NCBI RefSeq assembly: GCF_015234135.1
Contig: NZ_JADGIK010000002.1
Location: 62,001-126,000, forward strand
From: Faecalibacter rhinopitheci
GTDB taxonomy: Bacteria; Bacteroidota; Bacteroidia; Flavobacteriales; Weeksellaceae
Direction of reading: 5' to 3'
Length of the DNA: 64,000 bases
Positions 1 through 64,000 of this stretch are shown here, in pieces. The translations under genes and the position numbers were made by a program. The stretch's first letter is position 1; each line of letters starts with the position of its first letter. The notes below the pieces were generated by a model, which was not told where the DNA came from, made no database searches, and saw only the letters and a program-made list of their open reading frames with translations.

Positions 1-197
1 CGCTCTACATTATCCTTAGGCATATTTGCCGCTTTCGCATTTTGGATAACTGCACGTAACTGAGAATTTGCATGTGGATCAGGACCGCCAGCTTTTACAG
101 CCATAACAATATCTTTCCCGATTCTAGTAAACGCTTTAGACATTGCAGCCCAACGTTTCATTTTACGTCCTTTTCTAAACTCAAAAGCTCTTCCCAT
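1..197 (-). CDS. YebC/PmpR family transcriptional regulator (partial)
   Basis: The 5' part of a gene running off the left edge, reading from an ATG at 197. The N-terminus [16 protein letters not shown], then a basic segment and a [19 protein letters not shown]-like stretch, is characteristic of the YebC/TACO1 family. These are DNA-binding regulators, and recent work in other bacteria links some members to relief of ribosome stalling. About 65 of roughly 240 residues are visible, so the C-terminal domains cannot be checked. Confidence 0.9.
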
Positions 198-239
198 TGA
201 TTTATATTTTATTGTTGCAAATTTATTGTTTTAACAAAA

Positions 240-267
240 AAAATCCAAGAACTAATCCTTGGATTTT
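240..267 (-). terminator. Rho-independent terminator of the M3 peptidase gene
   Basis: Inverted repeat atccaag/cttggat just past the stop codon, followed on the minus strand by a run of T. Confidence 0.8.
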
Positions 268-273
268 AATAGT

Positions 274-2379
274 TTATTTTAAACCATGATATTTTAACAT
301 AGGTTCAACAGAAGCTTCCTTTCCACGGAATTTTTTGTACATCTCTGTATAATCTTCTGAATTCCCTCTAGAGAATACTTTATCACGTAGAATTTGTCCG
401 TTTTCTCGCGTTAATCCTCCATTTTCTTGTAACCATTGGAAGGCATCATGATCTAACATTTCTGCCCATAGATATGCATAATATCCTGCTGCATAACCTC
501 CTCCAAATACATGACTAAAAAATGTTGAACGGTAACGTGGAGGTACAGCTTTTAAAGCTGTATTATTTTTAACTAATGCTTCTTGTTCAAATTTTTCTGC
601 ATCTGTTAATTTTTGATCTGCCCCAATTGTATGCCATGACATATCTAATGCTGATGCAGATAAAATCTCTGTTAAAGCATATCCTTTATTAAAGTTTTTT
701 GCTTTCTCCATTTTATCAATTAATGCATCGGGCATTACATCTCCGGTTTTATAATGCTTTGCATAATTCTTTAAAACTTCTGGATAAGTTGCAAAATGCT
801 CATGGAATTGTGAAGGAAATTCGACAAAATCACGTGCTACATTTGTTCCAGATAATGAAGGATATTTTTGTGTTGCAAATAATCCGTGTAAGGCGTGTCC
901 AAATTCGTGGAACATTGTAATTGCATCATCAAAAGTAATTAAAGTAGGTTGACCTTCTGGAGCTTTCGTATAGTTACAAACATTGTAAATAACTGGTTTT
1001 TGATTTAATAAAGTAGATTGTTCTACAATATTACTCATCCACGCTCCACCTTGTTTAGAATCACGTTTAAAGAAATCCACATAGAATAATCCAATTGGTG
1101 TTTTATCTTCGTTAAACAATTCATATACGCGCACTTCTTTGTTCCAAGTTGGGATATCTTTACGCTCTACGTATGTCATACCATATAATTTGTTTGCCAT
1201 AAAGAAAACACCGTTTTCTAAAATTGACCAAACTTCTAAATATGGTTTAATTTCATTTTCGTCTAAGTCGTATTTTGATTTTCTTATTTTCTCAGCATAA
1301 TAATTCCAATCTGCTGCTGATAATTCAAAAGGAACCTCTTCTTGGTTAATTAAATTTTGAATTTCTTCTGCTTCTTTTTCAGCCATTTTTGTTGAAACGG
1401 AAATCATATCGCCCAAAAATGTATTTACTGCTTCCGGCGTTTTAGCCATTTGAGATTGTAATGACCATTGTGCAAAATTCTCATAACCTAATAATTTTGC
1501 TTTCTCAGCGCGCTTATTTGCAATATCTAAAATTGTTTGTCGCGTATCGTTTGTATCTCCCTTAGAAGTACGATTCCAAGCCGCATCATACAATTTCTGA
1601 CGTGTTTCTTTCTTGTTTAGAGTTTGTAATTCTGGTTGCTGTGTCGTATTTAATAAAGATACTTTATATGTTCCATCTTCTTGTTTTAAAGCATCTAAAT
1701 CTTGCTGAGATAAACCTTCTAGTTCTTCTTTAGAAAAGACAACACCACCAGATTTAGTCGCATTCATTAATTGGTTTCCAAACTTTGTATTTAAAGATGC
1801 AATTTCTTCATTTACTTTTTTCAGTTTTTCTTTTTCAGCATCAGGTAAATCAGCACCTGCTAAAACAAATTTTTGATGATATTCTTCTAATAAACGATTA
1901 GATTCTGTATCTAGATTTAGTTGTTCTTTTTGGGTGTATAAAGTTTTTACTCTATTATATAATTGAGTATTCAGATATATAGCATCATTATGTGCTGCAA
2001 ATTTAGGAGACAACTCTTCTTCTACTGCTTGTAATTCGTCATTAGTTTCTGTTCCTGTTAAAACATTAAAACTAGATGAAACTCTGCCTAATAATTGACC
2101 CGATTTTTCTAATTCTACTAATGTATTCTCAAAAGTTGGTGCTTCTGTATTGGTAGCAATTATTTTTATTTCTTCTAACTGCTGACGCATACCTTCTAGT
2201 AAGGCTGGTTTAAAGTCGGAAGTTTTAAGTTTACTAAAATCTGTTGTACCATATGGTAGTGAACTTTCTGCATAAAAATAATTTGTTTCATCCCAAGATC
2301 CTCCTTCAGATTTTGAACATGAATTCATTAGAAGTGTTGAGCCTACTAACATTCCAAAAAATAATTTCTTTTTTAACAT
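274..2379 (-). CDS. M3 family metallopeptidase lipoprotein (Dcp-like)
   Basis: Zinc oligopeptidase of the thimet/Dcp family (701 aa, a usual length for M3A). The HEFGH zinc motif is at residues 491-495, in the context TMFHEFGHALHG; the family uses the two His as ligands with a downstream Glu. The N-terminus MLKKKLFFGM..LMNSC is a lipoprotein signal peptide with the lipidated Cys at residue 21, so the enzyme probably sits in the periplasm or outer membrane and trims peptides there. Peptidyl-dipeptidase specificity rather than oligopeptidase A is a family-level guess. Monocistronic, with its own terminator. Confidence 0.92.
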   Translation of the reverse strand: MLKKKLFFGMLVGSTLLMNSCSKSEGGSWDETNYFYAESSLPYGTTDFSKLKTSDFKPALLEGMRQQLEEIKIIATNTEAPTFENTLVELEKSGQLLGRVSSSFNVLTGTETNDELQAVEEELSPKFAAHNDAIYLNTQLYNRVKTLYTQKEQLNLDTESNRLLEEYHQKFVLAGADLPDAEKEKLKKVNEEIASLNTKFGNQLMNATKSGGVVFSKEELEGLSQQDLDALKQEDGTYKVSLLNTTQQPELQTLNKKETRQKLYDAAWNRTSKGDTNDTRQTILDIANKRAEKAKLLGYENFAQWSLQSQMAKTPEAVNTFLGDMISVSTKMAEKEAEEIQNLINQEEVPFELSAADWNYYAEKIRKSKYDLDENEIKPYLEVWSILENGVFFMANKLYGMTYVERKDIPTWNKEVRVYELFNEDKTPIGLFYVDFFKRDSKQGGAWMSNIVEQSTLLNQKPVIYNVCNYTKAPEGQPTLITFDDAITMFHEFGHALHGLFATQKYPSLSGTNVARDFVEFPSQFHEHFATYPEVLKNYAKHYKTGDVMPDALIDKMEKAKNFNKGYALTEILSASALDMSWHTIGADQKLTDAEKFEQEALVKNNTALKAVPPRYRSTFFSHVFGGGYAAGYYAYLWAEMLDHDAFQWLQENGGLTRENGQILRDKVFSRGNSEDYTEMYKKFRGKEASVEPMLKYHGLK

Positions 2380-2425
2380 TTATACTTTCTTTGCCCTAAA
2401 ATTAGCCTTTTATATTGAACTTCGA

Positions 2426-2460
2426 TTTATCTCTAAATAAATATTAATATTAGAGATAAA
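2426..2460. repeat. 11-bp inverted repeat between divergent genes
   Basis: Arms tttatctctaa and ttagagataaa around a 13-base spacer, in the 162-bp region between the M3 peptidase and the TPR protein genes. It has no T-tract typical of a terminator on either side. It could be an operator or a leader structure; no function is shown. Confidence 0.4.
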
Positions 2461-2541
2461 AACTATTCTCATATTTATAGTTGTTAAACTAGTTAATTCT
2501 GCGTAAATTAATGGCAATTAACACACTAATAATTAAATATT

Positions 2542-3675
2542 TTGAATAATAAATTTATCACGACTTTATTATTTTTTTTCCTTTCAATCTCTTGTTTTTC
2601 TTTTTCTAAGTTTGAAACTGAAAAAAGATTCTATAACCAAGAATTTGAAACAATCTATATAGATATCGTTAAAAAAGTTGATCATATTATCCTTTCTGAT
2701 GAAGTATTGGATGAAATTAATGCTGCCATTCTTGTAACAAAAAACAACGATTATTATCAAAATAAGCTATCTCAAACTTTATTGCGGTATTATTTTTTAA
2801 AAAATGATCTTAAGTCTTACTTAGCGCTTTATAGAAATCTTATAAATAAAACTGAAATAGAGAGTCATCTTTCATACATTGAGGTATTGAATTATTTACA
2901 TTCTTTTTTCAACCAGTTTGCATTATATGAGGAAAGTGAAAAGATAATGTCTAAAATACAAGCGTATAATAAAAAGCTACCTTATAATGAGAAGATATAC
3001 ATAGAGTCTATTATTTCTTTAAATAACAACATTCGAATAAAAGGTAATTCTATTGATGTTCAGCGGAATAAAATCTTAGAAAGCATTAATTATTTAGAGA
3101 AAATTCAAGAAGTTTTTTCTCCTACAAAATATAATTTACTATTAGCGGATCGGTACAATTTATTGGCCATAACTTATATAGAAGAAAATAATAATTCAAT
3201 TAATTTAGACCATTGCATTTCTACCTTTAAGAAAGCCATTAGATATAATAATCATATCAATTATTATATGAGTGCATTAATTTATTCAAACTTAGCATAT
3301 GTCTATAATTTAAAAAAAGAATATAATACTGCTATTTATTATGGTCTAAAAGCCATGGATTTGACTAAAAACATGCCATCAGAAACGACTCTAAATAGAC
3401 GAATACATTGTAACTTAGCAGATAGCTACAATTTATTAAATAAGACAAATGAATTTAAGAAATCTTATCAACTTTGCGATTCTTATCTAAAGAATTATGA
3501 AAAAAGTAGAGCAGGTATCCTTATTTTACTTCCAAAAGAAAAAAATAAAAGTATCGAAGAAACTCCAACATCATCTAATAATAAATTGATTTATATAATT
3601 TCTGGCGTTATAATTTTGCTCTTAAGTTTTATCATTATAAAACGTATAAAAATTCAAAATTTTAAAAAAGAGTAA
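2542..3675 (+). CDS. TPR-like membrane protein, possibly a regulator lacking its HTH
   Basis: A 377-aa protein with an N-terminal signal peptide (about residues 1-22), an all-helical middle with TPR-like spacing (for example ALIYSNLAYVYNLKKEYNTA near residue 245), one transmembrane helix near 348-367 and a short basic tail ending at IKIQNFKKE. The TTG start is chosen because the signal peptide begins there and no upstream in-frame start exists. In Flavobacteriia this order (signal, TPRs, helix) usually continues into a coiled coil and an AraC- or LuxR-type DNA-binding domain. Here the reading frame stops about ten residues after the helix. Function unknown. Confidence 0.7.
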   Translation: MNNKFITTLLFFFLSISCFSFSKFETEKRFYNQEFETIYIDIVKKVDHIILSDEVLDEINAAILVTKNNDYYQNKLSQTLLRYYFLKNDLKSYLALYRNLINKTEIESHLSYIEVLNYLHSFFNQFALYEESEKIMSKIQAYNKKLPYNEKIYIESIISLNNNIRIKGNSIDVQRNKILESINYLEKIQEVFSPTKYNLLLADRYNLLAITYIEENNNSINLDHCISTFKKAIRYNNHINYYMSALIYSNLAYVYNLKKEYNTAIYYGLKAMDLTKNMPSETTLNRRIHCNLADSYNLLNKTNEFKKSYQLCDSYLKNYEKSRAGILILLPKEKNKSIEETPTSSNNKLIYIISGVIILLLSFIIIKRIKIQNFKKE

Positions 3676-3779
3676 TTTTAAACAACACAAACAAACTTAT
3701 ATAGTTAAAAAAATACTTTTTACACAGTAGTTCAACTAGATTATATATTAACTTTTAAAATGAAATGAGTTAAATTAAT

Positions 3780-3787
3780 TACCTTTG
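3780..3787 (+). promoter_or_regulatory. Candidate -7 box (TACCTTTG) for the Nudix-plsC-mpl run
   Basis: Exact TAnnTTTG match. No convincing TTG is found at the -33 position. The farthest upstream TTG start of the Nudix gene lies inside this box, which argues for a start further downstream. Confidence 0.5.
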
Positions 3788-3814
3788 AATCTTTATTTGA
3801 ATAAAAATTTACTT

Positions 3815-4453
3815 TTGAATTTAGAAGAACTTAAATATATATTATCCGAATCGGTAGAAGCTTTACCAGGTTGGGATTCTCATGAGAAATTATCACCTCC
3901 ATACCGTGAGAATTATGATCTAGAAATGATCAAAAGAACTAATCCGCGTGTAGCATCAGTAATGATACTTTTATATGAAAATGAAAACGGTGATATTGAA
4001 TTTCCTGTAACTATGCGACTTGCATATGAAGGAGCACATTCTAGTCAGTTTTCTTTACCCGGAGGTCAATATGAAGAGTTAGATATAACGCTAGACCAAA
4101 CGGCTATACGAGAAACTGTTGAAGAATTGGGTGTATTTGAAGATGATATAGAAGTTGTAAAACAATTGTCTGAAATTTATATTCCACCAAGTAACTTTTT
4201 AGTCTATCCATTTATTGGCGTTTTTAACGGACAACCACATTTTGTACCTCAAGAAGATGAAGTACAATATATTATTCCTTTAGATTTAGAAGCTTTTTTA
4301 GAAGCTGAACCTGAAACATTTGTGAAAGAATTTTCTGGACATAGTATTGATGTTCCTGGATATAATATTGGCGATGAAGAATATCTATGGGGAGCAACTG
4401 CTATGATCTTAGAAGAATTTAAAGATGTAATTAAATTACATTTAAATCTGTAA
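3815..4453 (+). CDS. Nudix hydrolase, CoA pyrophosphatase type
   Basis: Nudix fold protein with the motif G-Q-Y-E-E-L-D then AIRETVEELGV (G..E/REtvEElG), the Mg-binding helix that cleaves nucleoside-diphosphate-linked substrates. Similarity to short bacterial NudL-like proteins suggests CoA or acyl-CoA pyrophosphatase. The frame is open back to a TTG at 3785, but that codon sits inside a TAnnTTTG promoter box, so I prefer the TTG at 3815, giving MNLEELKYIL; a TTG at 3797 is also possible. It is followed after 17 bases by plsC. Confidence 0.85.
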   Translation: MNLEELKYILSESVEALPGWDSHEKLSPPYRENYDLEMIKRTNPRVASVMILLYENENGDIEFPVTMRLAYEGAHSSQFSLPGGQYEELDITLDQTAIRETVEELGVFEDDIEVVKQLSEIYIPPSNFLVYPFIGVFNGQPHFVPQEDEVQYIIPLDLEAFLEAEPETFVKEFSGHSIDVPGYNIGDEEYLWGATAMILEEFKDVIKLHLNL

Positions 4454-4470
4454 TCCTAAAATAAAAAAAA

Positions 4471-5373
4471 TTGACTCAAAAAGCATCTAAAAAAACAATA
4501 TTTAGAGACGTTTTTGGACATTTATATTTCCTGAAGCGTTCCTTAATTTTCTTACTAGGTTCCTTTACCTATAACAGATACAATGGTTTTAATAAACTAA
4601 AAGTTACAGGGACTAAAAATTTGGTAGACTTACCTTCTCAGAACGTGTTATTTGTATCTAATCATCAAACTTATTTTGCAGATGTATTTGCAATGTATCA
4701 CGTTTTTTGTAGTGTAAAAAATGGTTTTATCGATACCATTAAAAATCCGGTTTACTTATTAAATCCTAAAATTGATTTTTACTATGTAGCGGCAGAAGAA
4801 ACTATGAAAGACAATGTGCTTACAAAACTTTTTGCTTATACAGGTGCGGTTACTGTAAAAAGAACATGGCGTGCAAAAGGAGAAGATGTTAATAGAAAAG
4901 TAGATTTAACTGAAGTTTCTAATATTGATAAAGCCTTAAATAATGGTTGGGTTGTTACTTTTCCACAAGGTACTACCAAAGCATTTGCACCAGGACGCCG
5001 TGGTACTGCACATTTAATTCGTAAAAATAAACCTATTGTAATTCCTGTTGTAATTGATGGATTCCGTCGTGCTTTTGATAAAAAAGGTCTAAAAATAAAA
5101 AAGCGTGGTATTAATGCAACCATGACTTTTAAAAAACCGTTGGATATTGATTATGAAAATGAATCGTCTAACGATATCATGAAAAAAATAATGGATGCGA
5201 TAGAACAGTCTCCAGAATTTAATAAAGTTCTTACCATTGAAGATATCTTAGAACAAAATAAAGATAAATCTTTAGATGATTATTTAAATGAAGATGATGA
5301 CGAAGATGAAATCATTGAAGTTGAAGATCAATCTAACGAAAATTCTATCGAATTAAATAAACATAAAGAATAA
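4471..5373 (+). CDS. 1-acyl-sn-glycerol-3-phosphate acyltransferase family (PlsC-like)
   Basis: Membrane-associated acyltransferase of phospholipid synthesis, 300 aa. The acyltransferase block I is NHQTYFADV (N64, H65, D71) and block III is FPQGTT, in place of the usual FPEGT. Note five residues between the catalytic His and Asp instead of the canonical four. A hydrophobic segment precedes block I, and the last 40 residues are highly acidic (DEDDDEDEIIEVEDQ). The TTG start lies 17 bases after the Nudix gene, and mpl follows 18 bases later, so the three probably share a transcript. Confidence 0.87.
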   Translation: MTQKASKKTIFRDVFGHLYFLKRSLIFLLGSFTYNRYNGFNKLKVTGTKNLVDLPSQNVLFVSNHQTYFADVFAMYHVFCSVKNGFIDTIKNPVYLLNPKIDFYYVAAEETMKDNVLTKLFAYTGAVTVKRTWRAKGEDVNRKVDLTEVSNIDKALNNGWVVTFPQGTTKAFAPGRRGTAHLIRKNKPIVIPVVIDGFRRAFDKKGLKIKKRGINATMTFKKPLDIDYENESSNDIMKKIMDAIEQSPEFNKVLTIEDILEQNKDKSLDDYLNEDDDEDEIIEVEDQSNENSIELNKHKE

Positions 5374-5391
5374 TTCCACCTCATTAAGTAA

Positions 5392-6750
5392 ATGAAAAAA
5401 GTACATTTTATTGCAATTGGTGGTAGCGCAATGCACAATTTAGCCATTGCTTTACACGAAAAAGGATACCAAGTCACAGGATCTGATGATGCCATCTTTG
5501 AACCATCTAGAACAAGATTAGCACAACGCGGAATTCTTCCAGAAGAATTAGGATGGTTTCCTGAAAAAATAACTACAGATCTAGATGCTGTAATTCTAGG
5601 AATGCATGCACATGCAGACAATCCGGAGATGCTAAAAGCACAAGAACTAGGGATAAAAATTTATTCTTATCCTGAATATTTATATGAGCAATCTAAAGAT
5701 AAAACGAGAGTTGTAATTGGAGGATCTCACGGAAAAACCACTATAACATCAATGGTTTTACATTGTCTACATTATCATGATATTGATGTAGATTACATGG
5801 TAGGTGCACAATTGGATGGTTTTGATGTTATGGTAAAATTGACAGATGAAAACGAATTTATCATCATGGAAGGTGACGAATATTTATCTTCTCCCTTAGA
5901 TAGACGCTCTAAGTTTTTATTGTATCAACCAAATATTGCGTTAATTTCTGGTATAGCTTGGGATCATATCAACGTTTTCCCAACGTTTGAAAATTATAAA
6001 GAACAGTTTTCTAAATTTATCAATAGTATTGTAAATGGTGGGGCTTTAATTTATAATCAAACAGATAACGATGTTGTTGAGGTCGTAGAAAATACGGAAC
6101 GTGCCTTAAAGAAATTTCCATATACTATTCCTGCATCTACAATTGTTGATGGTATTACATATCTAGAAACAGACAATGGTCCACTACCTTTGGAAGTATT
6201 TGGAGCGCACAATTTAATGAATTTAGAAGGTGCACGTGCAATTTGCAAACAATTAGGAATGATGGATGACGATTTTAATGAAGCTATTCAATCATTCAAA
6301 GGAGCATCTAAAAGATTAGAACTAATCAATAGAACGCCGGATTTTGTAGCATACAAAGATTTTGCACATGCCCCGAGCAAAGTTACTTCGGTAACGAATG
6401 CCGTAAAAGAGCAATACCAAGACAAAACCGTCGTGGGTTGTTTAGAAATCCACACCTATTCTTCTTTGAATCCAGAATTCCTTGTTCAATATAAAGGAGC
6501 TTTAGACAAAGCAGATATCAAAATTGTAAATTATGATCCTGAAGCTTTAAAAATAAAGCGTATGGAAATGATTTCTCCAGAAGATATAAAAAAAGCTTTC
6601 GGTGACGATTCTATACTAGTATTTACATCTTCTACAGATTTAAGAACATACTTAGATGAAATTGATAAATCAAATAAAGTATTTCTAATGATGAGTTCCG
6701 GAAATTTTGGAGGAATGGATTTAAATGAGGTTTTTAAAACTAATTTTTAA
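5392..6750 (+). CDS. mpl: UDP-MurNAc:L-Ala-D-Glu-meso-DAP ligase
   Basis: Mur ligase family enzyme that reattaches recycled murein tripeptide to UDP-N-acetylmuramate. The N-terminal Rossmann motif HFIAIGGSAMHNLA and the ATP-binding GGSHGKTT (residues 110-117) are intact. Length 452 aa matches Mpl, and the N-terminal GGSAMHNLA sequence is more like Mpl than MurC, although MurC is the nearest relative and the alternative. The organism therefore should make DAP-type peptidoglycan and recycle it. A terminator follows at 6953. Confidence 0.9.
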   Translation: MKKVHFIAIGGSAMHNLAIALHEKGYQVTGSDDAIFEPSRTRLAQRGILPEELGWFPEKITTDLDAVILGMHAHADNPEMLKAQELGIKIYSYPEYLYEQSKDKTRVVIGGSHGKTTITSMVLHCLHYHDIDVDYMVGAQLDGFDVMVKLTDENEFIIMEGDEYLSSPLDRRSKFLLYQPNIALISGIAWDHINVFPTFENYKEQFSKFINSIVNGGALIYNQTDNDVVEVVENTERALKKFPYTIPASTIVDGITYLETDNGPLPLEVFGAHNLMNLEGARAICKQLGMMDDDFNEAIQSFKGASKRLELINRTPDFVAYKDFAHAPSKVTSVTNAVKEQYQDKTVVGCLEIHTYSSLNPEFLVQYKGALDKADIKIVNYDPEALKIKRMEMISPEDIKKAFGDDSILVFTSSTDLRTYLDEIDKSNKVFLMMSSGNFGGMDLNEVFKTNF

Positions 6751-6952
6751 AGATTTAAAGTATTGATAACTAGTGTATCTACTTTGTCATTTTGATAATA
6801 TAAATCATAAATTTTAATTTTTTTTTAAATAAAAGTTAAAATTTATGATAATTAATTAAAATATTTAGCTATTTTAGAAAATATTAAGAATTAAGAATAA
6901 ATATAGGCTAACTGGTTTTGTTTCACCTCTTAATTAAATTTTGAAAGCGCAA

Positions 6953-6980
6953 AAAAGCTGTAAGTTCACTTACAGCTTTT
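6953..6980. terminator. Bidirectional terminator between mpl and the YceI gene
   Basis: 12-bp stem aaaagctgtaag/cttacagctttt with a TTCA loop and T/A tracts on both sides, between convergent genes. The remaining 200 bp after mpl is AT-rich with nothing recognisable. Confidence 0.85.
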
Positions 6981-7013
6981 TATTTTTATTCTAAAAATAG
7001 AATTTATAAGTTA

Positions 7014-7667
7014 TTATTTACCAAACGAATCAGAGAATTTAATCATTCCTTCTATCTCTACTTCAGACCATGTTTTCGTTATTCCATCCGGACCTTTATG
7101 AAGTTGTTCGCATGCCATGTTTAAAGCTTCTACGGCTTCATTAGCTTTAAAATCTGCTAAATCTACAACCGTATTTATTGTGAATACATGATTCTCAAAT
7201 TTAGAAGTAACTTCATACTTTTTAGACACATTATTCAATGTAAATGTTATATAAGTTTTACCATCTTTAAAGTTAATGGTCCCCAGAATATCTGACGTAT
7301 TTTCCATCGCTCCAAATAAAACCATTCTAAGCTTACTATCTCTATCACTTGCGCCAGAATTTATAGAAGATACCGCCACTCTTACTTTAGCCCCTTCTAA
7401 TACTTCTTCTGGTGTATTTCCTTCTTTTGTATCCATTACCTGAACGGCATCAAAATTTCCAGAAACACCAACCTTCTCTGTTGTTTTAAATCCTGTCCAT
7501 TTTACATTAGAACTTTGGATAACTCCTTCAATTATTTCTGAAGCTTCTTCTTGTGATACCACAACCTCAGTTTCTAAAGGCAAATCCTCAACATTTTCTT
7601 TTTTATTATCGTTACAGCTATACATTGCTGTTGCAGCTATCGCTAAAAGTATAATTATTTTTTTCAT
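7014..7667 (-). CDS. YceI-like domain lipoprotein
   Basis: A 217-aa protein with a lipoprotein signal peptide (Cys at residue 18, MYSC) and a lipocalin-like YceI fold: the strand VKWTGFKTTEKVGVSGNFD is typical, followed by repeated beta strands (GTINFKDGKTYITFTLNNVS). YceI proteins bind polyisoprenoid or other apolar molecules in the periplasm; the ligand here is unknown. Monocistronic. Confidence 0.8.
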   Translation of the reverse strand: MKKIIILLAIAATAMYSCNDNKKENVEDLPLETEVVVSQEEASEIIEGVIQSSNVKWTGFKTTEKVGVSGNFDAVQVMDTKEGNTPEEVLEGAKVRVAVSSINSGASDRDSKLRMVLFGAMENTSDILGTINFKDGKTYITFTLNNVSKKYEVTSKFENHVFTINTVVDLADFKANEAVEALNMACEQLHKGPDGITKTWSEVEIEGMIKFSDSFGK

Positions 7668-7766
7668 ATCGAATATAGTCAGGCTAAGTTACAATTTCGA
7701 TCGTAATTAATCTATTGATATTTGTCAACTTCTGCCTACAAAAATTATAAATCAGATAGTTTAAAT

Positions 7767-7774
7767 TACCTTTG
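7767..7774 (+). promoter_or_regulatory. Promoter -7 box (TACCTTTG) for the micro-ORF and mtnN
   Basis: Exact TAnnTTTG match, followed by four bases and then the ATG of a 32-codon ORF. Transcription would start at or beside that ATG. Confidence 0.6.
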
Positions 7775-7778
7775 TAAA

Positions 7779-7877
7779 ATGGTAAAACATATATTAAATA
7801 CATTATTGATAATAATTTGTCTTCCATTTATACTTCTATATGAAGTGTATTGTACAATTTATAAATACAGAAAATAA
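7779..7877 (+). CDS. Candidate 32-aa single-helix membrane peptide
   Basis: Short ORF from ATG at 7779 to TAA at 7877. It encodes a basic end (MVKH), a hydrophobic stretch (ILNTLLIIICLPFILLYEV) and a basic tail (YKYRK), that is, one predicted transmembrane helix with positive flanks. The ATG lies four bases after a perfect -7 box, and the stop is 13 bases before the mtnN start. It may be a real small protein, an upstream ORF controlling mtnN, or chance coding in AT-rich DNA. Confidence 0.4.
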   Translation: MVKHILNTLLIIICLPFILLYEVYCTIYKYRK

Positions 7878-7890
7878 AATTATATATTAA

Positions 7891-8649
7891 ATGACTCAAC
7901 GTATTATCGGTATAATGGGTGCTCTTCCGGAAGAGATAAATGGAGTAGTTAACCTATTACAGCATAAAGAGGAATATAAAATTGGCAAGAGAACTTATTA
8001 TACAGGCACAATAAACAATCAGAAAGCAGTTGTGGTCTTTTCTCGTATAGGAAAAGTGGCTTCTGCAGCTACTGTTTCGACTTTAATTTTAAAATTCAAT
8101 ATTACGGAATTAATTTTTACAGGCGTTGCAGGCGGAATCTCTCCTCATCTAAAAATTGGAGATATTGTGATTGGTACAGATTTAGTACAACATGATATGG
8201 ATGCATCTCCCCTTTTTCCTCAATTCGAAATTCCATTAATAGGAAAATCGATATTTAAATCTGATTCAAAATTAATTGAAAATGTGAAAAATGCTGTTCA
8301 ACATATTTTCGAAAATGAATATTTGCATCAAGTTATATCAGCCGAAGATTTAAAAAAATTTAATATTCATTCGCCTAAACTCTATACAGGTTTAATTGCA
8401 TCAGGAGATTTATTTTTTAAAGATCAACTTCAAAAAGATCATCTGATTTCTCATTTTCCAGAAACGCAATGTGTTGAAATGGAGGGTGCGGCTGTTGCGC
8501 AAGTTTGCTATGAATTTGGAATTCCATTTGTAATTATCCGAACAATCTCAGATGATGCAGATCAAAATTCAGTGGTTGATTTTACAGAATTTACAGTGAA
8601 AGTTTCGAATATATATTCGATAGAAATAGTGAAGAACATCATCAAATAA
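7891..8649 (+). CDS. mtnN: 5'-methylthioadenosine/S-adenosylhomocysteine nucleosidase
   Basis: Purine-nucleoside phosphorylase superfamily enzyme that hydrolyses MTA and SAH to free adenine in the cytoplasm, feeding methionine salvage and relieving methyltransferase inhibition. The N-terminal IGIMGALPEEINGV contains the catalytic-region Glu, and the C-terminal VEMEGAAVAQVCYEFG and RTISDDAD carry the ribose-binding Glu and the catalytic Asp. The length of 252 aa is slightly above the usual 230 because of an insertion near residues 140-160. Confidence 0.93.
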   Translation: MTQRIIGIMGALPEEINGVVNLLQHKEEYKIGKRTYYTGTINNQKAVVVFSRIGKVASAATVSTLILKFNITELIFTGVAGGISPHLKIGDIVIGTDLVQHDMDASPLFPQFEIPLIGKSIFKSDSKLIENVKNAVQHIFENEYLHQVISAEDLKKFNIHSPKLYTGLIASGDLFFKDQLQKDHLISHFPETQCVEMEGAAVAQVCYEFGIPFVIIRTISDDADQNSVVDFTEFTVKVSNIYSIEIVKNIIK

Positions 8650-8675
8650 AAAGTCCTTTAAAAAGGGCTTTTTTT
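8648..8675 (+). terminator. Terminator after mtnN
   Basis: Stem aaaagtccttt/aaagggctttt (one G-T pair) followed by a T-tract, directly after the mtnN stop. Confidence 0.8.
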
Positions 8676-8756
8676 ATGATGCACACATTAATAAAATACA
8701 TATAATTTAAAATGAATAATAAATTTATGTAATTTTTGATTTTTAGTAAATTAAAG

Positions 8757-8787
8757 AGAAAAAAAAAGAAGTATATAAACACTTCTT
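8757..8787 (-). terminator. Terminator of the tRNA operon
   Basis: Minus-strand stem aagaagt/acttctt followed by a run of T, seven bases past the last tRNA-Thr gene. Confidence 0.75.
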
Positions 8788-8794
8788 CATTTTG

Positions 8795-8868
8795 AGCCGA
8801 TGGAGGGATTCGAACCCACGACCTGCTGATTACAAATCAGCTGCTCTGGCCAACTGAGCTACATCGGC
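8795..8868 (-). tRNA. tRNA-Thr (TGT), copy 1
   Basis: Complete cloverleaf: acceptor GCCGATG/CATCGGC, anticodon arm CTGAT-TTGTAAT-CAG with anticodon TGT, T-arm GTTCGAATCC. No encoded CCA. Identical to the copies at 8990 and 9172. Confidence 0.97.
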
Positions 8869-8875
8869 ATTATTG

Positions 8876-8957
8876 TGGGGAGAGCAGGATTCGAACCTGC
8901 GAAGGTGAAACCAACGGATTTACAGTCCGTCCTCGTTGGCCGCTTGAGTATCTCCCC
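8876..8957 (-). tRNA. tRNA-Tyr (GTA), copy 1
   Basis: Class II tRNA with a long variable arm. Acceptor GGGGAGA/TCTCCCC, anticodon loop CTGTAAA with anticodon GTA, T-arm GGTTCGAATCC. No encoded CCA. Identical to the copy at 9071. Confidence 0.97.
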
Positions 8958-8989
8958 AACCTTGTAAAGTTATCAATAAATATTGCTTG

Positions 8990-9063
8990 AGCCGATGGAG
9001 GGATTCGAACCCACGACCTGCTGATTACAAATCAGCTGCTCTGGCCAACTGAGCTACATCGGC
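8990..9063 (-). tRNA. tRNA-Thr (TGT), copy 2
   Basis: Identical in sequence to the tRNA-Thr genes at 8795 and 9172; second Thr unit of the alternating array. Confidence 0.97.
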
Positions 9064-9070
9064 AATATTG

Positions 9071-9152
9071 TGGGGAGAGCAGGATTCGAACCTGCGAAGG
9101 TGAAACCAACGGATTTACAGTCCGTCCTCGTTGGCCGCTTGAGTATCTCCCC
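9071..9152 (-). tRNA. tRNA-Tyr (GTA), copy 2
   Basis: Identical to the tRNA-Tyr gene at 8876, including its flanking CCAACCTTGTA on the plus strand, which suggests a recent Thr-Tyr unit duplication. Confidence 0.97.
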
Positions 9153-9171
9153 AACCTTGTATTTTTTGCTG

Positions 9172-9245
9172 AGCCGATGGAGGGATTCGAACCCACGACC
9201 TGCTGATTACAAATCAGCTGCTCTGGCCAACTGAGCTACATCGGC
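9172..9245 (-). tRNA. tRNA-Thr (TGT), copy 3, promoter-proximal
   Basis: First gene of the array in the direction of transcription; identical to the other two Thr copies. Confidence 0.97.
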
Positions 9246-9326
9246 AAAAAATATTATTGATAATTATTTCAAATTTGAAACCCGATATGTTCATTACTTG
9301 TGTAGTGTTGTATCGTTTTCGTGGTG

Positions 9327-9357
9327 CAATATTAGGGCGAGTTTTTTTATCTCGCAA
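9327..9357 (-). promoter_or_regulatory. Promoter of the Thr/Tyr tRNA operon
   Basis: On the minus strand: TTG (9355-9357), 20 bp, TAATATTG (9327-9334), followed by CACC. It is one mismatch from TAnnTTTG and shares the GCACC start region with the ribosomal-protein promoters in this window. The rest of 9246-9533 is A/T-tract DNA without a gene. Confidence 0.6.
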
Positions 9358-9507
9358 GTCTTTTTCAAAAAAAAAGTAAAGTTTTTTTGAAAAAATATGG
9401 ATTGATTTTGATTATCAATTTTTTAGGTTTTAAAAAAAAATAAGTTTTTTTTCGATTAATTGTTTCCATAAAACAAAAACATAATATTTAGTTTACAAAA
9501 GAAGGGT

Positions 9508-9515
9508 TAATTTTG
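9508..9515 (+). promoter_or_regulatory. Promoter -7 box (TAATTTTG) of the Na/Pi cotransporter gene
   Basis: Exact TAnnTTTG match 18 bases before the ATG at 9534. Confidence 0.6.
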
Positions 9516-9533
9516 TCCTTCATTAAAACTTAA

Positions 9534-11177
9534 ATGCATTTTTTCATCCATATTTTACAAATATTAGGTTCAATTTCTCTGTTTATTTTTGCCATAAAAT
9601 TTTTAAGTGAGAATTTACAAGCCTTATCAAGTTCAAATTTTAAAAGGACTTTAAATCAAATTACATATAATAATACCTCCTCTATTATAGCAGGCACATT
9701 ATTTACCTCTGCTATTCAGTCTTCATCAGCAGCATCTGTTTTTATATTAGGATTTGTAAATACAGGTATAATTAATCTAAAAAAAGCATTTGCACTAATT
9801 CTAGGAGCTAATATTGGGACTACACTTACTCTTCTCGTTATTTATTTTGGGATAAAATTTGATTTTTTAATGATTGCCTTACCTATTCTTTTTGTTTCTT
9901 TCCCTTTTTATATCTCTAAAAAAAGAAATTACAGAAAATGGGGCGGTATATTTATCGCACTTTCTTTCCTATTTATAGCAATTCACTTTCTAAAACTTTA
10001 TTTGCCAAATTTTGAAAACTTAGGCATTAATGAATTTATTTTAGGAATTGATGATTTTGGAATTTTTACTAAAATTGGATTTATATTACTTGGAATTTTA
10101 CTAACCAGTTTTGTACATTTTTCTTCCGCTTCTATAACAATTGCAATTTTATTGGCTGATAAAGGTTTACCTATAGAATTGGGTGCCATGATTGTGTTAG
10201 GAGCCAATATAGGAACCACAATTACAGCACATTTGGTCGCTGCAATCGGAAATTATCAAACAAAAATTGTTGCCGCATTTTATACATTATTTAATGTAGG
10301 ATGCGCATGTATCTTTTTAATTCTTGGATCATATTTAATCCAATTTATTCATTTATTCAGTACTAATAAAATAATTACACTTATTAGTTTTGATATCATT
10401 ACTAATATAATAGGTGTTATTGTGGTCTTTCCTTTTATAAATATTATAGCAGAATATTGCCAGAAAAAATTTAATTCCTATCAAGAAGAAGATAATAAAA
10501 AAATTGAATTCTTCTCTATTCCATTTAGTTCAAATTCTGATTTATATCGAAATGAGGCCAATAAAAAGATGATACGCTTAGCAGGAACTACGCGTCAAAT
10601 TATTCATACCTTAGGAAGAATGATAACAGAAAGTGATGAAGAAAAGATGGCGATTTTTCGTGAAAGAATATATCAGCTTGAAAAAGATGGTGATGATTTA
10701 GAATTAGAAGTAAAAGAATTGTTGAATGATATTGCGAGCTTGGATTTACCAAATGAGAATATTTTTGAGGTACATCAACTTATCACGCTTTGTCATCATC
10801 TAGAAAGTGTTGGAGATATTGCAATTAAAATTTCATCGCTGCATAGAAAACGTAGAGTTACGAACAGTTATTTTACGCCTAAAATGAGAGATTTTTTAGT
10901 GATATTACAAAATAATCTAGACCAAGCCACTACAATATTAAATCAGAATTTAAATGACAATAATTATGAAATTTCTATTCGTGAGGCTGAAATGGTTGAA
11001 AAATACATTAATACAAATTATAAAGACGCCGAAAATAATTTATTGAAAACCATTGAAAAAGAAAAATTGGGAACAATGAGCGCTTTGTATTACAAAGAGA
11101 TTATTCAACATTACGAACAGCTAGGTGATCATATTTATCGGGCTAACAAAACAATTGTAAAACTAAATCAGCAATAG
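9534..11177 (+). CDS. Na/Pi cotransporter family protein with PhoU-like domain
   Basis: Inner-membrane sodium-phosphate symporter of the NptA/YjbB type, 547 aa. Two inverted NaPi repeats carry SAIQSSSAASVF..GANIGTT near residues 60-100 and FVHFSSASITIAI..GANIGTT near 190-230. Eight to nine hydrophobic helices fill the first 310 residues. The C-terminal 220 residues are helical and PhoU-like (EDGDDLELEVKELL, CHHLESVGDIA), as in bacterial homologues. It probably takes up or exports phosphate; the direction is not evident. Confidence 0.9.
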   Translation: MHFFIHILQILGSISLFIFAIKFLSENLQALSSSNFKRTLNQITYNNTSSIIAGTLFTSAIQSSSAASVFILGFVNTGIINLKKAFALILGANIGTTLTLLVIYFGIKFDFLMIALPILFVSFPFYISKKRNYRKWGGIFIALSFLFIAIHFLKLYLPNFENLGINEFILGIDDFGIFTKIGFILLGILLTSFVHFSSASITIAILLADKGLPIELGAMIVLGANIGTTITAHLVAAIGNYQTKIVAAFYTLFNVGCACIFLILGSYLIQFIHLFSTNKIITLISFDIITNIIGVIVVFPFINIIAEYCQKKFNSYQEEDNKKIEFFSIPFSSNSDLYRNEANKKMIRLAGTTRQIIHTLGRMITESDEEKMAIFRERIYQLEKDGDDLELEVKELLNDIASLDLPNENIFEVHQLITLCHHLESVGDIAIKISSLHRKRRVTNSYFTPKMRDFLVILQNNLDQATTILNQNLNDNNYEISIREAEMVEKYINTNYKDAENNLLKTIEKEKLGTMSALYYKEIIQHYEQLGDHIYRANKTIVKLNQQ

Positions 11178-11199
11178 TTTGATAATTGGTTTTAGTTTG

Positions 11200-11207
11200 T
11201 AATTTTG
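11200..11207 (+). promoter_or_regulatory. Promoter -7 box (TAATTTTG) of the LuxE-like gene
   Basis: Exact TAnnTTTG match followed by CATC and the ATG at 11212, implying a leaderless or nearly leaderless mRNA. Confidence 0.6.
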
Positions 11208-11211
11208 CATC

Positions 11212-12198
11212 ATGCAAGAAGCAAAAAGTATTTTTTCAATCCAAACTGAAAACGATTTTAGCGTAAAAGCTTTAGAAGTTTTTAGATATCAGGCAGAACA
11301 CAACCTTATTTATAAGTCATTTATTGAAAATTTAAAAATTAATCCAACTGAAATTTCCAAATTAGAAGAGATTCCATTTTTACCGATTAAATTTTTTAAA
11401 CAATATGATATATTAACAGGTCTTAATGCTCCAGAAAAAACATTTACAAGTTCGGGGACTACTGGAATGACCACAAGTCGTCATCTGGTGAGTGATCTTG
11501 CATTATACCATTATAGTTTAGAAAAATGCTTCGAACAATTTTATGGTCCTTTATCCGATTACACCATTTTCGCATTACTTCCTTCTTACTTAGAACGTAC
11601 AGGCTCTTCGTTAATTGATATGGTGGAATATTGGATAGAAAAATCTGGAAGACCAGAGAATGGTTTCTATTTATATAATCACCAAGAATTATATGAAAAC
11701 TTACTCGCCCATGAGAAAACAGGTAAAAAAGCCATTTTAATTGGTGTTTCTTTTGCGTTGTTGGATTTTGTAGAAAAGTATCAAATGGAATTGAAACATA
11801 CCATTGTAATGGAAACTGGTGGTATGAAAGGACGTAAAAAAGAAATAACACGCGAAGAATTACACCGCATACTAAAAGATGGTTTTGGAACTACTGAAAT
11901 TCATTCTGAATATGGAATGACAGAATTATTAAGTCAAGGGTATTCTCGTGGAGATCTGACCTTCAAAACTCCGAATTGGATGCGTATTATGATTCGAGAA
12001 ACGGAAGATCCTTTGAATTATGTAAGTATAGGAAAATCCGGAGGAGTAAATGTAATTGATCTTGCAAATGTAAATTCATGCAGTTTTATAGCTACAGACG
12101 ATTTAGGAAAAAAAGTAAGTGAAAATCAATTCGAAATCTTAGGAAGATTTGACCATTCGGATGTCCGTGGTTGCAATCTTATGGTGATAAATGAATAA
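11212..12198 (+). CDS. LuxE/PaaK-like acyl-protein synthetase family protein
   Basis: Adenylate-forming family protein of 328 aa. FTSSGTTGM at residues 78-86 is the nucleotide-binding P-loop of the ANL superfamily, and EYGMTELLSQGYS near 232-244 resembles its second core motif. The C-terminal lid domain of full-length ANL enzymes is short or absent, as in LuxE, which activates fatty acids and passes them to a reductase. No luxC or other lux gene is nearby, so luciferase involvement is unlikely. In related bacteria such proteins may serve surface-polymer or lipid pathways. Substrate unknown. Confidence 0.8.
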   Translation: MQEAKSIFSIQTENDFSVKALEVFRYQAEHNLIYKSFIENLKINPTEISKLEEIPFLPIKFFKQYDILTGLNAPEKTFTSSGTTGMTTSRHLVSDLALYHYSLEKCFEQFYGPLSDYTIFALLPSYLERTGSSLIDMVEYWIEKSGRPENGFYLYNHQELYENLLAHEKTGKKAILIGVSFALLDFVEKYQMELKHTIVMETGGMKGRKKEITREELHRILKDGFGTTEIHSEYGMTELLSQGYSRGDLTFKTPNWMRIMIRETEDPLNYVSIGKSGGVNVIDLANVNSCSFIATDDLGKKVSENQFEILGRFDHSDVRGCNLMVINE

Positions 12199-12230
12199 AA
12201 AAAACCTCAACTAAAGTTGAGGTTTTTTTT
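12197..12230. terminator. Bidirectional terminator
   Basis: Perfect 16-bp arms, eight A then cctcaact, and agttgagg then eight T, around an AA centre, between convergent genes. Confidence 0.9.
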
Positions 12231-12237
12231 ATTCTAA

Positions 12238-14103
12238 TTATTTCTTCTTGAGAAGAATTGATTTTACAGATTCTTTCTGAATAGATTCAAAAAATGTCTT
12301 TAAAAAATCATATTCAGAAGCATTATAATTTGCTTGTCCTAGATATAATTCATACAATACTTGTAGATTATTTCCCTTCATTCCATAGGTTTGAGAATAT
12401 ACTAATTCATCCGAAGATTTTTTAATGGCTTTAAATTCTTTCAAATCGATTACTTCATACCCCTCCGGAATTTCGACATCCACTAACACTTTAATATAGT
12501 AAGGAAAATCAAATTCTATGTTTTCAAAGCGCTCCTTTTCCTCAAATTGATAAGATTGAATAAGAGCGTTTAATGGGTTTTCTAGTGTTATAAATTCGTT
12601 TCTATCAAAAGTCATTTGTGCTTTGTTCCGAATAAAATAATTTTTATTCAGATAAGCAGCCGAACCTTCTTTTTCCTCCTTGATGACATGGAGTGGCGTA
12701 TCTATAAACTGTGCAAGAATATTTTTCGTCTCTCGTTTATTATTATAAAAATATCCATCAAAAAGATCTTTTCTGTTTTCTACGATTTGATCTTTTGGAA
12801 AGGAATATTGAAAAGTTGTTTCTACTCTTGATAAAAATTGATTGACCTGAATAAAACGATCCTCTTTGGATGAAATATCAAATCCGTAATCATTAAAAAG
12901 ATTTAGCGGAGCAAATTTATACTCATCATCTGGTAATTCTGCTGCATTTACTATGTAATTACTTCCATCCCTTAAATTAATTTGGTTAACGAGGTAATCA
13001 AATTGAGCAAGATATGGGAATGAGGTAATTAATTTACCATTTGCACGAGATGATAATAATATGAGGTTGGAAGAGATTCCTTTTTGTTTTAAAATTGAAC
13101 TTAATAAACAATTTAGCTCTGCAACATTGGCACGTTTAGTTTCTAGAATATTTTTTTGACTCATGTTGGCATAAATACCATGAAATCCATTCCAATTAAA
13201 ATCTTTTTTGAAATATTGAAGTACATTTTCAAACGTTTCTGAATCTGTTTTACCGTTTGGAATTGTTTCAGCATATTTTTTTACAGCTTGTAGATTATAC
13301 GAACTCTCATTTTGTTTCACCAATTCATCTTTTAGCTCTTTCCACTTGGAAATTGTACTTACATACCCATTTCCTGAGTCATAACCGGCTAATTGTAGTC
13401 GCATTTTCTCTGCAGCATTTTTTACATTATGCACATATTTTATCTCTTTTATACTTGGAATATTATTTAATTCCCACGATTCCAAGTTCTTTTTATTTTT
13501 ATATTTAGAAGAAATTCTTTTCCCAATTAATAGATTTGTAAAATCTAAACCTGCATTTATTTTAAGATTGAATTTACTTTTTAAAGTCGGTAATTCATTT
13601 TGAAAATCCCATGCCTCGATTAAATATAAACTTTTACTATAAATTGTGTATTGATATTCTAGAATAGAACCTATTTTGACGTTAGGGAGAGGAAATCTTG
13701 CAGCCTTGTAATATTCGTTGATGTTTACATAAAAAATTTCCTTATCATCCACAGGATAACTTACGTATTTACCATTTTCCAGATTAATTGTTTGCGCTTT
13801 AATACCAGAAATATTTTCATGATTATTTTTAGCGTAATATACCAACTCTACATTTGCTTGATTAATTCCTTTTTCAGTTAGAATTTTAATTCTTTTTTTA
13901 ACGGTTTTAATATATCCTCCGTTAGATATTTCTATAAATCCTTCTTCGTCTAAGATTACCGCGTCTGCATCTTTTTCGAAACTGACTTCATTTAAGGTGA
14001 GTTTTTCTTCTGTTAATTTAGGAAATCCATTGATTGATTTTTGGGCCAATAGTGGTGTAGAGATTAATCCTAAAATGAATAGGATAATTTTGTAAAATTT
14101 CAT
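12238..14103 (-). CDS. DUF3857 domain protein with transglutaminase-like fold
   Basis: Exported protein of 621 aa with a signal peptide (residues 1-20, ending LLAQ). The N-terminal half matches the DUF3857 beta-rich domain (SFEKDADAVILDEEG, KKRIKILTEKGI), followed by a transglutaminase-like section with the conserved AELNCLLSSILKQKGI where the Cys nucleophile is expected. Such proteins are common in Bacteroidota, often in pairs; the biochemical role is unknown. Monocistronic, with a terminator at its 3' end. Confidence 0.82.
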   Translation of the reverse strand: MKFYKIILFILGLISTPLLAQKSINGFPKLTEEKLTLNEVSFEKDADAVILDEEGFIEISNGGYIKTVKKRIKILTEKGINQANVELVYYAKNNHENISGIKAQTINLENGKYVSYPVDDKEIFYVNINEYYKAARFPLPNVKIGSILEYQYTIYSKSLYLIEAWDFQNELPTLKSKFNLKINAGLDFTNLLIGKRISSKYKNKKNLESWELNNIPSIKEIKYVHNVKNAAEKMRLQLAGYDSGNGYVSTISKWKELKDELVKQNESSYNLQAVKKYAETIPNGKTDSETFENVLQYFKKDFNWNGFHGIYANMSQKNILETKRANVAELNCLLSSILKQKGISSNLILLSSRANGKLITSFPYLAQFDYLVNQINLRDGSNYIVNAAELPDDEYKFAPLNLFNDYGFDISSKEDRFIQVNQFLSRVETTFQYSFPKDQIVENRKDLFDGYFYNNKRETKNILAQFIDTPLHVIKEEKEGSAAYLNKNYFIRNKAQMTFDRNEFITLENPLNALIQSYQFEEKERFENIEFDFPYYIKVLVDVEIPEGYEVIDLKEFKAIKKSSDELVYSQTYGMKGNNLQVLYELYLGQANYNASEYDFLKTFFESIQKESVKSILLKKK

Positions 14104-14207
14104 GTGTAATAGTATAGTTGCGTAAAATTATAAATTTTGTGTAATTTATAACGATAAACATTAAGATAATGTAAAATACAGAACTGAAAAAAGTACTAAT
14201 GAGAGAA

Positions 14208-15092
14208 TTATACCACTTCTTGGAAAGCTTGATCTAGAGTTAAGTAGTTAAATTTAAATCCCGTAGCTAATAATTTTTCATTTGATAATCTAGAACCTTC
14301 TAAAATTAAACAAGCCTTCTCTCCCATTCCAATTTTAACTAATTGTGATGGAATATTCGGTAAAAACAAAGGTTTACCCATTGCATGTGCTAATTTTTTC
14401 ATGAAGTTTTGGTGAGTAATATGTTCTGAAACTACGACATTATAGCTTCCTGTAAAATTATTATTCATAGTAGCTTCGCTATATATTTTGCATAAATCAT
14501 CAATGTGTATCCATGGTGACCATTGTGTACCTTTACCTAAACTTGCGCCCAAGCCAAATTGTGTAGGCAGTTTCATTAACTTTAGAGAATCAGCGTTTTT
14601 CCCTAAAACTAATGGTGTTCTAACGCATACAACTCTGCTTCCTAACTTTTTGAATTGCAAGGCTGCATTTTCCCATTTTACGCAAACCTCAGCCAAAAAG
14701 TCATTTCCAGCTTTGTCATTTTCGGTGAATATACTCGATGTTGTTTTTTGTCCATAGAAGCTAGAACCTGAAGCAGATATGAAAAACTTTAAAGAAATTT
14801 TTAAATTTTCGCAATATCTATACAACAAATGAGCGGTATCTACTCTACTAGAAATGATTTGCTCTTTATAACTTTTCGACCAACTATTCATTAACGAAGC
14901 TCCAGCTAAATGAATTATTCCATCTAAATTTTCAAATACTTTTTCGTCTATAGTATCTTTTTTCCAATTGTAGAAAGGTTTTTCTACCTCAACTTCTCTA
15001 GTTAATATTCTTACCTCATGCCCCTCCGCAATTAATAATCTAGCTAATTGAGAACCAATTAATCCACTTCCTCCAGTTAACAGAATATTCAT
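14208..15092 (-). CDS. TIGR01777 family NAD-dependent epimerase-like oxidoreductase
   Basis: Short-chain dehydrogenase/epimerase fold, 294 aa. The Rossmann motif GGSGLIG is at residues 7-13; HLAGASLMNSW and FISASGSSFYG follow, typical of the SDR39U1/YfcH (TIGR01777) family. The C-terminal DUF1731-like piece includes RLSNEKLLATGFKF. The substrate is unknown across the family. It is divergent from the ion-channel gene. Confidence 0.88.
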   Translation of the reverse strand: MNILLTGGSGLIGSQLARLLIAEGHEVRILTREVEVEKPFYNWKKDTIDEKVFENLDGIIHLAGASLMNSWSKSYKEQIISSRVDTAHLLYRYCENLKISLKFFISASGSSFYGQKTTSSIFTENDKAGNDFLAEVCVKWENAALQFKKLGSRVVCVRTPLVLGKNADSLKLMKLPTQFGLGASLGKGTQWSPWIHIDDLCKIYSEATMNNNFTGSYNVVVSEHITHQNFMKKLAHAMGKPLFLPNIPSQLVKIGMGEKACLILEGSRLSNEKLLATGFKFNYLTLDQAFQEVV

Positions 15093-15135
15093 ATCTATTT
15101 TTTTTCTAATTTAGCTCAAAACTAAATCCTAAACA

Positions 15136-16014
15136 ATGTTAAATAAGCTGTTTTCACTTTTAAAAATGAATCAAAATCAAAAGGAGCATTATAAACAGCG
15201 AATTTTTGATACTATTTTTGAGGCCAATACGCCAAAAGGAAAATTATTTGATATTTGTTTACTATTTCTAATTTTGATTAGTGTAGGATTAGTGGTCTTA
15301 GAGTCGGTCCCAACCATTAATGCTAGATATCATACAATTCTTATCACGTTAGAATGGATTTTAACTATTCTATTTACTATCGAATACATTCTTAGAATCA
15401 TTTCTGTAAAAAATCCTATAAGATATATTTTTAGCTTTTATGGGATTATAGATTTACTTTCCATTTTACCCTTTTATATTGCTTTAGTTTTTCCTGCGGG
15501 AAAATTCTTAGCAAACATCAGGATTTTAAGGCTTCTTAGAGTTTTTAGAATATTTGGATTAACCCGTTTTACACACGGTAAAAATGTTTTGGTCTTAGGT
15601 TTAAAAGAAAGTAGAGATAAAATCGTAGTTTTTTTATCTTTTATAATATTAATTGTAGTTGTCATAGGATCAGTAATGTATATGATTGAACGTAATCATC
15701 CTGAATCAGGTTTTACAAGTATACCAATTAGTATTTATTGGGCAGTTGTTACTCTAACTACAGTAGGCTATGGCGACGTAGCTCCTGTAACAGGATTTGG
15801 CCAATTCTTAGCTTCTGTTGTAATGGTTATAGGATATGGAATTATTGCAGTACCTACCGGAATTGTTTCTATGGAAATTAATAAAGCTTCTAATTCAAAA
15901 GAACAAATTCCACATAATACAGAGGTTTGCCCCAACTGTGGAGATGATTACCATTTAGATGGATCTAAATATTGTAAAACGTGTGGAAACGAATTAAACC
16001 CAAGATATTATTAA
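15136..16014 (+). CDS. Voltage-gated-type potassium channel with C-terminal zinc ribbon
   Basis: Six-helix ion transporter, 292 aa. S4 is RILRLLRVFRIFGLTRF with regularly spaced Arg, and the pore carries the K+ selectivity filter TTVGYGD at about 208-214. After S6 a short tail ends in CPNCGDDYHLDGSKYCKTCG, a four-Cys zinc ribbon. This is close to the bacterial Kv (KvAP-like) family, although the cytosolic ribbon is uncommon outside Bacteroidota as far as I know. Its stop overlaps the convergent BrkB gene by four bases, leaving no room for a terminator. Confidence 0.9.
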   Translation: MLNKLFSLLKMNQNQKEHYKQRIFDTIFEANTPKGKLFDICLLFLILISVGLVVLESVPTINARYHTILITLEWILTILFTIEYILRIISVKNPIRYIFSFYGIIDLLSILPFYIALVFPAGKFLANIRILRLLRVFRIFGLTRFTHGKNVLVLGLKESRDKIVVFLSFIILIVVVIGSVMYMIERNHPESGFTSIPISIYWAVVTLTTVGYGDVAPVTGFGQFLASVVMVIGYGIIAVPTGIVSMEINKASNSKEQIPHNTEVCPNCGDDYHLDGSKYCKTCGNELNPRYY

Positions 16015-17006
16015 GAGTTGTTTTTATTATTCCCTTCATTCTTTAATTTAATAATATTCAATGTTCTTGAGATTGAGTTAACCTGATCATAATTTTTTGC
16101 ATAAGCTATAGACATATTTAGTTCATATCCTACTAACATTAGAATAACGTTGATATACACAAAAATCATCATTATCATTACAAGTCCTAGAGAACCATAT
16201 AATAAATCTATATTGGTAAATTTCTTTAAATATAAATTAAACCCAATAACTGTAAGTGTAAAAAGTAATGATGTAAGTATTGCTCCTGGGATTACTGTGC
16301 TTTTAGATTTTTTATGATTTGGTCCAAAAGTATATAGCATACACATAGAAATAAAATAAAACCCAAAAATAGAAAGATAATTAACGAAGTGAGAAAATTC
16401 GCCTAGTATACTTAGAAATCTTACATTCGTTAAATACTTCCAAATCATAGAAGTGTAATAACTGATAAAAACTTGTAGAATAATAAAAGCTGTAAAAAAT
16501 AGCGTTAGTACAATCGATATAATTCGAGATCTAAATTCTTTTCTTTTAACATATACGCTTTGATACGAAACATTAAATGAGTTTATTATACCTTGTATAG
16601 CATTAGAGGACATAAATATTGTAACTAAAATAAGATACCAATCTACCTTCTTATTTCCCTGAGAAGTTGTTGTATTATCAATATATCCTATAACTTCTTT
16701 ACTTAATTGTTCGGGCAATAATTGGGGTAAAAATTGCGTAAATAATAAGTTTTTTATTTCTAAATAGTAAGGTAATTTAGGCAATACACTAAATAAAAAT
16801 AACAGAAAAGGAAACATACTGAAAAATATAATCCAAGATACTGCTGCTGAGCGTAAAGGAAAGTTTCCTTTCATTACCCTGATCCAAAATACTTTTAAAA
16901 AATCGTGAACTGTAATTTTAGCTTGTGGATTAATAAAAGTAGTTCTTGTCCAATTATTTATTGAACGATACCCCGAATAAGTTTTAAAAGTCTGAATAAT
17001 GCTCAT
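16011..17006 (-). CDS. YihY/BrkB family inner-membrane protein
   Basis: A 331-aa polytopic protein with about six hydrophobic helices. The conserved RSAAVSWIIFFSMFPFLLFLF near residue 55 and LLYGSLGLVMIMMIFVYINVILMLVGYELN near 270-300 are hallmarks of the YihY/BrkB family, once misnamed RNase BN. Function is not established in the family. Confidence 0.88.
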   Translation of the reverse strand: MSIIQTFKTYSGYRSINNWTRTTFINPQAKITVHDFLKVFWIRVMKGNFPLRSAAVSWIIFFSMFPFLLFLFSVLPKLPYYLEIKNLLFTQFLPQLLPEQLSKEVIGYIDNTTTSQGNKKVDWYLILVTIFMSSNAIQGIINSFNVSYQSVYVKRKEFRSRIISIVLTLFFTAFIILQVFISYYTSMIWKYLTNVRFLSILGEFSHFVNYLSIFGFYFISMCMLYTFGPNHKKSKSTVIPGAILTSLLFTLTVIGFNLYLKKFTNIDLLYGSLGLVMIMMIFVYINVILMLVGYELNMSIAYAKNYDQVNSISRTLNIIKLKNEGNNKNNS

Positions 17007-17013
17007 ATTTTTG
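17006..17013 (+). promoter_or_regulatory. Promoter -7 box (TATTTTTG) for the rlmH run
   Basis: Exact TAnnTTTG match 19 bases before the rlmH ATG, overlapping the start of the divergent BrkB gene by one base. Confidence 0.5.
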
Positions 17014-17032
17014 TACTTAGAATTATTTCACG

Positions 17033-17506
17033 ATGAATATAACAACAATCTGCATAGGAAAGACAGACGAAAAGGCAATCGAAATGTTATTACAAAAATA
17101 TGAGGGACGATTACCTTCTCATATCAATTACCAAAGAATCGAAATTCCAGATTTAAAAAATAGAAAAAATCTTTCTGAACTCCAACAAAAACAAAAAGAA
17201 GGTGAACAGATTTTAGCGAAGATACAAAATACTGATTTCGTGATCATACTAGATGAAAAAGGAAAACAACCTACGTCTATCCAATTTGCACAGGATATAC
17301 AAAATTACATGAATCAATCCGTAAAAAATTTAGTATTTGTAATTGGTGGTCCTTATGGTTTTGATGAACCGGTATATAATAGAGGAAATAAAAAAATGTC
17401 ATTATCAAACATGACTTTCACGCATCAAATGGTTCGATTATTTTTAACTGAACAAATATATCGCGGATTTAGTATATTGCAGGGTAAACCTTATCACCAT
17501 GAATAA
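17033..17506 (+). CDS. rlmH: 23S rRNA pseudouridine-1915 N3-methyltransferase
   Basis: SPOUT methyltransferase of 157 aa that methylates pseudouridine 1915 in helix 69 on the assembled ribosome. The knot region FVIGGPYGFDEPVYNRGNKKM, LSNMTFTHQMVRLFLTEQIYRG and the C-terminal GKPYHHE are near-diagnostic. First gene of a tight run with a CPBP protease, rdgB and rnz. Confidence 0.96.
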   Translation: MNITTICIGKTDEKAIEMLLQKYEGRLPSHINYQRIEIPDLKNRKNLSELQQKQKEGEQILAKIQNTDFVIILDEKGKQPTSIQFAQDIQNYMNQSVKNLVFVIGGPYGFDEPVYNRGNKKMSLSNMTFTHQMVRLFLTEQIYRGFSILQGKPYHHE

Positions 17507-18326
17507 TTTTGACCATTTTGAAGTAAAATCTAACGAAAAGATTTCTTTCGGTGTAGGAAGAGCAGTTTTTTATTGTGTACTTGCTGTATTTACCATGCAA
17601 ATAGTAGGTGGCATCATAACCATCCCTACCTTGGCATATCCCATTCTTACCCATGTATTACTCCCACTTAGTTTTCTTTTAGGAATATGTGCCGCAATTG
17701 GCTTATTATTAGGCATGTTAAAAACTAACTCAATTTCTATCATAAAAGATTTTAAAACTAAAATCTCTTTAACAGAAATAGTGTTATCTTTTTTCATTTG
17801 GCTAGGACTTTTACCACTTACCGAATATTTTACAACGCTGATACCAACGGATGGAATCTTTAGTGATTTATATAAAATGTTTTCCACTAATTTTACCATG
17901 CTTTTAGATTATAAGATTGCAGGTTTTATTACAGTATGTATTTTTGCGCCAATATTTGAGGAAGTACTTTTTAGAGGAATAATCTTTAAGGGATTACTTC
18001 AGCATAAAATTCATCCTGCATTGGCAATAGTTGTAAGTGGATTTCTTTTCGGGATGGCTCATATGAATCCTTGGCAGTTTATAGGAGCTGGTATCTTAGG
18101 AATGATATTCGCTTTTACTTATTACAGAACAAAATCATTAGTAATACCCGTCTTATTACATGCTATTAATAATTGTTTATCCTACTATCTTATGTTGCAA
18201 GAAGGTAGTATGGAGGAATCTGTTTTTGATACATCTGATTCTATAAGCATGCTTATTTTTGGAATTTTAGGACTCGTTATCGGATTTATTTTATACCGAA
18301 TAACACAAAAAAAAATAATTATATAA
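17499..18326 (+). CDS. CPBP family intramembrane glutamic protease
   Basis: A 275-aa membrane protein of the CAAX protease/bacteriocin-processing (ABI/Rce1) family. The catalytic motif FEEVLFRG lies near residue 152, FGMAHMN near 187 and HAINN near 225, matching motifs 1-3. About seven hydrophobic helices. The ATG overlaps the rlmH stop by eight bases, so it is probably translationally coupled. Substrate unknown. Confidence 0.9.
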   Translation: MNNFDHFEVKSNEKISFGVGRAVFYCVLAVFTMQIVGGIITIPTLAYPILTHVLLPLSFLLGICAAIGLLLGMLKTNSISIIKDFKTKISLTEIVLSFFIWLGLLPLTEYFTTLIPTDGIFSDLYKMFSTNFTMLLDYKIAGFITVCIFAPIFEEVLFRGIIFKGLLQHKIHPALAIVVSGFLFGMAHMNPWQFIGAGILGMIFAFTYYRTKSLVIPVLLHAINNCLSYYLMLQEGSMEESVFDTSDSISMLIFGILGLVIGFILYRITQKKIII

Positions 18327-18901
18327 TGGAATTAATTTTCGCAACGCATAATCAACATAAATTAGAAGAAGTAAAACAAATGCTTCCTCAATACATTCAA
18401 TTTAAATCTTTAACTGAAATTAATTTTAATGATGAAATTGAGGAGACAGGAGACACTTTTATAGAAAATGCAAGAATAAAAGCGCAAACTATTTATAAAA
18501 AAACTGGAGTAAATGTCTTTGCAGATGATTCTGGTTTAGTAATTGAAGGTCTTGAAGGTGCGCCAGGTGTTTATTCAGCTCGTTATGCAGGAACCGGAAA
18601 ATCTGAAGATAACATTGCTAAAGTTCTAGAAGAATTAAAAGATATAGAAAATAGAAATGCTTACTTTATTGCTGTTTTCTGTTTAATTTTAGATGGTAAA
18701 GAGTACTTTTTTGAAGGTCGTATAAATGGTACAATCTCTAAAAGTATTATGGGAGCAGATGGTTTTGGCTATGATCCCATTTTTATTCCAGAAAATTACA
18801 CACAATCTTTTGCAGAAATGTCGGCCGAAGAAAAAAATAGTATGAGTCATCGTGGACGCGCTGTAGAACAATTAAACAAATTCTTATCTAAAACAAATTA
18901 A
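18326..18901 (+). CDS. rdgB: Non-canonical purine NTP pyrophosphatase (RdgB/HAM1)
   Basis: ITP/XTP diphosphatase of 191 aa that clears deaminated purine nucleotides. FATHNQHKLEE at the N-terminus, FADDSGLVIEGLEGAPGVYSAR and the C-terminal SHRGRAVEQLN are the family signatures. Its ATG shares one base with the preceding stop codon. Confidence 0.95.
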   Translation: MELIFATHNQHKLEEVKQMLPQYIQFKSLTEINFNDEIEETGDTFIENARIKAQTIYKKTGVNVFADDSGLVIEGLEGAPGVYSARYAGTGKSEDNIAKVLEELKDIENRNAYFIAVFCLILDGKEYFFEGRINGTISKSIMGADGFGYDPIFIPENYTQSFAEMSAEEKNSMSHRGRAVEQLNKFLSKTN

Positions 18902-18903
18902 AA

Positions 18904-19824
18904 TTGAGTTTAGAATTAACAATATTAGGCTTTAATTCTGCTGTACCAACAGCATTTACCCATCCCACTGCACAATTATTAAATATTGCTGAAAGATATT
19001 TTTTAATAGATTGTGGAGAGGGAACACAGGTACAACTACGGAAAGCCAAAGCAAAATTTAACCGTATAAACCACATATTTATCTCTCATTTGCATGGAGA
19101 TCATGTTTTTGGTTTAATTGGTTTAATTTCTACTTTACAACTTTTGGGTCGAGATACACCTCTATATATTCATGGACCTAAAGGCATTGAAGAATTCATC
19201 ATGATTCAGTTAAAATTAACGGAATCTAAGTGTACCTATGATATTGTGTTTAATGAATTATCATCTAAAAAATCAGTATTAGTCTTTGAAGATGATAAGG
19301 TAGAAGTCTTCTCAATTCCATTAAATCATCGTGTATACACCAATGGATATCTTTTTAAGGAAAAGAAAAAGCTTCGGAAATTAAACATGGATGCTATCCA
19401 ACAATATGGTGAAATTGACATTTGTGATTATCAGAATCTTAAAAATGGTAAAGATTATGTGATGGAAGATGGTACTATTATAGATAATGAAGATTTAACT
19501 GTTGAGGGACCGCGTGCCTTAAGCTACGCATATTGCTCAGATACTAGATATAAGCCAGATATTATCCCATTAATAAAAGGTGTAGATTTATTATATCATG
19601 AAAGTACATTTTTACATGAAGCAAAAGAGTTAGCTACATATACAGGCCATTCTACTGCAAAAGAAGCAGGAATTATTGCACGAGAAGCAGGTGTAAAAAA
19701 ATTAGTTTTAGGACATTTTTCTAATCGATATCACGATTATAGTGTTTTATTAAATGAAGCTAAATTAGAGTTTGAAAATACTGTTTTACCAAGATTAATT
19801 GGTACAATAAAAATTAAAGAATAA
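18904..19824 (+). CDS. rnz: Ribonuclease Z
   Basis: Metallo-beta-lactamase-fold tRNA 3' endonuclease of 306 aa. It has HLHGDHVFGL (zinc motif II), CSDTRY, YHESTF and GHSTAKEAG toward the C-terminus, and GHFSNRY. The tRNAs in this window encode no CCA, consistent with a need for RNase Z maturation. The TTG start lies two bases after rdgB. A terminator follows. Confidence 0.94.
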   Translation: MSLELTILGFNSAVPTAFTHPTAQLLNIAERYFLIDCGEGTQVQLRKAKAKFNRINHIFISHLHGDHVFGLIGLISTLQLLGRDTPLYIHGPKGIEEFIMIQLKLTESKCTYDIVFNELSSKKSVLVFEDDKVEVFSIPLNHRVYTNGYLFKEKKKLRKLNMDAIQQYGEIDICDYQNLKNGKDYVMEDGTIIDNEDLTVEGPRALSYAYCSDTRYKPDIIPLIKGVDLLYHESTFLHEAKELATYTGHSTAKEAGIIAREAGVKKLVLGHFSNRYHDYSVLLNEAKLEFENTVLPRLIGTIKIKE

Positions 19825-19846
19825 TTTATCTGATTAAATTTAAATA

Positions 19847-19873
19847 AAAACCCGATCTAATTGATCGGGTTTT
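19847..19873. terminator. Bidirectional terminator between rnz and the SusD gene
   Basis: Stem aaaacccgatc/gatcgggtttt with a TAATT loop, between convergent genes. Confidence 0.85.
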
Positions 19874-19902
19874 ATTATTTAATTTATAAGCTATTTTATA
19901 TA

Positions 19903-21543
19903 TTATGGATTCTGAACTAACACCCCATTTGATAAAATAATTTGTTGTTCTGGAATATATTCTACAATGTGATTATCTGTTGGCGATACAGTATAATAAG
20001 GATCTGTACCAGATAAATGTGTACCTGGATATTGACGTTCCATTGTAAAGCCATTTCTAAATACATCAAATTTACGATGACCTTCCCAAGCTAATTCTAG
20101 TTGACGTTCTTGCATTACAATATCTAATACAGACATACCATTTAGATTAGTCGTTGACCATAATCCAGCAGTAGGAATACCTGCGCGAGTTCTTAAGACA
20201 TTAACGTCATTAAGAGCTGCCGTATTGTTGCCTGTTTTCGCATATGCTTCTGCACGTATTAAATACATTTCACTTAAACGAGAAATTATTGGAGACCATA
20301 ATTGAGCTTGACCTTCTTGACCTGAACATTTTAGGATATAATATTTTAAATATCCATTACGGTTATCTAATTTATTGTCGATTAAAACAGTTCTTTCTTT
20401 CCCTTCGATATTAATAAAATATTGAAAATTACCTGCCCCATTTGATCTTTTGATTAAAGATTTAGCCATTCCATTCTCTATATAATTATAGTCATCATCA
20501 GATTTTGTAACAATTACACTTTCATATTTGTAAGTGTCAGTTACATAATAAGCGTGTAATTCTGATGCATTTGTTACAACAGGCTTAATCAAAGAATATC
20601 TTACGTCCTCCGGATATTTTCTAACCAATTCTAAATATTTTCTTGAGGCATACATTTCTCCCCATCCCGCACCATCAATAGAGGCATACATAGACCCTAT
20701 GGTATACCATCCATTATCTGGATAATCTGTATCTTTTAAAAACTTTATAGAGAATATATTTTCAGGATTATTTTCAGGAGCGTTGATTGCAAAATCCTTG
20801 TATTTATCTCTTGTAATTAAAGAAAACTGACCAGATTCTATAACTTTATTTGAATATTCTATCGCTTTCTGATTCTCTCCCATATAAAGATATACACGAG
20901 CTAATAATGCTTGTGTAGCCGCTTTGGAAGCATAAATCTTACTTCTTGAATCATTATTAAATAATGTTTCAGCTTTTAGTAAATCACTTAAAATTTGATC
21001 ATATACTTCTTTTACTGTATTACGCGGTAAATTTTCATTTGGATCATCATTCAATTTTAATGGAACTGCTAAATTAGTTAATGGGCTTTGGTTATATGGT
21101 TTTCCAAAAACATTTGTAAGGTAAAAATATATTAAGCTTCGGATATATAAATTTTCAGCAATTAACTGGTCATTCATTCCTTGATCACCTTCAGATACAC
21201 GTGCTAATACAGTATTTGCACCAGCAATTATTTTATATGAATATGACCAGTAATTATTTACACGAGAGTTATTTGTAATTCTTTTGTAATTATAATTATA
21301 CATTAAGTTATCCGTTGTAGTACCACTTAATGCAACATTGTCCCCAGGATATTCTGTTAATCGATGCCAGTTTTCTACCCAATTTTTTAATTGACTATAA
21401 TTACCTGCTGTAATATTTTCTGCAGATCCAGGGATCAAATCCACTTGTCCTTCTGGCAAACTGCTATATGGTTCATAATCTAAATCACAAGATGTTAAGC
21501 TCATTAATGCGATTGAGGCCAATAAATATATTGATTTCTTCAT
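19903..21543 (-). CDS. RagB/SusD family nutrient-uptake outer-membrane lipoprotein
   Basis: Surface substrate-binding lipoprotein of 546 aa, partner lid of the SusC-type channel encoded just upstream. Lipoprotein signal peptide with Cys at residue 19 (LTSC). The helical TPR-like N-terminal part includes ATQALLARVYLYMGENQKAIEYSNKVI, and the C-terminal RAEAYAKTGNNTAALNDVNVLRTRAGI and QERQLELAWEGHRKFDVFR are classic SusD motifs. No glycosidase, peptidase or regulator is adjacent, so the nutrient cannot be guessed. Confidence 0.95.
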   Translation of the reverse strand: MKKSIYLLASIALMSLTSCDLDYEPYSSLPEGQVDLIPGSAENITAGNYSQLKNWVENWHRLTEYPGDNVALSGTTTDNLMYNYNYKRITNNSRVNNYWSYSYKIIAGANTVLARVSEGDQGMNDQLIAENLYIRSLIYFYLTNVFGKPYNQSPLTNLAVPLKLNDDPNENLPRNTVKEVYDQILSDLLKAETLFNNDSRSKIYASKAATQALLARVYLYMGENQKAIEYSNKVIESGQFSLITRDKYKDFAINAPENNPENIFSIKFLKDTDYPDNGWYTIGSMYASIDGAGWGEMYASRKYLELVRKYPEDVRYSLIKPVVTNASELHAYYVTDTYKYESVIVTKSDDDYNYIENGMAKSLIKRSNGAGNFQYFINIEGKERTVLIDNKLDNRNGYLKYYILKCSGQEGQAQLWSPIISRLSEMYLIRAEAYAKTGNNTAALNDVNVLRTRAGIPTAGLWSTTNLNGMSVLDIVMQERQLELAWEGHRKFDVFRNGFTMERQYPGTHLSGTDPYYTVSPTDNHIVEYIPEQQIILSNGVLVQNP

Positions 21544-21555
21544 TTCAAAAAAAGT

Positions 21556-24474
21556 TTAAAAAGTTAGATTTACACCTAATGTAAAACGTTTAGGATTAGG
21601 ATAATTAGATGTTGTATCACCAGATATTACAGCTTCTATATCTGCACCAGAATAATCTGTTGATGTCCATAGGTTGTCTCCAGAAATATAAATTCCTAAA
21701 GATTTAACCCCTAATTTAGAAACTATATTCTCTTTGAAATTGTATCCTAAACGCACATTTCTCATTCTTAAGAAAGACGCATCTTCTAAGTATCTACTCG
21801 ATTGTTTATTAGACAAAGAAGTGTTATTAAATATTAGTTTGGGATGTGTAGCATTTGTGTTTTCTGGTGTCCATCTAGACCAACCTTCTTGTAATTGCAT
21901 CTGATTATAGTATGGATACGCACCATCCGAATCAAATAATTCGCGGCCTGCATTATAGGCTAAACCTCCTTTAGAATAAACAAAATCTGCTGATAAAACG
22001 AAACCTTTGTAAGAGAAATTAGTATTAAAACCTCCAAAATAATCTGGAGAAGTTTTTCCTACAAATTGTAAAGTTGCATTGTTCCAGTTGGTTACATTCG
22101 TTACTTCGCCAGTAGTAGGATCTATCCTTTCCCACAACGGATTTCCCGTTTCAGCATCTACTCCAGCCCATTTTCTCATGTACCAAGAATTAATGTCACG
22201 ACCAACTTCTCTGCGTTGTAATCCATCATTAATTGCCTGATTATTATATAATTCTTTTACTTCATTCTTATTCGTAGCAATATTAAAACCTACATTCCAT
22301 TGGAATTCTGAAGTTGGTCTAAAAATACTCGCATTTACAGAGAATTCTATCCCTTTATTATTTACTTTCCCTATGTTATCCATGTACCCTGTCCATCCTG
22401 AAGTATCTGGAAAACGGACAAAATGTAACAACTTATCTGTGTTCTTATTGTATACATCTACTGTAAAATTGAAGCGATCATATAATCCAATTTCCAATCC
22501 AATGTTTGCATCTTTTGTAGTTTCCCACGTAACGTCAGGATTGGCATATTGCCCTTGTACCAATGCTGGTTGACCATTGTATTGACCATTCAAATTATAT
22601 AAACCATATTGCATATAATAATTTGTACCCGCATTACCAACAACTCCATAAGAAGCTCTTAATTTTAAATTCGTGATTGATTCAGAATCTTTTAAGAAGG
22701 CTTCATTATTAATATTCCAACCTCCCGAGAATGCATAAAAATGTGCATATCTATTGTTTTTTCCAAAACGAGAAGATCCATCCAAACGGTAAGAAGCCTG
22801 TGCATAAAAACGGCCATCAAATCCATAATTAAATTGAGCTAAACCAGCCTGGAATGCATAATCATTTCTTGTTCCTCCAACCGCAAATGGATTTGCTCCA
22901 TTATCTAAAATTTCAGAACCTGGAGTTATTCCTTGTTTTGTTCCATTTAAACTTTTGTAATCGTAGTCTGAATATTCATAAGCTACATAGGCATTAAATG
23001 AATGTAAGTCTACTTTCTTATTAAAACGTATCATTTGGTTAAATAACCTTACAATTCTTTTATCTGAAAATTGATAAACTTGTCCATCGTACGAAGATCC
23101 AGAAATTGATTTAGGATCTGTATACGACATTGATGTATTATTGTAATACTGTACGTTATTGGTAGATTCAAAAGTAAAAGCATTTGAAATTTTCCATTGA
23201 AAATCTAGATTTGCTTGAATATCAAAAATTTCAGACGTTCCATAATTAGTCTGTAAATCATAATAATAGTTAGAATAATCACGTCCGTACCATCTAGATA
23301 TATTCCCATTTGCTTCATCTTCACGCGGATTTACAGGCCTGCCATTTGATAAGAAAGGATTATCCCAAGGCATATTCATATACATTCCGTACAGCGAATG
23401 CTCCCTATTTTCTGTGGTAATATAGGATGCGTTTAGTTTTGGTTTGAATATAAATTTTTCGGTTAATTTATGATCAATATTTAAACGAGTTGTTAATCGC
23501 TCATAATCATACCCTTTTACAGTTCCTTCCTCATTAAAATAATTAATAGTTGCATATAAATTTGTCTTATCACTATTAGATGAAATGGAAACATTTGCGT
23601 CTTGGACTATTCCTATTTTAGTACCATTTTTTAACCAATCGAAATTTGTATTTTCTAATTCGGTAGGTAAAGTAGGTGCACCTTGCATAATTTGGAAATT
23701 ATCATACAATTGTTTTCCATTCATAACCTCGAAATTTCCGTTATTGAATTTATTCCAACTAGATGAATAATCCACATTTACTGTTAATCCTTTTCCACGG
23801 CCTCTTTTTGTTGTAACGATTACCACACCATTTGCACCACGAGAACCATATTGTGATGTTGCAGCTGCATCTTTCAATATAGATACTGTTTCTACATCAC
23901 TAGGATTTATAGTTGGTGTACCATGAAAAATAACACCATCAACAACCCATAATGCACCTGTATCTGCGCTAATACTTGTACGCCCTCTTACTCGCATTGT
24001 TGCTGTAGAACCAGGACGTCCTGATCCCGAAATAATATTTACTCCGGCTACTTTTCCCTGTAATAAATTTGTTATGTTAGGTGATTTAGAATCTACCAAA
24101 TCCTTCGCACTAACTGTACCTACAGAAGCCGTAATTTCTTCTTTTCTTTGGGTAGAATATCCAGTAACTACAGCAGTTTCTAAATCTACTGTATCATTAT
24201 CTGGATTTGTAAAATAAGATGACAAATCACCTAGTAAAGATGAAGATACAGTAATTTCTTTTCCTTTAATGATTAAGATGTCACCAACTTTTGCATCGAT
24301 TTCAAAATTTCCATCCAAGTCTGTATAGACTACCTTATCTGTACCTTTTAGTTTTACTTCAACATCACTCTCTGGTAAACCATCTGAGTCTTTTAAGATT
24401 CCAGTAGTCTGTGCATAAGAAATAGATCCTAGCATAAAAAAAAGACTGAAAATCTTCAAATATTTCCTTTTCAT
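21556..24474 (-). CDS. SusC/RagA family TonB-linked outer-membrane transporter
   Basis: TonB-dependent channel of 972 aa. Order: signal peptide (1-21), a carboxypeptidase-regulatory-like beta domain (about 25-90), plug domain with the SusC signature GVVIVTTKRG near 220, then a long 22-strand-type barrel ending in a C-terminal Phe (RFTLGVNLTF). It lies 12 bases upstream of the SusD gene, so they form an operon. No N-terminal STN signalling domain, so FecR/anti-sigma control is not expected. Confidence 0.95.
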   Translation of the reverse strand: MKRKYLKIFSLFFMLGSISYAQTTGILKDSDGLPESDVEVKLKGTDKVVYTDLDGNFEIDAKVGDILIIKGKEITVSSSLLGDLSSYFTNPDNDTVDLETAVVTGYSTQRKEEITASVGTVSAKDLVDSKSPNITNLLQGKVAGVNIISGSGRPGSTATMRVRGRTSISADTGALWVVDGVIFHGTPTINPSDVETVSILKDAAATSQYGSRGANGVVIVTTKRGRGKGLTVNVDYSSSWNKFNNGNFEVMNGKQLYDNFQIMQGAPTLPTELENTNFDWLKNGTKIGIVQDANVSISSNSDKTNLYATINYFNEEGTVKGYDYERLTTRLNIDHKLTEKFIFKPKLNASYITTENREHSLYGMYMNMPWDNPFLSNGRPVNPREDEANGNISRWYGRDYSNYYYDLQTNYGTSEIFDIQANLDFQWKISNAFTFESTNNVQYYNNTSMSYTDPKSISGSSYDGQVYQFSDKRIVRLFNQMIRFNKKVDLHSFNAYVAYEYSDYDYKSLNGTKQGITPGSEILDNGANPFAVGGTRNDYAFQAGLAQFNYGFDGRFYAQASYRLDGSSRFGKNNRYAHFYAFSGGWNINNEAFLKDSESITNLKLRASYGVVGNAGTNYYMQYGLYNLNGQYNGQPALVQGQYANPDVTWETTKDANIGLEIGLYDRFNFTVDVYNKNTDKLLHFVRFPDTSGWTGYMDNIGKVNNKGIEFSVNASIFRPTSEFQWNVGFNIATNKNEVKELYNNQAINDGLQRREVGRDINSWYMRKWAGVDAETGNPLWERIDPTTGEVTNVTNWNNATLQFVGKTSPDYFGGFNTNFSYKGFVLSADFVYSKGGLAYNAGRELFDSDGAYPYYNQMQLQEGWSRWTPENTNATHPKLIFNNTSLSNKQSSRYLEDASFLRMRNVRLGYNFKENIVSKLGVKSLGIYISGDNLWTSTDYSGADIEAVISGDTTSNYPNPKRFTLGVNLTF

Positions 24475-24531
24475 TTGTTAAATAGTGTTAATATTTCACT
24501 AAAGTAATAAAAAAAATAACAGTTGAATGCA

Positions 24532-24566
24532 AAAAAAATCCGTTCGTTAAACGAACGGATTTTTTT
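24532..24566 (-). terminator. Terminator of rplS
   Basis: GC-rich stem atccgttcgt/acgaacggat flanked by long A and T tracts, right after the bL19 stop. Confidence 0.85.
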
Positions 24567-24588
24567 ATTTTTCTTAAAAAAGAACTTT

Positions 24589-24939
24589 TTAGTAAGAAGC
24601 GTCTTTGATACGAGCTTTTTTACCACGTAATGCTCTGAAGTAGAAGATACGAGCTCTACGAACTTTACCTCTTTTATTAACTTCAATTTTTTGGATAGCT
24701 GGCATGTTAGTTGGGAAGATACGCTCTACACCTACATCACCAGACATTTTACGAATTGTAAAAGTCTCAGTTGTTCCTTGACCTCTTCTTTGGATAACTA
24801 CACCTTTGAAGAACTGAACACGAGTTTTACCACCCTCTGTAATTTCTTGATAAACTGTAATAGTATCACCTGCTGCGAAAGCTGGGTACTCTTTTTTTGC
24901 TACGTATTTTTCTTGTACGTATTTTACTAAATCTTGCAT
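24589..24939 (-). CDS. rplS: 50S ribosomal protein bL19
   Basis: Ribosomal protein at the 30S/50S interface, 116 aa. FAAGDTITVYQEITEGGKTRVQFFKGVVIQRR and GVERIFPTNMPAIQKIEVNKRGKVRRARIFYFR are unmistakable. The usual partners rpsP, rimM and trmD are not next to it, as is common in Bacteroidota. It is expressed from its own promoter with a roughly 60-base leader. Confidence 0.97.
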   Translation of the reverse strand: MQDLVKYVQEKYVAKKEYPAFAAGDTITVYQEITEGGKTRVQFFKGVVIQRRGQGTTETFTIRKMSGDVGVERIFPTNMPAIQKIEVNKRGKVRRARIFYFRALRGKKARIKDASY

Positions 24940-25009
24940 TGTAAAAATTCAAATTTATTATAATTGAGCAACATACACGTCTTTCGCCAGAGGTTAGTCA
25001 ATATGGGTG

Positions 25010-25017
25010 CAAAATTA
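25010..25017 (-). promoter_or_regulatory. Promoter -7 box (TAATTTTG) of rplS
   Basis: Exact TAnnTTTG on the minus strand followed by CACCC, the same start region as other translation-gene promoters here. The leader 24940-25003 contains CTAACCTCTGGCGAAAGACG and may be regulatory. Confidence 0.65.
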
Positions 25018-25031
25018 ATTAATTTTATTAA

Positions 25032-25274
25032 TTAAACAAAATCATTCGATGAATTATCTAAGCTATTTTCATAAACTTTTACTGCTAACTCATAATCTTC
25101 TGCTCTAACCTGTAATCTAATACCTTGAGAAAAAGTTGGTCCAATTGTATATGAAAGATTTGAATCTAGAACATCACTTCTAATTCCTTCCGATTCTAAC
25201 AATAATTGCACAATTTCAGCTTCAATTACTGTATTAAATTTGGCTAATATTTTAAATGTTCCCATTCTTAACAT
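25032..25274 (-). CDS. DUF2007-like putative signal-transducing protein
   Basis: Small cytoplasmic protein of 80 aa: ILAKFNTVIEAEIVQLLLESEGI..VLDSN and IRLQVRAEDYELAVKVY fit the GlnB-like DUF2007 family, whose function is unknown. It overlaps the end of ppk2 by 23 bases, so it is probably translated from the same mRNA. The ATG three codons later would still overlap. Confidence 0.75.
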   Translation of the reverse strand: MLRMGTFKILAKFNTVIEAEIVQLLLESEGIRSDVLDSNLSYTIGPTFSQGIRLQVRAEDYELAVKVYENSLDNSSNDFV

Positions 25275-26085
25275 GTTTTATTATAGATTGATTTTCAGCA
25301 AGACTATTATTCGAATCAAATCCATTGATATTTGAAAGTATAAGTTTCATAGCTGCTAAGCGAGCTTCTTTTTTATCATCAGTTTTTACTTCAAACCAAG
25401 GATTTAACTTAGGTGAAGTTTCTAAAAATAAATGATTTATATACTTGGTATACATATTCCATTTTTCCTGAGCTTGCTGATCTAAAATTCCTAACTTCCA
25501 TTGCTTCAATGAATCATTTTTCCTTTCGGCTAAACGTTCTGCTTGTTCTTGTTTAGAAATTGATAAATAAATTTTTATGATCTCTATTCCATCTTCTTTC
25601 AATAACTTTTCCACATCATTTACTTGATGTAAAAATTTATGATATTCTTCGTCGGTACAAAATCCAAAAACAGGTTCTACGACTGCTCTATTATACCAAC
25701 TACGATCAAAAAAAACGATTTCACCTTCATTAGGTAAATGTTTTAAATATCTTTGAAAATACCATTGCCCATTTTCACTATCATTGGGTTTTGGTAATGA
25801 TATAACTTTGTATTTTTTAGGATTTAGATTTTGTACAATTCTAGAAATTGTTCCTCCTTTTCCTGCCGCGTCTCTACCTTCAAAAATAATTAATACCCTC
25901 TTCTTTTGATCTATAATATACGATTGTAAACGTACTAGTTCTAATTGTAAATAGGCAATTTCTTTTTCATAAGCGAGTTGCTTTCTAAATTTTTTTTCTT
26001 TTATAATATCATGATCTACTAAAAAATCTATAATCTCTTGTTTATTACTTATTTTTTCTAAATCATTTAAATCAAATTCGCTCAT
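25252..26085 (-). CDS. ppk2: Polyphosphate kinase 2 family protein
   Basis: PPK2-type kinase of 277 aa using polyphosphate to phosphorylate nucleotides. Walker A FEGRDAAGKGGT at 68-79, the lid segment LPKPNDSENGQWYFQRY, and Walker B FFDRSWYNRAVVEPV are all present. One-domain length fits the class I to III enzymes, and the class cannot be fixed by eye. Co-transcribed with the DUF2007 gene. Confidence 0.93.
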   Translation of the reverse strand: MSEFDLNDLEKISNKQEIIDFLVDHDIIKEKKFRKQLAYEKEIAYLQLELVRLQSYIIDQKKRVLIIFEGRDAAGKGGTISRIVQNLNPKKYKVISLPKPNDSENGQWYFQRYLKHLPNEGEIVFFDRSWYNRAVVEPVFGFCTDEEYHKFLHQVNDVEKLLKEDGIEIIKIYLSISKQEQAERLAERKNDSLKQWKLGILDQQAQEKWNMYTKYINHLFLETSPKLNPWFEVKTDDKKEARLAAMKLILSNINGFDSNNSLAENQSIIKHVKNGNI

Positions 26086-26217
26086 ACTTCCAAGTAGTTT
26101 AAATTTCTTTCTAATTTAAAACTTTCTAACTTAAAATGATTTAACTTTAAAGAAGCTTTTTTATAAATGATTGTTAATTAGATGCACTTAATCATTTTTT
26201 AATGAGAAAATAGCTTC

Positions 26218-26225
26218 TAATTTTG
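26218..26225 (+). promoter_or_regulatory. Promoter -7 box (TAATTTTG) of the YHS-SCO pair
   Basis: Exact TAnnTTTG match 24 bases before the ATG at 26250. Confidence 0.55.
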
Positions 26226-26249
26226 TATAAATATTAAATCGTTATATCC

Positions 26250-26561
26250 ATGAAATCAGTTCAATTATTTACTGTTACAGCATTATCTTTATTTTTTGTT
26301 ACTTCTTGTACATCAAAGTCAAAAGAAACAGAACAAGAATTTGATGTGGAAGTTAATCATACCACGACTGAAACAAATGCTATGCCCGCAGGTAGAACCT
26401 TAGATGTAGAAGTTGTAAATGAATTAGATCCTATTTGTGGAATGACAACTGCCGAACACTTAAAGGACACAGCAAATTACCAAGGTAAAACATATGGTTT
26501 TTGTAATACGATGTGTAAGGAAGAATTTTTGAAAAATCCTGAAAAACATATACATGAATAA
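26250..26561 (+). CDS. YHS domain lipoprotein
   Basis: A 103-aa lipoprotein (Cys at residue 20) ending in a YHS metal-binding domain: DPICGMTTAEHLKDTANYQG and YGFCNTMCKEEFLKNPEKH, with three Cys placed to bind copper or another soft metal. Its last codons overlap the SCO gene by eight bases. The pairing with SCO suggests periplasmic copper handling for cytochrome oxidase; that is inference from context. Confidence 0.85.
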   Translation: MKSVQLFTVTALSLFFVTSCTSKSKETEQEFDVEVNHTTTETNAMPAGRTLDVEVVNELDPICGMTTAEHLKDTANYQGKTYGFCNTMCKEEFLKNPEKHIHE

Positions 26562-27210
26562 ACAATTGATTGGAGTTATTACGATTGTAGCTCTTGTTAT
26601 TGGATTTTTTTATTGGAATAAATCTAAATCTGGAAATGATTTAATTAAAGTAATGGCCGTTCCTGAGTTTGAAATGACCAATCAGTACAATGAAAAAATT
26701 TCTAATCGTGATATGCTAGGAAAAGTATATTTAGTTGAGTTTTTTTTCACAAGTTGTCCTACAATTTGCCCGGTAATGAAACAAAATCTTCGGTTAATAG
26801 AAGATAAAATCAATAACCCAAAATTTGGAATTATTTCTATAACTATTGATCCTAAAAGAGATACTCCTGAAAGATTATTAAGTCATTATAAACAAATACA
26901 AGCTAAATCGCCTAATTGGTATATGTTAACTGAAGACAGAGATTACATCCAATCGATTAGTGAAAAGTTTAACATTTATATTGGCGATGCAAAAGATGAA
27001 GGAAAAAGCTTAGATCATAGTGGCCAATTTGCATTAGTTGATAAAGAAGGAAGAATACGCTCTCGTGTAAATGGGCATGGAATTCCTAAATTATATTATT
27101 CTGGTTTAAATTATACAGATTCCGCAGGAACTAAACCTTCTTTGAATGGTACTTTTCATCCAGATGTAGAAATGGCTATTGAGGATATACAGAAACTTTT
27201 AAATGAATAA
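26554..27210 (+). CDS. SCO1/SenC family copper chaperone
   Basis: Thioredoxin-fold protein of 218 aa anchored by an N-terminal helix (residues 5-21). The copper-binding CxxxC is C68-PTI-C72 (TSCPTICPVM), and the partner His lies in DHSGQFALVD. SCO proteins deliver copper to the CuA site of cytochrome c oxidase or act as thiol reductases. No oxidase genes are in the window. The start overlaps the YHS gene. Confidence 0.92.
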   Translation: MNKQLIGVITIVALVIGFFYWNKSKSGNDLIKVMAVPEFEMTNQYNEKISNRDMLGKVYLVEFFFTSCPTICPVMKQNLRLIEDKINNPKFGIISITIDPKRDTPERLLSHYKQIQAKSPNWYMLTEDRDYIQSISEKFNIYIGDAKDEGKSLDHSGQFALVDKEGRIRSRVNGHGIPKLYYSGLNYTDSAGTKPSLNGTFHPDVEMAIEDIQKLLNE

Positions 27211-27244
27211 AAAAAGACACTTAAAATTTTAAGTGTCTTTTTTT
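27209..27244. terminator. Bidirectional terminator, perfect 36-bp palindrome
   Basis: AAAAAAAGACACTTAAAA followed by its exact reverse complement, between the convergent SCO and lipocalin genes. Confidence 0.88.
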
Positions 27245-27251
27245 ATTTTAT

Positions 27252-27788
27252 TTAGTCTTGTTCAGTCCAAATTAATCTATTTAGATCATAACCTGCTTCA
27301 TTAGCTTTCGCTACAAATTTATCTTTTACATTTTGAGGAATAGTTTTATTACGAGAAAGAATCCATATGTAATCTTTATTTTCTCCAAAGACTAGAACAT
27401 TTTCATAATCTGGTTCCATTGCAACAACGTTATATCCTCCATAGAAAGGCCCAAAGAATGAAACTTTTAAAGCAGCTTCACTTTCATTTCCATTAAATTT
27501 AGCTTTACCTTCAGACTGTTCCCATTCATTTTTCACATAGTTATATCCTTTATTTACTACTTTAATAGAACCATCATCATTTAAAGTATAAGTTGCCGTA
27601 ACATTTTTTAAATCTTTTTCATGTTTAAAGTCGAAACGAGCGATTTCATACCATTGTCCTGCGTAAGATTTTATATCAAAATTCTTTACAACATTAATGT
27701 CATTAGGAACTTTTACACTGCACGAATTCATAATACAAACAGCTCCTACAGCCAAAAGACCAAGAACTAATATTTTAGTTTTTTTCAT
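27252..27788 (-). CDS. Lipocalin family lipoprotein (Blc-like)
   Basis: Outer-membrane lipocalin of 178 aa with lipidation Cys at 23 (IMNSC). FDIKSYAGQWYEIARFDFKHE contains the GxW lipocalin signature, and YIWILSRNKTIP and the C-terminal DLNRLIWTEQD match Blc. Blc binds lysophospholipids and fatty acids at the envelope under stress. Confidence 0.9.
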   Translation of the reverse strand: MKKTKILVLGLLAVGAVCIMNSCSVKVPNDINVVKNFDIKSYAGQWYEIARFDFKHEKDLKNVTATYTLNDDGSIKVVNKGYNYVKNEWEQSEGKAKFNGNESEAALKVSFFGPFYGGYNVVAMEPDYENVLVFGENKDYIWILSRNKTIPQNVKDKFVAKANEAGYDLNRLIWTEQD

Positions 27789-27837
27789 AATAAATAGGTT
27801 TTAGTTTAAAATAAGCAATTATTATTCCTTTAATAAA

Positions 27838-27865
27838 AAAACCTCTAATTAAGATTAGAGGTTTT
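27838..27865 (-). terminator. Terminator of the oxidoreductase gene
   Basis: 12-bp stem aaaacctctaat/attagaggtttt, TAAG loop, T-tract on the minus strand. Confidence 0.82.
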
Positions 27866-27873
27866 AAAAATTA

Positions 27874-28473
27874 TTAATGTGATAATTGATGCGTCAAATG
27901 TGCTTTATAAAGCTTTTTGTAATTTTCTACACGTTCTAAAGAGCCATTTTTCTCTAAATCATAAAAGTGCATTCCCTCTAATTTTGTTAAACCTAAGAAA
28001 TCATTCATACGGTGAAATCCAAATAAAACTCCCTCATCAACTGAAGTTTGATTAAAAAATTCTCCTTCTAATGTAAATGCTTCTTCTGGTGCATTCCATG
28101 TAGAAGTAACCAAATATTTTTTTCCATGCATTAACCCCCCAGTTCCATAATTAATAGAAGGATTTACTCGCGATCTCCCGTCACTTGCGTACATTCCATT
28201 GTTATGTCCTACAGTAAAAACTTCATCAATGTATAATTTTAAACGATTTGGAACTTGAAACCACCATATTGGCGTATGATAAATAATAATATCCGCCCAC
28301 TTATAATTTTCAACTTCTTGCGTAGTATCAAATTCGTCGTTTATATCAGTAAATCTTATATTAAAACCTAATTCAGTTATTACTTCTTTTGTCCAATTGG
28401 TTAGTGATTCATTAAACTTCCCACCTGAATGGGCAAATTTTTGAGCACCATTTATTATAAATATATTTTTCAT
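27874..28473 (-). CDS. NAD(P)H-dependent flavin oxidoreductase (MdaB-like)
   Basis: Flavodoxin-like quinone reductase family protein of 199 aa. The order IFIINGAQKFAHSGG, IIYHTPIWWFQVPNRLKLYIDEVFTVGH and GLMHGKKYLVTSTWNAP is typical of the modulator-of-drug-activity B/NQO group, which binds FAD or FMN and reduces quinones in the cytoplasm. Confidence 0.88.
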   Translation of the reverse strand: MKNIFIINGAQKFAHSGGKFNESLTNWTKEVITELGFNIRFTDINDEFDTTQEVENYKWADIIIYHTPIWWFQVPNRLKLYIDEVFTVGHNNGMYASDGRSRVNPSINYGTGGLMHGKKYLVTSTWNAPEEAFTLEGEFFNQTSVDEGVLFGFHRMNDFLGLTKLEGMHFYDLEKNGSLERVENYKKLYKAHLTHQLSH

Positions 28474-28555
28474 TCTTTTATTTAAAAGAACAAATTTAAG
28501 GCGTCTACTTTTATAATCTGATTCTATTAATTGAATGTACTATTAGAAAAAACTA

Positions 28556-29203
28556 TTATTTAAGTTTCACTTTTAGAATTTCTCCATCTTGCTTTATTTC
28601 TACAAATAATTCTAACAACTCACTATCATTTTTTTGATAAGAATAAGGTGAATAATAATCTATTCTCCCATATCCATCGTATCCACTTCCGGTGTATTGA
28701 TGACTGTTGTATGTTGTTACATAATCTAACACTCCAAACATGTAATATTTTCCTGGTTTCATATCCGGAAAAGTAAATTCTCCATCACTATTAGTAATAG
28801 CTTCAAGCCTATATCTATAAGCATCTCGTTCCATTTCTACAAACATATTTTTTTTGGGATTGTGCTTTGTTTTATCTTTATACAGTTTATAAAATTCTTG
28901 AAAATAAGGTGTAACAGGATATAAAGTTATTTTCATTTGATTTGCATTTACTTTATTTCCTGTTTTCATGTTAAAATTTTTACTCTCTCTTGCTCTTGTA
29001 AAAGCTACTCCTGTAATTTTACTTTTTCCAATGGCCAACATATTTTTAGCCACAACAGAATCAAATTTACTTTTAGGTAGAGTAATTATTTCTGATTGTT
29101 TCTTTTTTTCAGCTTCTTTCACTGATTTCTCAGGCTCAATATATTGTGCATTCATCCAATAACTAAAGCCAAATAAGAAGATAAGTAGTAATATTTTTTT
29201 CAT
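28556..29203 (-). CDS. Secreted protein with carboxypeptidase-regulatory-like fold
   Basis: A 215-aa exported protein (signal peptide about 1-19). The middle SKITGVAFTRARE and RLEAITNSDGEFTFPDMKPGKYYMFG reads like a prealbumin/CarboxypepD_reg strand set; a Tyr- and Gly-rich loop and the strand ELFVEIKQDGEILKVKLK follow. No enzyme motif is seen. Function unknown. Confidence 0.65.
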   Translation of the reverse strand: MKKILLLIFLFGFSYWMNAQYIEPEKSVKEAEKKKQSEIITLPKSKFDSVVAKNMLAIGKSKITGVAFTRARESKNFNMKTGNKVNANQMKITLYPVTPYFQEFYKLYKDKTKHNPKKNMFVEMERDAYRYRLEAITNSDGEFTFPDMKPGKYYMFGVLDYVTTYNSHQYTGSGYDGYGRIDYYSPYSYQKNDSELLELFVEIKQDGEILKVKLK

Positions 29204-29348
29204 AAGTCTAAAAATTAAGGTATTACTAATTTAATGATTTATACTATTTATTTTACTGATTTTAAAATATTTAACATATTATTATATAGGATTTTGTAAT
29301 ATAAATTCATTCTACTTTTTTAATGATTCAAAATTTGAATTACATCAT

Positions 29349-29356
29349 TATCTTTG
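29349..29356 (+). promoter_or_regulatory. Promoter -7 box (TATCTTTG) of rlmD
   Basis: Exact TAnnTTTG match followed by CAAA and the ATG at 29361; the mRNA would be leaderless or nearly so. Confidence 0.6.
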
Positions 29357-29360
29357 CAAA

Positions 29361-30779
29361 ATGTCAAGAAAAGAGAAACAAAAAATCATTTTAAATAATA
29401 TTGAGGTTTTACGTGCTGGTGCAAAAGGTGTATCCGTTGGTAAAACAGAAGAAGGTAAAACAGTTTTAATCAAAGGAGCAATTCCTGGTGATGTTGTAGA
29501 TGTACACGTATTAAAAAAGAAAAGTAGCTATCTACAAGGACAAGTTGTAGCTTTCCATAAAGAATCTCCATTTCGCGTAGGTCCAAAATGTGAACACTTT
29601 GGTGTTTGCGGAGGTTGTAAATGGCAAGATATGAGTTATGATGCTCAATTAAAATTCAAACATGAAGAAGTTGTAAATAACATTGTTCGCATAGGAGGAT
29701 TTAAAGATTTAGATGCTGAAATTGATTACATCGTAGGTTCTGAAAAACAATATAATTATAGAAATAAATTAGAATTTACATTTTCTAATGCACGTTGGTT
29801 AACTTTAGAAGAGATTAATTCTGGTAAAGAATTTAATGATCGTGATGTTGTTGGTTTCCATATTCCAGGTGCATGGTCTAAGGTTTTAGATGTAAAAGAA
29901 TGTCACTTACAACCAGATCCATCTAATGCTATTCGTAATGAGGCAAAACGTTTTGCTTTAGAACATAATTTAGATTTCTTTGATTTATACAATCAAGAAG
30001 GATTATTACGTACATTAATGATTCGTACTTCTCAAAATGGTGAAGTTATGGTTCTTGTACAATTCTTCCGCGAAGAAAAAGAAAATAGAGAAGCCTTTTT
30101 ACAAAACTTAAAGGATAAATTCCCTCAAATTACTTCATTATTATACGCTATTAATCCAAAACAAAATGATTCTGTTTACGATTTAGATATTGAAGTATTC
30201 TCTGGTAATGATCATATTATGGAACAAATGGAAGATTTAAATTTCAAAATTGGTCCAAAATCTTTTTACCAAACTAATCCTGAGCAAGCGTATGAATTAT
30301 ATAAATTAACACGTGATTTTGCTGGATTAACAGGAGAAGAATTAGTATATGATTTATACACAGGTACAGGTACAATTGCTCAATTCGTATCTAAAAAAGC
30401 TAAAAAAGTAGTTGGTGTAGAATCTGTTCCAGAAGCTATTGCTGCTGCTAAAGCTGCTGCAGAAAGTAATGGGATTACAAACTGTGATTTTTACTGTGGA
30501 GATATGAAAGATGTGTTAAACCAAGAGTTTATTGAACAACATGGTATTCCTGATGTAATTATTACTGATCCTCCACGTGACGGAATGCACAAAAAAGTTG
30601 TAGAAAATATTTTATTTATGAATCCTAAACGCATTGTTTATGTATCTTGTAACTCAGCAACACAAGCACGTGATTTAGAATTAATGAAAGAACAGTACAA
30701 AATAATCAAAGTACAGCCCGTAGATATGTTCCCACAAACACATCATGTGGAAAATATTGTACTTTTAGAAAGAATTTAA
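29361..30779 (+). CDS. rlmD: 23S rRNA (uracil-5-)-methyltransferase RlmD family
   Basis: SAM-dependent RNA methyltransferase of 472 aa. TRAM domain at about 10-65, iron-sulphur Cys cluster CEHFGVCGGCKWQ near 78-90, SAM motif YDLYTGTGTIAQF, DPPRDGMH, and the catalytic Cys in VYVSCNSATQARDL. RlmD modifies U1939; RlmCD-type dual specificity cannot be excluded. Two envelope-protein genes follow closely. Confidence 0.92.
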   Translation: MSRKEKQKIILNNIEVLRAGAKGVSVGKTEEGKTVLIKGAIPGDVVDVHVLKKKSSYLQGQVVAFHKESPFRVGPKCEHFGVCGGCKWQDMSYDAQLKFKHEEVVNNIVRIGGFKDLDAEIDYIVGSEKQYNYRNKLEFTFSNARWLTLEEINSGKEFNDRDVVGFHIPGAWSKVLDVKECHLQPDPSNAIRNEAKRFALEHNLDFFDLYNQEGLLRTLMIRTSQNGEVMVLVQFFREEKENREAFLQNLKDKFPQITSLLYAINPKQNDSVYDLDIEVFSGNDHIMEQMEDLNFKIGPKSFYQTNPEQAYELYKLTRDFAGLTGEELVYDLYTGTGTIAQFVSKKAKKVVGVESVPEAIAAAKAAAESNGITNCDFYCGDMKDVLNQEFIEQHGIPDVIITDPPRDGMHKKVVENILFMNPKRIVYVSCNSATQARDLELMKEQYKIIKVQPVDMFPQTHHVENIVLLERI

Positions 30780-30797
30780 TTAGATTTAAAATAATAG

Positions 30798-31349
30798 ATG
30801 AATCGTAATTTTATAAAAAATAGCGTAATTATCGCACTATTTTCAGCACTCGCAACTTTAACAAGTTGCGAGCCTGATGATATTTGCCTTGCAGAAGAAG
30901 CTCCATTTATCACCGTACAAATGCGTTACTCTGATTCTACTACAGAATTAGAGGATACTATTTTTTATGAAGCTTACATTAATGATACGTTAAAGATTGG
31001 AGATGGAAATATTCTAAATAAATCTACCTTCAACTTACCTATTCAAACTACTGACAAGAAAGCAATCAAATATATTTTAAGACAAGGTACTACCTACTCT
31101 GAAAGTATTATAACTGATGGTGATACCATAAAAGTAGTAAGAACAGCTCCCGAAGATATATTGTATGTAACATATGATATTGATAATAAATATAATTCGA
31201 AAGCTTGTGGTTTTGGATTATATTTTAAGGATACCAAATTTGACATTAAAACTAATAATTGGATCAAAGATTCTGAATCTGTAAATACAACAATAGACAA
31301 TGCAACATCAACTAATCTTATCATTTATTCTCAGCCTCGTATTTACTAA
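30798..31349 (+). CDS. DUF6452-like lipoprotein
   Basis: A 183-aa lipoprotein (Cys at residue 24, LTSC) with CEPDDICLAEEAPFITVQMRY after the signal. From memory this matches a flavobacterial family, DUF6452, commonly found downstream of rlmD and followed by a DUF6048 gene. Function unknown. Its 3' end overlaps the next gene by 50 bases in a different frame. Confidence 0.7.
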   Translation: MNRNFIKNSVIIALFSALATLTSCEPDDICLAEEAPFITVQMRYSDSTTELEDTIFYEAYINDTLKIGDGNILNKSTFNLPIQTTDKKAIKYILRQGTTYSESIITDGDTIKVVRTAPEDILYVTYDIDNKYNSKACGFGLYFKDTKFDIKTNNWIKDSESVNTTIDNATSTNLIIYSQPRIY

Positions 31350-31980
31350 TTTTTCATTTGCTCAGAACGATACTGTCAAAAATGTAAATGATACAATTAC
31401 TCCTATTAAAAATCCTAGGCATTTGTATATTGGAGTAGATTTAGCATTACCTGCTCAGGCATTGTTTACGGATAAACAAGGTGCACAAGCCTTTATAAGC
31501 TATCAAATAAAGCCTAAATGGCATGCTATTGTAGAGGTAGGTTATGAAAAAAACATTTACAATGAAACAAGTTGGAATGTTGATGTAGACGGAATTTTTG
31601 CGAAAATTGGAGCTAATTGGTTTATCACTCAAGAAGCTCAAAATCCTGCGAATGGATTTTATGTCGGTGGAAGATTAGTATATTCATCTTACAATCAAAA
31701 AATAAATTCATATCCTATTCGAGACATCTATTCTAATGAAATAGTTGGGGAAGGAAGCAAAGAAAAAGCTAGTGTCAACTCTTATTGGGCAGAAGTAGTT
31801 GTTGGAGGAAGAGTTGAATTATATAAAAAATTATATGCAGATTTTTCTATACATCCATCCGTCAATTTAGGTGGGAAGAAACAAGAAAATATAACACCTT
31901 TAGTAATACCAGGTTACGGAAGAAATAATGGACCTTTTAATTTACCTATTTTCTGGGGAATATCTTATCAATTATTTTAA
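31300..31980 (+). CDS. DUF6048-like outer-membrane beta-barrel protein
   Basis: A 226-aa protein with a signal peptide (about 1-21, ending FSFAQ), alternating beta strands with aromatic girdles (WHAIVEVGYEKN, GFYVGGRLVYSSY) and a C-terminal Phe (WGISYQLF), as in small outer-membrane barrels. The start must lie inside the preceding gene to keep the signal peptide. The gene order after rlmD supports the DUF6048 assignment. Confidence 0.72.
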   Translation: MQHQLILSFILSLVFTNFSFAQNDTVKNVNDTITPIKNPRHLYIGVDLALPAQALFTDKQGAQAFISYQIKPKWHAIVEVGYEKNIYNETSWNVDVDGIFAKIGANWFITQEAQNPANGFYVGGRLVYSSYNQKINSYPIRDIYSNEIVGEGSKEKASVNSYWAEVVVGGRVELYKKLYADFSIHPSVNLGGKKQENITPLVIPGYGRNNGPFNLPIFWGISYQLF

Positions 31981-31997
31981 ACCAAAATATACATCAT

Positions 31998-32035
31998 AAA
32001 AAAAGAGTTGAAGTAAATACTTCAACTCTTTTTTT
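31998..32035 (+). terminator. Terminator after the DUF6048 gene
   Basis: 18-bp arms (seven A, gagttgaagta / tacttcaactc, seven T) with an AA centre. Confidence 0.88.
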
Positions 32036-32064
32036 GTTATAAAACTTATCATAAGCTTTATAAC
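32036..32064 (-). repeat. Hairpin next to the candidate small RNA
   Basis: Stem gttataaa/tttataac extended by ctta/taag. The one odd pair is a G-U wobble when read on the minus strand but an A-C mismatch on the plus strand, which favours a minus-strand RNA structure. Confidence 0.45.
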
Positions 32065-32083
32065 ACCCATTTACGAAGTGTAT

Positions 32084-32162
32084 AAAAAAGGAAAACCCTT
32101 ACTTACGTAAGAGTTTTACCTTAACCAACCTAAACCTATGAAAAAGCCATTAGCCTTTTATG
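32084..32162 (-). ncRNA. Candidate small RNA between the DUF6048 gene and rpsF
   Basis: About 80 nt bounded by a good promoter and a terminator on the minus strand. The 3' hairpin (32092-32117) has 11 continuous pairs including one G-U, closed by a GUAA (GNRA) tetraloop, then CC and six U. The 5' part has a weak AAAAG/CUUUU stem. The middle, CAUAGGUUUAGGUUGGUUAA, is predicted single-stranded and is complementary to ACCAACCU next to start codons elsewhere in the window. No ORF longer than a few codons. I do not recognise a named family. Confidence 0.6.
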
Positions 32163-32166
32163 TGGA

Positions 32167-32197
32167 CAAATGTAATATTGTTTTTATAAAAAACAAA
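32167..32197 (-). promoter_or_regulatory. Promoter of the candidate small RNA
   Basis: Minus strand: TTTG (32194-32197), 19 bp, TACATTTG (32167-32174). This is a full match to the Bacteroidota primary-sigma consensus. Confidence 0.65.
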
Positions 32198-32304
32198 CTA
32201 TATTTATTTTTATTTAAAAAATATTTTTAAATGGTTAATTATCAGAATAGTTCTTCTTAACATTTAAATTCTATGGTTAATTTAAATAATATAATAATTT
32301 TATG

Positions 32305-32312
32305 TATATTTG
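32305..32312 (+). promoter_or_regulatory. Promoter -7 box (TATATTTG) of the rpsF operon
   Basis: Exact TAnnTTTG followed by CACC. The leader to the rpsF ATG is about 35 bases. Confidence 0.7.
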
Positions 32313-32354
32313 CACCTCGTAAAAATAAGTATTAATCATAATAAAGTAGTTTAA

Positions 32355-32702
32355 ATGACACATTACGAAACTGTTTTCATTTTAACTCCCGTTCTATCTG
32401 ACTCACAGGTAGAGGAAGCAGTTAAAAAATTCAACGATGTATTAACTTCAAACGGAGCGGAAATCGTTGCAACTGAGAATTGGGGCTTAAAAAAATTAGC
32501 TTACCCAATCCAAAATAAGAGAAATGGATTTTACCACTTAGTAGAATTCAAAACTGAAAATACTGAATTAGTATCTCAGTTAGAGGTTGCTTACAAGCGT
32601 GATGAGCGTGTTATCCGTTTCTTAACTGTGAAATTAGAAAAACACGGTATTGAATGGGCTGAAACTCGTAGAACAAAATTAAAGTCTAACTCTAACAAGT
32701 AA
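32355..32702 (+). CDS. rpsF: 30S ribosomal protein bS6
   Basis: Ribosomal protein of 115 aa that pairs with bS18 in the 30S platform. [51 protein letters not shown] and [18 protein letters not shown] are typical. First gene of rpsF-rpsR-rplI. Confidence 0.97.
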
Positions 32703-32710
32703 TCCAAGCT

Positions 32711-33013
32711 ATGGCAATCGACGATTTAGCAAAAAAAGCAGCAGGAGGTAGCGAATCAGAAATCCGCTATTTATCTCCATTAGATATTGAAACTCAATCT
32801 AACAAAAGATTTTGTCGTTTCAAAAAATTCGGAATCAAATACGTTGACTATAAAGACGCTGATTTCTTATTACAATTCGTAAACGAGCAAGGTAAAATTT
32901 TACCTCGTCGTTACACAGGAACTTCTTTAAAATACCAAAGAAAAGTTTCTAAAGCTATTAAAAGAGCACGTCACTTAGCATTAATGCCTTTTATTGGTGA
33001 CCAATTAAAATAA
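32711..33013 (+). CDS. rpsR: 30S ribosomal protein bS18
   Basis: 100 aa: [21 protein letters not shown] then [29 protein letters not shown] and the basic C-terminus [18 protein letters not shown]. Lies eight bases after rpsF; no ssb/priB gene intervenes. Confidence 0.97.
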
Positions 33014-33037
33014 TATAAACCTAAAATAAAATTTATC

Positions 33038-33676
33038 ATGAACGTAATTTTAAGACAAGATGTAGATGGTTTAGGTTTTGAATTTGAAATTGTTTCAGTA
33101 AAACCTGGATACGCTCGTAACTTTTTAATTCCTCGTGGTTTAGTATCTGTTGCTACTCCAAAAAACGTTGCTGAATTAAATGAAATATTAGAAACTCGTA
33201 AAGCTGAAGAGGCTTCATTAATCGCTGACGCTACAACTAAATCTGCTAAGTTAGAAAACTTAGTTGTTAAGTTAGAAGCTAAAGTTGGTAACGGAGACAA
33301 ATTATTTGGTTCTGTTAACAATGCCGACTTAGCTGAAGCTTTAGTTAAAGCTGGTGTTGAGATCGAGAAGAAAAATATCAAAATCCCAGGAAACACTATC
33401 AAACGTTTAGGAAAATATACTGCTAAAGTACGTTTCCACAGAACTGTTGAAGTTGATTTCGATTTTGAAGTTGTGCCTAATGCAGAATCTATTAAAGCAG
33501 CTGAAGAAGCAGCTAAAACTAGAGCTGAAATGGCTAAATTAGATGCTCAAAAAGCAGCTAGAGCTAATACTGAAGAGGGTTCTTTCTTCAACTATGATAA
33601 TCCTATCTATGCAAACGATAAGAAAAAAGAAGTTAAAGAAGAAGAAGTTTCTACAGAAACAGCTACTGAAGAATAA
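33038..33676 (+). CDS. rplI: 50S ribosomal protein bL9 with a long C-terminal extension
   Basis: The first 150 residues are standard bL9 (MNVILRQDVDGLGFEFEIVSVKPGYARNFLIPRGLV, connecting helix, C-terminal domain to VRFHRTVEVDFDFEVVP). About 60 further residues follow: an Ala/Glu/Lys-rich helix (KAAEEAAKTRAEMAKLDAQK), the segment SFFNYDNPIY, and an acidic tail ending TETATEE. E. coli bL9 stops near 149. The extension is in frame and followed by a proper terminator, so it is not an annotation artefact. Confidence 0.95.
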   Translation: MNVILRQDVDGLGFEFEIVSVKPGYARNFLIPRGLVSVATPKNVAELNEILETRKAEEASLIADATTKSAKLENLVVKLEAKVGNGDKLFGSVNNADLAEALVKAGVEIEKKNIKIPGNTIKRLGKYTAKVRFHRTVEVDFDFEVVPNAESIKAAEEAAKTRAEMAKLDAQKAARANTEEGSFFNYDNPIYANDKKKEVKEEEVSTETATEE

Positions 33677-33697
33677 TTATATTTTTCTATATAACTT

Positions 33698-33728
33698 AAA
33701 GCCTCGTTCAATGAACGAGGCTTTTTTT
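33698..33728 (+). terminator. Terminator of rpsF-rpsR-rplI
   Basis: 13-bp arms aaagcctcgttca/tgaacgaggcttt followed by a T-tract. Confidence 0.88.
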
Positions 33729-33756
33729 ATGAATTAGATGTTTATAATTAACTAGA

Positions 33757-33788
33757 TAAAAAAAACTGATTAATTACTTAATCAGTTT
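33757..33788 (-). terminator. Terminator of the superoxide dismutase gene
   Basis: Stem aaactgatta/taatcagttt with a T-tract on the minus strand. Confidence 0.75.
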
Positions 33789-33820
33789 AATGTATTATAT
33801 TATATAATTTTAAAATAGCT

Positions 33821-34612
33821 TTATTTTAAAGTCTTTTTATAATTATTTTCAACTTCTTTCCAATCTAATACTTCAAAGAAAGCATCGATATAATCAGCTC
33901 TTAAATTCTTATATTTTAAATAGTATGCATGTTCCCAAACATCAATACCCAAAATAGGTGTTCCTTGCACTTCTGCGATCGACATTAAAGGATTGTCCTG
34001 ATTTGCTGTAGATGTAACCGCTAAAGTACCGTCAGATTTTACAATTAACCAAGCCCAACCAGATCCAAATCTTTTAGTAGCTGCCTCTTTTAATTGTGCC
34101 TTAAGCTCATCTATAGAACCAAAAGTTTCATTAATTTTTCCTAGTAATGCACTTTTATCATCTAACTGAACGGGATTTGGAGACATTATATCAAAATAAA
34201 GCATATGATTGTAATATCCACCTGCGTTATTACGAATTGCATTATTAGCCATAGCTTCTGGATTTTTCAATAATTTATCAATTGAATTTTCAGAATTATT
34301 AGCTTCTTTTAATGCGATGTTTAAATTATTAATGTATCCTAAATAATGTTTAGAATAGTGAGTTTCCATCGTTTTCGCATCAACATATTGTGAAAGTTCA
34401 TCATATCCATACTTCAATGTTTTGATTTGATAAATTCCTGGATCCGCTTTAACATCTGTTGGACTTCCTAATTTTTCTTCTACAGCAATCGTGTCTATAG
34501 CTATACTATCAGTTACAGTATTTGTATCTGTGGTAGTGTTTTGCTTCGGATCACATGAATAAAATGCGAATGAACCAGCTAAAATTGCGGCTAAATATAT
34601 GTGCTTTTTCAT
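33821..34612 (-). CDS. Fe/Mn superoxide dismutase, lipoprotein form
   Basis: A 263-aa protein with lipidation Cys at 20 (FYSC), a 40-residue Thr/Asp-rich linker and a complete Fe/Mn-SOD domain. Metal ligands are visible in METHYSKHYLGYINN, NNAGGYYNHMLYFD and LGIDVWEHAYYLKYKN. FGSGWAWL is conserved. The metal cannot be assigned by eye. The signal peptide places the enzyme in the periplasm or outer membrane rather than the cytosol. Confidence 0.93.
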   Translation of the reverse strand: MKKHIYLAAILAGSFAFYSCDPKQNTTTDTNTVTDSIAIDTIAVEEKLGSPTDVKADPGIYQIKTLKYGYDELSQYVDAKTMETHYSKHYLGYINNLNIALKEANNSENSIDKLLKNPEAMANNAIRNNAGGYYNHMLYFDIMSPNPVQLDDKSALLGKINETFGSIDELKAQLKEAATKRFGSGWAWLIVKSDGTLAVTSTANQDNPLMSIAEVQGTPILGIDVWEHAYYLKYKNLRADYIDAFFEVLDWKEVENNYKKTLK

Positions 34613-34695
34613 TGGATGATTATTGTACTATTTATTATAGCTAAAATATAGTAATTAAGTTTGATTTAAAGAAATATAAACATCAATTTTTTGTT

Positions 34696-34722
34696 AAATA
34701 TGTAGCTAATAGCTACATATTT
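34696..34722 (-). terminator. Hairpin at the 3' end of the hem operon
   Basis: 13-bp arms aaatatgtagcta/tagctacatattt with one central base, three bases past the hemE stop. There is no clear T-tract, so it may stabilise the 3' end rather than terminate alone. Confidence 0.45.
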
Positions 34723-34725
34723 AGA

Positions 34726-35754
34726 TTATCCTTTTTTATAATTTACAACTGCTTCTATAAACGCTTGTGCATTTTCTACTGGTACATTAGGTAATATTCC
34801 ATGACCTAAATTTGCAATATACTTCGTTGTTCCGAAACCGTCGATCATCTCTTTAACCATTGATTGAATTTTTTCTGGTGGAGATAATAAACGAGATGGA
34901 TCAAAGTTTCCTTGCAACGTTTTCTTATTTCCTGTAAATTGACGCGCTAATTGTGGTGTAATTGTCCAATCAACTCCTAAACCAGAAGCTTTAGAGTCTG
35001 CCATTTTTTCTAAGGCAAACCAACATCCTTTTGCAAAAACAGTAACTGGTACTACTTTAGCTAACTCATCAACAATTCTTTCTATATATTTCCAAGAGAA
35101 TTCGTCATAATCTGCTGGTGATAACATACCACCCCAAGAATCAAAAATCTGAATTACATTAGCTCCGTGTTCAACTTTCTTTAATAAATAATCTATTGTA
35201 GTTTGTGTAATCTTTTCTAACAACATATGAGCTGCGATCGGATTTTGAAAACAAAAAGATTTTGCTTTATCAAAAGATTTAGATCCTTGTCCCTCTACAG
35301 CATAACATAAAATTGTCCAAGGTGAACCTGCAAAACCGATTAAGGGAATACTATCATTTAATTCCTTTTTTGTTAAATCCATTGCTGCATATACGTATCC
35401 TAATTCTTCTTCTACGTCTACTACAGGAATTTTCTCAACATCCTGAAGAGTACGGATAGGATTTTCTAACCATGGACCAACACCTGGTCTCATTTCGAAA
35501 TTCATTCCCATTGCTTGAGGAACAACTAAAATATCAGAAAATAAAATAGCTGCATCTAATGGAAAACGACGAATTGGCTGTACAGTAATTTCTGCTGCTA
35601 ATTCTGGAGTTTGGCAACGTGTAAAGAAATCATATTTATCTCTTAATTGGATAAATTCTGGTAAATATCTACCTGCTTGGCGCATCATCCATACTGGTGG
35701 ACGCTCTAACTCTTCTCCTCGTAATGCTTTTAAAAGCAAATCATTTTTTATCAT
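34726..35754 (-). CDS. hemE: Uroporphyrinogen decarboxylase
   Basis: 342 aa. Converts uroporphyrinogen III to coproporphyrinogen III in the cytoplasm. [16 protein letters not shown] at the N-terminus and [16 protein letters not shown] are the family signatures; [11 protein letters not shown] near the C-terminus is also typical. The start overlaps hemD by 14 bases. Last gene of hemA-hemC-hemD-hemE. Confidence 0.96.
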
Positions 35755-36418
35755 TAATGCAATGTTTTATATTGTTAACTACAACATCCAATAAAGGTAC
35801 TGTTGCAGTGATTATCTTGTGAGATGGATATGTTGTTTTTACTTCTGAGGTTGTGGTATTACCCACTGTAAAAATAGTTGAATTTTTTGGTATCGAATTC
35901 ATTTTCATAAAAGTTTGAAATGATAATGGACTAAAAAAAACATAAGCATCATATTCATTTTCAACTTTATATTCTATAGGAAAGGATTGGTATGTAATTA
36001 TTTCATTTACGTTATTATTATACTTCGTAAGTTCATCAACCAATAAATTCCTCCTTGTATTCCCGCAGAAAAAATTCCAATTATAATCAAAATTACCATG
36101 CAATATTTGATAGGCCAATTCTTCTGCATAATCCGTTTCAATCTCTACCTTAAAATTTAATTCTCTTATTTTTTGAGCAGTTTTTTTTCCTACTACAAAA
36201 AAATGACCATCCAAAGATAAACTTTGAATGGCTTTTACTGAGTTTTGACTCGTAATAATATATTGTTTACAATCTGCATTTACTTGCTGAATAATATTTT
36301 CTCTAGGAGAATATTCGAATTTTAAAGTAGGTCTAGTATCAATTAAGATTTCGTTACCTAATTGACCTCTTAACCATTCTTTATCAATTTCTTTTGTAAA
36401 TAATACGGATTGGATCAT
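35741..36418 (-). CDS. hemD: Uroporphyrinogen-III synthase
   Basis: 225 aa, low-conservation family that cyclises hydroxymethylbilane with D-ring inversion. [42 protein letters not shown] and [12 protein letters not shown] fit HemD. Position between hemC and hemE makes the assignment firm. Shares one base with hemC. Confidence 0.9.
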
Positions 36419-37341
36419 TAACGTTGTCCTATTTCTTGTTTTATTTTTGTTATCATTTCAGCAGCTCCTTTTGCAATTAATTCATTTGCAAAATCCTTAC
36501 CTTTATTTAAATATTCACTTTTAAAGAATTCTGATTCTACTGTAAGCATTTCTTGACCATCAATAGATAAAACTGCACCTTTAAAAGTATATAAATCTTT
36601 ATCTTTCTTCTCTACTAAAGCTCCAATAGGCGCAGTACATCCTCCTTCTAATGTATTTAAGAATTGACGCTCAACTGTAGCAAAAAGTTCACATTCTTCA
36701 TCATTTAAATTAGGCAATTCAAAACCCTCTTTAGCAACGATTCCTAAAATTCCTTGTGAAGGGGCTGCAACCATCCAGTCAATAACTTTATAATGAAGAC
36801 CTTTTTCTTGAAGTTCTTGTAAAATTTCAGCACGATCTAAACCTGCAAATGCAAATACTGCTCCATCCCAATTATTGTCTAATAATTTTTGTAAACGTAA
36901 CTGTACATTTCCTCGTAAATCTACAACAGTATCATCAGGAAATTTATGATTCCAAAATGCTTTACGGCGCAAAGATCCCGTTGCAATAGTACGATGTGAT
37001 TTCTCAAAAATATCTTCAGATTTATAAACCAATATGTCGTTAGAATTAGCTCGCTCAGGAAAAGCGATTAACTCTAATCCTTCTGGTAAAATAGTAGGTA
37101 CATCTTTTAAGGAATGAACTGCAATATCAACCTTATCATTTAATAATGCTATATCTAGAGATCTAGTAAAAACTCCTGTTAATCCTAATGAATAAATAGG
37201 TTGTTTTAAATTATCATCACCTTCAGAAGTTACAGGAACAATTTCAGTAGCACATCCTTTTGCTTCTAATAACGAAGCTACTTTATTGGCTTGCCAAAGT
37301 GCTAAAGGACTTTGACGAGTTCCAATTTTTATCGTTTTCAT
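36418..37341 (-). CDS. hemC: Hydroxymethylbilane synthase (porphobilinogen deaminase)
   Basis: 307 aa. TRQSPLALWQANKVA, VDIAVHSLKDVPT, ATGSLRRKAFW and the dipyrromethane-cofactor Cys in LEGGCTAPIGA are all present. Starts six bases after hemA. Confidence 0.97.
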   Translation of the reverse strand: MKTIKIGTRQSPLALWQANKVASLLEAKGCATEIVPVTSEGDDNLKQPIYSLGLTGVFTRSLDIALLNDKVDIAVHSLKDVPTILPEGLELIAFPERANSNDILVYKSEDIFEKSHRTIATGSLRRKAFWNHKFPDDTVVDLRGNVQLRLQKLLDNNWDGAVFAFAGLDRAEILQELQEKGLHYKVIDWMVAAPSQGILGIVAKEGFELPNLNDEECELFATVERQFLNTLEGGCTAPIGALVEKKDKDLYTFKGAVLSIDGQEMLTVESEFFKSEYLNKGKDFANELIAKGAAEMITKIKQEIGQR

Positions 37342-37347
37342 CTTGTG

Positions 37348-38598
37348 TTAAGCTTGTTTTAAATGAAACATTTTCTCGATTAAATCGATTGTTTCTTCAG
37401 ATTGATCATGATTTTCAATTAAGAAAGAAGCAAATTGATTGGTAATTTTTTGTACCAATTTATTTGTTAGCATAATTTCTTTTTCAGAAACTTCTAAATT
37501 ATCTTTTCTTAATTTATTCATCTCATGTTGTTGTAAGAATTCTAATCTACTTTTAAAAGATTGAATAGCAGGTACAAACTCTCGGTTTTCTAACCAATCA
37601 TAAAAATCTTGTGAATATTCATTAATTATGGCAACTGCTTGCGGAACAGCATTACGACGCTGAGCAATTGTATCATCCACCATTTTTGATAATCCATCAA
37701 CGTTTACTAATTGTATCAACTCTCGCGATGCTAATGTGTGTACAACATTTTCTGGTACCGACATATCAATTATAGTCATTGATTTATCGTAAGGAATCAT
37801 TTCCTCTGTTATGGTATGTGTTGACGATCCTGTTGCAACAATTAATATATCTGTATTTTTTAATTCTTCTTGAAGTTCTGAATGATCTTTTACTTTAACA
37901 TCATCGTGCTTTAAAGCTACAGCTTCTGCTTTTTCTTTTGTACGATTTATTAGAGTAATATTGGTATTAGGATAATGCTTTACCAAATTGGCACAAGTAT
38001 TACGCCCAATTTTACCTAATCCGTATAACAATATATTTTTATTCTCTAAATCTGGCTGTGTTTGTTGAATAAAATTTACTGCTGAATAGGCAACTGAAGC
38101 AGAACCATTACTTAAAAAAGTTTCATTCTTTACACGTTTAGAAATTTGAATAGCAGTATTTACTAAACGTTCAAGGAACGCATTAGAAGCTCCCATACTT
38201 TTAAAACGCGCAAACCAAATTTTGATTTGACCAATAATATCAAAATCCCCAAGAATTTGACTTTCTAAACCTGATGAAACTCTGAACAAATGATGTATAG
38301 CATCTTGCCCTTCTTTTACCATCATAAATTGACGAAATTCATCTGCATTTCCTTCTGTATACTTACAGTATTGTTCTATCATTTGGTCTGCATTATCCGC
38401 AAAACCATAAAACTCTGTACGATTACAAGTGGATACTACAAAGAAATTCTCAAGACCTTGTGCTTGTGAATCCTTTGTAAATGCCTCTACATCTTCTGGA
38501 AAAAACGTAAATTTACCACGTATAATAGCATCAGCTTTTTCATAGCTAATTCCTATAACGTAAAATTTTTGCTCCTCTTTATTTCCTCTAATTGTCAT
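37348..38598 (-). CDS. hemA: Glutamyl-tRNA reductase
   Basis: First committed enzyme of C5-pathway haem synthesis, 416 aa from the ATG at 38598 (MTIRGNKEEQ). STCNRTEFYGF carries the catalytic Cys, SGLESQILGDFDI and LLYGLGKIGRNTCANL the substrate and NADPH sites, and the C-terminal helix region is complete. A longer TTG-initiated reading frame exists to 38619, but that codon lies within the promoter box, so it is rejected. Heads hemACDE; hemB is elsewhere and hemH is at 57259. Confidence 0.96.
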   Translation of the reverse strand: MTIRGNKEEQKFYVIGISYEKADAIIRGKFTFFPEDVEAFTKDSQAQGLENFFVVSTCNRTEFYGFADNADQMIEQYCKYTEGNADEFRQFMMVKEGQDAIHHLFRVSSGLESQILGDFDIIGQIKIWFARFKSMGASNAFLERLVNTAIQISKRVKNETFLSNGSASVAYSAVNFIQQTQPDLENKNILLYGLGKIGRNTCANLVKHYPNTNITLINRTKEKAEAVALKHDDVKVKDHSELQEELKNTDILIVATGSSTHTITEEMIPYDKSMTIIDMSVPENVVHTLASRELIQLVNVDGLSKMVDDTIAQRRNAVPQAVAIINEYSQDFYDWLENREFVPAIQSFKSRLEFLQQHEMNKLRKDNLEVSEKEIMLTNKLVQKITNQFASFLIENHDQSEETIDLIEKMFHLKQA

Positions 38599-38616
38599 AG
38601 CCTCTAAAAACTGATA

Positions 38617-38624
38617 CAAAAATA
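38617..38624 (-). promoter_or_regulatory. Promoter -7 box (TATTTTTG) of hemACDE
   Basis: Exact TAnnTTTG on the minus strand, 18 bases before the chosen hemA ATG. Confidence 0.6.
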
Positions 38625-38716
38625 CTCTTTTATTAAGCGCATAAAATACCTTAAAACAATAAAAGTATCGCTAAAAGTTAAATTAAGCTTTTTTAGAATT
38701 ATTATAAATTAATATG

Positions 38717-38724
38717 TAAATTTG
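38717..38724 (+). promoter_or_regulatory. Promoter -7 box (TAAATTTG) of the AraC-type gene
   Basis: Exact TAnnTTTG match 77 bases before the ATG at 38802; back to back with the hemA promoter in a 203-bp intergenic region. Confidence 0.5.
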
Positions 38725-38801
38725 CTATAAATCCATCATTAAGAGTGAATTTGAATAATTAAATTCATTTTTCATGACTAATCTCATTAAATGATATTTA
38801 G

Positions 38802-39677
38802 ATGAAAAATACCCCTAAAAGTATAATCAAAGAATATAAGGTATCAGAAGACGTATATATAGCCGTATTAGATAATACAACTCCCTCTACTGAGACAATT
38901 TTAAAAGGAATTGATAAACGATATATACAATTTTATTTTTGTACAAAAGGTTCACTTACATTTAATTTTAATAATGGTATTTATAAAATAAATTTAGTTG
39001 AAAATCGTAGTTTTTTATTTTATTATCCTTCATTAGATTTACCCTTAAGCCTAAATATTCATGCAGATAGCAAAGTTTTTATAGTTGTATTGTCGTTAGA
39101 GAAATTATTTCATTTGTTTACAGAATATGGCATACAAGATGATTTTATTTCAAATATTAATTTAAATAAATTTTATCAAGAAAAAATTTTCACACCACAA
39201 ATCGCCTTACTTTTAAGTCAAATAGAAGAAAATAAACTGGCTCCTCAATTTGAGAAGTTATATTTAATCGCTAAAATGTACGAGCTTTTTACACTTTATT
39301 TTTCTAATCCTACCTTAGAGGAAACAGAACAAAATCCATTTATTTCTAATACCATACAAGCCAAAAAACTGAAACAGATAAAAAATATGTTGATGGAAAA
39401 TTTAACAAATCCTCCAACTATTAAAGAAATATGTAATGATTATTCAATCTCAGAATATTTATTAAAAGATGGCTTTAAAAAAATCTATAATAATACAGTC
39501 TACGGATTTATCTTAGAGAAAAAATTAGAGATTGCAAAAAATAAATTAGAAGAAGGATCATTAAAAGTAAAAGATATTGCTTTTGAAATTGGGTATGAAA
39601 ATCCATCACATTTCATATCTGCATTTAAAAAGAAATATGGAATTACCCCAAAACAATTCACGAAGACTTTAGAATAA
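38802..39677 (+). CDS. AraC family transcriptional regulator
   Basis: 291 aa. The N-terminal 180 residues form a ligand-sensing-like part without a clear cupin motif. The C-terminal AraC DNA-binding domain is complete: helix-turn-helix one around PPTIKEICNDYSISEYLLKD, helix-turn-helix two VKDIAFEIGYENPSHFISAF, and KKYGITPKQF. It is divergent from hemA, which makes it a good candidate regulator of haem synthesis; ligand unknown. Confidence 0.88.
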   Translation: MKNTPKSIIKEYKVSEDVYIAVLDNTTPSTETILKGIDKRYIQFYFCTKGSLTFNFNNGIYKINLVENRSFLFYYPSLDLPLSLNIHADSKVFIVVLSLEKLFHLFTEYGIQDDFISNINLNKFYQEKIFTPQIALLLSQIEENKLAPQFEKLYLIAKMYELFTLYFSNPTLEETEQNPFISNTIQAKKLKQIKNMLMENLTNPPTIKEICNDYSISEYLLKDGFKKIYNNTVYGFILEKKLEIAKNKLEEGSLKVKDIAFEIGYENPSHFISAFKKKYGITPKQFTKTLE

Positions 39678-39756
39678 AAATTAAGATATTTTCATTTATG
39701 GATAAATAACATAAATTTAAGTACTTAAATACCATCTTAATAACAATATAAATACT

Positions 39757-39764
39757 TAGTTTTG
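39757..39764 (+). promoter_or_regulatory. Promoter -7 box (TAGTTTTG) of the endonuclease gene
   Basis: Exact TAnnTTTG match 19 bases before the ATG. Confidence 0.55.
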
Positions 39765-39783
39765 GCGCATTATTAAATGTACT

Positions 39784-40824
39784 ATGAAAAAACTTTTATT
39801 TTTATTATTACCCTTTACAGGTTTTGCTCAAATTCCGGCATATTATGATGGTATAGATTTTAAAGTCAGTAAAGATGACTTACGAGCTGATTTGAGCGAT
39901 TTAGTTACTGCAACTCACACCAAACAGTTAGTATATACACCTGGTGTTTGGGAAACTTTATTACAAGCGGATCTAGACCCTACAGATGATTCTAAGGTAT
40001 TATTAATCTATGGTTATGATGATAATTTAGAAGATAAATTTCACCGTACACGTGATAAAAATAAAAGAAATACAGGTTGTTCTGCAGGGAATTGTACAGG
40101 ACTGTGGGAAAGAGAACATGTATTTCCTAAATCTCTTGCAATACCTGTCTTAGACACTGACAAACCTGGTACAGGAACAGATGCACATAATCTTAGAGCC
40201 GTTGACAGACAAATGAATAGCTCTCGTAGTAACAAACCATTTACAGAGGGTAATGGTAACGCGAAAACAGTTAATTCAAATTTTTATCCAGGAGATGAAT
40301 GGATTGGTGATGTAGCTCGTATTTTAATGTATATGTATATCAGATATGAAACACAATGTAATGCAAATGCTGTAGTGAAAGGTTCTACTAATATTGCTGA
40401 TGTTAATATGCCTGATTTATTATTAAAATGGAATGCGATAGATCCACCAAGTGAATATGAAATAGTAAGAAACGAAGTCATTTCTCTTCAACAAGGTAAT
40501 CGCAATCCTTTTATTGATAATCCTTACTTAGCGACATTAACTTGGGGTGGTACAGAAGCACAAAATAACTGGATAGAGCTATCAAATATAAATTACACGC
40601 AAGAAGATATTAATATAGAGGTATTTCCTAATCCTACTTCTGATATTGTTAATATTGAAGCTAAATCTTTTAAATCTGCAAAACTCTATACTATTGAAGG
40701 GATAATATTACAATCTGATTTAAAAAATAAATTCAGCATTTCCCAATATCCTGCAGGCATCTATATTTTAACTATACAATTAGAAAATGGAAAAATTGTA
40801 ACTAAAAAAATAGTGAAAAAATAA
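39784..40824 (+). CDS. Secreted endonuclease I family nuclease with T9SS sorting domain
   Basis: 346 aa. Signal peptide (1-15), then an endonuclease I/Vvn-type ββα-metal nuclease core: LWEREHVFPKSL (catalytic His), TDAHNLRAVDRQMNSSRSNKPF and NSNFYPGDEWIGDVARILMYMYIRY. The last 75 residues are a type IX secretion C-terminal domain (IEVFPNPTSDIVNIEA to GKIVTKKIVKK). Predicted to be exported and released or surface-bound to degrade extracellular DNA or RNA. Confidence 0.92.
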   Translation: MKKLLFLLLPFTGFAQIPAYYDGIDFKVSKDDLRADLSDLVTATHTKQLVYTPGVWETLLQADLDPTDDSKVLLIYGYDDNLEDKFHRTRDKNKRNTGCSAGNCTGLWEREHVFPKSLAIPVLDTDKPGTGTDAHNLRAVDRQMNSSRSNKPFTEGNGNAKTVNSNFYPGDEWIGDVARILMYMYIRYETQCNANAVVKGSTNIADVNMPDLLLKWNAIDPPSEYEIVRNEVISLQQGNRNPFIDNPYLATLTWGGTEAQNNWIELSNINYTQEDINIEVFPNPTSDIVNIEAKSFKSAKLYTIEGIILQSDLKNKFSISQYPAGIYILTIQLENGKIVTKKIVKK

Positions 40825-40862
40825 TTATATAAGTGAACAATATTAATTTACTCGCTATATCA

Positions 40863-40916
40863 AAATACGAATCAAAAAAAGGTAAACCTAGGTTTACCTT
40901 TTTTTGATTCGTATTT
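40863..40916. terminator. Bidirectional terminator, 54-bp perfect palindrome
   Basis: 27-bp arm aaatacgaatc, seven A, ggtaaacct, followed without a loop by its exact reverse complement, between convergent genes. The A/T runs inside the stem make it a terminator for both strands. Confidence 0.85.
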
Positions 40917-40927
40917 AATCTAATAAA

Positions 40928-41257
40928 TTAATTTTTAATCAATGATAAAGATTCCGTAGTTCCATCTACGTTAAAGACACGAATGATATATTTACCTTTT
41001 TTTAAGGTCTGTATATTTAATTTAAAATTTGTAGATTGATCAACCTTCTTATTAATTACTTCGTTACCAATAATAGAATACACGGCAATATAGGCAACTT
41101 TATTTGGTTGCTGAAACTTAACACTGACTTGACTTGAAGCCGGATTTGGGTATACAGAAGTATTTGATTGTTCCATGTTGTAACCTACACTCTGTTGTGC
41201 TTGTACATTAGAAAATGCAAATATTGTTAATGATAAAAATAGTAAAATGTGTTTCAT
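40928..41257 (-). CDS. Minimal T9SS sorting-domain protein
   Basis: 109 aa consisting of a signal peptide (1-20, ending VQAQ), about 14 linker residues and a complete type IX sorting domain (TSVYPNPASSQVSVKF, YSIIGNEVINKKVD, LKKGKYIIRVFNVDGT). There is no cargo domain. It is transcribed from its own -7 box. Role unknown. Confidence 0.85.
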   Translation of the reverse strand: MKHILLFLSLTIFAFSNVQAQQSVGYNMEQSNTSVYPNPASSQVSVKFQQPNKVAYIAVYSIIGNEVINKKVDQSTNFKLNIQTLKKGKYIIRVFNVDGTTESLSLIKN

Positions 41258-41273
41258 ATGCTTGTAATCCTAA

Positions 41274-41281
41274 CAAATATA
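41274..41281 (-). promoter_or_regulatory. Promoter -7 box (TATATTTG) of the minimal sorting-domain gene
   Basis: Exact TAnnTTTG on the minus strand, 16 bases before the ATG. Confidence 0.55.
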
Positions 41282-41323
41282 GAGCTTTATATTTATTAAA
41301 CAAATACAAAGCTTATACCAAAT

Positions 41324-41354
41324 AAAAAAAGTGATGCTAAATTAGCATCACTTT
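41324..41354 (-). terminator. Terminator of tsf
   Basis: Stem aaagtgatgctaa/ttagcatcacttt with a T-tract on the minus strand, 34 bases past the tsf stop. Confidence 0.85.
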
Positions 41355-41388
41355 ATGAAAATTTATAATAAATTATAAATTCTGTTTA

Positions 41389-42213
41389 TTATAAGCTGTA
41401 ACGGATATATCCTGTAACAGTTAAGTCAGCATCAATTGCTTTTACAACATCTTTTACAGAAGTTTTACCATCTTTGATAGAAGCTTGGTGAACTAAAGTA
41501 TTTTCTTTAAAGAATTTTTGTAATTTTCCTTGAGCGATGTTTTCGATCATGTTTTCTGGTTTACCTTCTGCAACTAAAGTTTCTCTAGCGATAGATAATT
41601 CAGTATCAATAACAGATTGTTCAACAGAAGTTTCATCTAATGCTACTGGATTCATAGCAGCTACTTGCATAGCGATATCTCTTGCTACAGCAGATGCACC
41701 ATCTACATTAGCAGATAATGAAACAACCGCACCAATTTTGTTACCAGCGTGGATGTAAGCGTTAACTAAAGCAGCTTCAATAACTTGGAAAGTTCCGATT
41801 TCAATTTTCTCTCCAATAACTCCTGTTTGCTCGATTAATTTCTCACCTACAGTAATTCCTGAGTATGGTAAAGCTAATAATTCTTCTTTAGTAGAAACAG
41901 TTAAAGCTAAATCAGCAATTTCATTAGCCATTGCTACGAAAGCATCATTTTTAGCTACGAAATCAGTCTCACAGTTTAATGCGATAATGATTCCTTTTGT
42001 TTGGTCAGCATTAACTTTAGCGATAACTGCACCTTCAGTAGAATCACGATCAGCTCTTTTAGCTGCAACTTTTTGACCTTGTTTACGTAATACCTCTACT
42101 GCTTTATCAAAATCTCCTGCAGCTTCTTCTAAAGCTTTTTTAGAGTCCATCATTCCCGCACCAGTTGCGTTTCTTAATTTACTTACCTCAGCGGCTGTTG
42201 CTTTGTAGCTCAT
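41389..42213 (-). CDS. tsf: Translation elongation factor Ts
   Basis: 274 aa guanine-nucleotide exchange factor for EF-Tu. VSKLRNATGAGMMDSKKALEEAAGDFDKAVEVLRKQG is the UBA-like N-terminal domain, and NCETDFVAKNDAF is the TDFV motif inserted into EF-Tu. Follows rpsB after a 114-bp gap that contains a hairpin. Confidence 0.97.
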   Translation of the reverse strand: MSYKATAAEVSKLRNATGAGMMDSKKALEEAAGDFDKAVEVLRKQGQKVAAKRADRDSTEGAVIAKVNADQTKGIIIALNCETDFVAKNDAFVAMANEIADLALTVSTKEELLALPYSGITVGEKLIEQTGVIGEKIEIGTFQVIEAALVNAYIHAGNKIGAVVSLSANVDGASAVARDIAMQVAAMNPVALDETSVEQSVIDTELSIARETLVAEGKPENMIENIAQGKLQKFFKENTLVHQASIKDGKTSVKDVVKAIDADLTVTGYIRYSL

Positions 42214-42256
42214 AGTAATATATTTTATTATTTTTTACTTAAAAATTGAAACAAAA

Positions 42257-42288
42257 GTAGCTCATACAAAAAAGATTGTAGGAGCTAC
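42257..42288 (-). terminator. Intercistronic hairpin between rpsB and tsf, possible attenuator
   Basis: 13-pair stem gtagctc/gagctac plus tacaa/ttgta with one A-G mismatch and a six-base loop, followed on the minus strand by TTTTGTTT. The T-tract is weak, suggesting partial termination. Confidence 0.5.
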
Positions 42289-42327
42289 GATTTATATTAT
42301 ATCGATGAATTGATCATCAAGTTAATG

Positions 42328-43074
42328 TTAAGCTTCTTGAGTTTCAGCTCCTTCTTCTTTAACTTCTTTTGCTTTTTCTTTCTCAGCTTTACGAGTTGAT
42401 AAACCAGCTTTGATTGAATCTGCTACAGTAGTTAAGATGATATCAATAGATTTAGAAGCATCATCATTTGCAGGGATTGGGAAATCTACTTGACGTGGGT
42501 CAGTATTTGTATCAACCATTGCAAAGATTGGAATACCTAATTTTTGAGCTTCAGCTACAGCGATGTGCTCACGTACGATATCAACAATAAATACTGCAGA
42601 TGGTAAACGTGTCATATCAGCGATAGAACCTAAGTTTTTCTCTAAAGATAACCTTTGACGATCAACTTGTAATCTTTCTTTTTTAGATAGTGTCTCAAAA
42701 GTACCGTCTTTTTTCATACGATCAATTGAGTTCATTTTTTTAACTGCTTTACGGATAGTAACAAAGTTAGTTAACATTCCACCAGGCCAACGTTCTGTGA
42801 TGTAAGGCATGTTAATTTCTTCAGCATGCTTTGCAACAACATCTTTTGCTTGTTTTTTAGTCGCTACGAAAAGAACTTTACGTCCTGAAGCAGCAATTTT
42901 ACCTAAAGCATCAGATGCCTCATCTAATTTCACAGCAGTTTTGTGAAGGTCGATGATGTGGATTCCGTTTTTCTCCATAAAAATATAAGGAGCCATAGCC
43001 GGATTCCATTTTCTTGTTAAGTGACCAAAATGCACACCTGCATTTAATAAGTCCTTTACATTTACTTTTGCCAT
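42328..43074 (-). CDS. rpsB: 30S ribosomal protein uS2
   Basis: 248 aa. LLNAGVHFGHLTRKWNPAMAPYIF, TERWPGGMLTNFVTIRKAVKKM and PDIVREHIAVAEAQKLGIP-like segments with VDTNTDP are typical. An acidic/Lys C-terminal tail (KEKAKEVKEEGAETQEA) is present. Confidence 0.97.
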   Translation of the reverse strand: MAKVNVKDLLNAGVHFGHLTRKWNPAMAPYIFMEKNGIHIIDLHKTAVKLDEASDALGKIAASGRKVLFVATKKQAKDVVAKHAEEINMPYITERWPGGMLTNFVTIRKAVKKMNSIDRMKKDGTFETLSKKERLQVDRQRLSLEKNLGSIADMTRLPSAVFIVDIVREHIAVAEAQKLGIPIFAMVDTNTDPRQVDFPIPANDDASKSIDIILTTVADSIKAGLSTRKAEKEKAKEVKEEGAETQEA

Positions 43075-43094
43075 TTTCTTTTTTTTAGTTTACG

Positions 43095-43171
43095 TTCCGT
43101 TATCTCAACAAGCAACAGAGAAGTGGTCGAATAAATCTTGCCTTATCTGTTTAGATGCTAAACCAACGGAA
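43095..43171 (-). promoter_or_regulatory. Possible structured leader of rpsB
   Basis: Between rpsI and rpsB. Outer 7-bp pairing ttccgtt (43095-43101) with aacggaa (43165-43171) encloses a perfect 6-bp, 3-base-loop hairpin gtttag/ctaaac (43149-43163). Could be a uS2 autoregulatory leader; pairing only seen in one sequence. Confidence 0.35.
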
Positions 43172-43198
43172 AATGGATTTTTTAATAAATTGAAATAA

Positions 43199-43585
43199 TT
43201 AACGTTTAGAGAATTGGAATTTCTTACGTGCTTTCTTCTGACCGAATTTCTTACGTTCAACCATTCTTGGATCACGAGTTAATAACCCTTCTGGTTTTAA
43301 CGTTAAACGGAAATCTGCATCAATTTCGCATAAAGCTCTAGAAATAGCTAAACGGATTGCTTCAGCTTGACCTGTAATTCCACCTCCAAATACTTTAACA
43401 TCTACATTGTATTTGTCTTTTGTACCTGTTAAGATAAAAGCTTGCTCAACTTTGTATTGTAATACTGCAGTTGGGAAGTAGTTTGCTAACTCGCGTCCGT
43501 TGATGAAGATCTCTCCATTCCCTTCTTGTAAGTAAATTCGTGCTACAGAAGTTTTTCTACGTCCGATTTTATGAACTATTGCCAT
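43199..43585 (-). CDS. rpsI: 30S ribosomal protein uS9
   Basis: 128 aa. IGRRKTSVARIYLQEGNGEIFINGREL and the C-terminal RMVERKKFGQKKARKKFQFSKR, whose tail reaches the P-site tRNA. Eight bases downstream of rplM. Confidence 0.97.
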   Translation of the reverse strand: MAIVHKIGRRKTSVARIYLQEGNGEIFINGRELANYFPTAVLQYKVEQAFILTGTKDKYNVDVKVFGGGITGQAEAIRLAISRALCEIDADFRLTLKPEGLLTRDPRMVERKKFGQKKARKKFQFSKR

Positions 43586-43593
43586 AGAATTAA

Positions 43594-44049
43594 TTATAAA
43601 TATTCGTTAATATCGATTTGTTTTGGTTGTTGAGCCTCGTGATTGTGCTCTGTACCTACAAATACGTGTAAATTAGTTAATAACTTGTTACCTAATTTGT
43701 TTTTTGGTAACATCCCTTTAACTGACTTCTCAATTAAACGTGCAGGATCTTTAGCAAAAACTTCTTTTGCAGTTAAAGATCTTTGACCTCCTGGGTAACC
43801 TGTGTGACGGATGTATAATTTCTCATCCCACTTGTTTCCTGTTAATTGAATTTTTTCAGCATTAATAACGATTACATACTCTCCACAATCTGCGTGAGGA
43901 GTAAAGTTCGTTTTATGCTTTCCTCTAATAAGCTTCGCAACACCTGACGCTAAACGTCCTAATGATAGGTTAGAAGCGTCCACTACTACCCATTCTTTCT
44001 GAGCAGTCTCTTTGTTGGCTGATGTAGTTTTGTAACTTAACGTGTCCAC
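43594..44049 (-). CDS. rplM: 50S ribosomal protein uL13
   Basis: 151 aa. WVVVDASNLSLGRLASGVAKLIRGKHKTNFTPHADCGEYVIVINAEKI is diagnostic. First gene of the rplM-rpsI(-rpsB-tsf) unit. Confidence 0.97.
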   Translation of the reverse strand: MDTLSYKTTSANKETAQKEWVVVDASNLSLGRLASGVAKLIRGKHKTNFTPHADCGEYVIVINAEKIQLTGNKWDEKLYIRHTGYPGGQRSLTAKEVFAKDPARLIEKSVKGMLPKNKLGNKLLTNLHVFVGTEHNHEAQQPKQIDINEYL

Positions 44050-44099
44050 TATCTTGATTTTTAATATTTTATAAATTACCGACTATCCGATCGGGGGTG

Positions 44100-44130
44100 C
44101 AAATGTAAGAAATACATTTGAATTGCCAAA
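44100..44130 (-). promoter_or_regulatory. Promoter of rplM-rpsI
   Basis: Minus strand: TTTTG, 19 bp, TACATTTG (44100-44107), then CACCCCC. Full Bacteroidota consensus with the GCACC start region. Confidence 0.72.
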
Positions 44131-44223
44131 AGATCTATTCAAATAAATGGTAGAATCAAGGCATATTTCCCTAATTAAGATATAATCGAGGCAAAATTAA
44201 TCTTTTTATTTTAATTATTCAGA

Positions 44224-45084
44224 TTAATCTTTACTAAATGGTAAAATCTCTTGTGTTGTAGATCCTAATCCATCTATTCCATATTCAATTACATCCCCTG
44301 GTTGTAACCATCTTTGAGGTGTTTTTCCCATACCTGAACCTGCTGGTGATCCTGTTGAAATAATATCTCCAGGTAGGAATGACATAAATTGTGATAAATA
44401 AGAAATTAATTTTGGTATGCGGTAAATAAAATCACTTGTATTACCATCTTGCATTAATTCTCCATTTAATTTTAGCCATACACGTAAATTATTTACGTCT
44501 TCAATTTCATCTTGTGTTGCAATAAAGGGTCCGATTGGTGCAAATGTATCACAACCTTTTCCTTTATCCCATGTACCTCCACGTTCAGTTTGAAAAGCGC
44601 GTTCAGAAATATCATTGATTAAAGCATATCCATATACATGGTTCATGGCTTCCTCCTCTGTTACATTATTAGCTTTTTTACCAATTACAATACATAATTC
44701 TGTTTCCCAGTCCATCTTTGTAGAACCATTTGGTTGCATAATTCCATCTTGTGGTCCATTAAAAGATTGATTTGCTTTGATAAACATAATTGGTTCTGCT
44801 TGTTGCTGTAAACCTGTTTCTTTTACGTGATCATCAAAATTTAATCCCACACAAACAATTTTACCAGGACGTACTAATGGAGGACCAATACGTACCTCAT
44901 CTGCAACTTCTTGTAATTGATCTAAATTTGTTTGGATATAATTTTCTAATGTTTTTTGCTTTTCGTCGTCACCAAAAAAGAATTCATCATACACAATTCC
45001 AGAAGCCGATACATCATACTTCTTATCGTTGATGATTACACCTGATTTCTCTTGACCTTTTGGCCCAAATCTAAAAATTTTCAT
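44224..45084 (-). CDS. Fumarylacetoacetate hydrolase family protein
   Basis: 286 aa FAH-fold hydrolase. PGKIVCVGLNFDDHVKETG, DWETELCIVIGKKANNV (acidic metal ligands) and GDIISTGSPAGSGMGKTPQRWLQPGD are typical of the ureidoglycolate lyase/5-carboxymethyl-2-hydroxymuconate isomerase-like subgroup, close to FAHD1 acylpyruvases. Substrate uncertain. Monocistronic. Confidence 0.87.
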   Translation of the reverse strand: MKIFRFGPKGQEKSGVIINDKKYDVSASGIVYDEFFFGDDEKQKTLENYIQTNLDQLQEVADEVRIGPPLVRPGKIVCVGLNFDDHVKETGLQQQAEPIMFIKANQSFNGPQDGIMQPNGSTKMDWETELCIVIGKKANNVTEEEAMNHVYGYALINDISERAFQTERGGTWDKGKGCDTFAPIGPFIATQDEIEDVNNLRVWLKLNGELMQDGNTSDFIYRIPKLISYLSQFMSFLPGDIISTGSPAGSGMGKTPQRWLQPGDVIEYGIDGLGSTTQEILPFSKD

Positions 45085-45109
45085 GATTTTGATTTATTTT
45101 TTCCGGGTG

Positions 45110-45117
45110 CAAATATA
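45110..45117 (-). promoter_or_regulatory. Promoter -7 box (TATATTTG) of the FAH family gene
   Basis: Exact TAnnTTTG on the minus strand followed by CACCC. Confidence 0.6.
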
Positions 45118-45175
45118 GCAAATGAAAAAGGGATTCCGAATTGGAACCCCTTATTTTATGATAAATTTCAGTTTA

Positions 45176-46318
45176 TTACCCTTTAGCAATACCTCTAGAA
45201 ATTACAATTTTCTGAATTTCTGACGTACCTTCATAGATTTGTGTAATCTTTGCATCACGCATCATACGCTCTACATGATACTCACGCACATATCCATTTC
45301 CACCATGTATTTGTACTGCTTCAATAGTAACGTCCATCGCGGTTTTAGAAGCAAATAATTTTGCCATAGCTCCTGAAATAGAGATATCTTTCCCTGCATC
45401 TTTTTCTGCAGCAGCTTTATAACACAACATACGAGCTGCAGAAATACTTGTAGCCATATCCGCTAGCTTGAAGGAAACTCCTTGATGATTAATAATTTCA
45501 GTTTTGAAAGCTTTACGAATCTTTGCATATTCTAATGCCAACTCATAAGCACCTTGTGCAATACCTAAAGCTTGAGATGCAATTCCAATACGACCTCCGT
45601 TTAATACATTCATAGCAAATGTAAATCCGAATCCGTCCTCTCCAATTCTGTTTTCTTTAGGAACTTTTACATCGTTAAAGAATAATGAATGTGTATCAGA
45701 TCCTCTAATACCCATTTTGTTTTCTTTCGGTCCAACTTCAAAACCTTCCCATCCTTTTTCTACAATAAAAGCGTTAATCCCTTTATGTCCTTTTTCTGGA
45801 TGAGTATGTGCAATTACTAAATATGTAGAAGCATTACCCCCATTTGTTATCCAGTTTTTAGTTCCGTTTAACAAATAATAATCTCCCATATCAACGGCAG
45901 TTGTTTTTTGAGAAGTTGCGTCAGATCCTGCATCTGGTTCTGATAAACAGAAAGCTCCAATTACTTGACCAGAAGCTAAAGGTACTAGATATTTTTCTTT
46001 TTGTTCTTCTGAGCAGTATTTCTCCATACCAGCACATACTAATGAATTATTAACTGACATTACTACGGCTGCTGAAGCATCAACTTTAGCAATTTCCTCC
46101 ATTGCAATAACATAAGAAACGCTATCTAATCCTGAACCTCCATATTTTGGATCTACCATCATTCCTAAGAATCCTAACTCTCCCATTTTTTTAACAGCAT
46201 CATAAGGAAATGTTGAAGTTTCATCGCGTTCAATAACTCCAGGTAACAATTCTGCTTTTGCAAAGTCACGTGCAGCTTGTTGGATCATTAACTGCTCTTC
46301 ATTAAGTTCAAAATTCAT
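45176..46318 (-). CDS. Acyl-CoA dehydrogenase
   Basis: 380 aa FAD enzyme of fatty-acid or branched-chain acyl-CoA oxidation. FCLSEPDAGSDA, WITNGGNASTYLVIAHT, and QIHGGNGYVREYHVERMMRDAKITQIYEGTSEIQ (catalytic Glu in YEGTSEIQ) are standard. Chain-length preference cannot be read by eye. Lies 41 bases downstream of porT. Confidence 0.94.
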   Translation of the reverse strand: MNFELNEEQLMIQQAARDFAKAELLPGVIERDETSTFPYDAVKKMGELGFLGMMVDPKYGGSGLDSVSYVIAMEEIAKVDASAAVVMSVNNSLVCAGMEKYCSEEQKEKYLVPLASGQVIGAFCLSEPDAGSDATSQKTTAVDMGDYYLLNGTKNWITNGGNASTYLVIAHTHPEKGHKGINAFIVEKGWEGFEVGPKENKMGIRGSDTHSLFFNDVKVPKENRIGEDGFGFTFAMNVLNGGRIGIASQALGIAQGAYELALEYAKIRKAFKTEIINHQGVSFKLADMATSISAARMLCYKAAAEKDAGKDISISGAMAKLFASKTAMDVTIEAVQIHGGNGYVREYHVERMMRDAKITQIYEGTSEIQKIVISRGIAKG

Positions 46319-46359
46319 GGCTATATAATTATTTTTATGGTTTTTATTTTATTATGGTT

Positions 46360-47118
46360 TTATTCAAATTTTAGAGAAAAAACTACTGCTCTAGTTTGTA
46401 ATGAGTTTAATGTATTTGCATACCCAACAGTTCCTGGCTCATCAGGAACAATTTCATTATTGATAAAGAACATTCCTTTGACAGAAGGCGTTAATTTGAA
46501 TCGTTTAAAATATATTTCGATTCCCATCTCAGCTTGCCAATTAAAGTTATGAGTATTTGTTCTAAACACGCCTACATTATTATCATCTTCTTTATCTTCG
46601 TTAGATTGTAAATTATTTACATATCCAAAACCACCTTGTATATAAGGTTTTGTATTGAACCATCTATTCCCCGATAAATTTAATAAAAATGGAATTTCAA
46701 TATAAGTAGATTTTACTTCTCTTTGATACAAATCTAGCTCAGCTGCATTCTTCACCTGAAATGTTAGTGTTCTCTGGGCGAAGTGAATTCCGGGCTCTAC
46801 TTTTAATGCTACATTATCATTAATTTTCAATTTCCCGGTTAATCCAACAGAAAAACCTGGTTTAGACTCTTGTTGTAAATAAACTAAACCGTATCTGTTG
46901 ACTCCATCATCATCTGGTGTTGAATCTGGAATATTATTATTTTGAGCTTTAGGAGAAACTTTATAGGACATTATATTAGTACCTAAAAAATATCCAAAAG
47001 AAAATCTCTTTTCATCATGTTCTATTCGGTTCCATTCTTTATCAGAATTAGGTCTAAATTGTGCACTTGCTAAAGATGCTATTCCTAATGTTACTATTAG
47101 TAGTAATTTTTTTCTCAT
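46360..47118 (-). CDS. porT: Type IX secretion/gliding protein PorT (SprT)
   Basis: 252 aa outer-membrane beta-barrel with signal peptide (1-19, SLASAQ). RFSFGYFLGTNIMSYKVSP and the regular barrel strands to the C-terminal AVVFSLKFE fit PorT. The position directly downstream of menG/ubiE is the conserved flavobacterial arrangement. PorT is required for type IX secretion, in line with the sorting-domain proteins at 39784 and 40928. Confidence 0.85.
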   Translation of the reverse strand: MRKKLLLIVTLGIASLASAQFRPNSDKEWNRIEHDEKRFSFGYFLGTNIMSYKVSPKAQNNNIPDSTPDDDGVNRYGLVYLQQESKPGFSVGLTGKLKINDNVALKVEPGIHFAQRTLTFQVKNAAELDLYQREVKSTYIEIPFLLNLSGNRWFNTKPYIQGGFGYVNNLQSNEDKEDDNNVGVFRTNTHNFNWQAEMGIEIYFKRFKLTPSVKGMFFINNEIVPDEPGTVGYANTLNSLQTRAVVFSLKFE

Positions 47119-47144
47119 AAGTATTCAACGTATTACAAGCAATT

Positions 47145-47879
47145 TTATTTTAAACTCTTATAAATGCTTGCAATTCCAAATGTAAGTTTTTTATCAATTG
47201 GTTGAATAAAATTTACATTTTTAAGAATATTCTTCATTTCTTCTCCATGCGGAAATGCTGCTACAGAATCAGGAAGGTAAGTATATGCACTTTGATCTTT
47301 CGAAATTAATTTTCCTATTGCAGGTAAAATATATTTTGAATAAAAAGTATATAATTGCTTCATTGGAAAAGCTGTTGGATAAGAAAATTCTAAAATCACA
47401 AACGTTCCTCCTGGTTTCAAAATACGGCGAATTTCAGCTAAACCTTTTTCTAAATTTTCAAAATTTCGCACTCCAAAAGATACTGTAATACAATCGAATG
47501 TGTTGTCTGCAAAAGGTAAATTTTCAGAATCACCTTGTATCATTTCTACACGATTCGTTAATCCTTCTGCTTGTACTTTTTTACGTCCAACTTCTAACAT
47601 ACCAGCAGACAAATCTAATCCTGTAATTTGCGCATCTGTGCTTTTAGCCATCATAATTGCTAAGTCACCTGTCCCTGTTGCAATATCCAAAATTGTTTTC
47701 GGCTTTGCCGCTTTTACAATTTTAATAACATCTTTTCTCCACTGAATGTCAATACCTCCAGATAAGATACGATTTAGTAAATCATATTTTGGAGAAATAT
47801 TATCAAACATTTGTTCTACTTGCTTCTTTTTACTTAGTTCAGAAGCTTCATATGGTGTTATATTATCGTGTTTTGCCAT
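47145..47879 (-). CDS. menG: Demethylmenaquinone methyltransferase
   Basis: 244 aa class I SAM methyltransferase of the UbiE/MenG family, last step of menaquinone synthesis. [39 protein letters not shown] and [26 protein letters not shown] are signatures. Flavobacteriia use menaquinone, so the menG role is preferred over ubiE. Followed 26 bases later by porT. Confidence 0.94.
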
Positions 47880-47904
47880 TCTTGGTTTTCTAAATATTGT
47901 TTAG

Positions 47905-48462
47905 TTATTCGTAGTTTTCGAAATAGAATTGTTTAAAATCTTCTTTGCGGAAAATCTTAGACAAGTCTGTTTTCTTCTCAGAATTTTTTATAAAAACTTT
48001 CGGATATTTTTGATCTAGGTTATAATAAAAATCCTCTTCATACATTTTATCTGCTTTAAATATATTACCTAAATAGGCCTTATTATCAATCGCAATATTC
48101 CTAGATTTAAAAATTGAATCTTTATTTTCTCTTACACCATAAGGACGTGTAAAAACATAATAATCCGATAGAGTTGGATTAATCAATCCTGCTGATCTTC
48201 TGATTTCTATTACTGTATCAACCTTTTTACCATTGTATTGAAATTTCAACGTATGCTCACCCTTAGGTAAATCAATCCTAACAAATTGCTGAGGCGCAAT
48301 GGTAAAATCTCTTTCATCTATTCTCATATTAATAGTATTATCACTAGGATTATCTATCACATAACCATCTGGTTTACTTAAAACGAAATTATAAATAAGT
48401 ACAATCACTCCTAAGATTGCAAGTATTAATAAAAACCCAATTAATGAAGAATTCTTTTTCAT
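47905..48462 (-). CDS. Membrane-anchored protein of unknown function
   Basis: 185 aa with one N-terminal transmembrane helix (about 8-28) and an outer domain with beta strands (NTINMRIDERDFTIAPQQFVRIDLPKGEHTLKF), resembling a PEGA-like or carboxypeptidase-like sandwich. Lies 25 bases upstream of menG on the same strand. No motif recognised. Confidence 0.65.
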   Translation of the reverse strand: MKKNSSLIGFLLILAILGVIVLIYNFVLSKPDGYVIDNPSDNTINMRIDERDFTIAPQQFVRIDLPKGEHTLKFQYNGKKVDTVIEIRRSAGLINPTLSDYYVFTRPYGVRENKDSIFKSRNIAIDNKAYLGNIFKADKMYEEDFYYNLDQKYPKVFIKNSEKKTDLSKIFRKEDFKQFYFENYE

Positions 48463-48539
48463 GTTGCTAAATTACGATGAGTTTATCAAACTCTAAATGA
48501 GTTAGCGCATATTTTTATTTTCTATTTTAATGAAATGAT

Positions 48540-48547
48540 TACCTTTG
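48540..48547 (+). promoter_or_regulatory. Promoter -7 box (TACCTTTG) for the KAS III-aroC pair
   Basis: Exact TAnnTTTG match 29 bases before the ATG at 48577. Confidence 0.55.
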
Positions 48548-48576
48548 TTTGATATTTAAGACTTGAAATCATTAAA

Positions 48577-49650
48577 ATGATAAATTCAGTAATTACTGGT
48601 TCAGGGCATTATTTACCAAATAGAATCATTAAAAACGATTATTTCCATGATTATGTTTTTTTTGATGAAAATGGAGAAAAAATCCTAAAACCTGGTGATG
48701 AAATCACTCAAAAATTCGAAGAAATAACAGAAATAAGAGAGCGTCGTTATGTAGAAGATGACCTTTTAAATTCTGATATAGCAACTTTTGCAGCTAAAAA
48801 AGCAATCGAAGAATCTGGTGTTAATCTGGAAGAAATTGATTATATTATTGTAGGTCATAATTTTGGAGATATCGACCCTATTGGTAAACAGATCGATATT
48901 ATGCCTTCTATATCTGCTAAAGTTAAACACAACTTAGGAATCACTAACCTTAAATGTAAACCTTATGACATGACATTTGGTTGCCCAGGTTGGATTGAAG
49001 GTTTAATCCTTGCACACCAATTTATTCAAGCTTCTATTGCTAAAAAAATTCTTGTAATAGGCTCTGATACTTTATCTCGTGCAGTAGATCCACATGATCG
49101 TTCAGCCATGATTTTTGCGGACGGTGCTGGTGCTGTAATTTTAGAAGCAAAGGAAGATGACTATAAATATGGTATTTTAAACTACGATTCTTTAAGTTAT
49201 ACAGGTCCAGAGCTAGACTATCTAAAAAATGGTAAATCTTTAAATCCGGATTACAAAGGTTCAATAAAAAATATTCGTATGAAAGGTAGAAAAGTATACG
49301 AATTTGTTTTAAAAAATGTGCCTCCTGCCTTGACAGATTTATTGACAGCATCTAACCTTGACCTTGATGATATTGATAAAATATTATTGCATCAAGCCAA
49401 TGCGAAAATGGATCACGCTATGATCGAACGTTTATACAAAAGCTATGGGAAAAAAGCACCGGAAAACATTGACCCAATGACTGTACAATTCTTAGGGAAT
49501 ACTTCCGTTGCCACTGTACCTACTATGTTTGATTTAATTGCTAAAGGTCAATTACAACCTCATCAATTTAATGCTAACGATACAATCATTATGGCTTCTG
49601 TAGGAGCTACTATGAATGTGAATGCAGTAATTTATAAATTCAAAAAATAA
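48577..49650 (+). CDS. 3-oxoacyl-ACP synthase III family protein
   Basis: 357 aa thiolase-fold condensing enzyme. The Cys-His-Asn triad is visible in DMTFGCPGWIEG, LLHQANAKMDHAMIERL and FLGNTSVATVPTM. N-terminal ITGSGHYLPNRIIKN is FabH-like, but the protein is about 30 residues longer than FabH, so a separate KAS III-like role (for example in special lipid or flexirubin-type synthesis) is possible. aroC starts nine bases later. Confidence 0.87.
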   Translation: MINSVITGSGHYLPNRIIKNDYFHDYVFFDENGEKILKPGDEITQKFEEITEIRERRYVEDDLLNSDIATFAAKKAIEESGVNLEEIDYIIVGHNFGDIDPIGKQIDIMPSISAKVKHNLGITNLKCKPYDMTFGCPGWIEGLILAHQFIQASIAKKILVIGSDTLSRAVDPHDRSAMIFADGAGAVILEAKEDDYKYGILNYDSLSYTGPELDYLKNGKSLNPDYKGSIKNIRMKGRKVYEFVLKNVPPALTDLLTASNLDLDDIDKILLHQANAKMDHAMIERLYKSYGKKAPENIDPMTVQFLGNTSVATVPTMFDLIAKGQLQPHQFNANDTIIMASVGATMNVNAVIYKFKK

Positions 49651-49659
49651 ACACATCAT

Positions 49660-50718
49660 TTGAATTCTTTCGGGAGATTATTTAAAATCTCAACATTTGG
49701 AGAAAGCCACGGTGTGGCAATTGGCGGAGTAATTGATGGTGTTCCAAGTGGAATCAAATTGGATTTTGATTGGATACAACAACAATTAGATCGTCGAAAA
49801 CCTGGGCAATCTGCTATCGTTACTCAACGTAAAGAACCTGATACGGTTCAATTTTTATCGGGAATTATTGATGGGATAACAACTGGTGCATCTATAGGTT
49901 TTATTATTCCTAATGACAACCAAAAATCGCACGATTACGATCATATCAAAGGTGTTTATCGACCATCTCATGCGGATTATACTTACGATAAAAAGTATGG
50001 TATTCGCGATCATCGTGGAGGAGGACGAACTTCTGCACGTGAAACTGCTAATTGGGTAGTTGGAGGTGCTGTAGCTAAGCATATTATTCCTGAAATCAAA
50101 ATCACGGCATATGTAAGTAGTGTTGGAGAAATTAAATTGGATAATGTTTATTCAAACTATGATTTTTCTAACATTGAAGAGACAGCTGTTCGTTGTCCTG
50201 ATTTAATTGTAGCAGAACAAATGATTGAGCGCATTAAACAAATTCGTAAAGAAGGAGATACCATTGGTGGTGAAGTGACGTGTATTATTCAGAACGTGCC
50301 TGTTGGATTAGGTGAACCTATTTTTGATAAGCTACACGCACGTTTAGGTCAAGCGATGTTATCGATTAACGCGGTAAAAGGTTTTGAATACGGCGAAGGT
50401 TTTGCATCAACTTCAATGAAAGGTTCTGAAATGAATGACCAATTCAATCCAGATGGAACAACTAAAACTAATTATTCTGGAGGAATCCAAGGTGGTGTTT
50501 CAAATGGAATGGATATTTATTTTAAAGTTGCTTTCAAACCTGTTGCGACATTAATGCAAGAACAAACGACATTAAATGCAAATGGCGATATGGTCGAAAT
50601 GCACGGAAAAGGTCGTCACGATCCTTGTGTGGTTCCTAGAGCTGTTCCTATCGTGGAAGCTTTAGCGGCAATGACACTTGCTGATATGGTTTTAATCCAA
50701 AGAACAAGAAATATTTAA
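49660..50718 (+). CDS. aroC: Chorismate synthase
   Basis: 352 aa FMN-dependent final enzyme of the shikimate pathway. [43 protein letters not shown] and [21 protein letters not shown] are diagnostic. TTG start nine bases after the upstream gene. Confidence 0.96.
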
Positions 50719-50722
50719 ATAC

Positions 50723-50750
50723 AAAAGCACTTCGATTGGAGTGCTTTTTT
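50723..50750 (+). terminator. Terminator after aroC
   Basis: Stem aaaagcact/agtgctttt, eight-base loop, T-tract. Confidence 0.8.
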
Positions 50751-51430
50751 TATAGGTTTAAATTTTTAAAGGCTTTACGATATGTTTCTCCAATCGGAAT
50801 CAGTTTATCTTGTATGTAAACAGAATTTCCATCAATTGCTGTTAAATGTTTTGTATTAATTAAATACGAACGATGAATTCTTTTAAAATTTGATGGCAAA
50901 CGTTCTTCGAAGCTTTTCATCGTTTCTAAAACTAAATATTTTGAAGTTTTAGATATGATTTTTAAATAATCTTTCAAACCTTCAACATACAAAATATCAT
51001 CAAAAACTATTTTCACTTGACGACCTTCCGATTTCACAAATAGATAATCTTTATTGTTTTGAATTTTATCTTCAAATAAGCATTTAAATTTTATAATCGA
51101 TTGATCAAATTTTTCTTTTGAAATGGGTTTCAATAAATAATCAATCACATTATAATTAAAACTTTCCAACGCATAATCTGGATAAGCTGTAGTTAAAATA
51201 AATTTCTGCGATTGATCCAACACTTTCATTAATTGAATTCCGGTTAAATCAGGCATCTGAATATCCGTAAAAATCAAATCTACTTTGTTCAATTTTAAGA
51301 AATCAATTGCATCAAAAACTTCAGTTGATGCAAATACTAATTCTAAATCAGCGTTATTTTCAGCATAATGTTTTAATAAAGCAACTGCCAAAGGTTCATC
51401 ATCAATAATGATACATTTAATTTTGCTCAT
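50750..51430 (-). CDS. LytTR family response regulator
   Basis: 226 aa. Receiver domain with the acidic pocket D10-D11, phospho-acceptor D56 (LIFTDIQMPDLTG) and YLLKPI; then a LytTR DNA-binding domain (GRQVKIVFDDILYVEGLKDYLKI, FKRIHRSYLINTKHL). Its start overlaps the kinase gene by 14 bases. Direct repeats suited to a LytTR protein lie upstream of the kinase gene. Confidence 0.93.
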   Translation of the reverse strand: MSKIKCIIIDDEPLAVALLKHYAENNADLELVFASTEVFDAIDFLKLNKVDLIFTDIQMPDLTGIQLMKVLDQSQKFILTTAYPDYALESFNYNVIDYLLKPISKEKFDQSIIKFKCLFEDKIQNNKDYLFVKSEGRQVKIVFDDILYVEGLKDYLKIISKTSKYLVLETMKSFEERLPSNFKRIHRSYLINTKHLTAIDGNSVYIQDKLIPIGETYRKAFKNLNL

Positions 51431-52472
51431 TTACTGGAAATTTTAATTCAACATTAAACATATTTTCATCTGATTTTAATTCTAAAACATAATTATTTAC
51501 AAAATAAAAATCCAATCTTTTTCTCAAATTATCTAAGCCAATTCCTGTTGTCGAATCTTTTTGGTTAACATTTATTTTGTTCTTTACTTCTACTCTACAA
51601 AATTCAGAATCTAAATCAATATTAATCTTTATTGGTTGATTAGAATCTTTTACAACTCCGTGCTTCAATGCATTTTCAATTAATGGAGAAATTATATACG
51701 GATAAATATGTTGATGTTTATTTTTAATATTTGTTTCATATTCCACAAAAAATTGTTCACCAAATCTTAATTTTTCTAAAGCTAAATATTGTTGAATATA
51801 ATCAATTTCTTTCTCAATTTCAATTTGATCTTTATTCGTTTCATAAGTTGTAAAACGCATAATAGAGCTTAAATCTTCTATACCTTTCAAAGCTAATTCA
51901 GGTTTAAATTGAACTAAACTATAAATATTATTCAGTGTATTAAATAAAAAATGTGGGTTAAGTTGGGCTTTTAAAAATTGGATTTCAGCTTTACTTTTTT
52001 CTCGTTCTATTTGCTGATTGAGTTCGTGGGTTTGTATCAAATCAATTACAATCCATAAAAAAAACGAACAAAAAACGACAAAACTAGCGTAATGAAAATT
52101 ATCAAAAATATAGAATAATACACCCGTTTTTGGGTGGTAGTTCACTATATCAAAAAGATAATTAGTCAAAAATTGTTCAATCACAAATCTAATTAAAATG
52201 AAAAACGTAAATGAAAGAAATAGTGATATAAATATATTTTTCCAATTGATGGATTTCAAAAATTTTGGTGCAATGATAAAATAGTTGAACAAAATAGTTA
52301 AAAGTAGAACGATATAAATAGTATATGTAAATATGGATTTTGCATGAAAAAATGTTCTATTGACTTCTAAATTACTCAATCCATTCACAATGATATCAAA
52401 TAAGAAATAAATCATCCAGAAGATGAATATAATTTTTAAACCATTCTTTTTTGAAATTGAAATATGTTTCAT
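51417..52472 (-). CDS. LytS-like sensor histidine kinase
   Basis: 351 aa. Four hydrophobic helices in the first 145 residues, a short coiled coil (IEREKSKAEIQFLKAQ), then the His_kinase domain LNPHFLFNTLNNIYSLV with the phospho-acceptor His and an ATPase-like part PYIISPLIENALKHGV, GIGLDNLRKRL. Pairs with the downstream LytTR regulator. Signal unknown. Confidence 0.92.
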   Translation of the reverse strand: MKHISISKKNGLKIIFIFWMIYFLFDIIVNGLSNLEVNRTFFHAKSIFTYTIYIVLLLTILFNYFIIAPKFLKSINWKNIFISLFLSFTFFILIRFVIEQFLTNYLFDIVNYHPKTGVLFYIFDNFHYASFVVFCSFFLWIVIDLIQTHELNQQIEREKSKAEIQFLKAQLNPHFLFNTLNNIYSLVQFKPELALKGIEDLSSIMRFTTYETNKDQIEIEKEIDYIQQYLALEKLRFGEQFFVEYETNIKNKHQHIYPYIISPLIENALKHGVVKDSNQPIKINIDLDSEFCRVEVKNKINVNQKDSTTGIGLDNLRKRLDFYFVNNYVLELKSDENMFNVELKFPVNEQN

Positions 52473-52521
52473 TGTAATGTTTTTGTAAAAGTAATTGCTT
52501 ATAAAATTAGAATTTCAACGA

Positions 52522-52551
52522 TTCGTCGATTAATCTTATTGGTTCGTCGAT
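52522..52551. promoter_or_regulatory. Direct repeats, probable LytTR binding site
   Basis: TTCGTCGAT occurs twice (52522-52530 and 52543-52551) with a 12-bp spacer, so repeats are 21 bp apart, two helical turns. LytTR regulators such as AgrA bind two 9-bp direct repeats with 12-13 bp spacing. The site lies between the kinase gene and the divergent DUF5694 gene. Confidence 0.5.
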
Positions 52552-52602
52552 AATTGTAAATCAACAATATTTACTTGATAGATATTTGATAAAAATATAA
52601 AG

Positions 52603-53451
52603 ATGAAAAATATATTAATTACACTATTTACGATTTTATGTTCAGTTCAATTATTCGCACAATCAAACTATAAAAAAGAACCAATCGAAGTATTAATAAT
52701 AGGAACATTTCATTTCTCTGCAAATTCTGGAGTTACAAAAACAAACAAACTAGATATAAATGATGCTAAAACTCAAGAAGAATTAGAAGTGATTAGCAAT
52801 CAAATCGCAGCTTTTAAACCCAACCAGTTTTTTGTGGAATGGGAAGCTGAAAATCAAAATAATTTAGATGAACATTATAAAGCTTATTTAAAAGATGAAT
52901 ATGTTTCTTATTTAGAAAAAAACGATCCAAAATATACAAAGTTTTATTTAGAGAACGAGTTTGCACAAATTGGATTTAAAACTGGAAAAAAAGCGAATAT
53001 TTCGAAAATGGAAGGTATCGATTTTCAGACAGGTTTTACTTATGATTCGGTTATCAAAACAGCTGAATTAAACAAGCAACAAGATTTGCTTTTACAGATT
53101 GATCAAATGTCTTTAGAATATAAAAATCTATCAAATGAATTGATGAAAAGTAAAAGTATGATTCAAGTTTTAAAAAGCCTAAATACTGAAAAGATTTATA
53201 ATCTTGATATGAAAACGTATATAGAAGGTATTAATCAAATTGGGAATGAGAATAATTTTGCAGGAGCATATTTAGTTTCAGAACTGTATAGAAGAAATTT
53301 ATATATGATTTCATTAATTCAAAAAAAGATCAAACCTGAGACCAAAAGGATTGCTGTTTTAGTTGGAAATAGCCATGCAGGATTTTTTACTGAAATATTG
53401 AAGTATGATAGTCGTTTTAAGATTATCAATCTCAATGAAATTATTAAATAA
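52603..53451 (+). CDS. DUF5694-like exported protein
   Basis: 282 aa with a signal peptide (1-19, LFAQ). VLIIGTFHFSANSGV, NQFFVEWEAENQ and the C-terminal RIAVLVGNSHAGFF resemble the TraB/GumN/PrgY superfamily (conserved GTFH, Glu and GxxH elements), to which I believe DUF5694 belongs. Enzymatic role is unproven. It is divergent from the LytS gene and could be a target of that system. Confidence 0.75.
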   Translation: MKNILITLFTILCSVQLFAQSNYKKEPIEVLIIGTFHFSANSGVTKTNKLDINDAKTQEELEVISNQIAAFKPNQFFVEWEAENQNNLDEHYKAYLKDEYVSYLEKNDPKYTKFYLENEFAQIGFKTGKKANISKMEGIDFQTGFTYDSVIKTAELNKQQDLLLQIDQMSLEYKNLSNELMKSKSMIQVLKSLNTEKIYNLDMKTYIEGINQIGNENNFAGAYLVSELYRRNLYMISLIQKKIKPETKRIAVLVGNSHAGFFTEILKYDSRFKIINLNEIIK

Positions 53452-53474
53452 TTTAACTGAAATTATAATATAAA

Positions 53475-53503
53475 AAAATCCCGACATCAATAGTCGGGAT
53501 TTT
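53475..53503. terminator. Bidirectional terminator
   Basis: Stem aaaatcccgac/gtcgggatttt, ATCAATA loop, between the DUF5694 gene and the paralogue cluster. Confidence 0.85.
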
Positions 53504-53511
53504 AGTGAAGA

Positions 53512-54030
53512 CTAACAACCTTCATTATAACCTACATAAAAAGAAGTTACTTTTCCATTTTTCAATGTTATTCTTAAAAAACTTCCTGCATCATAATCAT
53601 TGATGATAAAATATCGTTGTGTTTTAGTGCGATTACCGTTATCATCCCAAGAATCAGAAATTTCAATATTATTGTCCTTGTATTTTTCAAGGATATCATA
53701 TAAAGAATTTCCAATTCCAATTCCTGATAAAGTTTTCAATGTTTTATCATTTGATTCTACTGTATAAACTGAAAAATCTTTTAAATCGTTTCCGTTTTCA
53801 TCATACATGGAATTAAAATTAACTTCGTATACAATACCTTTATAAACCAATTGACTTGGCGAATCTACTCCTCCATATTCGTTCATTTTTAAAGGAATTT
53901 TCTTTCCGATAATTTTTTCTAATTCTGATTTTTTCATTCCAAGTTTAAAATCATTTAAACGCGTAGTTGAAACTTGTGCCATTGCAAATATTGAACACAA
54001 AAAAACTGTAATACTTAATATTCTTTTCAT
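53512..54030 (-). CDS. Small secreted protein, paralogue 3 of a tandem family
   Basis: 172 aa with a signal peptide (1-18, FAMAQ) and VSTTRLNDFKLGMKKSELEKIIG, then LSGIGIGNSLYDILEKYKDNN and a C-terminal LKNGKVTSFYVG. It shares these blocks with the two genes upstream. The shape (two short helix motifs in a beta frame, each starting IG.SL/LGM..) recalls lipoproteins of the SmpA/BamE type, but I cannot show homology. ACCAACCT precedes the ATG by four bases. Function unknown. Confidence 0.7.
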   Translation of the reverse strand: MKRILSITVFLCSIFAMAQVSTTRLNDFKLGMKKSELEKIIGKKIPLKMNEYGGVDSPSQLVYKGIVYEVNFNSMYDENGNDLKDFSVYTVESNDKTLKTLSGIGIGNSLYDILEKYKDNNIEISDSWDDNGNRTKTQRYFIINDYDAGSFLRITLKNGKVTSFYVGYNEGC

Positions 54031-54058
54031 TTAAGGTTGGTATTAGTTTATTAATAAT

Positions 54059-54544
54059 TTATATAAAGCATTCTTCGGGATTGTAGCTATTCACTTCAAT
54101 TTCTATAACCTTATTATTTTTTAAAAGGAAATTCAAGGTCGATTTATTCTCTACATCTTCAATCCGAAAACTGCGTTGGTTGTCATTTAATTTTTCGATA
54201 TATATTTGATATTTATGGTAGTGCTTCCATAAATCTTCTAAGGAACTTCCGATGCCTAAATTACTCAATGTTTTAATTTTCGGAGAAGTAGTTCTTATTT
54301 GTCTAACATACGTGTCAGATTCATTTTTACTTAAAAATCCCCTACCTATTACAACAAAATAATCCAGTCCATTTAATGTGTATTTCTGTTCAACATCTTC
54401 TACAAATGCAATAGGTTGTTGACCAAAAAGTTTTAAAAAATCAGGTGTTTTCATCTCAAGTTTAATCTTATTCATACGCGTAGTAGAAATTTGCGCAAAA
54501 CTGGAACATGACCAAAATATTAATATTAAAACTATATATCTCAT
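54059..54544 (-). CDS. Small secreted protein, paralogue 2 of a tandem family
   Basis: 161 aa with a signal peptide (about 1-17). ISTTRMNKIKLEMKTPDFLKLFG, LSNLGIGSSLEDLWKHYH and LKNNKVIEIEV align with its neighbours. Lies six bases after paralogue 1 on the same transcript. Function unknown. Confidence 0.7.
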   Translation of the reverse strand: MRYIVLILIFWSCSSFAQISTTRMNKIKLEMKTPDFLKLFGQQPIAFVEDVEQKYTLNGLDYFVVIGRGFLSKNESDTYVRQIRTTSPKIKTLSNLGIGSSLEDLWKHYHKYQIYIEKLNDNQRSFRIEDVENKSTLNFLLKNNKVIEIEVNSYNPEECFI

Positions 54545-54549
54545 TCGGA

Positions 54550-55059
54550 TTAATTTTGATAGTAAATATTATTGTTTAGATATCCCTTTTCATAGGATAA
54601 TTTAATTTTCCAAACTTTATTATTTTTCAAATAAAATATAAGTTCAGTTTCATTTTCAAGATCATAAAATGTAAAGTATCTGTTGTCATCAGTGCCTAAA
54701 TATGAAATGGAATTATTTTTATACACTTTCCAAAGATCATCTAACGAACTTCCAATTTTAATTCCAGACAAAGTAATCAATTCTTTTCCCTCAGATTCTA
54801 CTGAAAAAAACTCATTCTTTTTACTGTATAAATTTTTATAATAAACAACATGGTAATTTACTCCATTTATATTGATATCCTGTTCAGGCATATCTGGGTT
54901 GTTAACATCAAAAACCGCTAATTTATCAGGATTCAAACTATAAATTTGTTGATCAGTCATCTTATAATTAACAGGTCCAAAATTTGCTGTAGAAACTCTT
55001 TGAGCTAGCGAAAAATTGCCAATTAAAATTGTAACTACAATTAATATCTTTGTTATCAT
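54550..55059 (-). CDS. Small secreted protein, paralogue 1 of a tandem family
   Basis: 169 aa with a signal peptide (1-19, LAQ). VSTANFGPVNYKMTDQQIYSL, LSGIKIGSSLDDLWKVYK and LKNNKVWKIKL match the other two copies. First gene of the cluster. Function unknown. Confidence 0.7.
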   Translation of the reverse strand: MITKILIVVTILIGNFSLAQRVSTANFGPVNYKMTDQQIYSLNPDKLAVFDVNNPDMPEQDININGVNYHVVYYKNLYSKKNEFFSVESEGKELITLSGIKIGSSLDDLWKVYKNNSISYLGTDDNRYFTFYDLENETELIFYLKNNKVWKIKLSYEKGYLNNNIYYQN

Positions 55060-55085
55060 TCTAATTAATTTAAAAAATTAAGCAT

Positions 55086-55116
55086 AAAAAAAAGCTTCCA
55101 ATTACAATTGCAAGCT
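55086..55116 (-). terminator. Terminator after queG
   Basis: Minus strand AGCTT-G-CAATT / AATTG-G-AAGCT stem with one mismatch and eight T. Confidence 0.7.
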
Positions 55117-55152
55117 AAATAATTATGCCAAAAAATATCTCATTGGAAATGG

Positions 55153-56094
55153 CTATTTCATAAAATCTATATTTCTTTGTAATCCTGAAAATTTTGTTCT
55201 TTTGACAGGAGATTTTTTAAATATTTCTCTAAAGACATCTTCAGTTATTTCTTCCCAATCTTTTTTAGAAAATTGATTGATTTTTTCGTGACCTATAAAA
55301 CGTTCCTCTTTTGTAGGCAAAGAAAATCGATTCCAAGGACAAACATTTTGGCAAACATCACAACCAAAAATCCAATCATCAAATTTCCCTTTCATTTCTG
55401 GAGGAATTTGTTCTTTTAATTCAATCGTAAAATAAGATATACATTGACTTCCATTAACGGTTTTATTGGGCAGAATTGCTTCAGTTGGGCATGTATCAAT
55501 GCATTTAGTACATTTTCCACAATGATCCGTTTCTATTGGCTGATCATAGGCTAAATCTAAATCCAAGATTAGTTCTGCTAAAAAGAAAAATGAGCCTTTT
55601 TGTTTAGATAATGTCAACGAATTTTTACCGACCCAACCAATTCCTGCTTTTCTCGCCCAGGCGTGTTCTAAAATTGGTGCCGAATCGGTAAACGCTCTAC
55701 CATTCACTTCTCCTATCTCTTCTTGAATAAAATCTAACAATTCACGCAATTTCTCTTTTACCACAAAATGATAATCCTCTCCTTGCGCATACATAGCAAT
55801 TTTATAAGAATCTGGCGTTCTATTTATATCTTGGTAATAATTATATCCTAGTGAAATTACAGATTTAGCATTATCAACAAGTAATCTTGGATCTAATCGC
55901 ATATCAAAATGATTTGCCATATAACTCATTTCACCTTGATAATTATTATTTAACCATGATTCTAAACGAGGAGCTTCTTCTTCTAAAAAGTCAGCTTTGG
56001 CTATTCCACATGAAATAAATCCCAACGTTTTAGCTTTCGCCTTTATACGTTGGGATCTTTGTAATTTTATATGTTCTTCTGTTAGAAGATGCAT
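55153..56094 (-). CDS. queG: Epoxyqueuosine reductase
   Basis: 313 aa cobalamin- and Fe-S-dependent enzyme completing queuosine in tRNA. Two 4Fe-4S motifs [12 protein letters not shown] and [29 protein letters not shown], and GCGKCTKC context are typical. The tRNA-Tyr (GTA) genes at 8876 and 9071 are natural substrates for this modification. Twenty bases downstream of ruvB. Confidence 0.95.
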
Positions 56095-56114
56095 CTTTAA
56101 TTTTGAATTTTCAT

Positions 56115-57152
56115 TTATAAATCAAATAAATCAGTTTGAGGTGAATTTTCCCCTCTATATTTTAATCCTAAATGTTTATAAGATTTTTCAGTAGCAATAC
56201 GTCCTCTCGAAGTACGCATCAAATATCCTTCTTGTATAAGATAAGGTTCATATACTTCTTCTAACGTACCTCCATTTTCGCCAACGGCAGTTGCTAACGT
56301 TGTAATACCTACTGGTCCACCTTTAAACTTCTCAATAATTGTAGATAAGATTCGATTATCCATTTCATCTAAACCATTGTCATCAACTTTTAAGGCTTTA
56401 AGAGAAAAATCGGCTATAGATCTGTCTATTTTTCCATTTCCTTTAATTTGTGCAAAATCTCTTGTACGACGTAATAATGCATTAGCAATCCGGGGAGTAC
56501 CACGACTACGACCAGCAATTTCAATCGCTGCCTCAAAATCAATTGGAGTTCCTAGAATTCCGGCAGAACGTTCTACAATAGAACTAAGTAACTCTACATT
56601 ATAGTATTCAAAACGAAAATTAATTCCGAAACGAGCTCTTAAAGGGGCAGTTAACAATCCTGATCGTGTTGTTGCTCCAATTAATGTAAATGGATTTAAA
56701 CCAATTTGAATAGATCGCGCATTTGGACCGGATTCTATCATAATATCAATTTTAAAATCCTCCATTGCAGAATATAAATATTCCTCAATAACAGGTGACA
56801 TACGATGAATTTCGTCAATAAATAAAACATCATTTTCCTCTAGGTTTGTTAATAAACCAGCTAAATCACTTGGTTTATCTAAAACAGGTCCTGAAGTTAT
56901 TTTAATTCCAACGCCCAATTCATTGGCGATAATGTTAGCTAATGTTGTTTTTCCTAAACCAGGAGGTCCGTGTAATAAAACATGATCCAAAGCTTCTTCT
57001 CTTAATTTTGAAGCCTTTACGAAAACTTCTAAATTTTCTAGAATATGTGCTTGTCCGGCAAAATCGTCAAAACTCTGCGGACGGACAGTATTTTCTTGGT
57101 TTAAATCATCGTCTGGATAAAATTCTTTATCGGGATTCAATAGATCAGACAT
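56115..57152 (-). CDS. ruvB: Holliday junction branch-migration ATPase
   Basis: 345 aa AAA+ motor. Walker [10 protein letters not shown] at 62-70, Walker [25 protein letters not shown], sensor [18 protein letters not shown], and the winged-helix [31 protein letters not shown]. Followed by queG. Confidence 0.97.
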
Positions 57153-57258
57153 AAATAATGATATAAATTATAATGATAAGCGTTAACGAAAAATTTAGAT
57201 ATTCCTTCGTACTTTTACTCCCACAAAGAACGCAATATTTTTTCAGATAAAATAAATT

Positions 57259-58242
57259 ATGAGTAAAGGAATATTATTAGTGAATCTAGGTTCACCAGAT
57301 TCTACAGATGTTGAAGATGTAAGAACTTATTTACGCGAATTCTTAATGGATGGTAAAGTAATAGATTCACCGTGGATTATTCGTAAAACAGTTGTTGAGT
57401 TATTTATCTTACCCACACGACCAAAAAAATCAGCAGAAGCTTATAAAAAAATTTGGACAGACCAAGGTTCTCCATTAATCGTTTATTCTAAAATATTACG
57501 AGAAAAATTACAACAACAAATGGATATTCCTGTGGGATTAGCAATGCGTTATAAAAATCCTTCAATCCAAAACGGTATCCAAGAGTTGTATGATCAAGGT
57601 GTACGTGATATATTAATTGTGCCATTATATCCGCAATACACAATGTCTTCTACAGAAACAGTTGCAGATAAAGTTTTAGAAATTCAGAAAAAGAAATTTA
57701 AAGATATAAATATTCAATTTGTTAAAGCATTTTACAATCATCCAGATTATATCAAAGTTTTAGCAGAATCTATCAGAGAAAAATTACCAGAAAATTTTGA
57801 TAAATTATTATTCTCTTACCATGGTATTCCTGAGAGACACGACAACAAGGCTTTAAAAGCTGCTAAAACAAGTGGTCTACCTATTGAAACTTATCGCAAT
57901 CAATGTTTTGAAACTACGCGTTTAGTTACAGATTATTTACAATTGCCTGAAGATAAATACACGACTTCTTTTCAATCTCGATTAGGTCGTGATCCATGGA
58001 TTAAACCTTACACCGATCATTTATTGGAAGAATTTCCAGCTCAAGGAGTTAAAAATTTAGCTGTTTGTACACCTGCATTTGTATCTGATTGTTTAGAAAC
58101 GTTAGAAGAAATATCAATGGAAGGTCGTGAAGAATTTTTGAAAGCTGGAGGTGAAAAATTTACTTATATTCCATGTTTAAATGATCGTGAAGATTGGGTA
58201 AATGTTTTAGCCAAATGGTTAAAAGGATGGCAAAATAATTAA
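57259..58242 (+). CDS. hemH: Ferrochelatase
   Basis: 327 aa enzyme inserting iron into protoporphyrin (or coproporphyrin). GILLVNLGSPDSTDVEDVRTYLREFLMD, LLFSYHGIPERH (catalytic His) and PAFVSDCLETLEEI are signatures. Separated from hemACDE by about 19 kb. Confidence 0.96.
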   Translation: MSKGILLVNLGSPDSTDVEDVRTYLREFLMDGKVIDSPWIIRKTVVELFILPTRPKKSAEAYKKIWTDQGSPLIVYSKILREKLQQQMDIPVGLAMRYKNPSIQNGIQELYDQGVRDILIVPLYPQYTMSSTETVADKVLEIQKKKFKDINIQFVKAFYNHPDYIKVLAESIREKLPENFDKLLFSYHGIPERHDNKALKAAKTSGLPIETYRNQCFETTRLVTDYLQLPEDKYTTSFQSRLGRDPWIKPYTDHLLEEFPAQGVKNLAVCTPAFVSDCLETLEEISMEGREEFLKAGGEKFTYIPCLNDREDWVNVLAKWLKGWQNN

Positions 58243-58269
58243 AACGGGTAAAGCTGAAGTAAAATAATT

Positions 58270-58318
58270 AAATATCTTTGTTTGGAATTTTTCAATTTTA
58301 AACAAAGATATTTTTTTG
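58270..58318 (+). terminator. Terminator after hemH overlapping a promoter box
   Basis: 14-bp arms aaatatctttgttt/aaacaaagatattt with a 16-base loop and a T-tract. The left arm contains TATCTTTG (58273-58280), an exact -7 box for the next gene. Confidence 0.65.
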
Positions 58319-58322
58319 TAGA

Positions 58323-59429
58323 ATGAAGTTTCTAATTTCCATATTATTCATTTTTATATCAATTACTTCAACAGCTCAATTTTTAGATACCAATGGAAAT
58401 CTAATTATTGATGGTAGAAAATATCTAAAATCCAAGGTTGACACTATTGGTAGAAAATCGGGTTGGGAAATCTATGGTACTAACACACTTACCATTAATC
58501 AAAATACATTTTCTAATTGGACTGCTGGTGGAGAAAATTCAGTTTCATTTATTGCTAAAGTAGATTATGAATTAAATTATCGTAAAAAACGAAATCTCTG
58601 GGATAATCGATTCATAATGGAATATGGTTTTTTAGACAATAAAACAAATGGAACTCGAAAGACCTCAGATAATATTAATATTACTTCTTCGTATGGTTAT
58701 TTGCTAAAGAAAAGTTGGTATTTAACTTCATCTGTAAATTTCAGATCTCAATTCGCTCCAGGATATGATTATGGTACTACTCCAAAAACAAAAAAATCAA
58801 ACTTATTTTCGCCTGCATATGTTACATTAGGAATTGGTGGAAATTATAATCCATCACCCGATTTATCTGTCAGCATACATCCTATCACTTCTAGAACTAC
58901 TGTGGTAATGGATGAAGATTTAAAAAAGAAAGGAAATTACGGTTTACGAGAAGATGGAGATGCATTGTATTTTGAAATTGGCGCATATATCGGCGCACGT
59001 TATAAAGTAAAATTATTTGAAAATGTTACGTATGATAATAACATAGGTTTATTTTCTAATTACAGCAATAAACCTCTACACATAGATTTGGTATACGCTG
59101 GTGTTTTAAATATGAAAATTAATAACTTTATGAATACGCAATTAACAATTAATATTGCGTACGATGAAGATCAAATAAAAGCAACTCAATTTAAACAAAC
59201 ACTTGGGATAGGTTTAACTTATAAAATTGATAGTACCAAGAAAAAAGAGAAAAGAAGAAAGAACAAAAAAGATATAAAAGAAGTAACTTTAGACTATATT
59301 GTTGCACCTTATATTAATAACCATAAACCAATTGATTCAAGAATATACAATAAAATTTTTGAGAAAGATGAAGTAAACGAATCATCAATTTATTTAAAAT
59401 CTGAAACAATCTTGAATGAATTACTGTAA
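58323..59429 (+). CDS. DUF3078 domain outer-membrane protein, copy 1
   Basis: 368 aa with a signal peptide (1-18, STAQ). GWEIYGTNTLTINQNTFSNW-TAGGENSVSF is the DUF3078 hallmark; the remainder is a predicted beta-barrel (alternating FIMEYGFLDN, GIGGNYNPSPDLS). A Lys-rich patch (KKKEKRRKNKKDIKE) and a 45-residue tail follow. Function unknown in the family. The next gene is a paralogue. Confidence 0.85.
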   Translation: MKFLISILFIFISITSTAQFLDTNGNLIIDGRKYLKSKVDTIGRKSGWEIYGTNTLTINQNTFSNWTAGGENSVSFIAKVDYELNYRKKRNLWDNRFIMEYGFLDNKTNGTRKTSDNINITSSYGYLLKKSWYLTSSVNFRSQFAPGYDYGTTPKTKKSNLFSPAYVTLGIGGNYNPSPDLSVSIHPITSRTTVVMDEDLKKKGNYGLREDGDALYFEIGAYIGARYKVKLFENVTYDNNIGLFSNYSNKPLHIDLVYAGVLNMKINNFMNTQLTINIAYDEDQIKATQFKQTLGIGLTYKIDSTKKKEKRRKNKKDIKEVTLDYIVAPYINNHKPIDSRIYNKIFEKDEVNESSIYLKSETILNELL

Positions 59430-59440
59430 TACCAACCTAT

Positions 59441-60493
59441 ATGAAAAAAGTTCTAATTATTTTATGCGTAGCATTTTCCTCTTATAGTTATGCACAAACT
59501 GTAAAAGACGGAAATGTATCTACCGACAGTCAACGATTTCTAAAAGAAAAAAAACTAGATGGCCGTACTGAAGGCTGGCTTATAATGGGAAATAATTCTT
59601 TATTATTTTCACAAAGTGCATTTTCTAATTGGATGGCAGGTGGTGTCAATTCATTCGCGTTAAATGCAAATGTAGATTATGAATTCAACTTAACGCAAGG
59701 GAAACATATTTGGGATAACCGCATTTTATTAGCTTACGGAATTCAAGCTAATAAGGACGAAGACACACGTAAAAATAATGATATTATAGATCTTAATTCT
59801 TCATATGGATATAACATTGGTAATAATTGGTTTCTAGCAGCTGCTATGAATTTTAAAACCCAATTTTCTTCGGGTTATGACTATGCTACTACTCCAAATA
59901 CAAAAATTTCAAACTTTATGGCACCTGCCTACTTAAGTTTTGGTCTGGGTGTGGATTATAAACCTAATGATAATTTCCAAGTTAATATTCATCCACTTAC
60001 CACGCGTGTTACTTTTGTATTAGATGAGGATTTGCAAACAAAAGGTTCCTATGGTTTAAAAAATGATGGCGATTCTTCATTTTTCGAATTGGGTGCTTAT
60101 CTAGGTGCTCGATACAAATTTCAGATTATGGAAGGAATTTCTTACGATAATCGCTTAGGTATTTTTGCAAATTATCTCGACAAACCACAAAATATGGACA
60201 TTGCTTATTGGGGTCTATTAGATTTTAAAGTAAACAGATTTGTATCAGCACAGGTTGCAGTAAATTTATTATATGATGAAAACCAAATCATGAAAACCCA
60301 AGTAAAACAAACTTTAGGAATTGGTTTCAATTATAAATTTGATAACAAACCTAAAGAAGAAACAACTGCTTTAAACATCATTCATGAACAACCAATTTTA
60401 GAAACTTTAGATCATCAAAAGGAAATTACTAAGAATACATTTATCCTCAAAGATGAACCACTTTTAAATCAAACCAAATTAATTATACAATAA
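59441..60493 (+). CDS. DUF3078 domain outer-membrane protein, copy 2
   Basis: 350 aa, signal peptide (1-18, SYAQ), GWLIMGNNSLLFSQSAFSNWM-AGGVNS and the same barrel strands as copy 1 (INIHPLTTRVTFVLDEDL). Lacks the Lys-rich patch. Starts 11 bases after copy 1; ACCAACCT lies two bases before its ATG. Ends in a similar short tail (ILKDEPLLNQT). Confidence 0.85.
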   Translation: MKKVLIILCVAFSSYSYAQTVKDGNVSTDSQRFLKEKKLDGRTEGWLIMGNNSLLFSQSAFSNWMAGGVNSFALNANVDYEFNLTQGKHIWDNRILLAYGIQANKDEDTRKNNDIIDLNSSYGYNIGNNWFLAAAMNFKTQFSSGYDYATTPNTKISNFMAPAYLSFGLGVDYKPNDNFQVNIHPLTTRVTFVLDEDLQTKGSYGLKNDGDSSFFELGAYLGARYKFQIMEGISYDNRLGIFANYLDKPQNMDIAYWGLLDFKVNRFVSAQVAVNLLYDENQIMKTQVKQTLGIGFNYKFDNKPKEETTALNIIHEQPILETLDHQKEITKNTFILKDEPLLNQTKLIIQ

Positions 60494-60498
60494 TTCTT

Positions 60499-60526
60499 AA
60501 CCTGCTTTCTATAAGCAGGTTTTTTA
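60499..60526 (+). terminator. Terminator after the DUF3078 pair
   Basis: Stem aacctgctt/aagcaggtt with TCTAT loop and six T. Confidence 0.85.
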
Positions 60527-60572
60527 TTTGCCTAATTTTTTTGTAGAATTGTCTAAACAAAATCACAATTCT

Positions 60573-61805
60573 ATGAAAATCATTGGCCCTTTCGCACAAA
60601 TACTTACACTAGCCAATTTACCTTTAAAAGGTAAATTAAAAGACGAACAATTAGAAATAATTACAGATGGAGGAATATTAATTGAAAACGATATAATTCT
60701 TGCAGTAGATAATTTTCAAGAATTAATTCAAAAATTTCCAACTGCTGAAGTTGAAAAGATTGAAACAGAACAAGTTTTACTACCTGGATTTATCGATTCA
60801 CACACACATATTTGTTTCGGAGGAAATCGCGCCAAAGATTTTGCAATGCGTTTAAATGGTAAAACATATTTAGAAATTGCTGAAAGTGGTGGTGGAATTT
60901 GGTCTACAGTTCAGCAAACTCGTGCGAAAACAGCGGATGATTTAAAAGATATTACCTTAAAGAATGTTGAAAAACTAATTAGAAAAGGGACAACAACAGC
61001 AGAAGTTAAAAGTGGTTATGCATTATCTATTGATGGAGAATTAAAAATGTTAGAAGGTATAAATCTTGCAAATCAAGAATGCGAAATTGATTTAATTCCT
61101 ACTTTTCTTGGAGCACATATGAAAGCCAAGGATTTTAATGGAACGAACAAAGAATATTTAGAGCAACTTGTAAGTGAAGTCTTCCCTAAAATTAAAGCAG
61201 ACAAATTAGCTAACCGTATCGATATATTTGTGGAACAATCTGCCTTTTCAGTTGAAGAAGGTGATTATTATTTGAACGAAGCAAAAAAACAAGGTTTTCA
61301 AATTACTATACATGCAGACCAATTTACTTCGGGAGGAAGCGAATTAGCAATTAAATACAATGCATTAAGCGCTGATCACTTAGAATTTTCTGGAGAAAAA
61401 GAAGTAGCATATTTAGCACAATCAGATGTGGTTGCAACGGTATTGCCTGGCGCATCGATTGGGTTAGGTATGCAATATGCACCAGCCCGCCAATTATTAG
61501 ATGCAGGTTGCTGTGTTTCCATTGCATCGGATTGGAATCCAGGCTCTGCACCTATGGGGGATTTATTGACCCAAGCATCTATCTTAGCTACTTTTCAGAA
61601 ATTATCTTCAGCAGAAGTCTTGGCTGCGATCACTTATCGTGCTGCAAAAGCATTAGATCTTTCAGATCGAGGAATTCTAACAAAAGACATGAAAGCAGAT
61701 TTTATAAGTTTTCCAACCTCAAATTTTCAAAATATAATTTATCACCAAGGTCAACTTGAACCTGAAAATGTGTGGAAAAATGGAAATTTAATTCATTCAA
61801 AATAA
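60573..61805 (+). CDS. hutI: Imidazolonepropionase
   Basis: Amidohydrolase of histidine degradation, 410 aa from the ATG at 60573 (MKIIGPFAQILTL). GFIDSHTHICFGGNRAKDF, HADQFTSGG, SADHLEF and SDWNPGSAPMGDLLTQ are characteristic. An in-frame TTG at 60528 would add 15 residues but lies two bases past a terminator, so it is rejected. No hutH, hutU or hutG is nearby. Confidence 0.93.
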   Translation: MKIIGPFAQILTLANLPLKGKLKDEQLEIITDGGILIENDIILAVDNFQELIQKFPTAEVEKIETEQVLLPGFIDSHTHICFGGNRAKDFAMRLNGKTYLEIAESGGGIWSTVQQTRAKTADDLKDITLKNVEKLIRKGTTTAEVKSGYALSIDGELKMLEGINLANQECEIDLIPTFLGAHMKAKDFNGTNKEYLEQLVSEVFPKIKADKLANRIDIFVEQSAFSVEEGDYYLNEAKKQGFQITIHADQFTSGGSELAIKYNALSADHLEFSGEKEVAYLAQSDVVATVLPGASIGLGMQYAPARQLLDAGCCVSIASDWNPGSAPMGDLLTQASILATFQKLSSAEVLAAITYRAAKALDLSDRGILTKDMKADFISFPTSNFQNIIYHQGQLEPENVWKNGNLIHSK

Positions 61806-61815
61806 ATACCATTAT

Positions 61816-61848
61816 TAAAAAGAATCATTTGATGAAATGGTTCTTTTT
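61816..61848 (+). terminator. Terminator after hutI
   Basis: 13-pair stem aaaagaatcattt/aaatggttctttt (one G-T), GATG loop, T-tract. Confidence 0.8.
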
Positions 61849-61926
61849 AATTTTAACAAAATAAACTTATCCTGAAAAGGTTATTATTATTTATCGTAAT
61901 TTTACATCATATAATATTTCGATTTT

Positions 61927-62787
61927 ATGATCGCATCAATGACAGGATATGGTAAAGCTGTATTAGAATTACCTGAAAAAAAAGTAACAATAGAGGTTCG
62001 CTCTTTAAATAGTAAAACGTTAGATTTAAATACTAGAATTCCTTCTTTTTACAGAGAAAAAGAACTTGAAGTTCGAAACATTATCTCTGAAAAAATTCAA
62101 CGCGGTAAAGTTGATTTTATGATGATGGTAGAATTAAATCCTGCCGCTCGTACACAAAAATTGAATGCAGAATTAATCAAAAGTTATATTGCAGATTTCA
62201 AGAAAATTACGCCCGATGTAACAGAAGCAGATTTATTGCCAGTTGTTATGCGCATGCCTGATGTAATGAATTATTCGCAAGATGATTTATCAACAGAGGA
62301 ATGGAATGCAATTAGAGAAACGATTCTGGAAGCTGTAAATGCATTAAATACTTACCGCCAAGATGAAGGAAAAGTTTTAGAGAAAGAATTAATTTCTTAT
62401 GTAGAAAAAATTCTTCATAACTTAACTTTAGTTGAGCCTTTTGAAGGTGAACGTATCGAAACAATTAAAGACCGATTTAATAAAAAATTAGAAGATGCAA
62501 AAGCAGATATCGACCAAAATCGTTATGAGCAAGAATTAATCTACTTTTTTGAGAAATTAGATATTACGGAAGAAAAAGTTCGTCTTAAAAATAATTGTGA
62601 ATACTTTATCAAAGAAATTCACGAAGCTGGATCAAACGGGAAAAAACTAGGCTTTATTTCACAAGAAATTGGTCGTGAAATTAATACGTTAGGTTCAAAA
62701 TCGAATCATTCAGAAATGCAAAAAATTGTAGTTCAGATGAAAGATGAATTAGAGAAAATAAAAGAACAATCATTAAACATTTTATAG
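61927..62787 (+). CDS. YicC family endoribonuclease
   Basis: 286 aa. MIASMTGYGKAVLE at the N-terminus, EVRSLNSKTLDLNTRIP, RGKVDFMM and the C-terminal GSNGKKLGFISQEIGREINTLGSKSNH define YicC. In E. coli YicC cleaves certain small RNAs. It lies nine bases upstream of gmk, the usual arrangement. Confidence 0.93.
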   Translation: MIASMTGYGKAVLELPEKKVTIEVRSLNSKTLDLNTRIPSFYREKELEVRNIISEKIQRGKVDFMMMVELNPAARTQKLNAELIKSYIADFKKITPDVTEADLLPVVMRMPDVMNYSQDDLSTEEWNAIRETILEAVNALNTYRQDEGKVLEKELISYVEKILHNLTLVEPFEGERIETIKDRFNKKLEDAKADIDQNRYEQELIYFFEKLDITEEKVRLKNNCEYFIKEIHEAGSNGKKLGFISQEIGREINTLGSKSNHSEMQKIVVQMKDELEKIKEQSLNIL

Positions 62788-62796
62788 TTCATTAAA

Positions 62797-63363
62797 ATGA
62801 ATAAAGGAAAATTAATCGTATTCTCTGCACCATCTGGCGCTGGAAAAACGACGTTGGTAAAACATGCTTTAGAAACATTAGATAACATTCAATTTTCTAT
62901 TTCTTGTACAACACGTGACAAAAGAGAAGGAGAAGTAGACGGTAAAGATTACTACTATATTACTCCAGAAGAATTTAAAGAAAAAATTGCTAACGACGAA
63001 TTTGTAGAATACGAAGAAGTGTATACAAATAACTTTTACGGTACATTAAAGTCGGAAGTAGAACGAATTACTGAAAGTGGAAAATCTGTCGTTTTTGATA
63101 TTGATGTTATCGGAGGATTGAATATCAAAAAAATTTACGCAGAGCAATGTCTTACTGTATTTGTACACCCACCATCTTTAGAAACTTTAAAAGAACGTTT
63201 AATTTCTCGTAATACCGAAAGTGAAGAAAAATTAAAACAACGTATTGATAAAGCGGGAATCGAGATGGAAACTGCACCTAAATTTGATATAATCTTAATG
63301 AATGATGATTTAGATACTGCAAAAAAAGAAACAATCGAGATTATTCAGAATTTTATCTCATAA
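62797..63363 (+). CDS. gmk: Guanylate kinase
   Basis: 188 aa. P-loop SAPSGAGKTTLVKH, SCTTRDKREGEVDGKDYYYI (GMP binding) and VFDIDVIGGLNIKK. Supplies GDP for nucleotide pools. Operon with the YicC gene. Confidence 0.97.
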   Translation: MNKGKLIVFSAPSGAGKTTLVKHALETLDNIQFSISCTTRDKREGEVDGKDYYYITPEEFKEKIANDEFVEYEEVYTNNFYGTLKSEVERITESGKSVVFDIDVIGGLNIKKIYAEQCLTVFVHPPSLETLKERLISRNTESEEKLKQRIDKAGIEMETAPKFDIILMNDDLDTAKKETIEIIQNFIS

Positions 63364-63372
63364 TAAATAACG

Positions 63373-63406
63373 AAAGACGTTCTACTAAATTGAACGTCTT
63401 TTTTTA
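63373..63406 (+). terminator. Terminator after gmk
   Basis: Stem aaagacgttc/gaacgtcttt with a TACTAAATT loop and T-tract. Confidence 0.85.
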
Positions 63407-63436
63407 TCTTCGTCCTGAAACTCACAAAATCTATAC

Positions 63437-64000
63437 ATGTTACACTCAGATTTTATCGAAATTGATGGACTCACTTATCATATCCAACAGGATATAATAT
63501 CTCCCAATCGTCCTACGATATTATTTTTACATGATTCCTTAGGAAGTGTAAAATTATGGCGAGATTTTCCTTTACAAGTCAGCAAATCCACCAACTGTAA
63601 TATCTTAGTATATGATCGTGAAGGTCATGGAGAATCATCTCCATTTCAGATGACCGCACGTCCAACTAATTACTTAGAAATTGAGGCTGATACTTTACAT
63701 AAAATCATTACTCACCTCAATCTAAAAAACGTGATCTTATTTGGACATAGCGATGGTGCTACAATATCTTTATTGTATGCTGCTAAATATGCTGAATATG
63801 TTTTAGGAACGATAGTGGAAGGTGTGCATGTTTTTGTTGAAAACGTAACGCTTGACGGAATTAAAAATGCCCAATATCAATTAGAAACTACAAACCTAAA
63901 AGAGCGTGTGGCTAAATATCATGGCGATAAAACAGCTAAATTATTTAAGATGTGGATCGAGACTTGGCTAAATCCCACTTACAAAGATTGGAATATCGAA
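63437..64000 (+). CDS. Alpha/beta hydrolase (partial)
   Basis: 188 codons from the ATG at 63437 to the window edge. LFLHDSLGSVKLWRDFP (oxyanion-hole region), YDREGHGES, and the nucleophile elbow GHSDGAT give an alpha/beta hydrolase fold with Ser as nucleophile. The C-terminal His region is outside the window. The substrate is unknown. Confidence 0.85.
   Translation, partial: MLHSDFIEIDGLTYHIQQDIISPNRPTILFLHDSLGSVKLWRDFPLQVSKSTNCNILVYDREGHGESSPFQMTARPTNYLEIEADTLHKIITHLNLKNVILFGHSDGATISLLYAAKYAEYVLGTIVEGVHVFVENVTLDGIKNAQYQLETTNLKERVAKYHGDKTAKLFKMWIETWLNPTYKDWNIE

Follow-up and report, generated by a model that had tools for sequence, protein, structure and literature searches.

The intergenic segment that precedes rpsF in Faecalibacter rhinopitheci probably encodes a trans-acting antisense small RNA (sRNA), one of a paralogous family of the Weeksellaceae that would limit translation of OmpA and of other secreted proteins. 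The element occupies positions 32084..32197, on the minus strand, of the window, by which we mean the whole stretch of 64,000 nucleotides analysed here. Transcribed from its own promoter, the RNA would extend over about 79 nt and end at its own terminator. In the cell, its core would pair over the start codon of mRNAs whose sequence opens with AUGAAAAA, chiefly that of ompA and also those of other secreted or outer-membrane proteins, and a weak structure at the 5' end would open upon pairing. Such pairing would hinder initiation of translation; the outcome would be repression, not activation, presumably tied to a physiological signal. Blockage of initiation over the start codon, as reported for FopS, is the most likely mechanism.

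What identifies this segment as a gene? The promoter, which we take to be of the usual Bacteroidota type, consists of a -33 element, TTTG, and a -7 element, TACATTTG, of the form TAnnTTTG. The initial annotation had read TTTG-N19-TACATTTG on the minus strand, and this is exact to the letter, with TTTG at 32197-32194 and TACATTTG at 32174-32167. Within the genus, the TAnnTTTG box is present at a constant 23-nt distance in all 10 distinct same-locus rows of the alignment, and 8 of these rows also have TTTG 17-21 nt ahead of the -7 box. When both strands of 864 kb of the own genome are counted, the exact string TTTG-N19-TANNTTTG turns up 19 times, compared to 9 times after mononucleotide shuffling, so the promoter by itself is not rare. 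The RNA is placed at 32084..32162 (minus strand), its 5' end inferred from the -7 box and its 3' end from the terminator. As the initial annotation had proposed (about 80 nt, then an 11-pair hairpin with a GUAA loop and a U-run), folding and a terminator scan yield an intrinsic terminator at 32084..32117, minus strand, with an 11-bp stem (32117-32092), a GUAA loop, CC and six U (T at 32089-32084). One terminator-type site is found in a 501-bp region, versus a mean of 0.1 in shuffles. An 84-nt minus-strand fold has a z-score of -3.57, with 0/200 shuffles as good; the plus strand gives the same value, and therefore fold energy cannot choose the strand. The single non-Watson-Crick position of the terminator is U-G on the minus strand, and each of the 6 wobble cells in the 8 distinct orthologue rows combines U in the 5' arm with G in the 3' arm (A-C on plus), which bears out the earlier argument that the wobble marks the minus strand as transcribed.

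Comparison of orthologues adds conservation to this picture. Our reference set is a genus of 14 genomes, the own genome included, which we infer to be Empedobacter in GTDB terms. A blastn search of 60 relatives with a 176-bp query recovers the same element in 14/14 of these genomes; one further genus matches at E 5e-22, and weaker matches elsewhere are partial. An exact pattern scan of named contigs detects the pattern in Empedobacter, Faecalibacter, Chishuiella, Algoriella, Moheibacter, Weeksella and Vaginella, with no Flavobacterium record among the 31 stretches it returned. Alignment columns 4-47, 44 consecutive nucleotides, are identical in all 14 genus orthologues. The terminator varies in sequence while it remains paired: 86/86 cells are paired across the 8 distinct rows, 4 of the 11 pairs have changed on both sides, and pairing drops to 33-59% when the alignment is slid by 1-3 columns. 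A conserved hairpin with compensatory changes, the check that the initial annotation had suggested, is thus found in the genus orthologues. It is promoter, terminator and conservation combined that make the evidence for an sRNA gene. An independent minus-strand sRNA, the earlier reading, is strongly supported by the same place in 14/14 genomes, the compensatory terminator changes and the near-fixed promoter distance. One detail of that reading fails: the element was said to sit in the largest gene-free gap of the window, and the 374-bp gap is the fifth largest when ATG ORFs of at least 90 aa are counted; one of the larger gaps contains five tRNAs. The only ORFs of at least 30 aa that overlap 32000-32240 comprise 32 aa (minus strand, 31972-32070) and 30 aa (plus strand, 32138-32230).

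Upstream of the terminator lies the seed core UUUUUCAUAGGUUUAGGUUGGUUAAGG (32119..32145, minus strand), a complement of start-codon regions that is invariant in 14/14 genus orthologues. Within it, the 13-nt stretch AACCUAUGAAAAA (32133..32145, minus strand) is predicted to pair perfectly with the start region of the own ompA. Folded alone, the segment at 32141..32159 (minus strand) may form a 5' hairpin, AAAAGGCU-AAU-GGCUUUUU, with two G-U pairs, which contains part of the seed. In the full-length minimum-energy fold of the window copy and of most orthologues in the genus, the 5' part is engaged by the core and no 5' hairpin forms; the centroid fold of the same sequences leaves the core open.

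The window copy has relatives within its own genome and across the family, and these paralogues, together with the start-codon seed and the predicted targets, are additions beyond the initial annotation. We built a covariance model, R2, from 45 matches, two of which came from the FopS model and four of which are own-genome copies (one at C1:333800 and three in tandem at C1:248135-248809). In the own genome R2 reaches E <= 0.01 at 8 places, these 4 model members among them. At the same threshold, 42 of the family's 148 genomes, spread over 13 of its 33 genera, contain a match, where about 1.5 genomes are expected by chance; the best E lies between 0.001 and 0.01 in 13 of the 42, and 29/148 genomes match at E <= 0.001. 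Across the phylum, with just 15 candidates per genome scored, R2 reaches E <= 0.001 in 3/296 genomes, own included, and the other two matches (L161, L162) do not convince. Neither the sRNA pattern in viral contigs nor a plasmid search yielded a match. Locus L159 of G014 was rejected despite a better R2 match, with core and promoter box both missing, and G014 is therefore grouped with the genomes that lack the sRNA; G084 and G108 are counted as carriers from the model match.

Three features recur in most members: a small hairpin at the 5' end, the core CAUAGGUUUArGUUrGUUA and a terminator whose sequence is free to vary. Of 52 distinct sequences with the seed, 24 have a strict TAnnTTTG box 15-32 nt ahead of it, versus 31 of 1726 control positions. 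The arms of the 5' hairpin covary (AAAAGC/GCUUUU, AAAAGU/ACUUUU and, by eye, GGAAAUAG/CUAUUUCC), and 5' segments folded alone average -3.78 kcal/mol over 42 distinct sequences, compared to a control mean of -1.35 kcal/mol (sd 0.19; lowest of 100 sets -1.93). The promoter-box set includes L079, L084, L095 and L104, all of which were excluded from the folding; the last three are doubtful family members, and L079 was rejected as a member, being the start region of a secreted-protein gene. The window copy and the C1:333800 paralogue have the seed CUUUUUCAUAGGUU in common, and Moheibacter lacus carries three copies 150 bp apart (L085). In the tandem copies the seed is replaced by a variant, UAUAGUAGUUUAGGUU, and a 5' hairpin is not evident. 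Arrays with UAUAGUAGUUUAGGUU occur at L061 (own genome, C1:248135-248809), L042 and L044, and several copies are present in two relatives as well; a promoter ahead of each copy is not clear. A paralogue at own C23:155791-155882 (L032) has a further hairpin, placed between seed and terminator, and lacks a clear promoter; it may be part of a longer transcript.

Which mRNAs would such an RNA recognize? Read in complement, the core gives a start codon and then Lys codons (CCUAAACCUAUGAAAAA). We scored it against 736 start regions of ATG ORFs of at least 90 aa, a sample of 30% of the own genome. By uninterrupted pairing, ompA ranks first of the 736, with 13 bp of perfect match, and it ranks fourth by duplex energy. 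The product of this gene belongs to the OmpA family (Pfam OmpA, E 2e-17), and each of the 14 genus genomes has one match to it at E <= 1e-60. The sequence CCTATGAAAA occurs in 1 of the 736 start regions. Among the genus ompA orthologues, ACCTATGAAAAAA is kept in 13/14, the remaining one having an inserted A, and the columns upstream of ACCTATGAAAAAA vary.

The complementarity to ompA follows the sRNA across genera and drops sharply in genomes where no sRNA was detected. For this comparison, 28 genomes outside the genus were chosen by hand, and G119 (an OmpA match without a start) and L259 (the second locus of G024) were dropped. The mean duplex energy of core and ompA is -18.8 kcal/mol in the genus (14 loci) and -21.4 kcal/mol in Moheibacter and the genus of W. 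massiliensis (7 loci, range -18.6 to -25.3); in all 7 genomes of the latter group the sequence ahead of the ATG is partly different and the pairing as strong or stronger. Two further sRNA-carrying genera pair moderately, at -15.4 kcal/mol (7/7, -14.3 to -16.0). Genomes counted as sRNA-less average -10.0 kcal/mol (best -16.3; 14 loci in 13 genomes), a contrast of which shared history may explain part, since their OmpA has diverged further (about 45% identity) and related genomes do not count as independent samples. When all of the core but UUUUUCAU was shuffled, 3 of 300 shuffled cores paired as well with ompA of the genus, 0 with the Moheibacter/W. massiliensis group, 1 with the two further genera and 195 with the sRNA-less genomes. 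The differences in energy from the sRNA-less group were reached by 0, 0 and 1 of 300 shuffled cores for the three carrier groups in the same order.

A second group of predicted targets comprises secreted proteins of a QVGINT type, with 29 start regions in 6/14 genus genomes and none in the own genome. Their mean pairing energy is -17.0, versus -12.9 (sd 1.0) in shuffles, with 0/200 as low, a mean that counts L267, the core-matching locus through which the family was discovered. Of the 30 loci collected, L295 (contig edge) was excluded and L290 (a false start) retained. The start region of L267 (G007:C1) pairs with the whole core at -34.1. L267 and L268-L296 form a multigene secreted family marked by unusual complementarity between its start regions and the sRNA; the one QVGINT-type protein compared with Pfam gave no match. 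L128, strong as a candidate target in the own genome, was rejected, the pairing being absent from a close orthologue. Genome-wide, long complements of the core are not enriched (10 non-self sites versus 12 for the reversed pattern). Nor is the number of start regions below -12 kcal/mol raised (231/736 versus a shuffle mean of 245). The best tail of the same 736 regions is raised, with a top-10 mean of -21.6 versus -19.8 (sd 0.6) and -21.0 as the lowest of 40 shuffles.

Could the complementarity to start codons be incidental? CsrB titrates CsrA, and a real RNA might similarly titrate an RNA-binding protein through the repeated GGUU units of its core (AGGUUUAGGUUGGUUAAGGUU). The core contains four GG and is invariant over more bases than one pairing requires, the family is multicopy, and general complementarity to start regions is not raised, as such titration would have it. 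We nevertheless regard this alternative as unlikely: from genus to genus, pairing with ompA goes together with the sRNA, and it is stronger than that of shuffled cores of the same composition. In the own genome neither an Hfq gene nor an RRM_1 gene was found at E <= 0.001, while the RRM_1 search did match in the control, Bacteroides ihuae. The antisense reading leaves room for a protein as well. Since the invariant stretch exceeds the need of any single pairing, a protein may also bind; as neither RRM_1 nor Hfq was found, the partner, if any, would be another one.

The genomic setting raises the question of whether the element acts in cis, on rpsF, instead of in trans. The gene for ribosomal protein S6 (rpsF, 32355..32702, plus strand) is the divergent neighbour of the sRNA in 14/14 genus genomes and in Weeksella massiliensis, a linkage that speaks for such control. 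The element is, however, directed away from rpsF without overlap, and in two genomes (L005, L006) rpsF is 631 and 818 nt away. Around the paralogues and the Moheibacter members, rpsF was not found in the fetched stretches of 1.2 to 8 kb. On grounds of orientation, distance and these rpsF-free surroundings we reject cis control of rpsF as improbable. On the other side of the sRNA, a DUF6048 gene adjoins it in 4/14 genus genomes. Between this gene and the sRNA lies an inverted repeat with runs of A and T on its flanks (window about 32000-32037), which is probably a bidirectional terminator and a back-up for the sRNA.

A short gene on the plus strand, or a leader peptide (MKKPLAFY...), ahead of rpsF is a scarcely credible source of the conservation. 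The complement of the seed does open an ATG-AAA-AAG frame of 30 aa, kept for 8 residues at the rpsF locus of the 14 genus genomes, but the frame diverges past residue 8. In sequences from elsewhere than the genus locus, it reaches a stop within 28 codons in all but two: L089, where it stays open through the 31 codons inspected, and L079, which is a genuine gene start. The wobble pairs and the TAnnTTTG box indicate the minus strand as well, so that this explanation is largely refuted and was rejected.

How does this candidate antisense RNA relate to those already described? At its cut-offs, Rfam places no family at the sRNA, in agreement with the initial annotation, which had not recognized a known family; FopS, though below threshold, is the nearest known family and a meaningful relative. 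In the remainder of the window, Rfam yields five tRNAs and an L19 leader. The five tRNA genes (8795-9245) are consecutive, with two types alternating at equal scores, as if duplicated, and the leader (24969-24996) matches L19-Flavobacteria (RF03130) with 41.3 bits. FopS (RF04319) is the best Rfam match to a 126-bp query, over its full length (1-71), with 24.9 bits versus a cut-off of 56 and E 0.035. With a 361-bp stretch the E-value of FopS is 0.099, best by bits though not by E-value, the match with the lowest E covering the inverted repeat at 32000-32037. Applied to 60 relatives, the FopS model finds none above its cut-off (best 40.5 bits), and several of its matches there, seedless and chance-like by eye, were rejected. 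Across the whole genome its top two hits fall on a tandem paralogue and on the window copy itself (E 0.15 and 0.19). The 5' parts of sRNA and FopS align as UUUUUCAU-GGU/UUAG/UUAAGGUUAA, with a local alignment score of 36 that is reached by 10/20000 dinucleotide shuffles and 0/20000 own-genome windows. Conversely, R2 finds 6 of 8 viral-contig copies of FopS weakly (E 0.012 to 2.4) and has its best viral match at a different position; as R2 holds two FopS-model sequences, such matches are not independent. The FopS seed sequence is present in the 8 viral contigs (L168-L175), in L168 directly after a tRNA-like sequence (by eye), and one viral contig has a place resembling the core family (L175:453-520; R2, E 0.01) with the FopS seed elsewhere on the same contig.

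FopS is a paralogous sRNA family of Bacteroides thetaiotaomicron, conserved within Bacteroidaceae, which pairs with the start regions of susC-type mRNAs and blocks initiation, an effect antagonised by RbpB (PMC11697453). The sRNA resembles it in its several copies per genome, its short length and its layout of a 5' seed followed by a terminator. The terminators correspond; the 5' part of FopS is single-stranded, whereas that of the sRNA may pair and has a possible hairpin over part of the seed. Where FopS pairs at the start of susC-type mRNAs, the sRNA is predicted to pair at that of ompA, its main target, and not SusC. It further differs in its stable place beside rpsF and in an own genome without a detected RRM_1 gene for an RbpB partner (E <= 0.001). 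In view of a sub-threshold score and a similar seed and layout, we name the rpsF-linked sRNA FopS-like, possibly homologous to FopS, and do not file it as FopS.

Other known sRNAs share single traits with it. MicA and other enterobacterial porin sRNAs pair at the ompA start region as well; they are Hfq-dependent and belong to another phylum. GibS (RF04182), likewise a Bacteroidota sRNA, scores 20.6 bits on the sRNA versus a cut-off of 115; FopS is reported to share the R1 seed of GibS, which is longer than the rpsF-linked sRNA and has a second seed, there termed R2 (PMC11697453). Rfp18 of Flavobacterium psychrophilum is also a conserved flavobacterial sRNA with secreted or surface targets and is described as having its pairing site in the third stem-loop, unlike the predicted site in the 5' core here (PMC9723704). 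Searches of open-access papers, judged by titles and the beginnings of abstracts, brought up no evident description of the rpsF-linked sRNA.

Tentatively, and with the odds somewhat against it, FopS, GibS and the rpsF-linked family might be branches of one Bacteroidota-wide class of sRNAs. Their seed would read the start codons of exported proteins generically (AUG-AAA-AAA, which encodes the signal-peptide Met-Lys-Lys, together with a 5' extension specific to each gene), here without an Hfq or RRM chaperone, and OmpA would be an anciently kept target. Bacteroidota have start regions without Shine-Dalgarno pairing and often no Hfq. Outside Bacteroides, few antisense sRNAs of the phylum have been studied, Rfp18 being one example. 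With its conservation, its paralogues and a predicted target that persists across several genera, the sRNA offers a tractable model outside the gut, and would suggest that sRNA control of OmpA at the start codon arose more than once.
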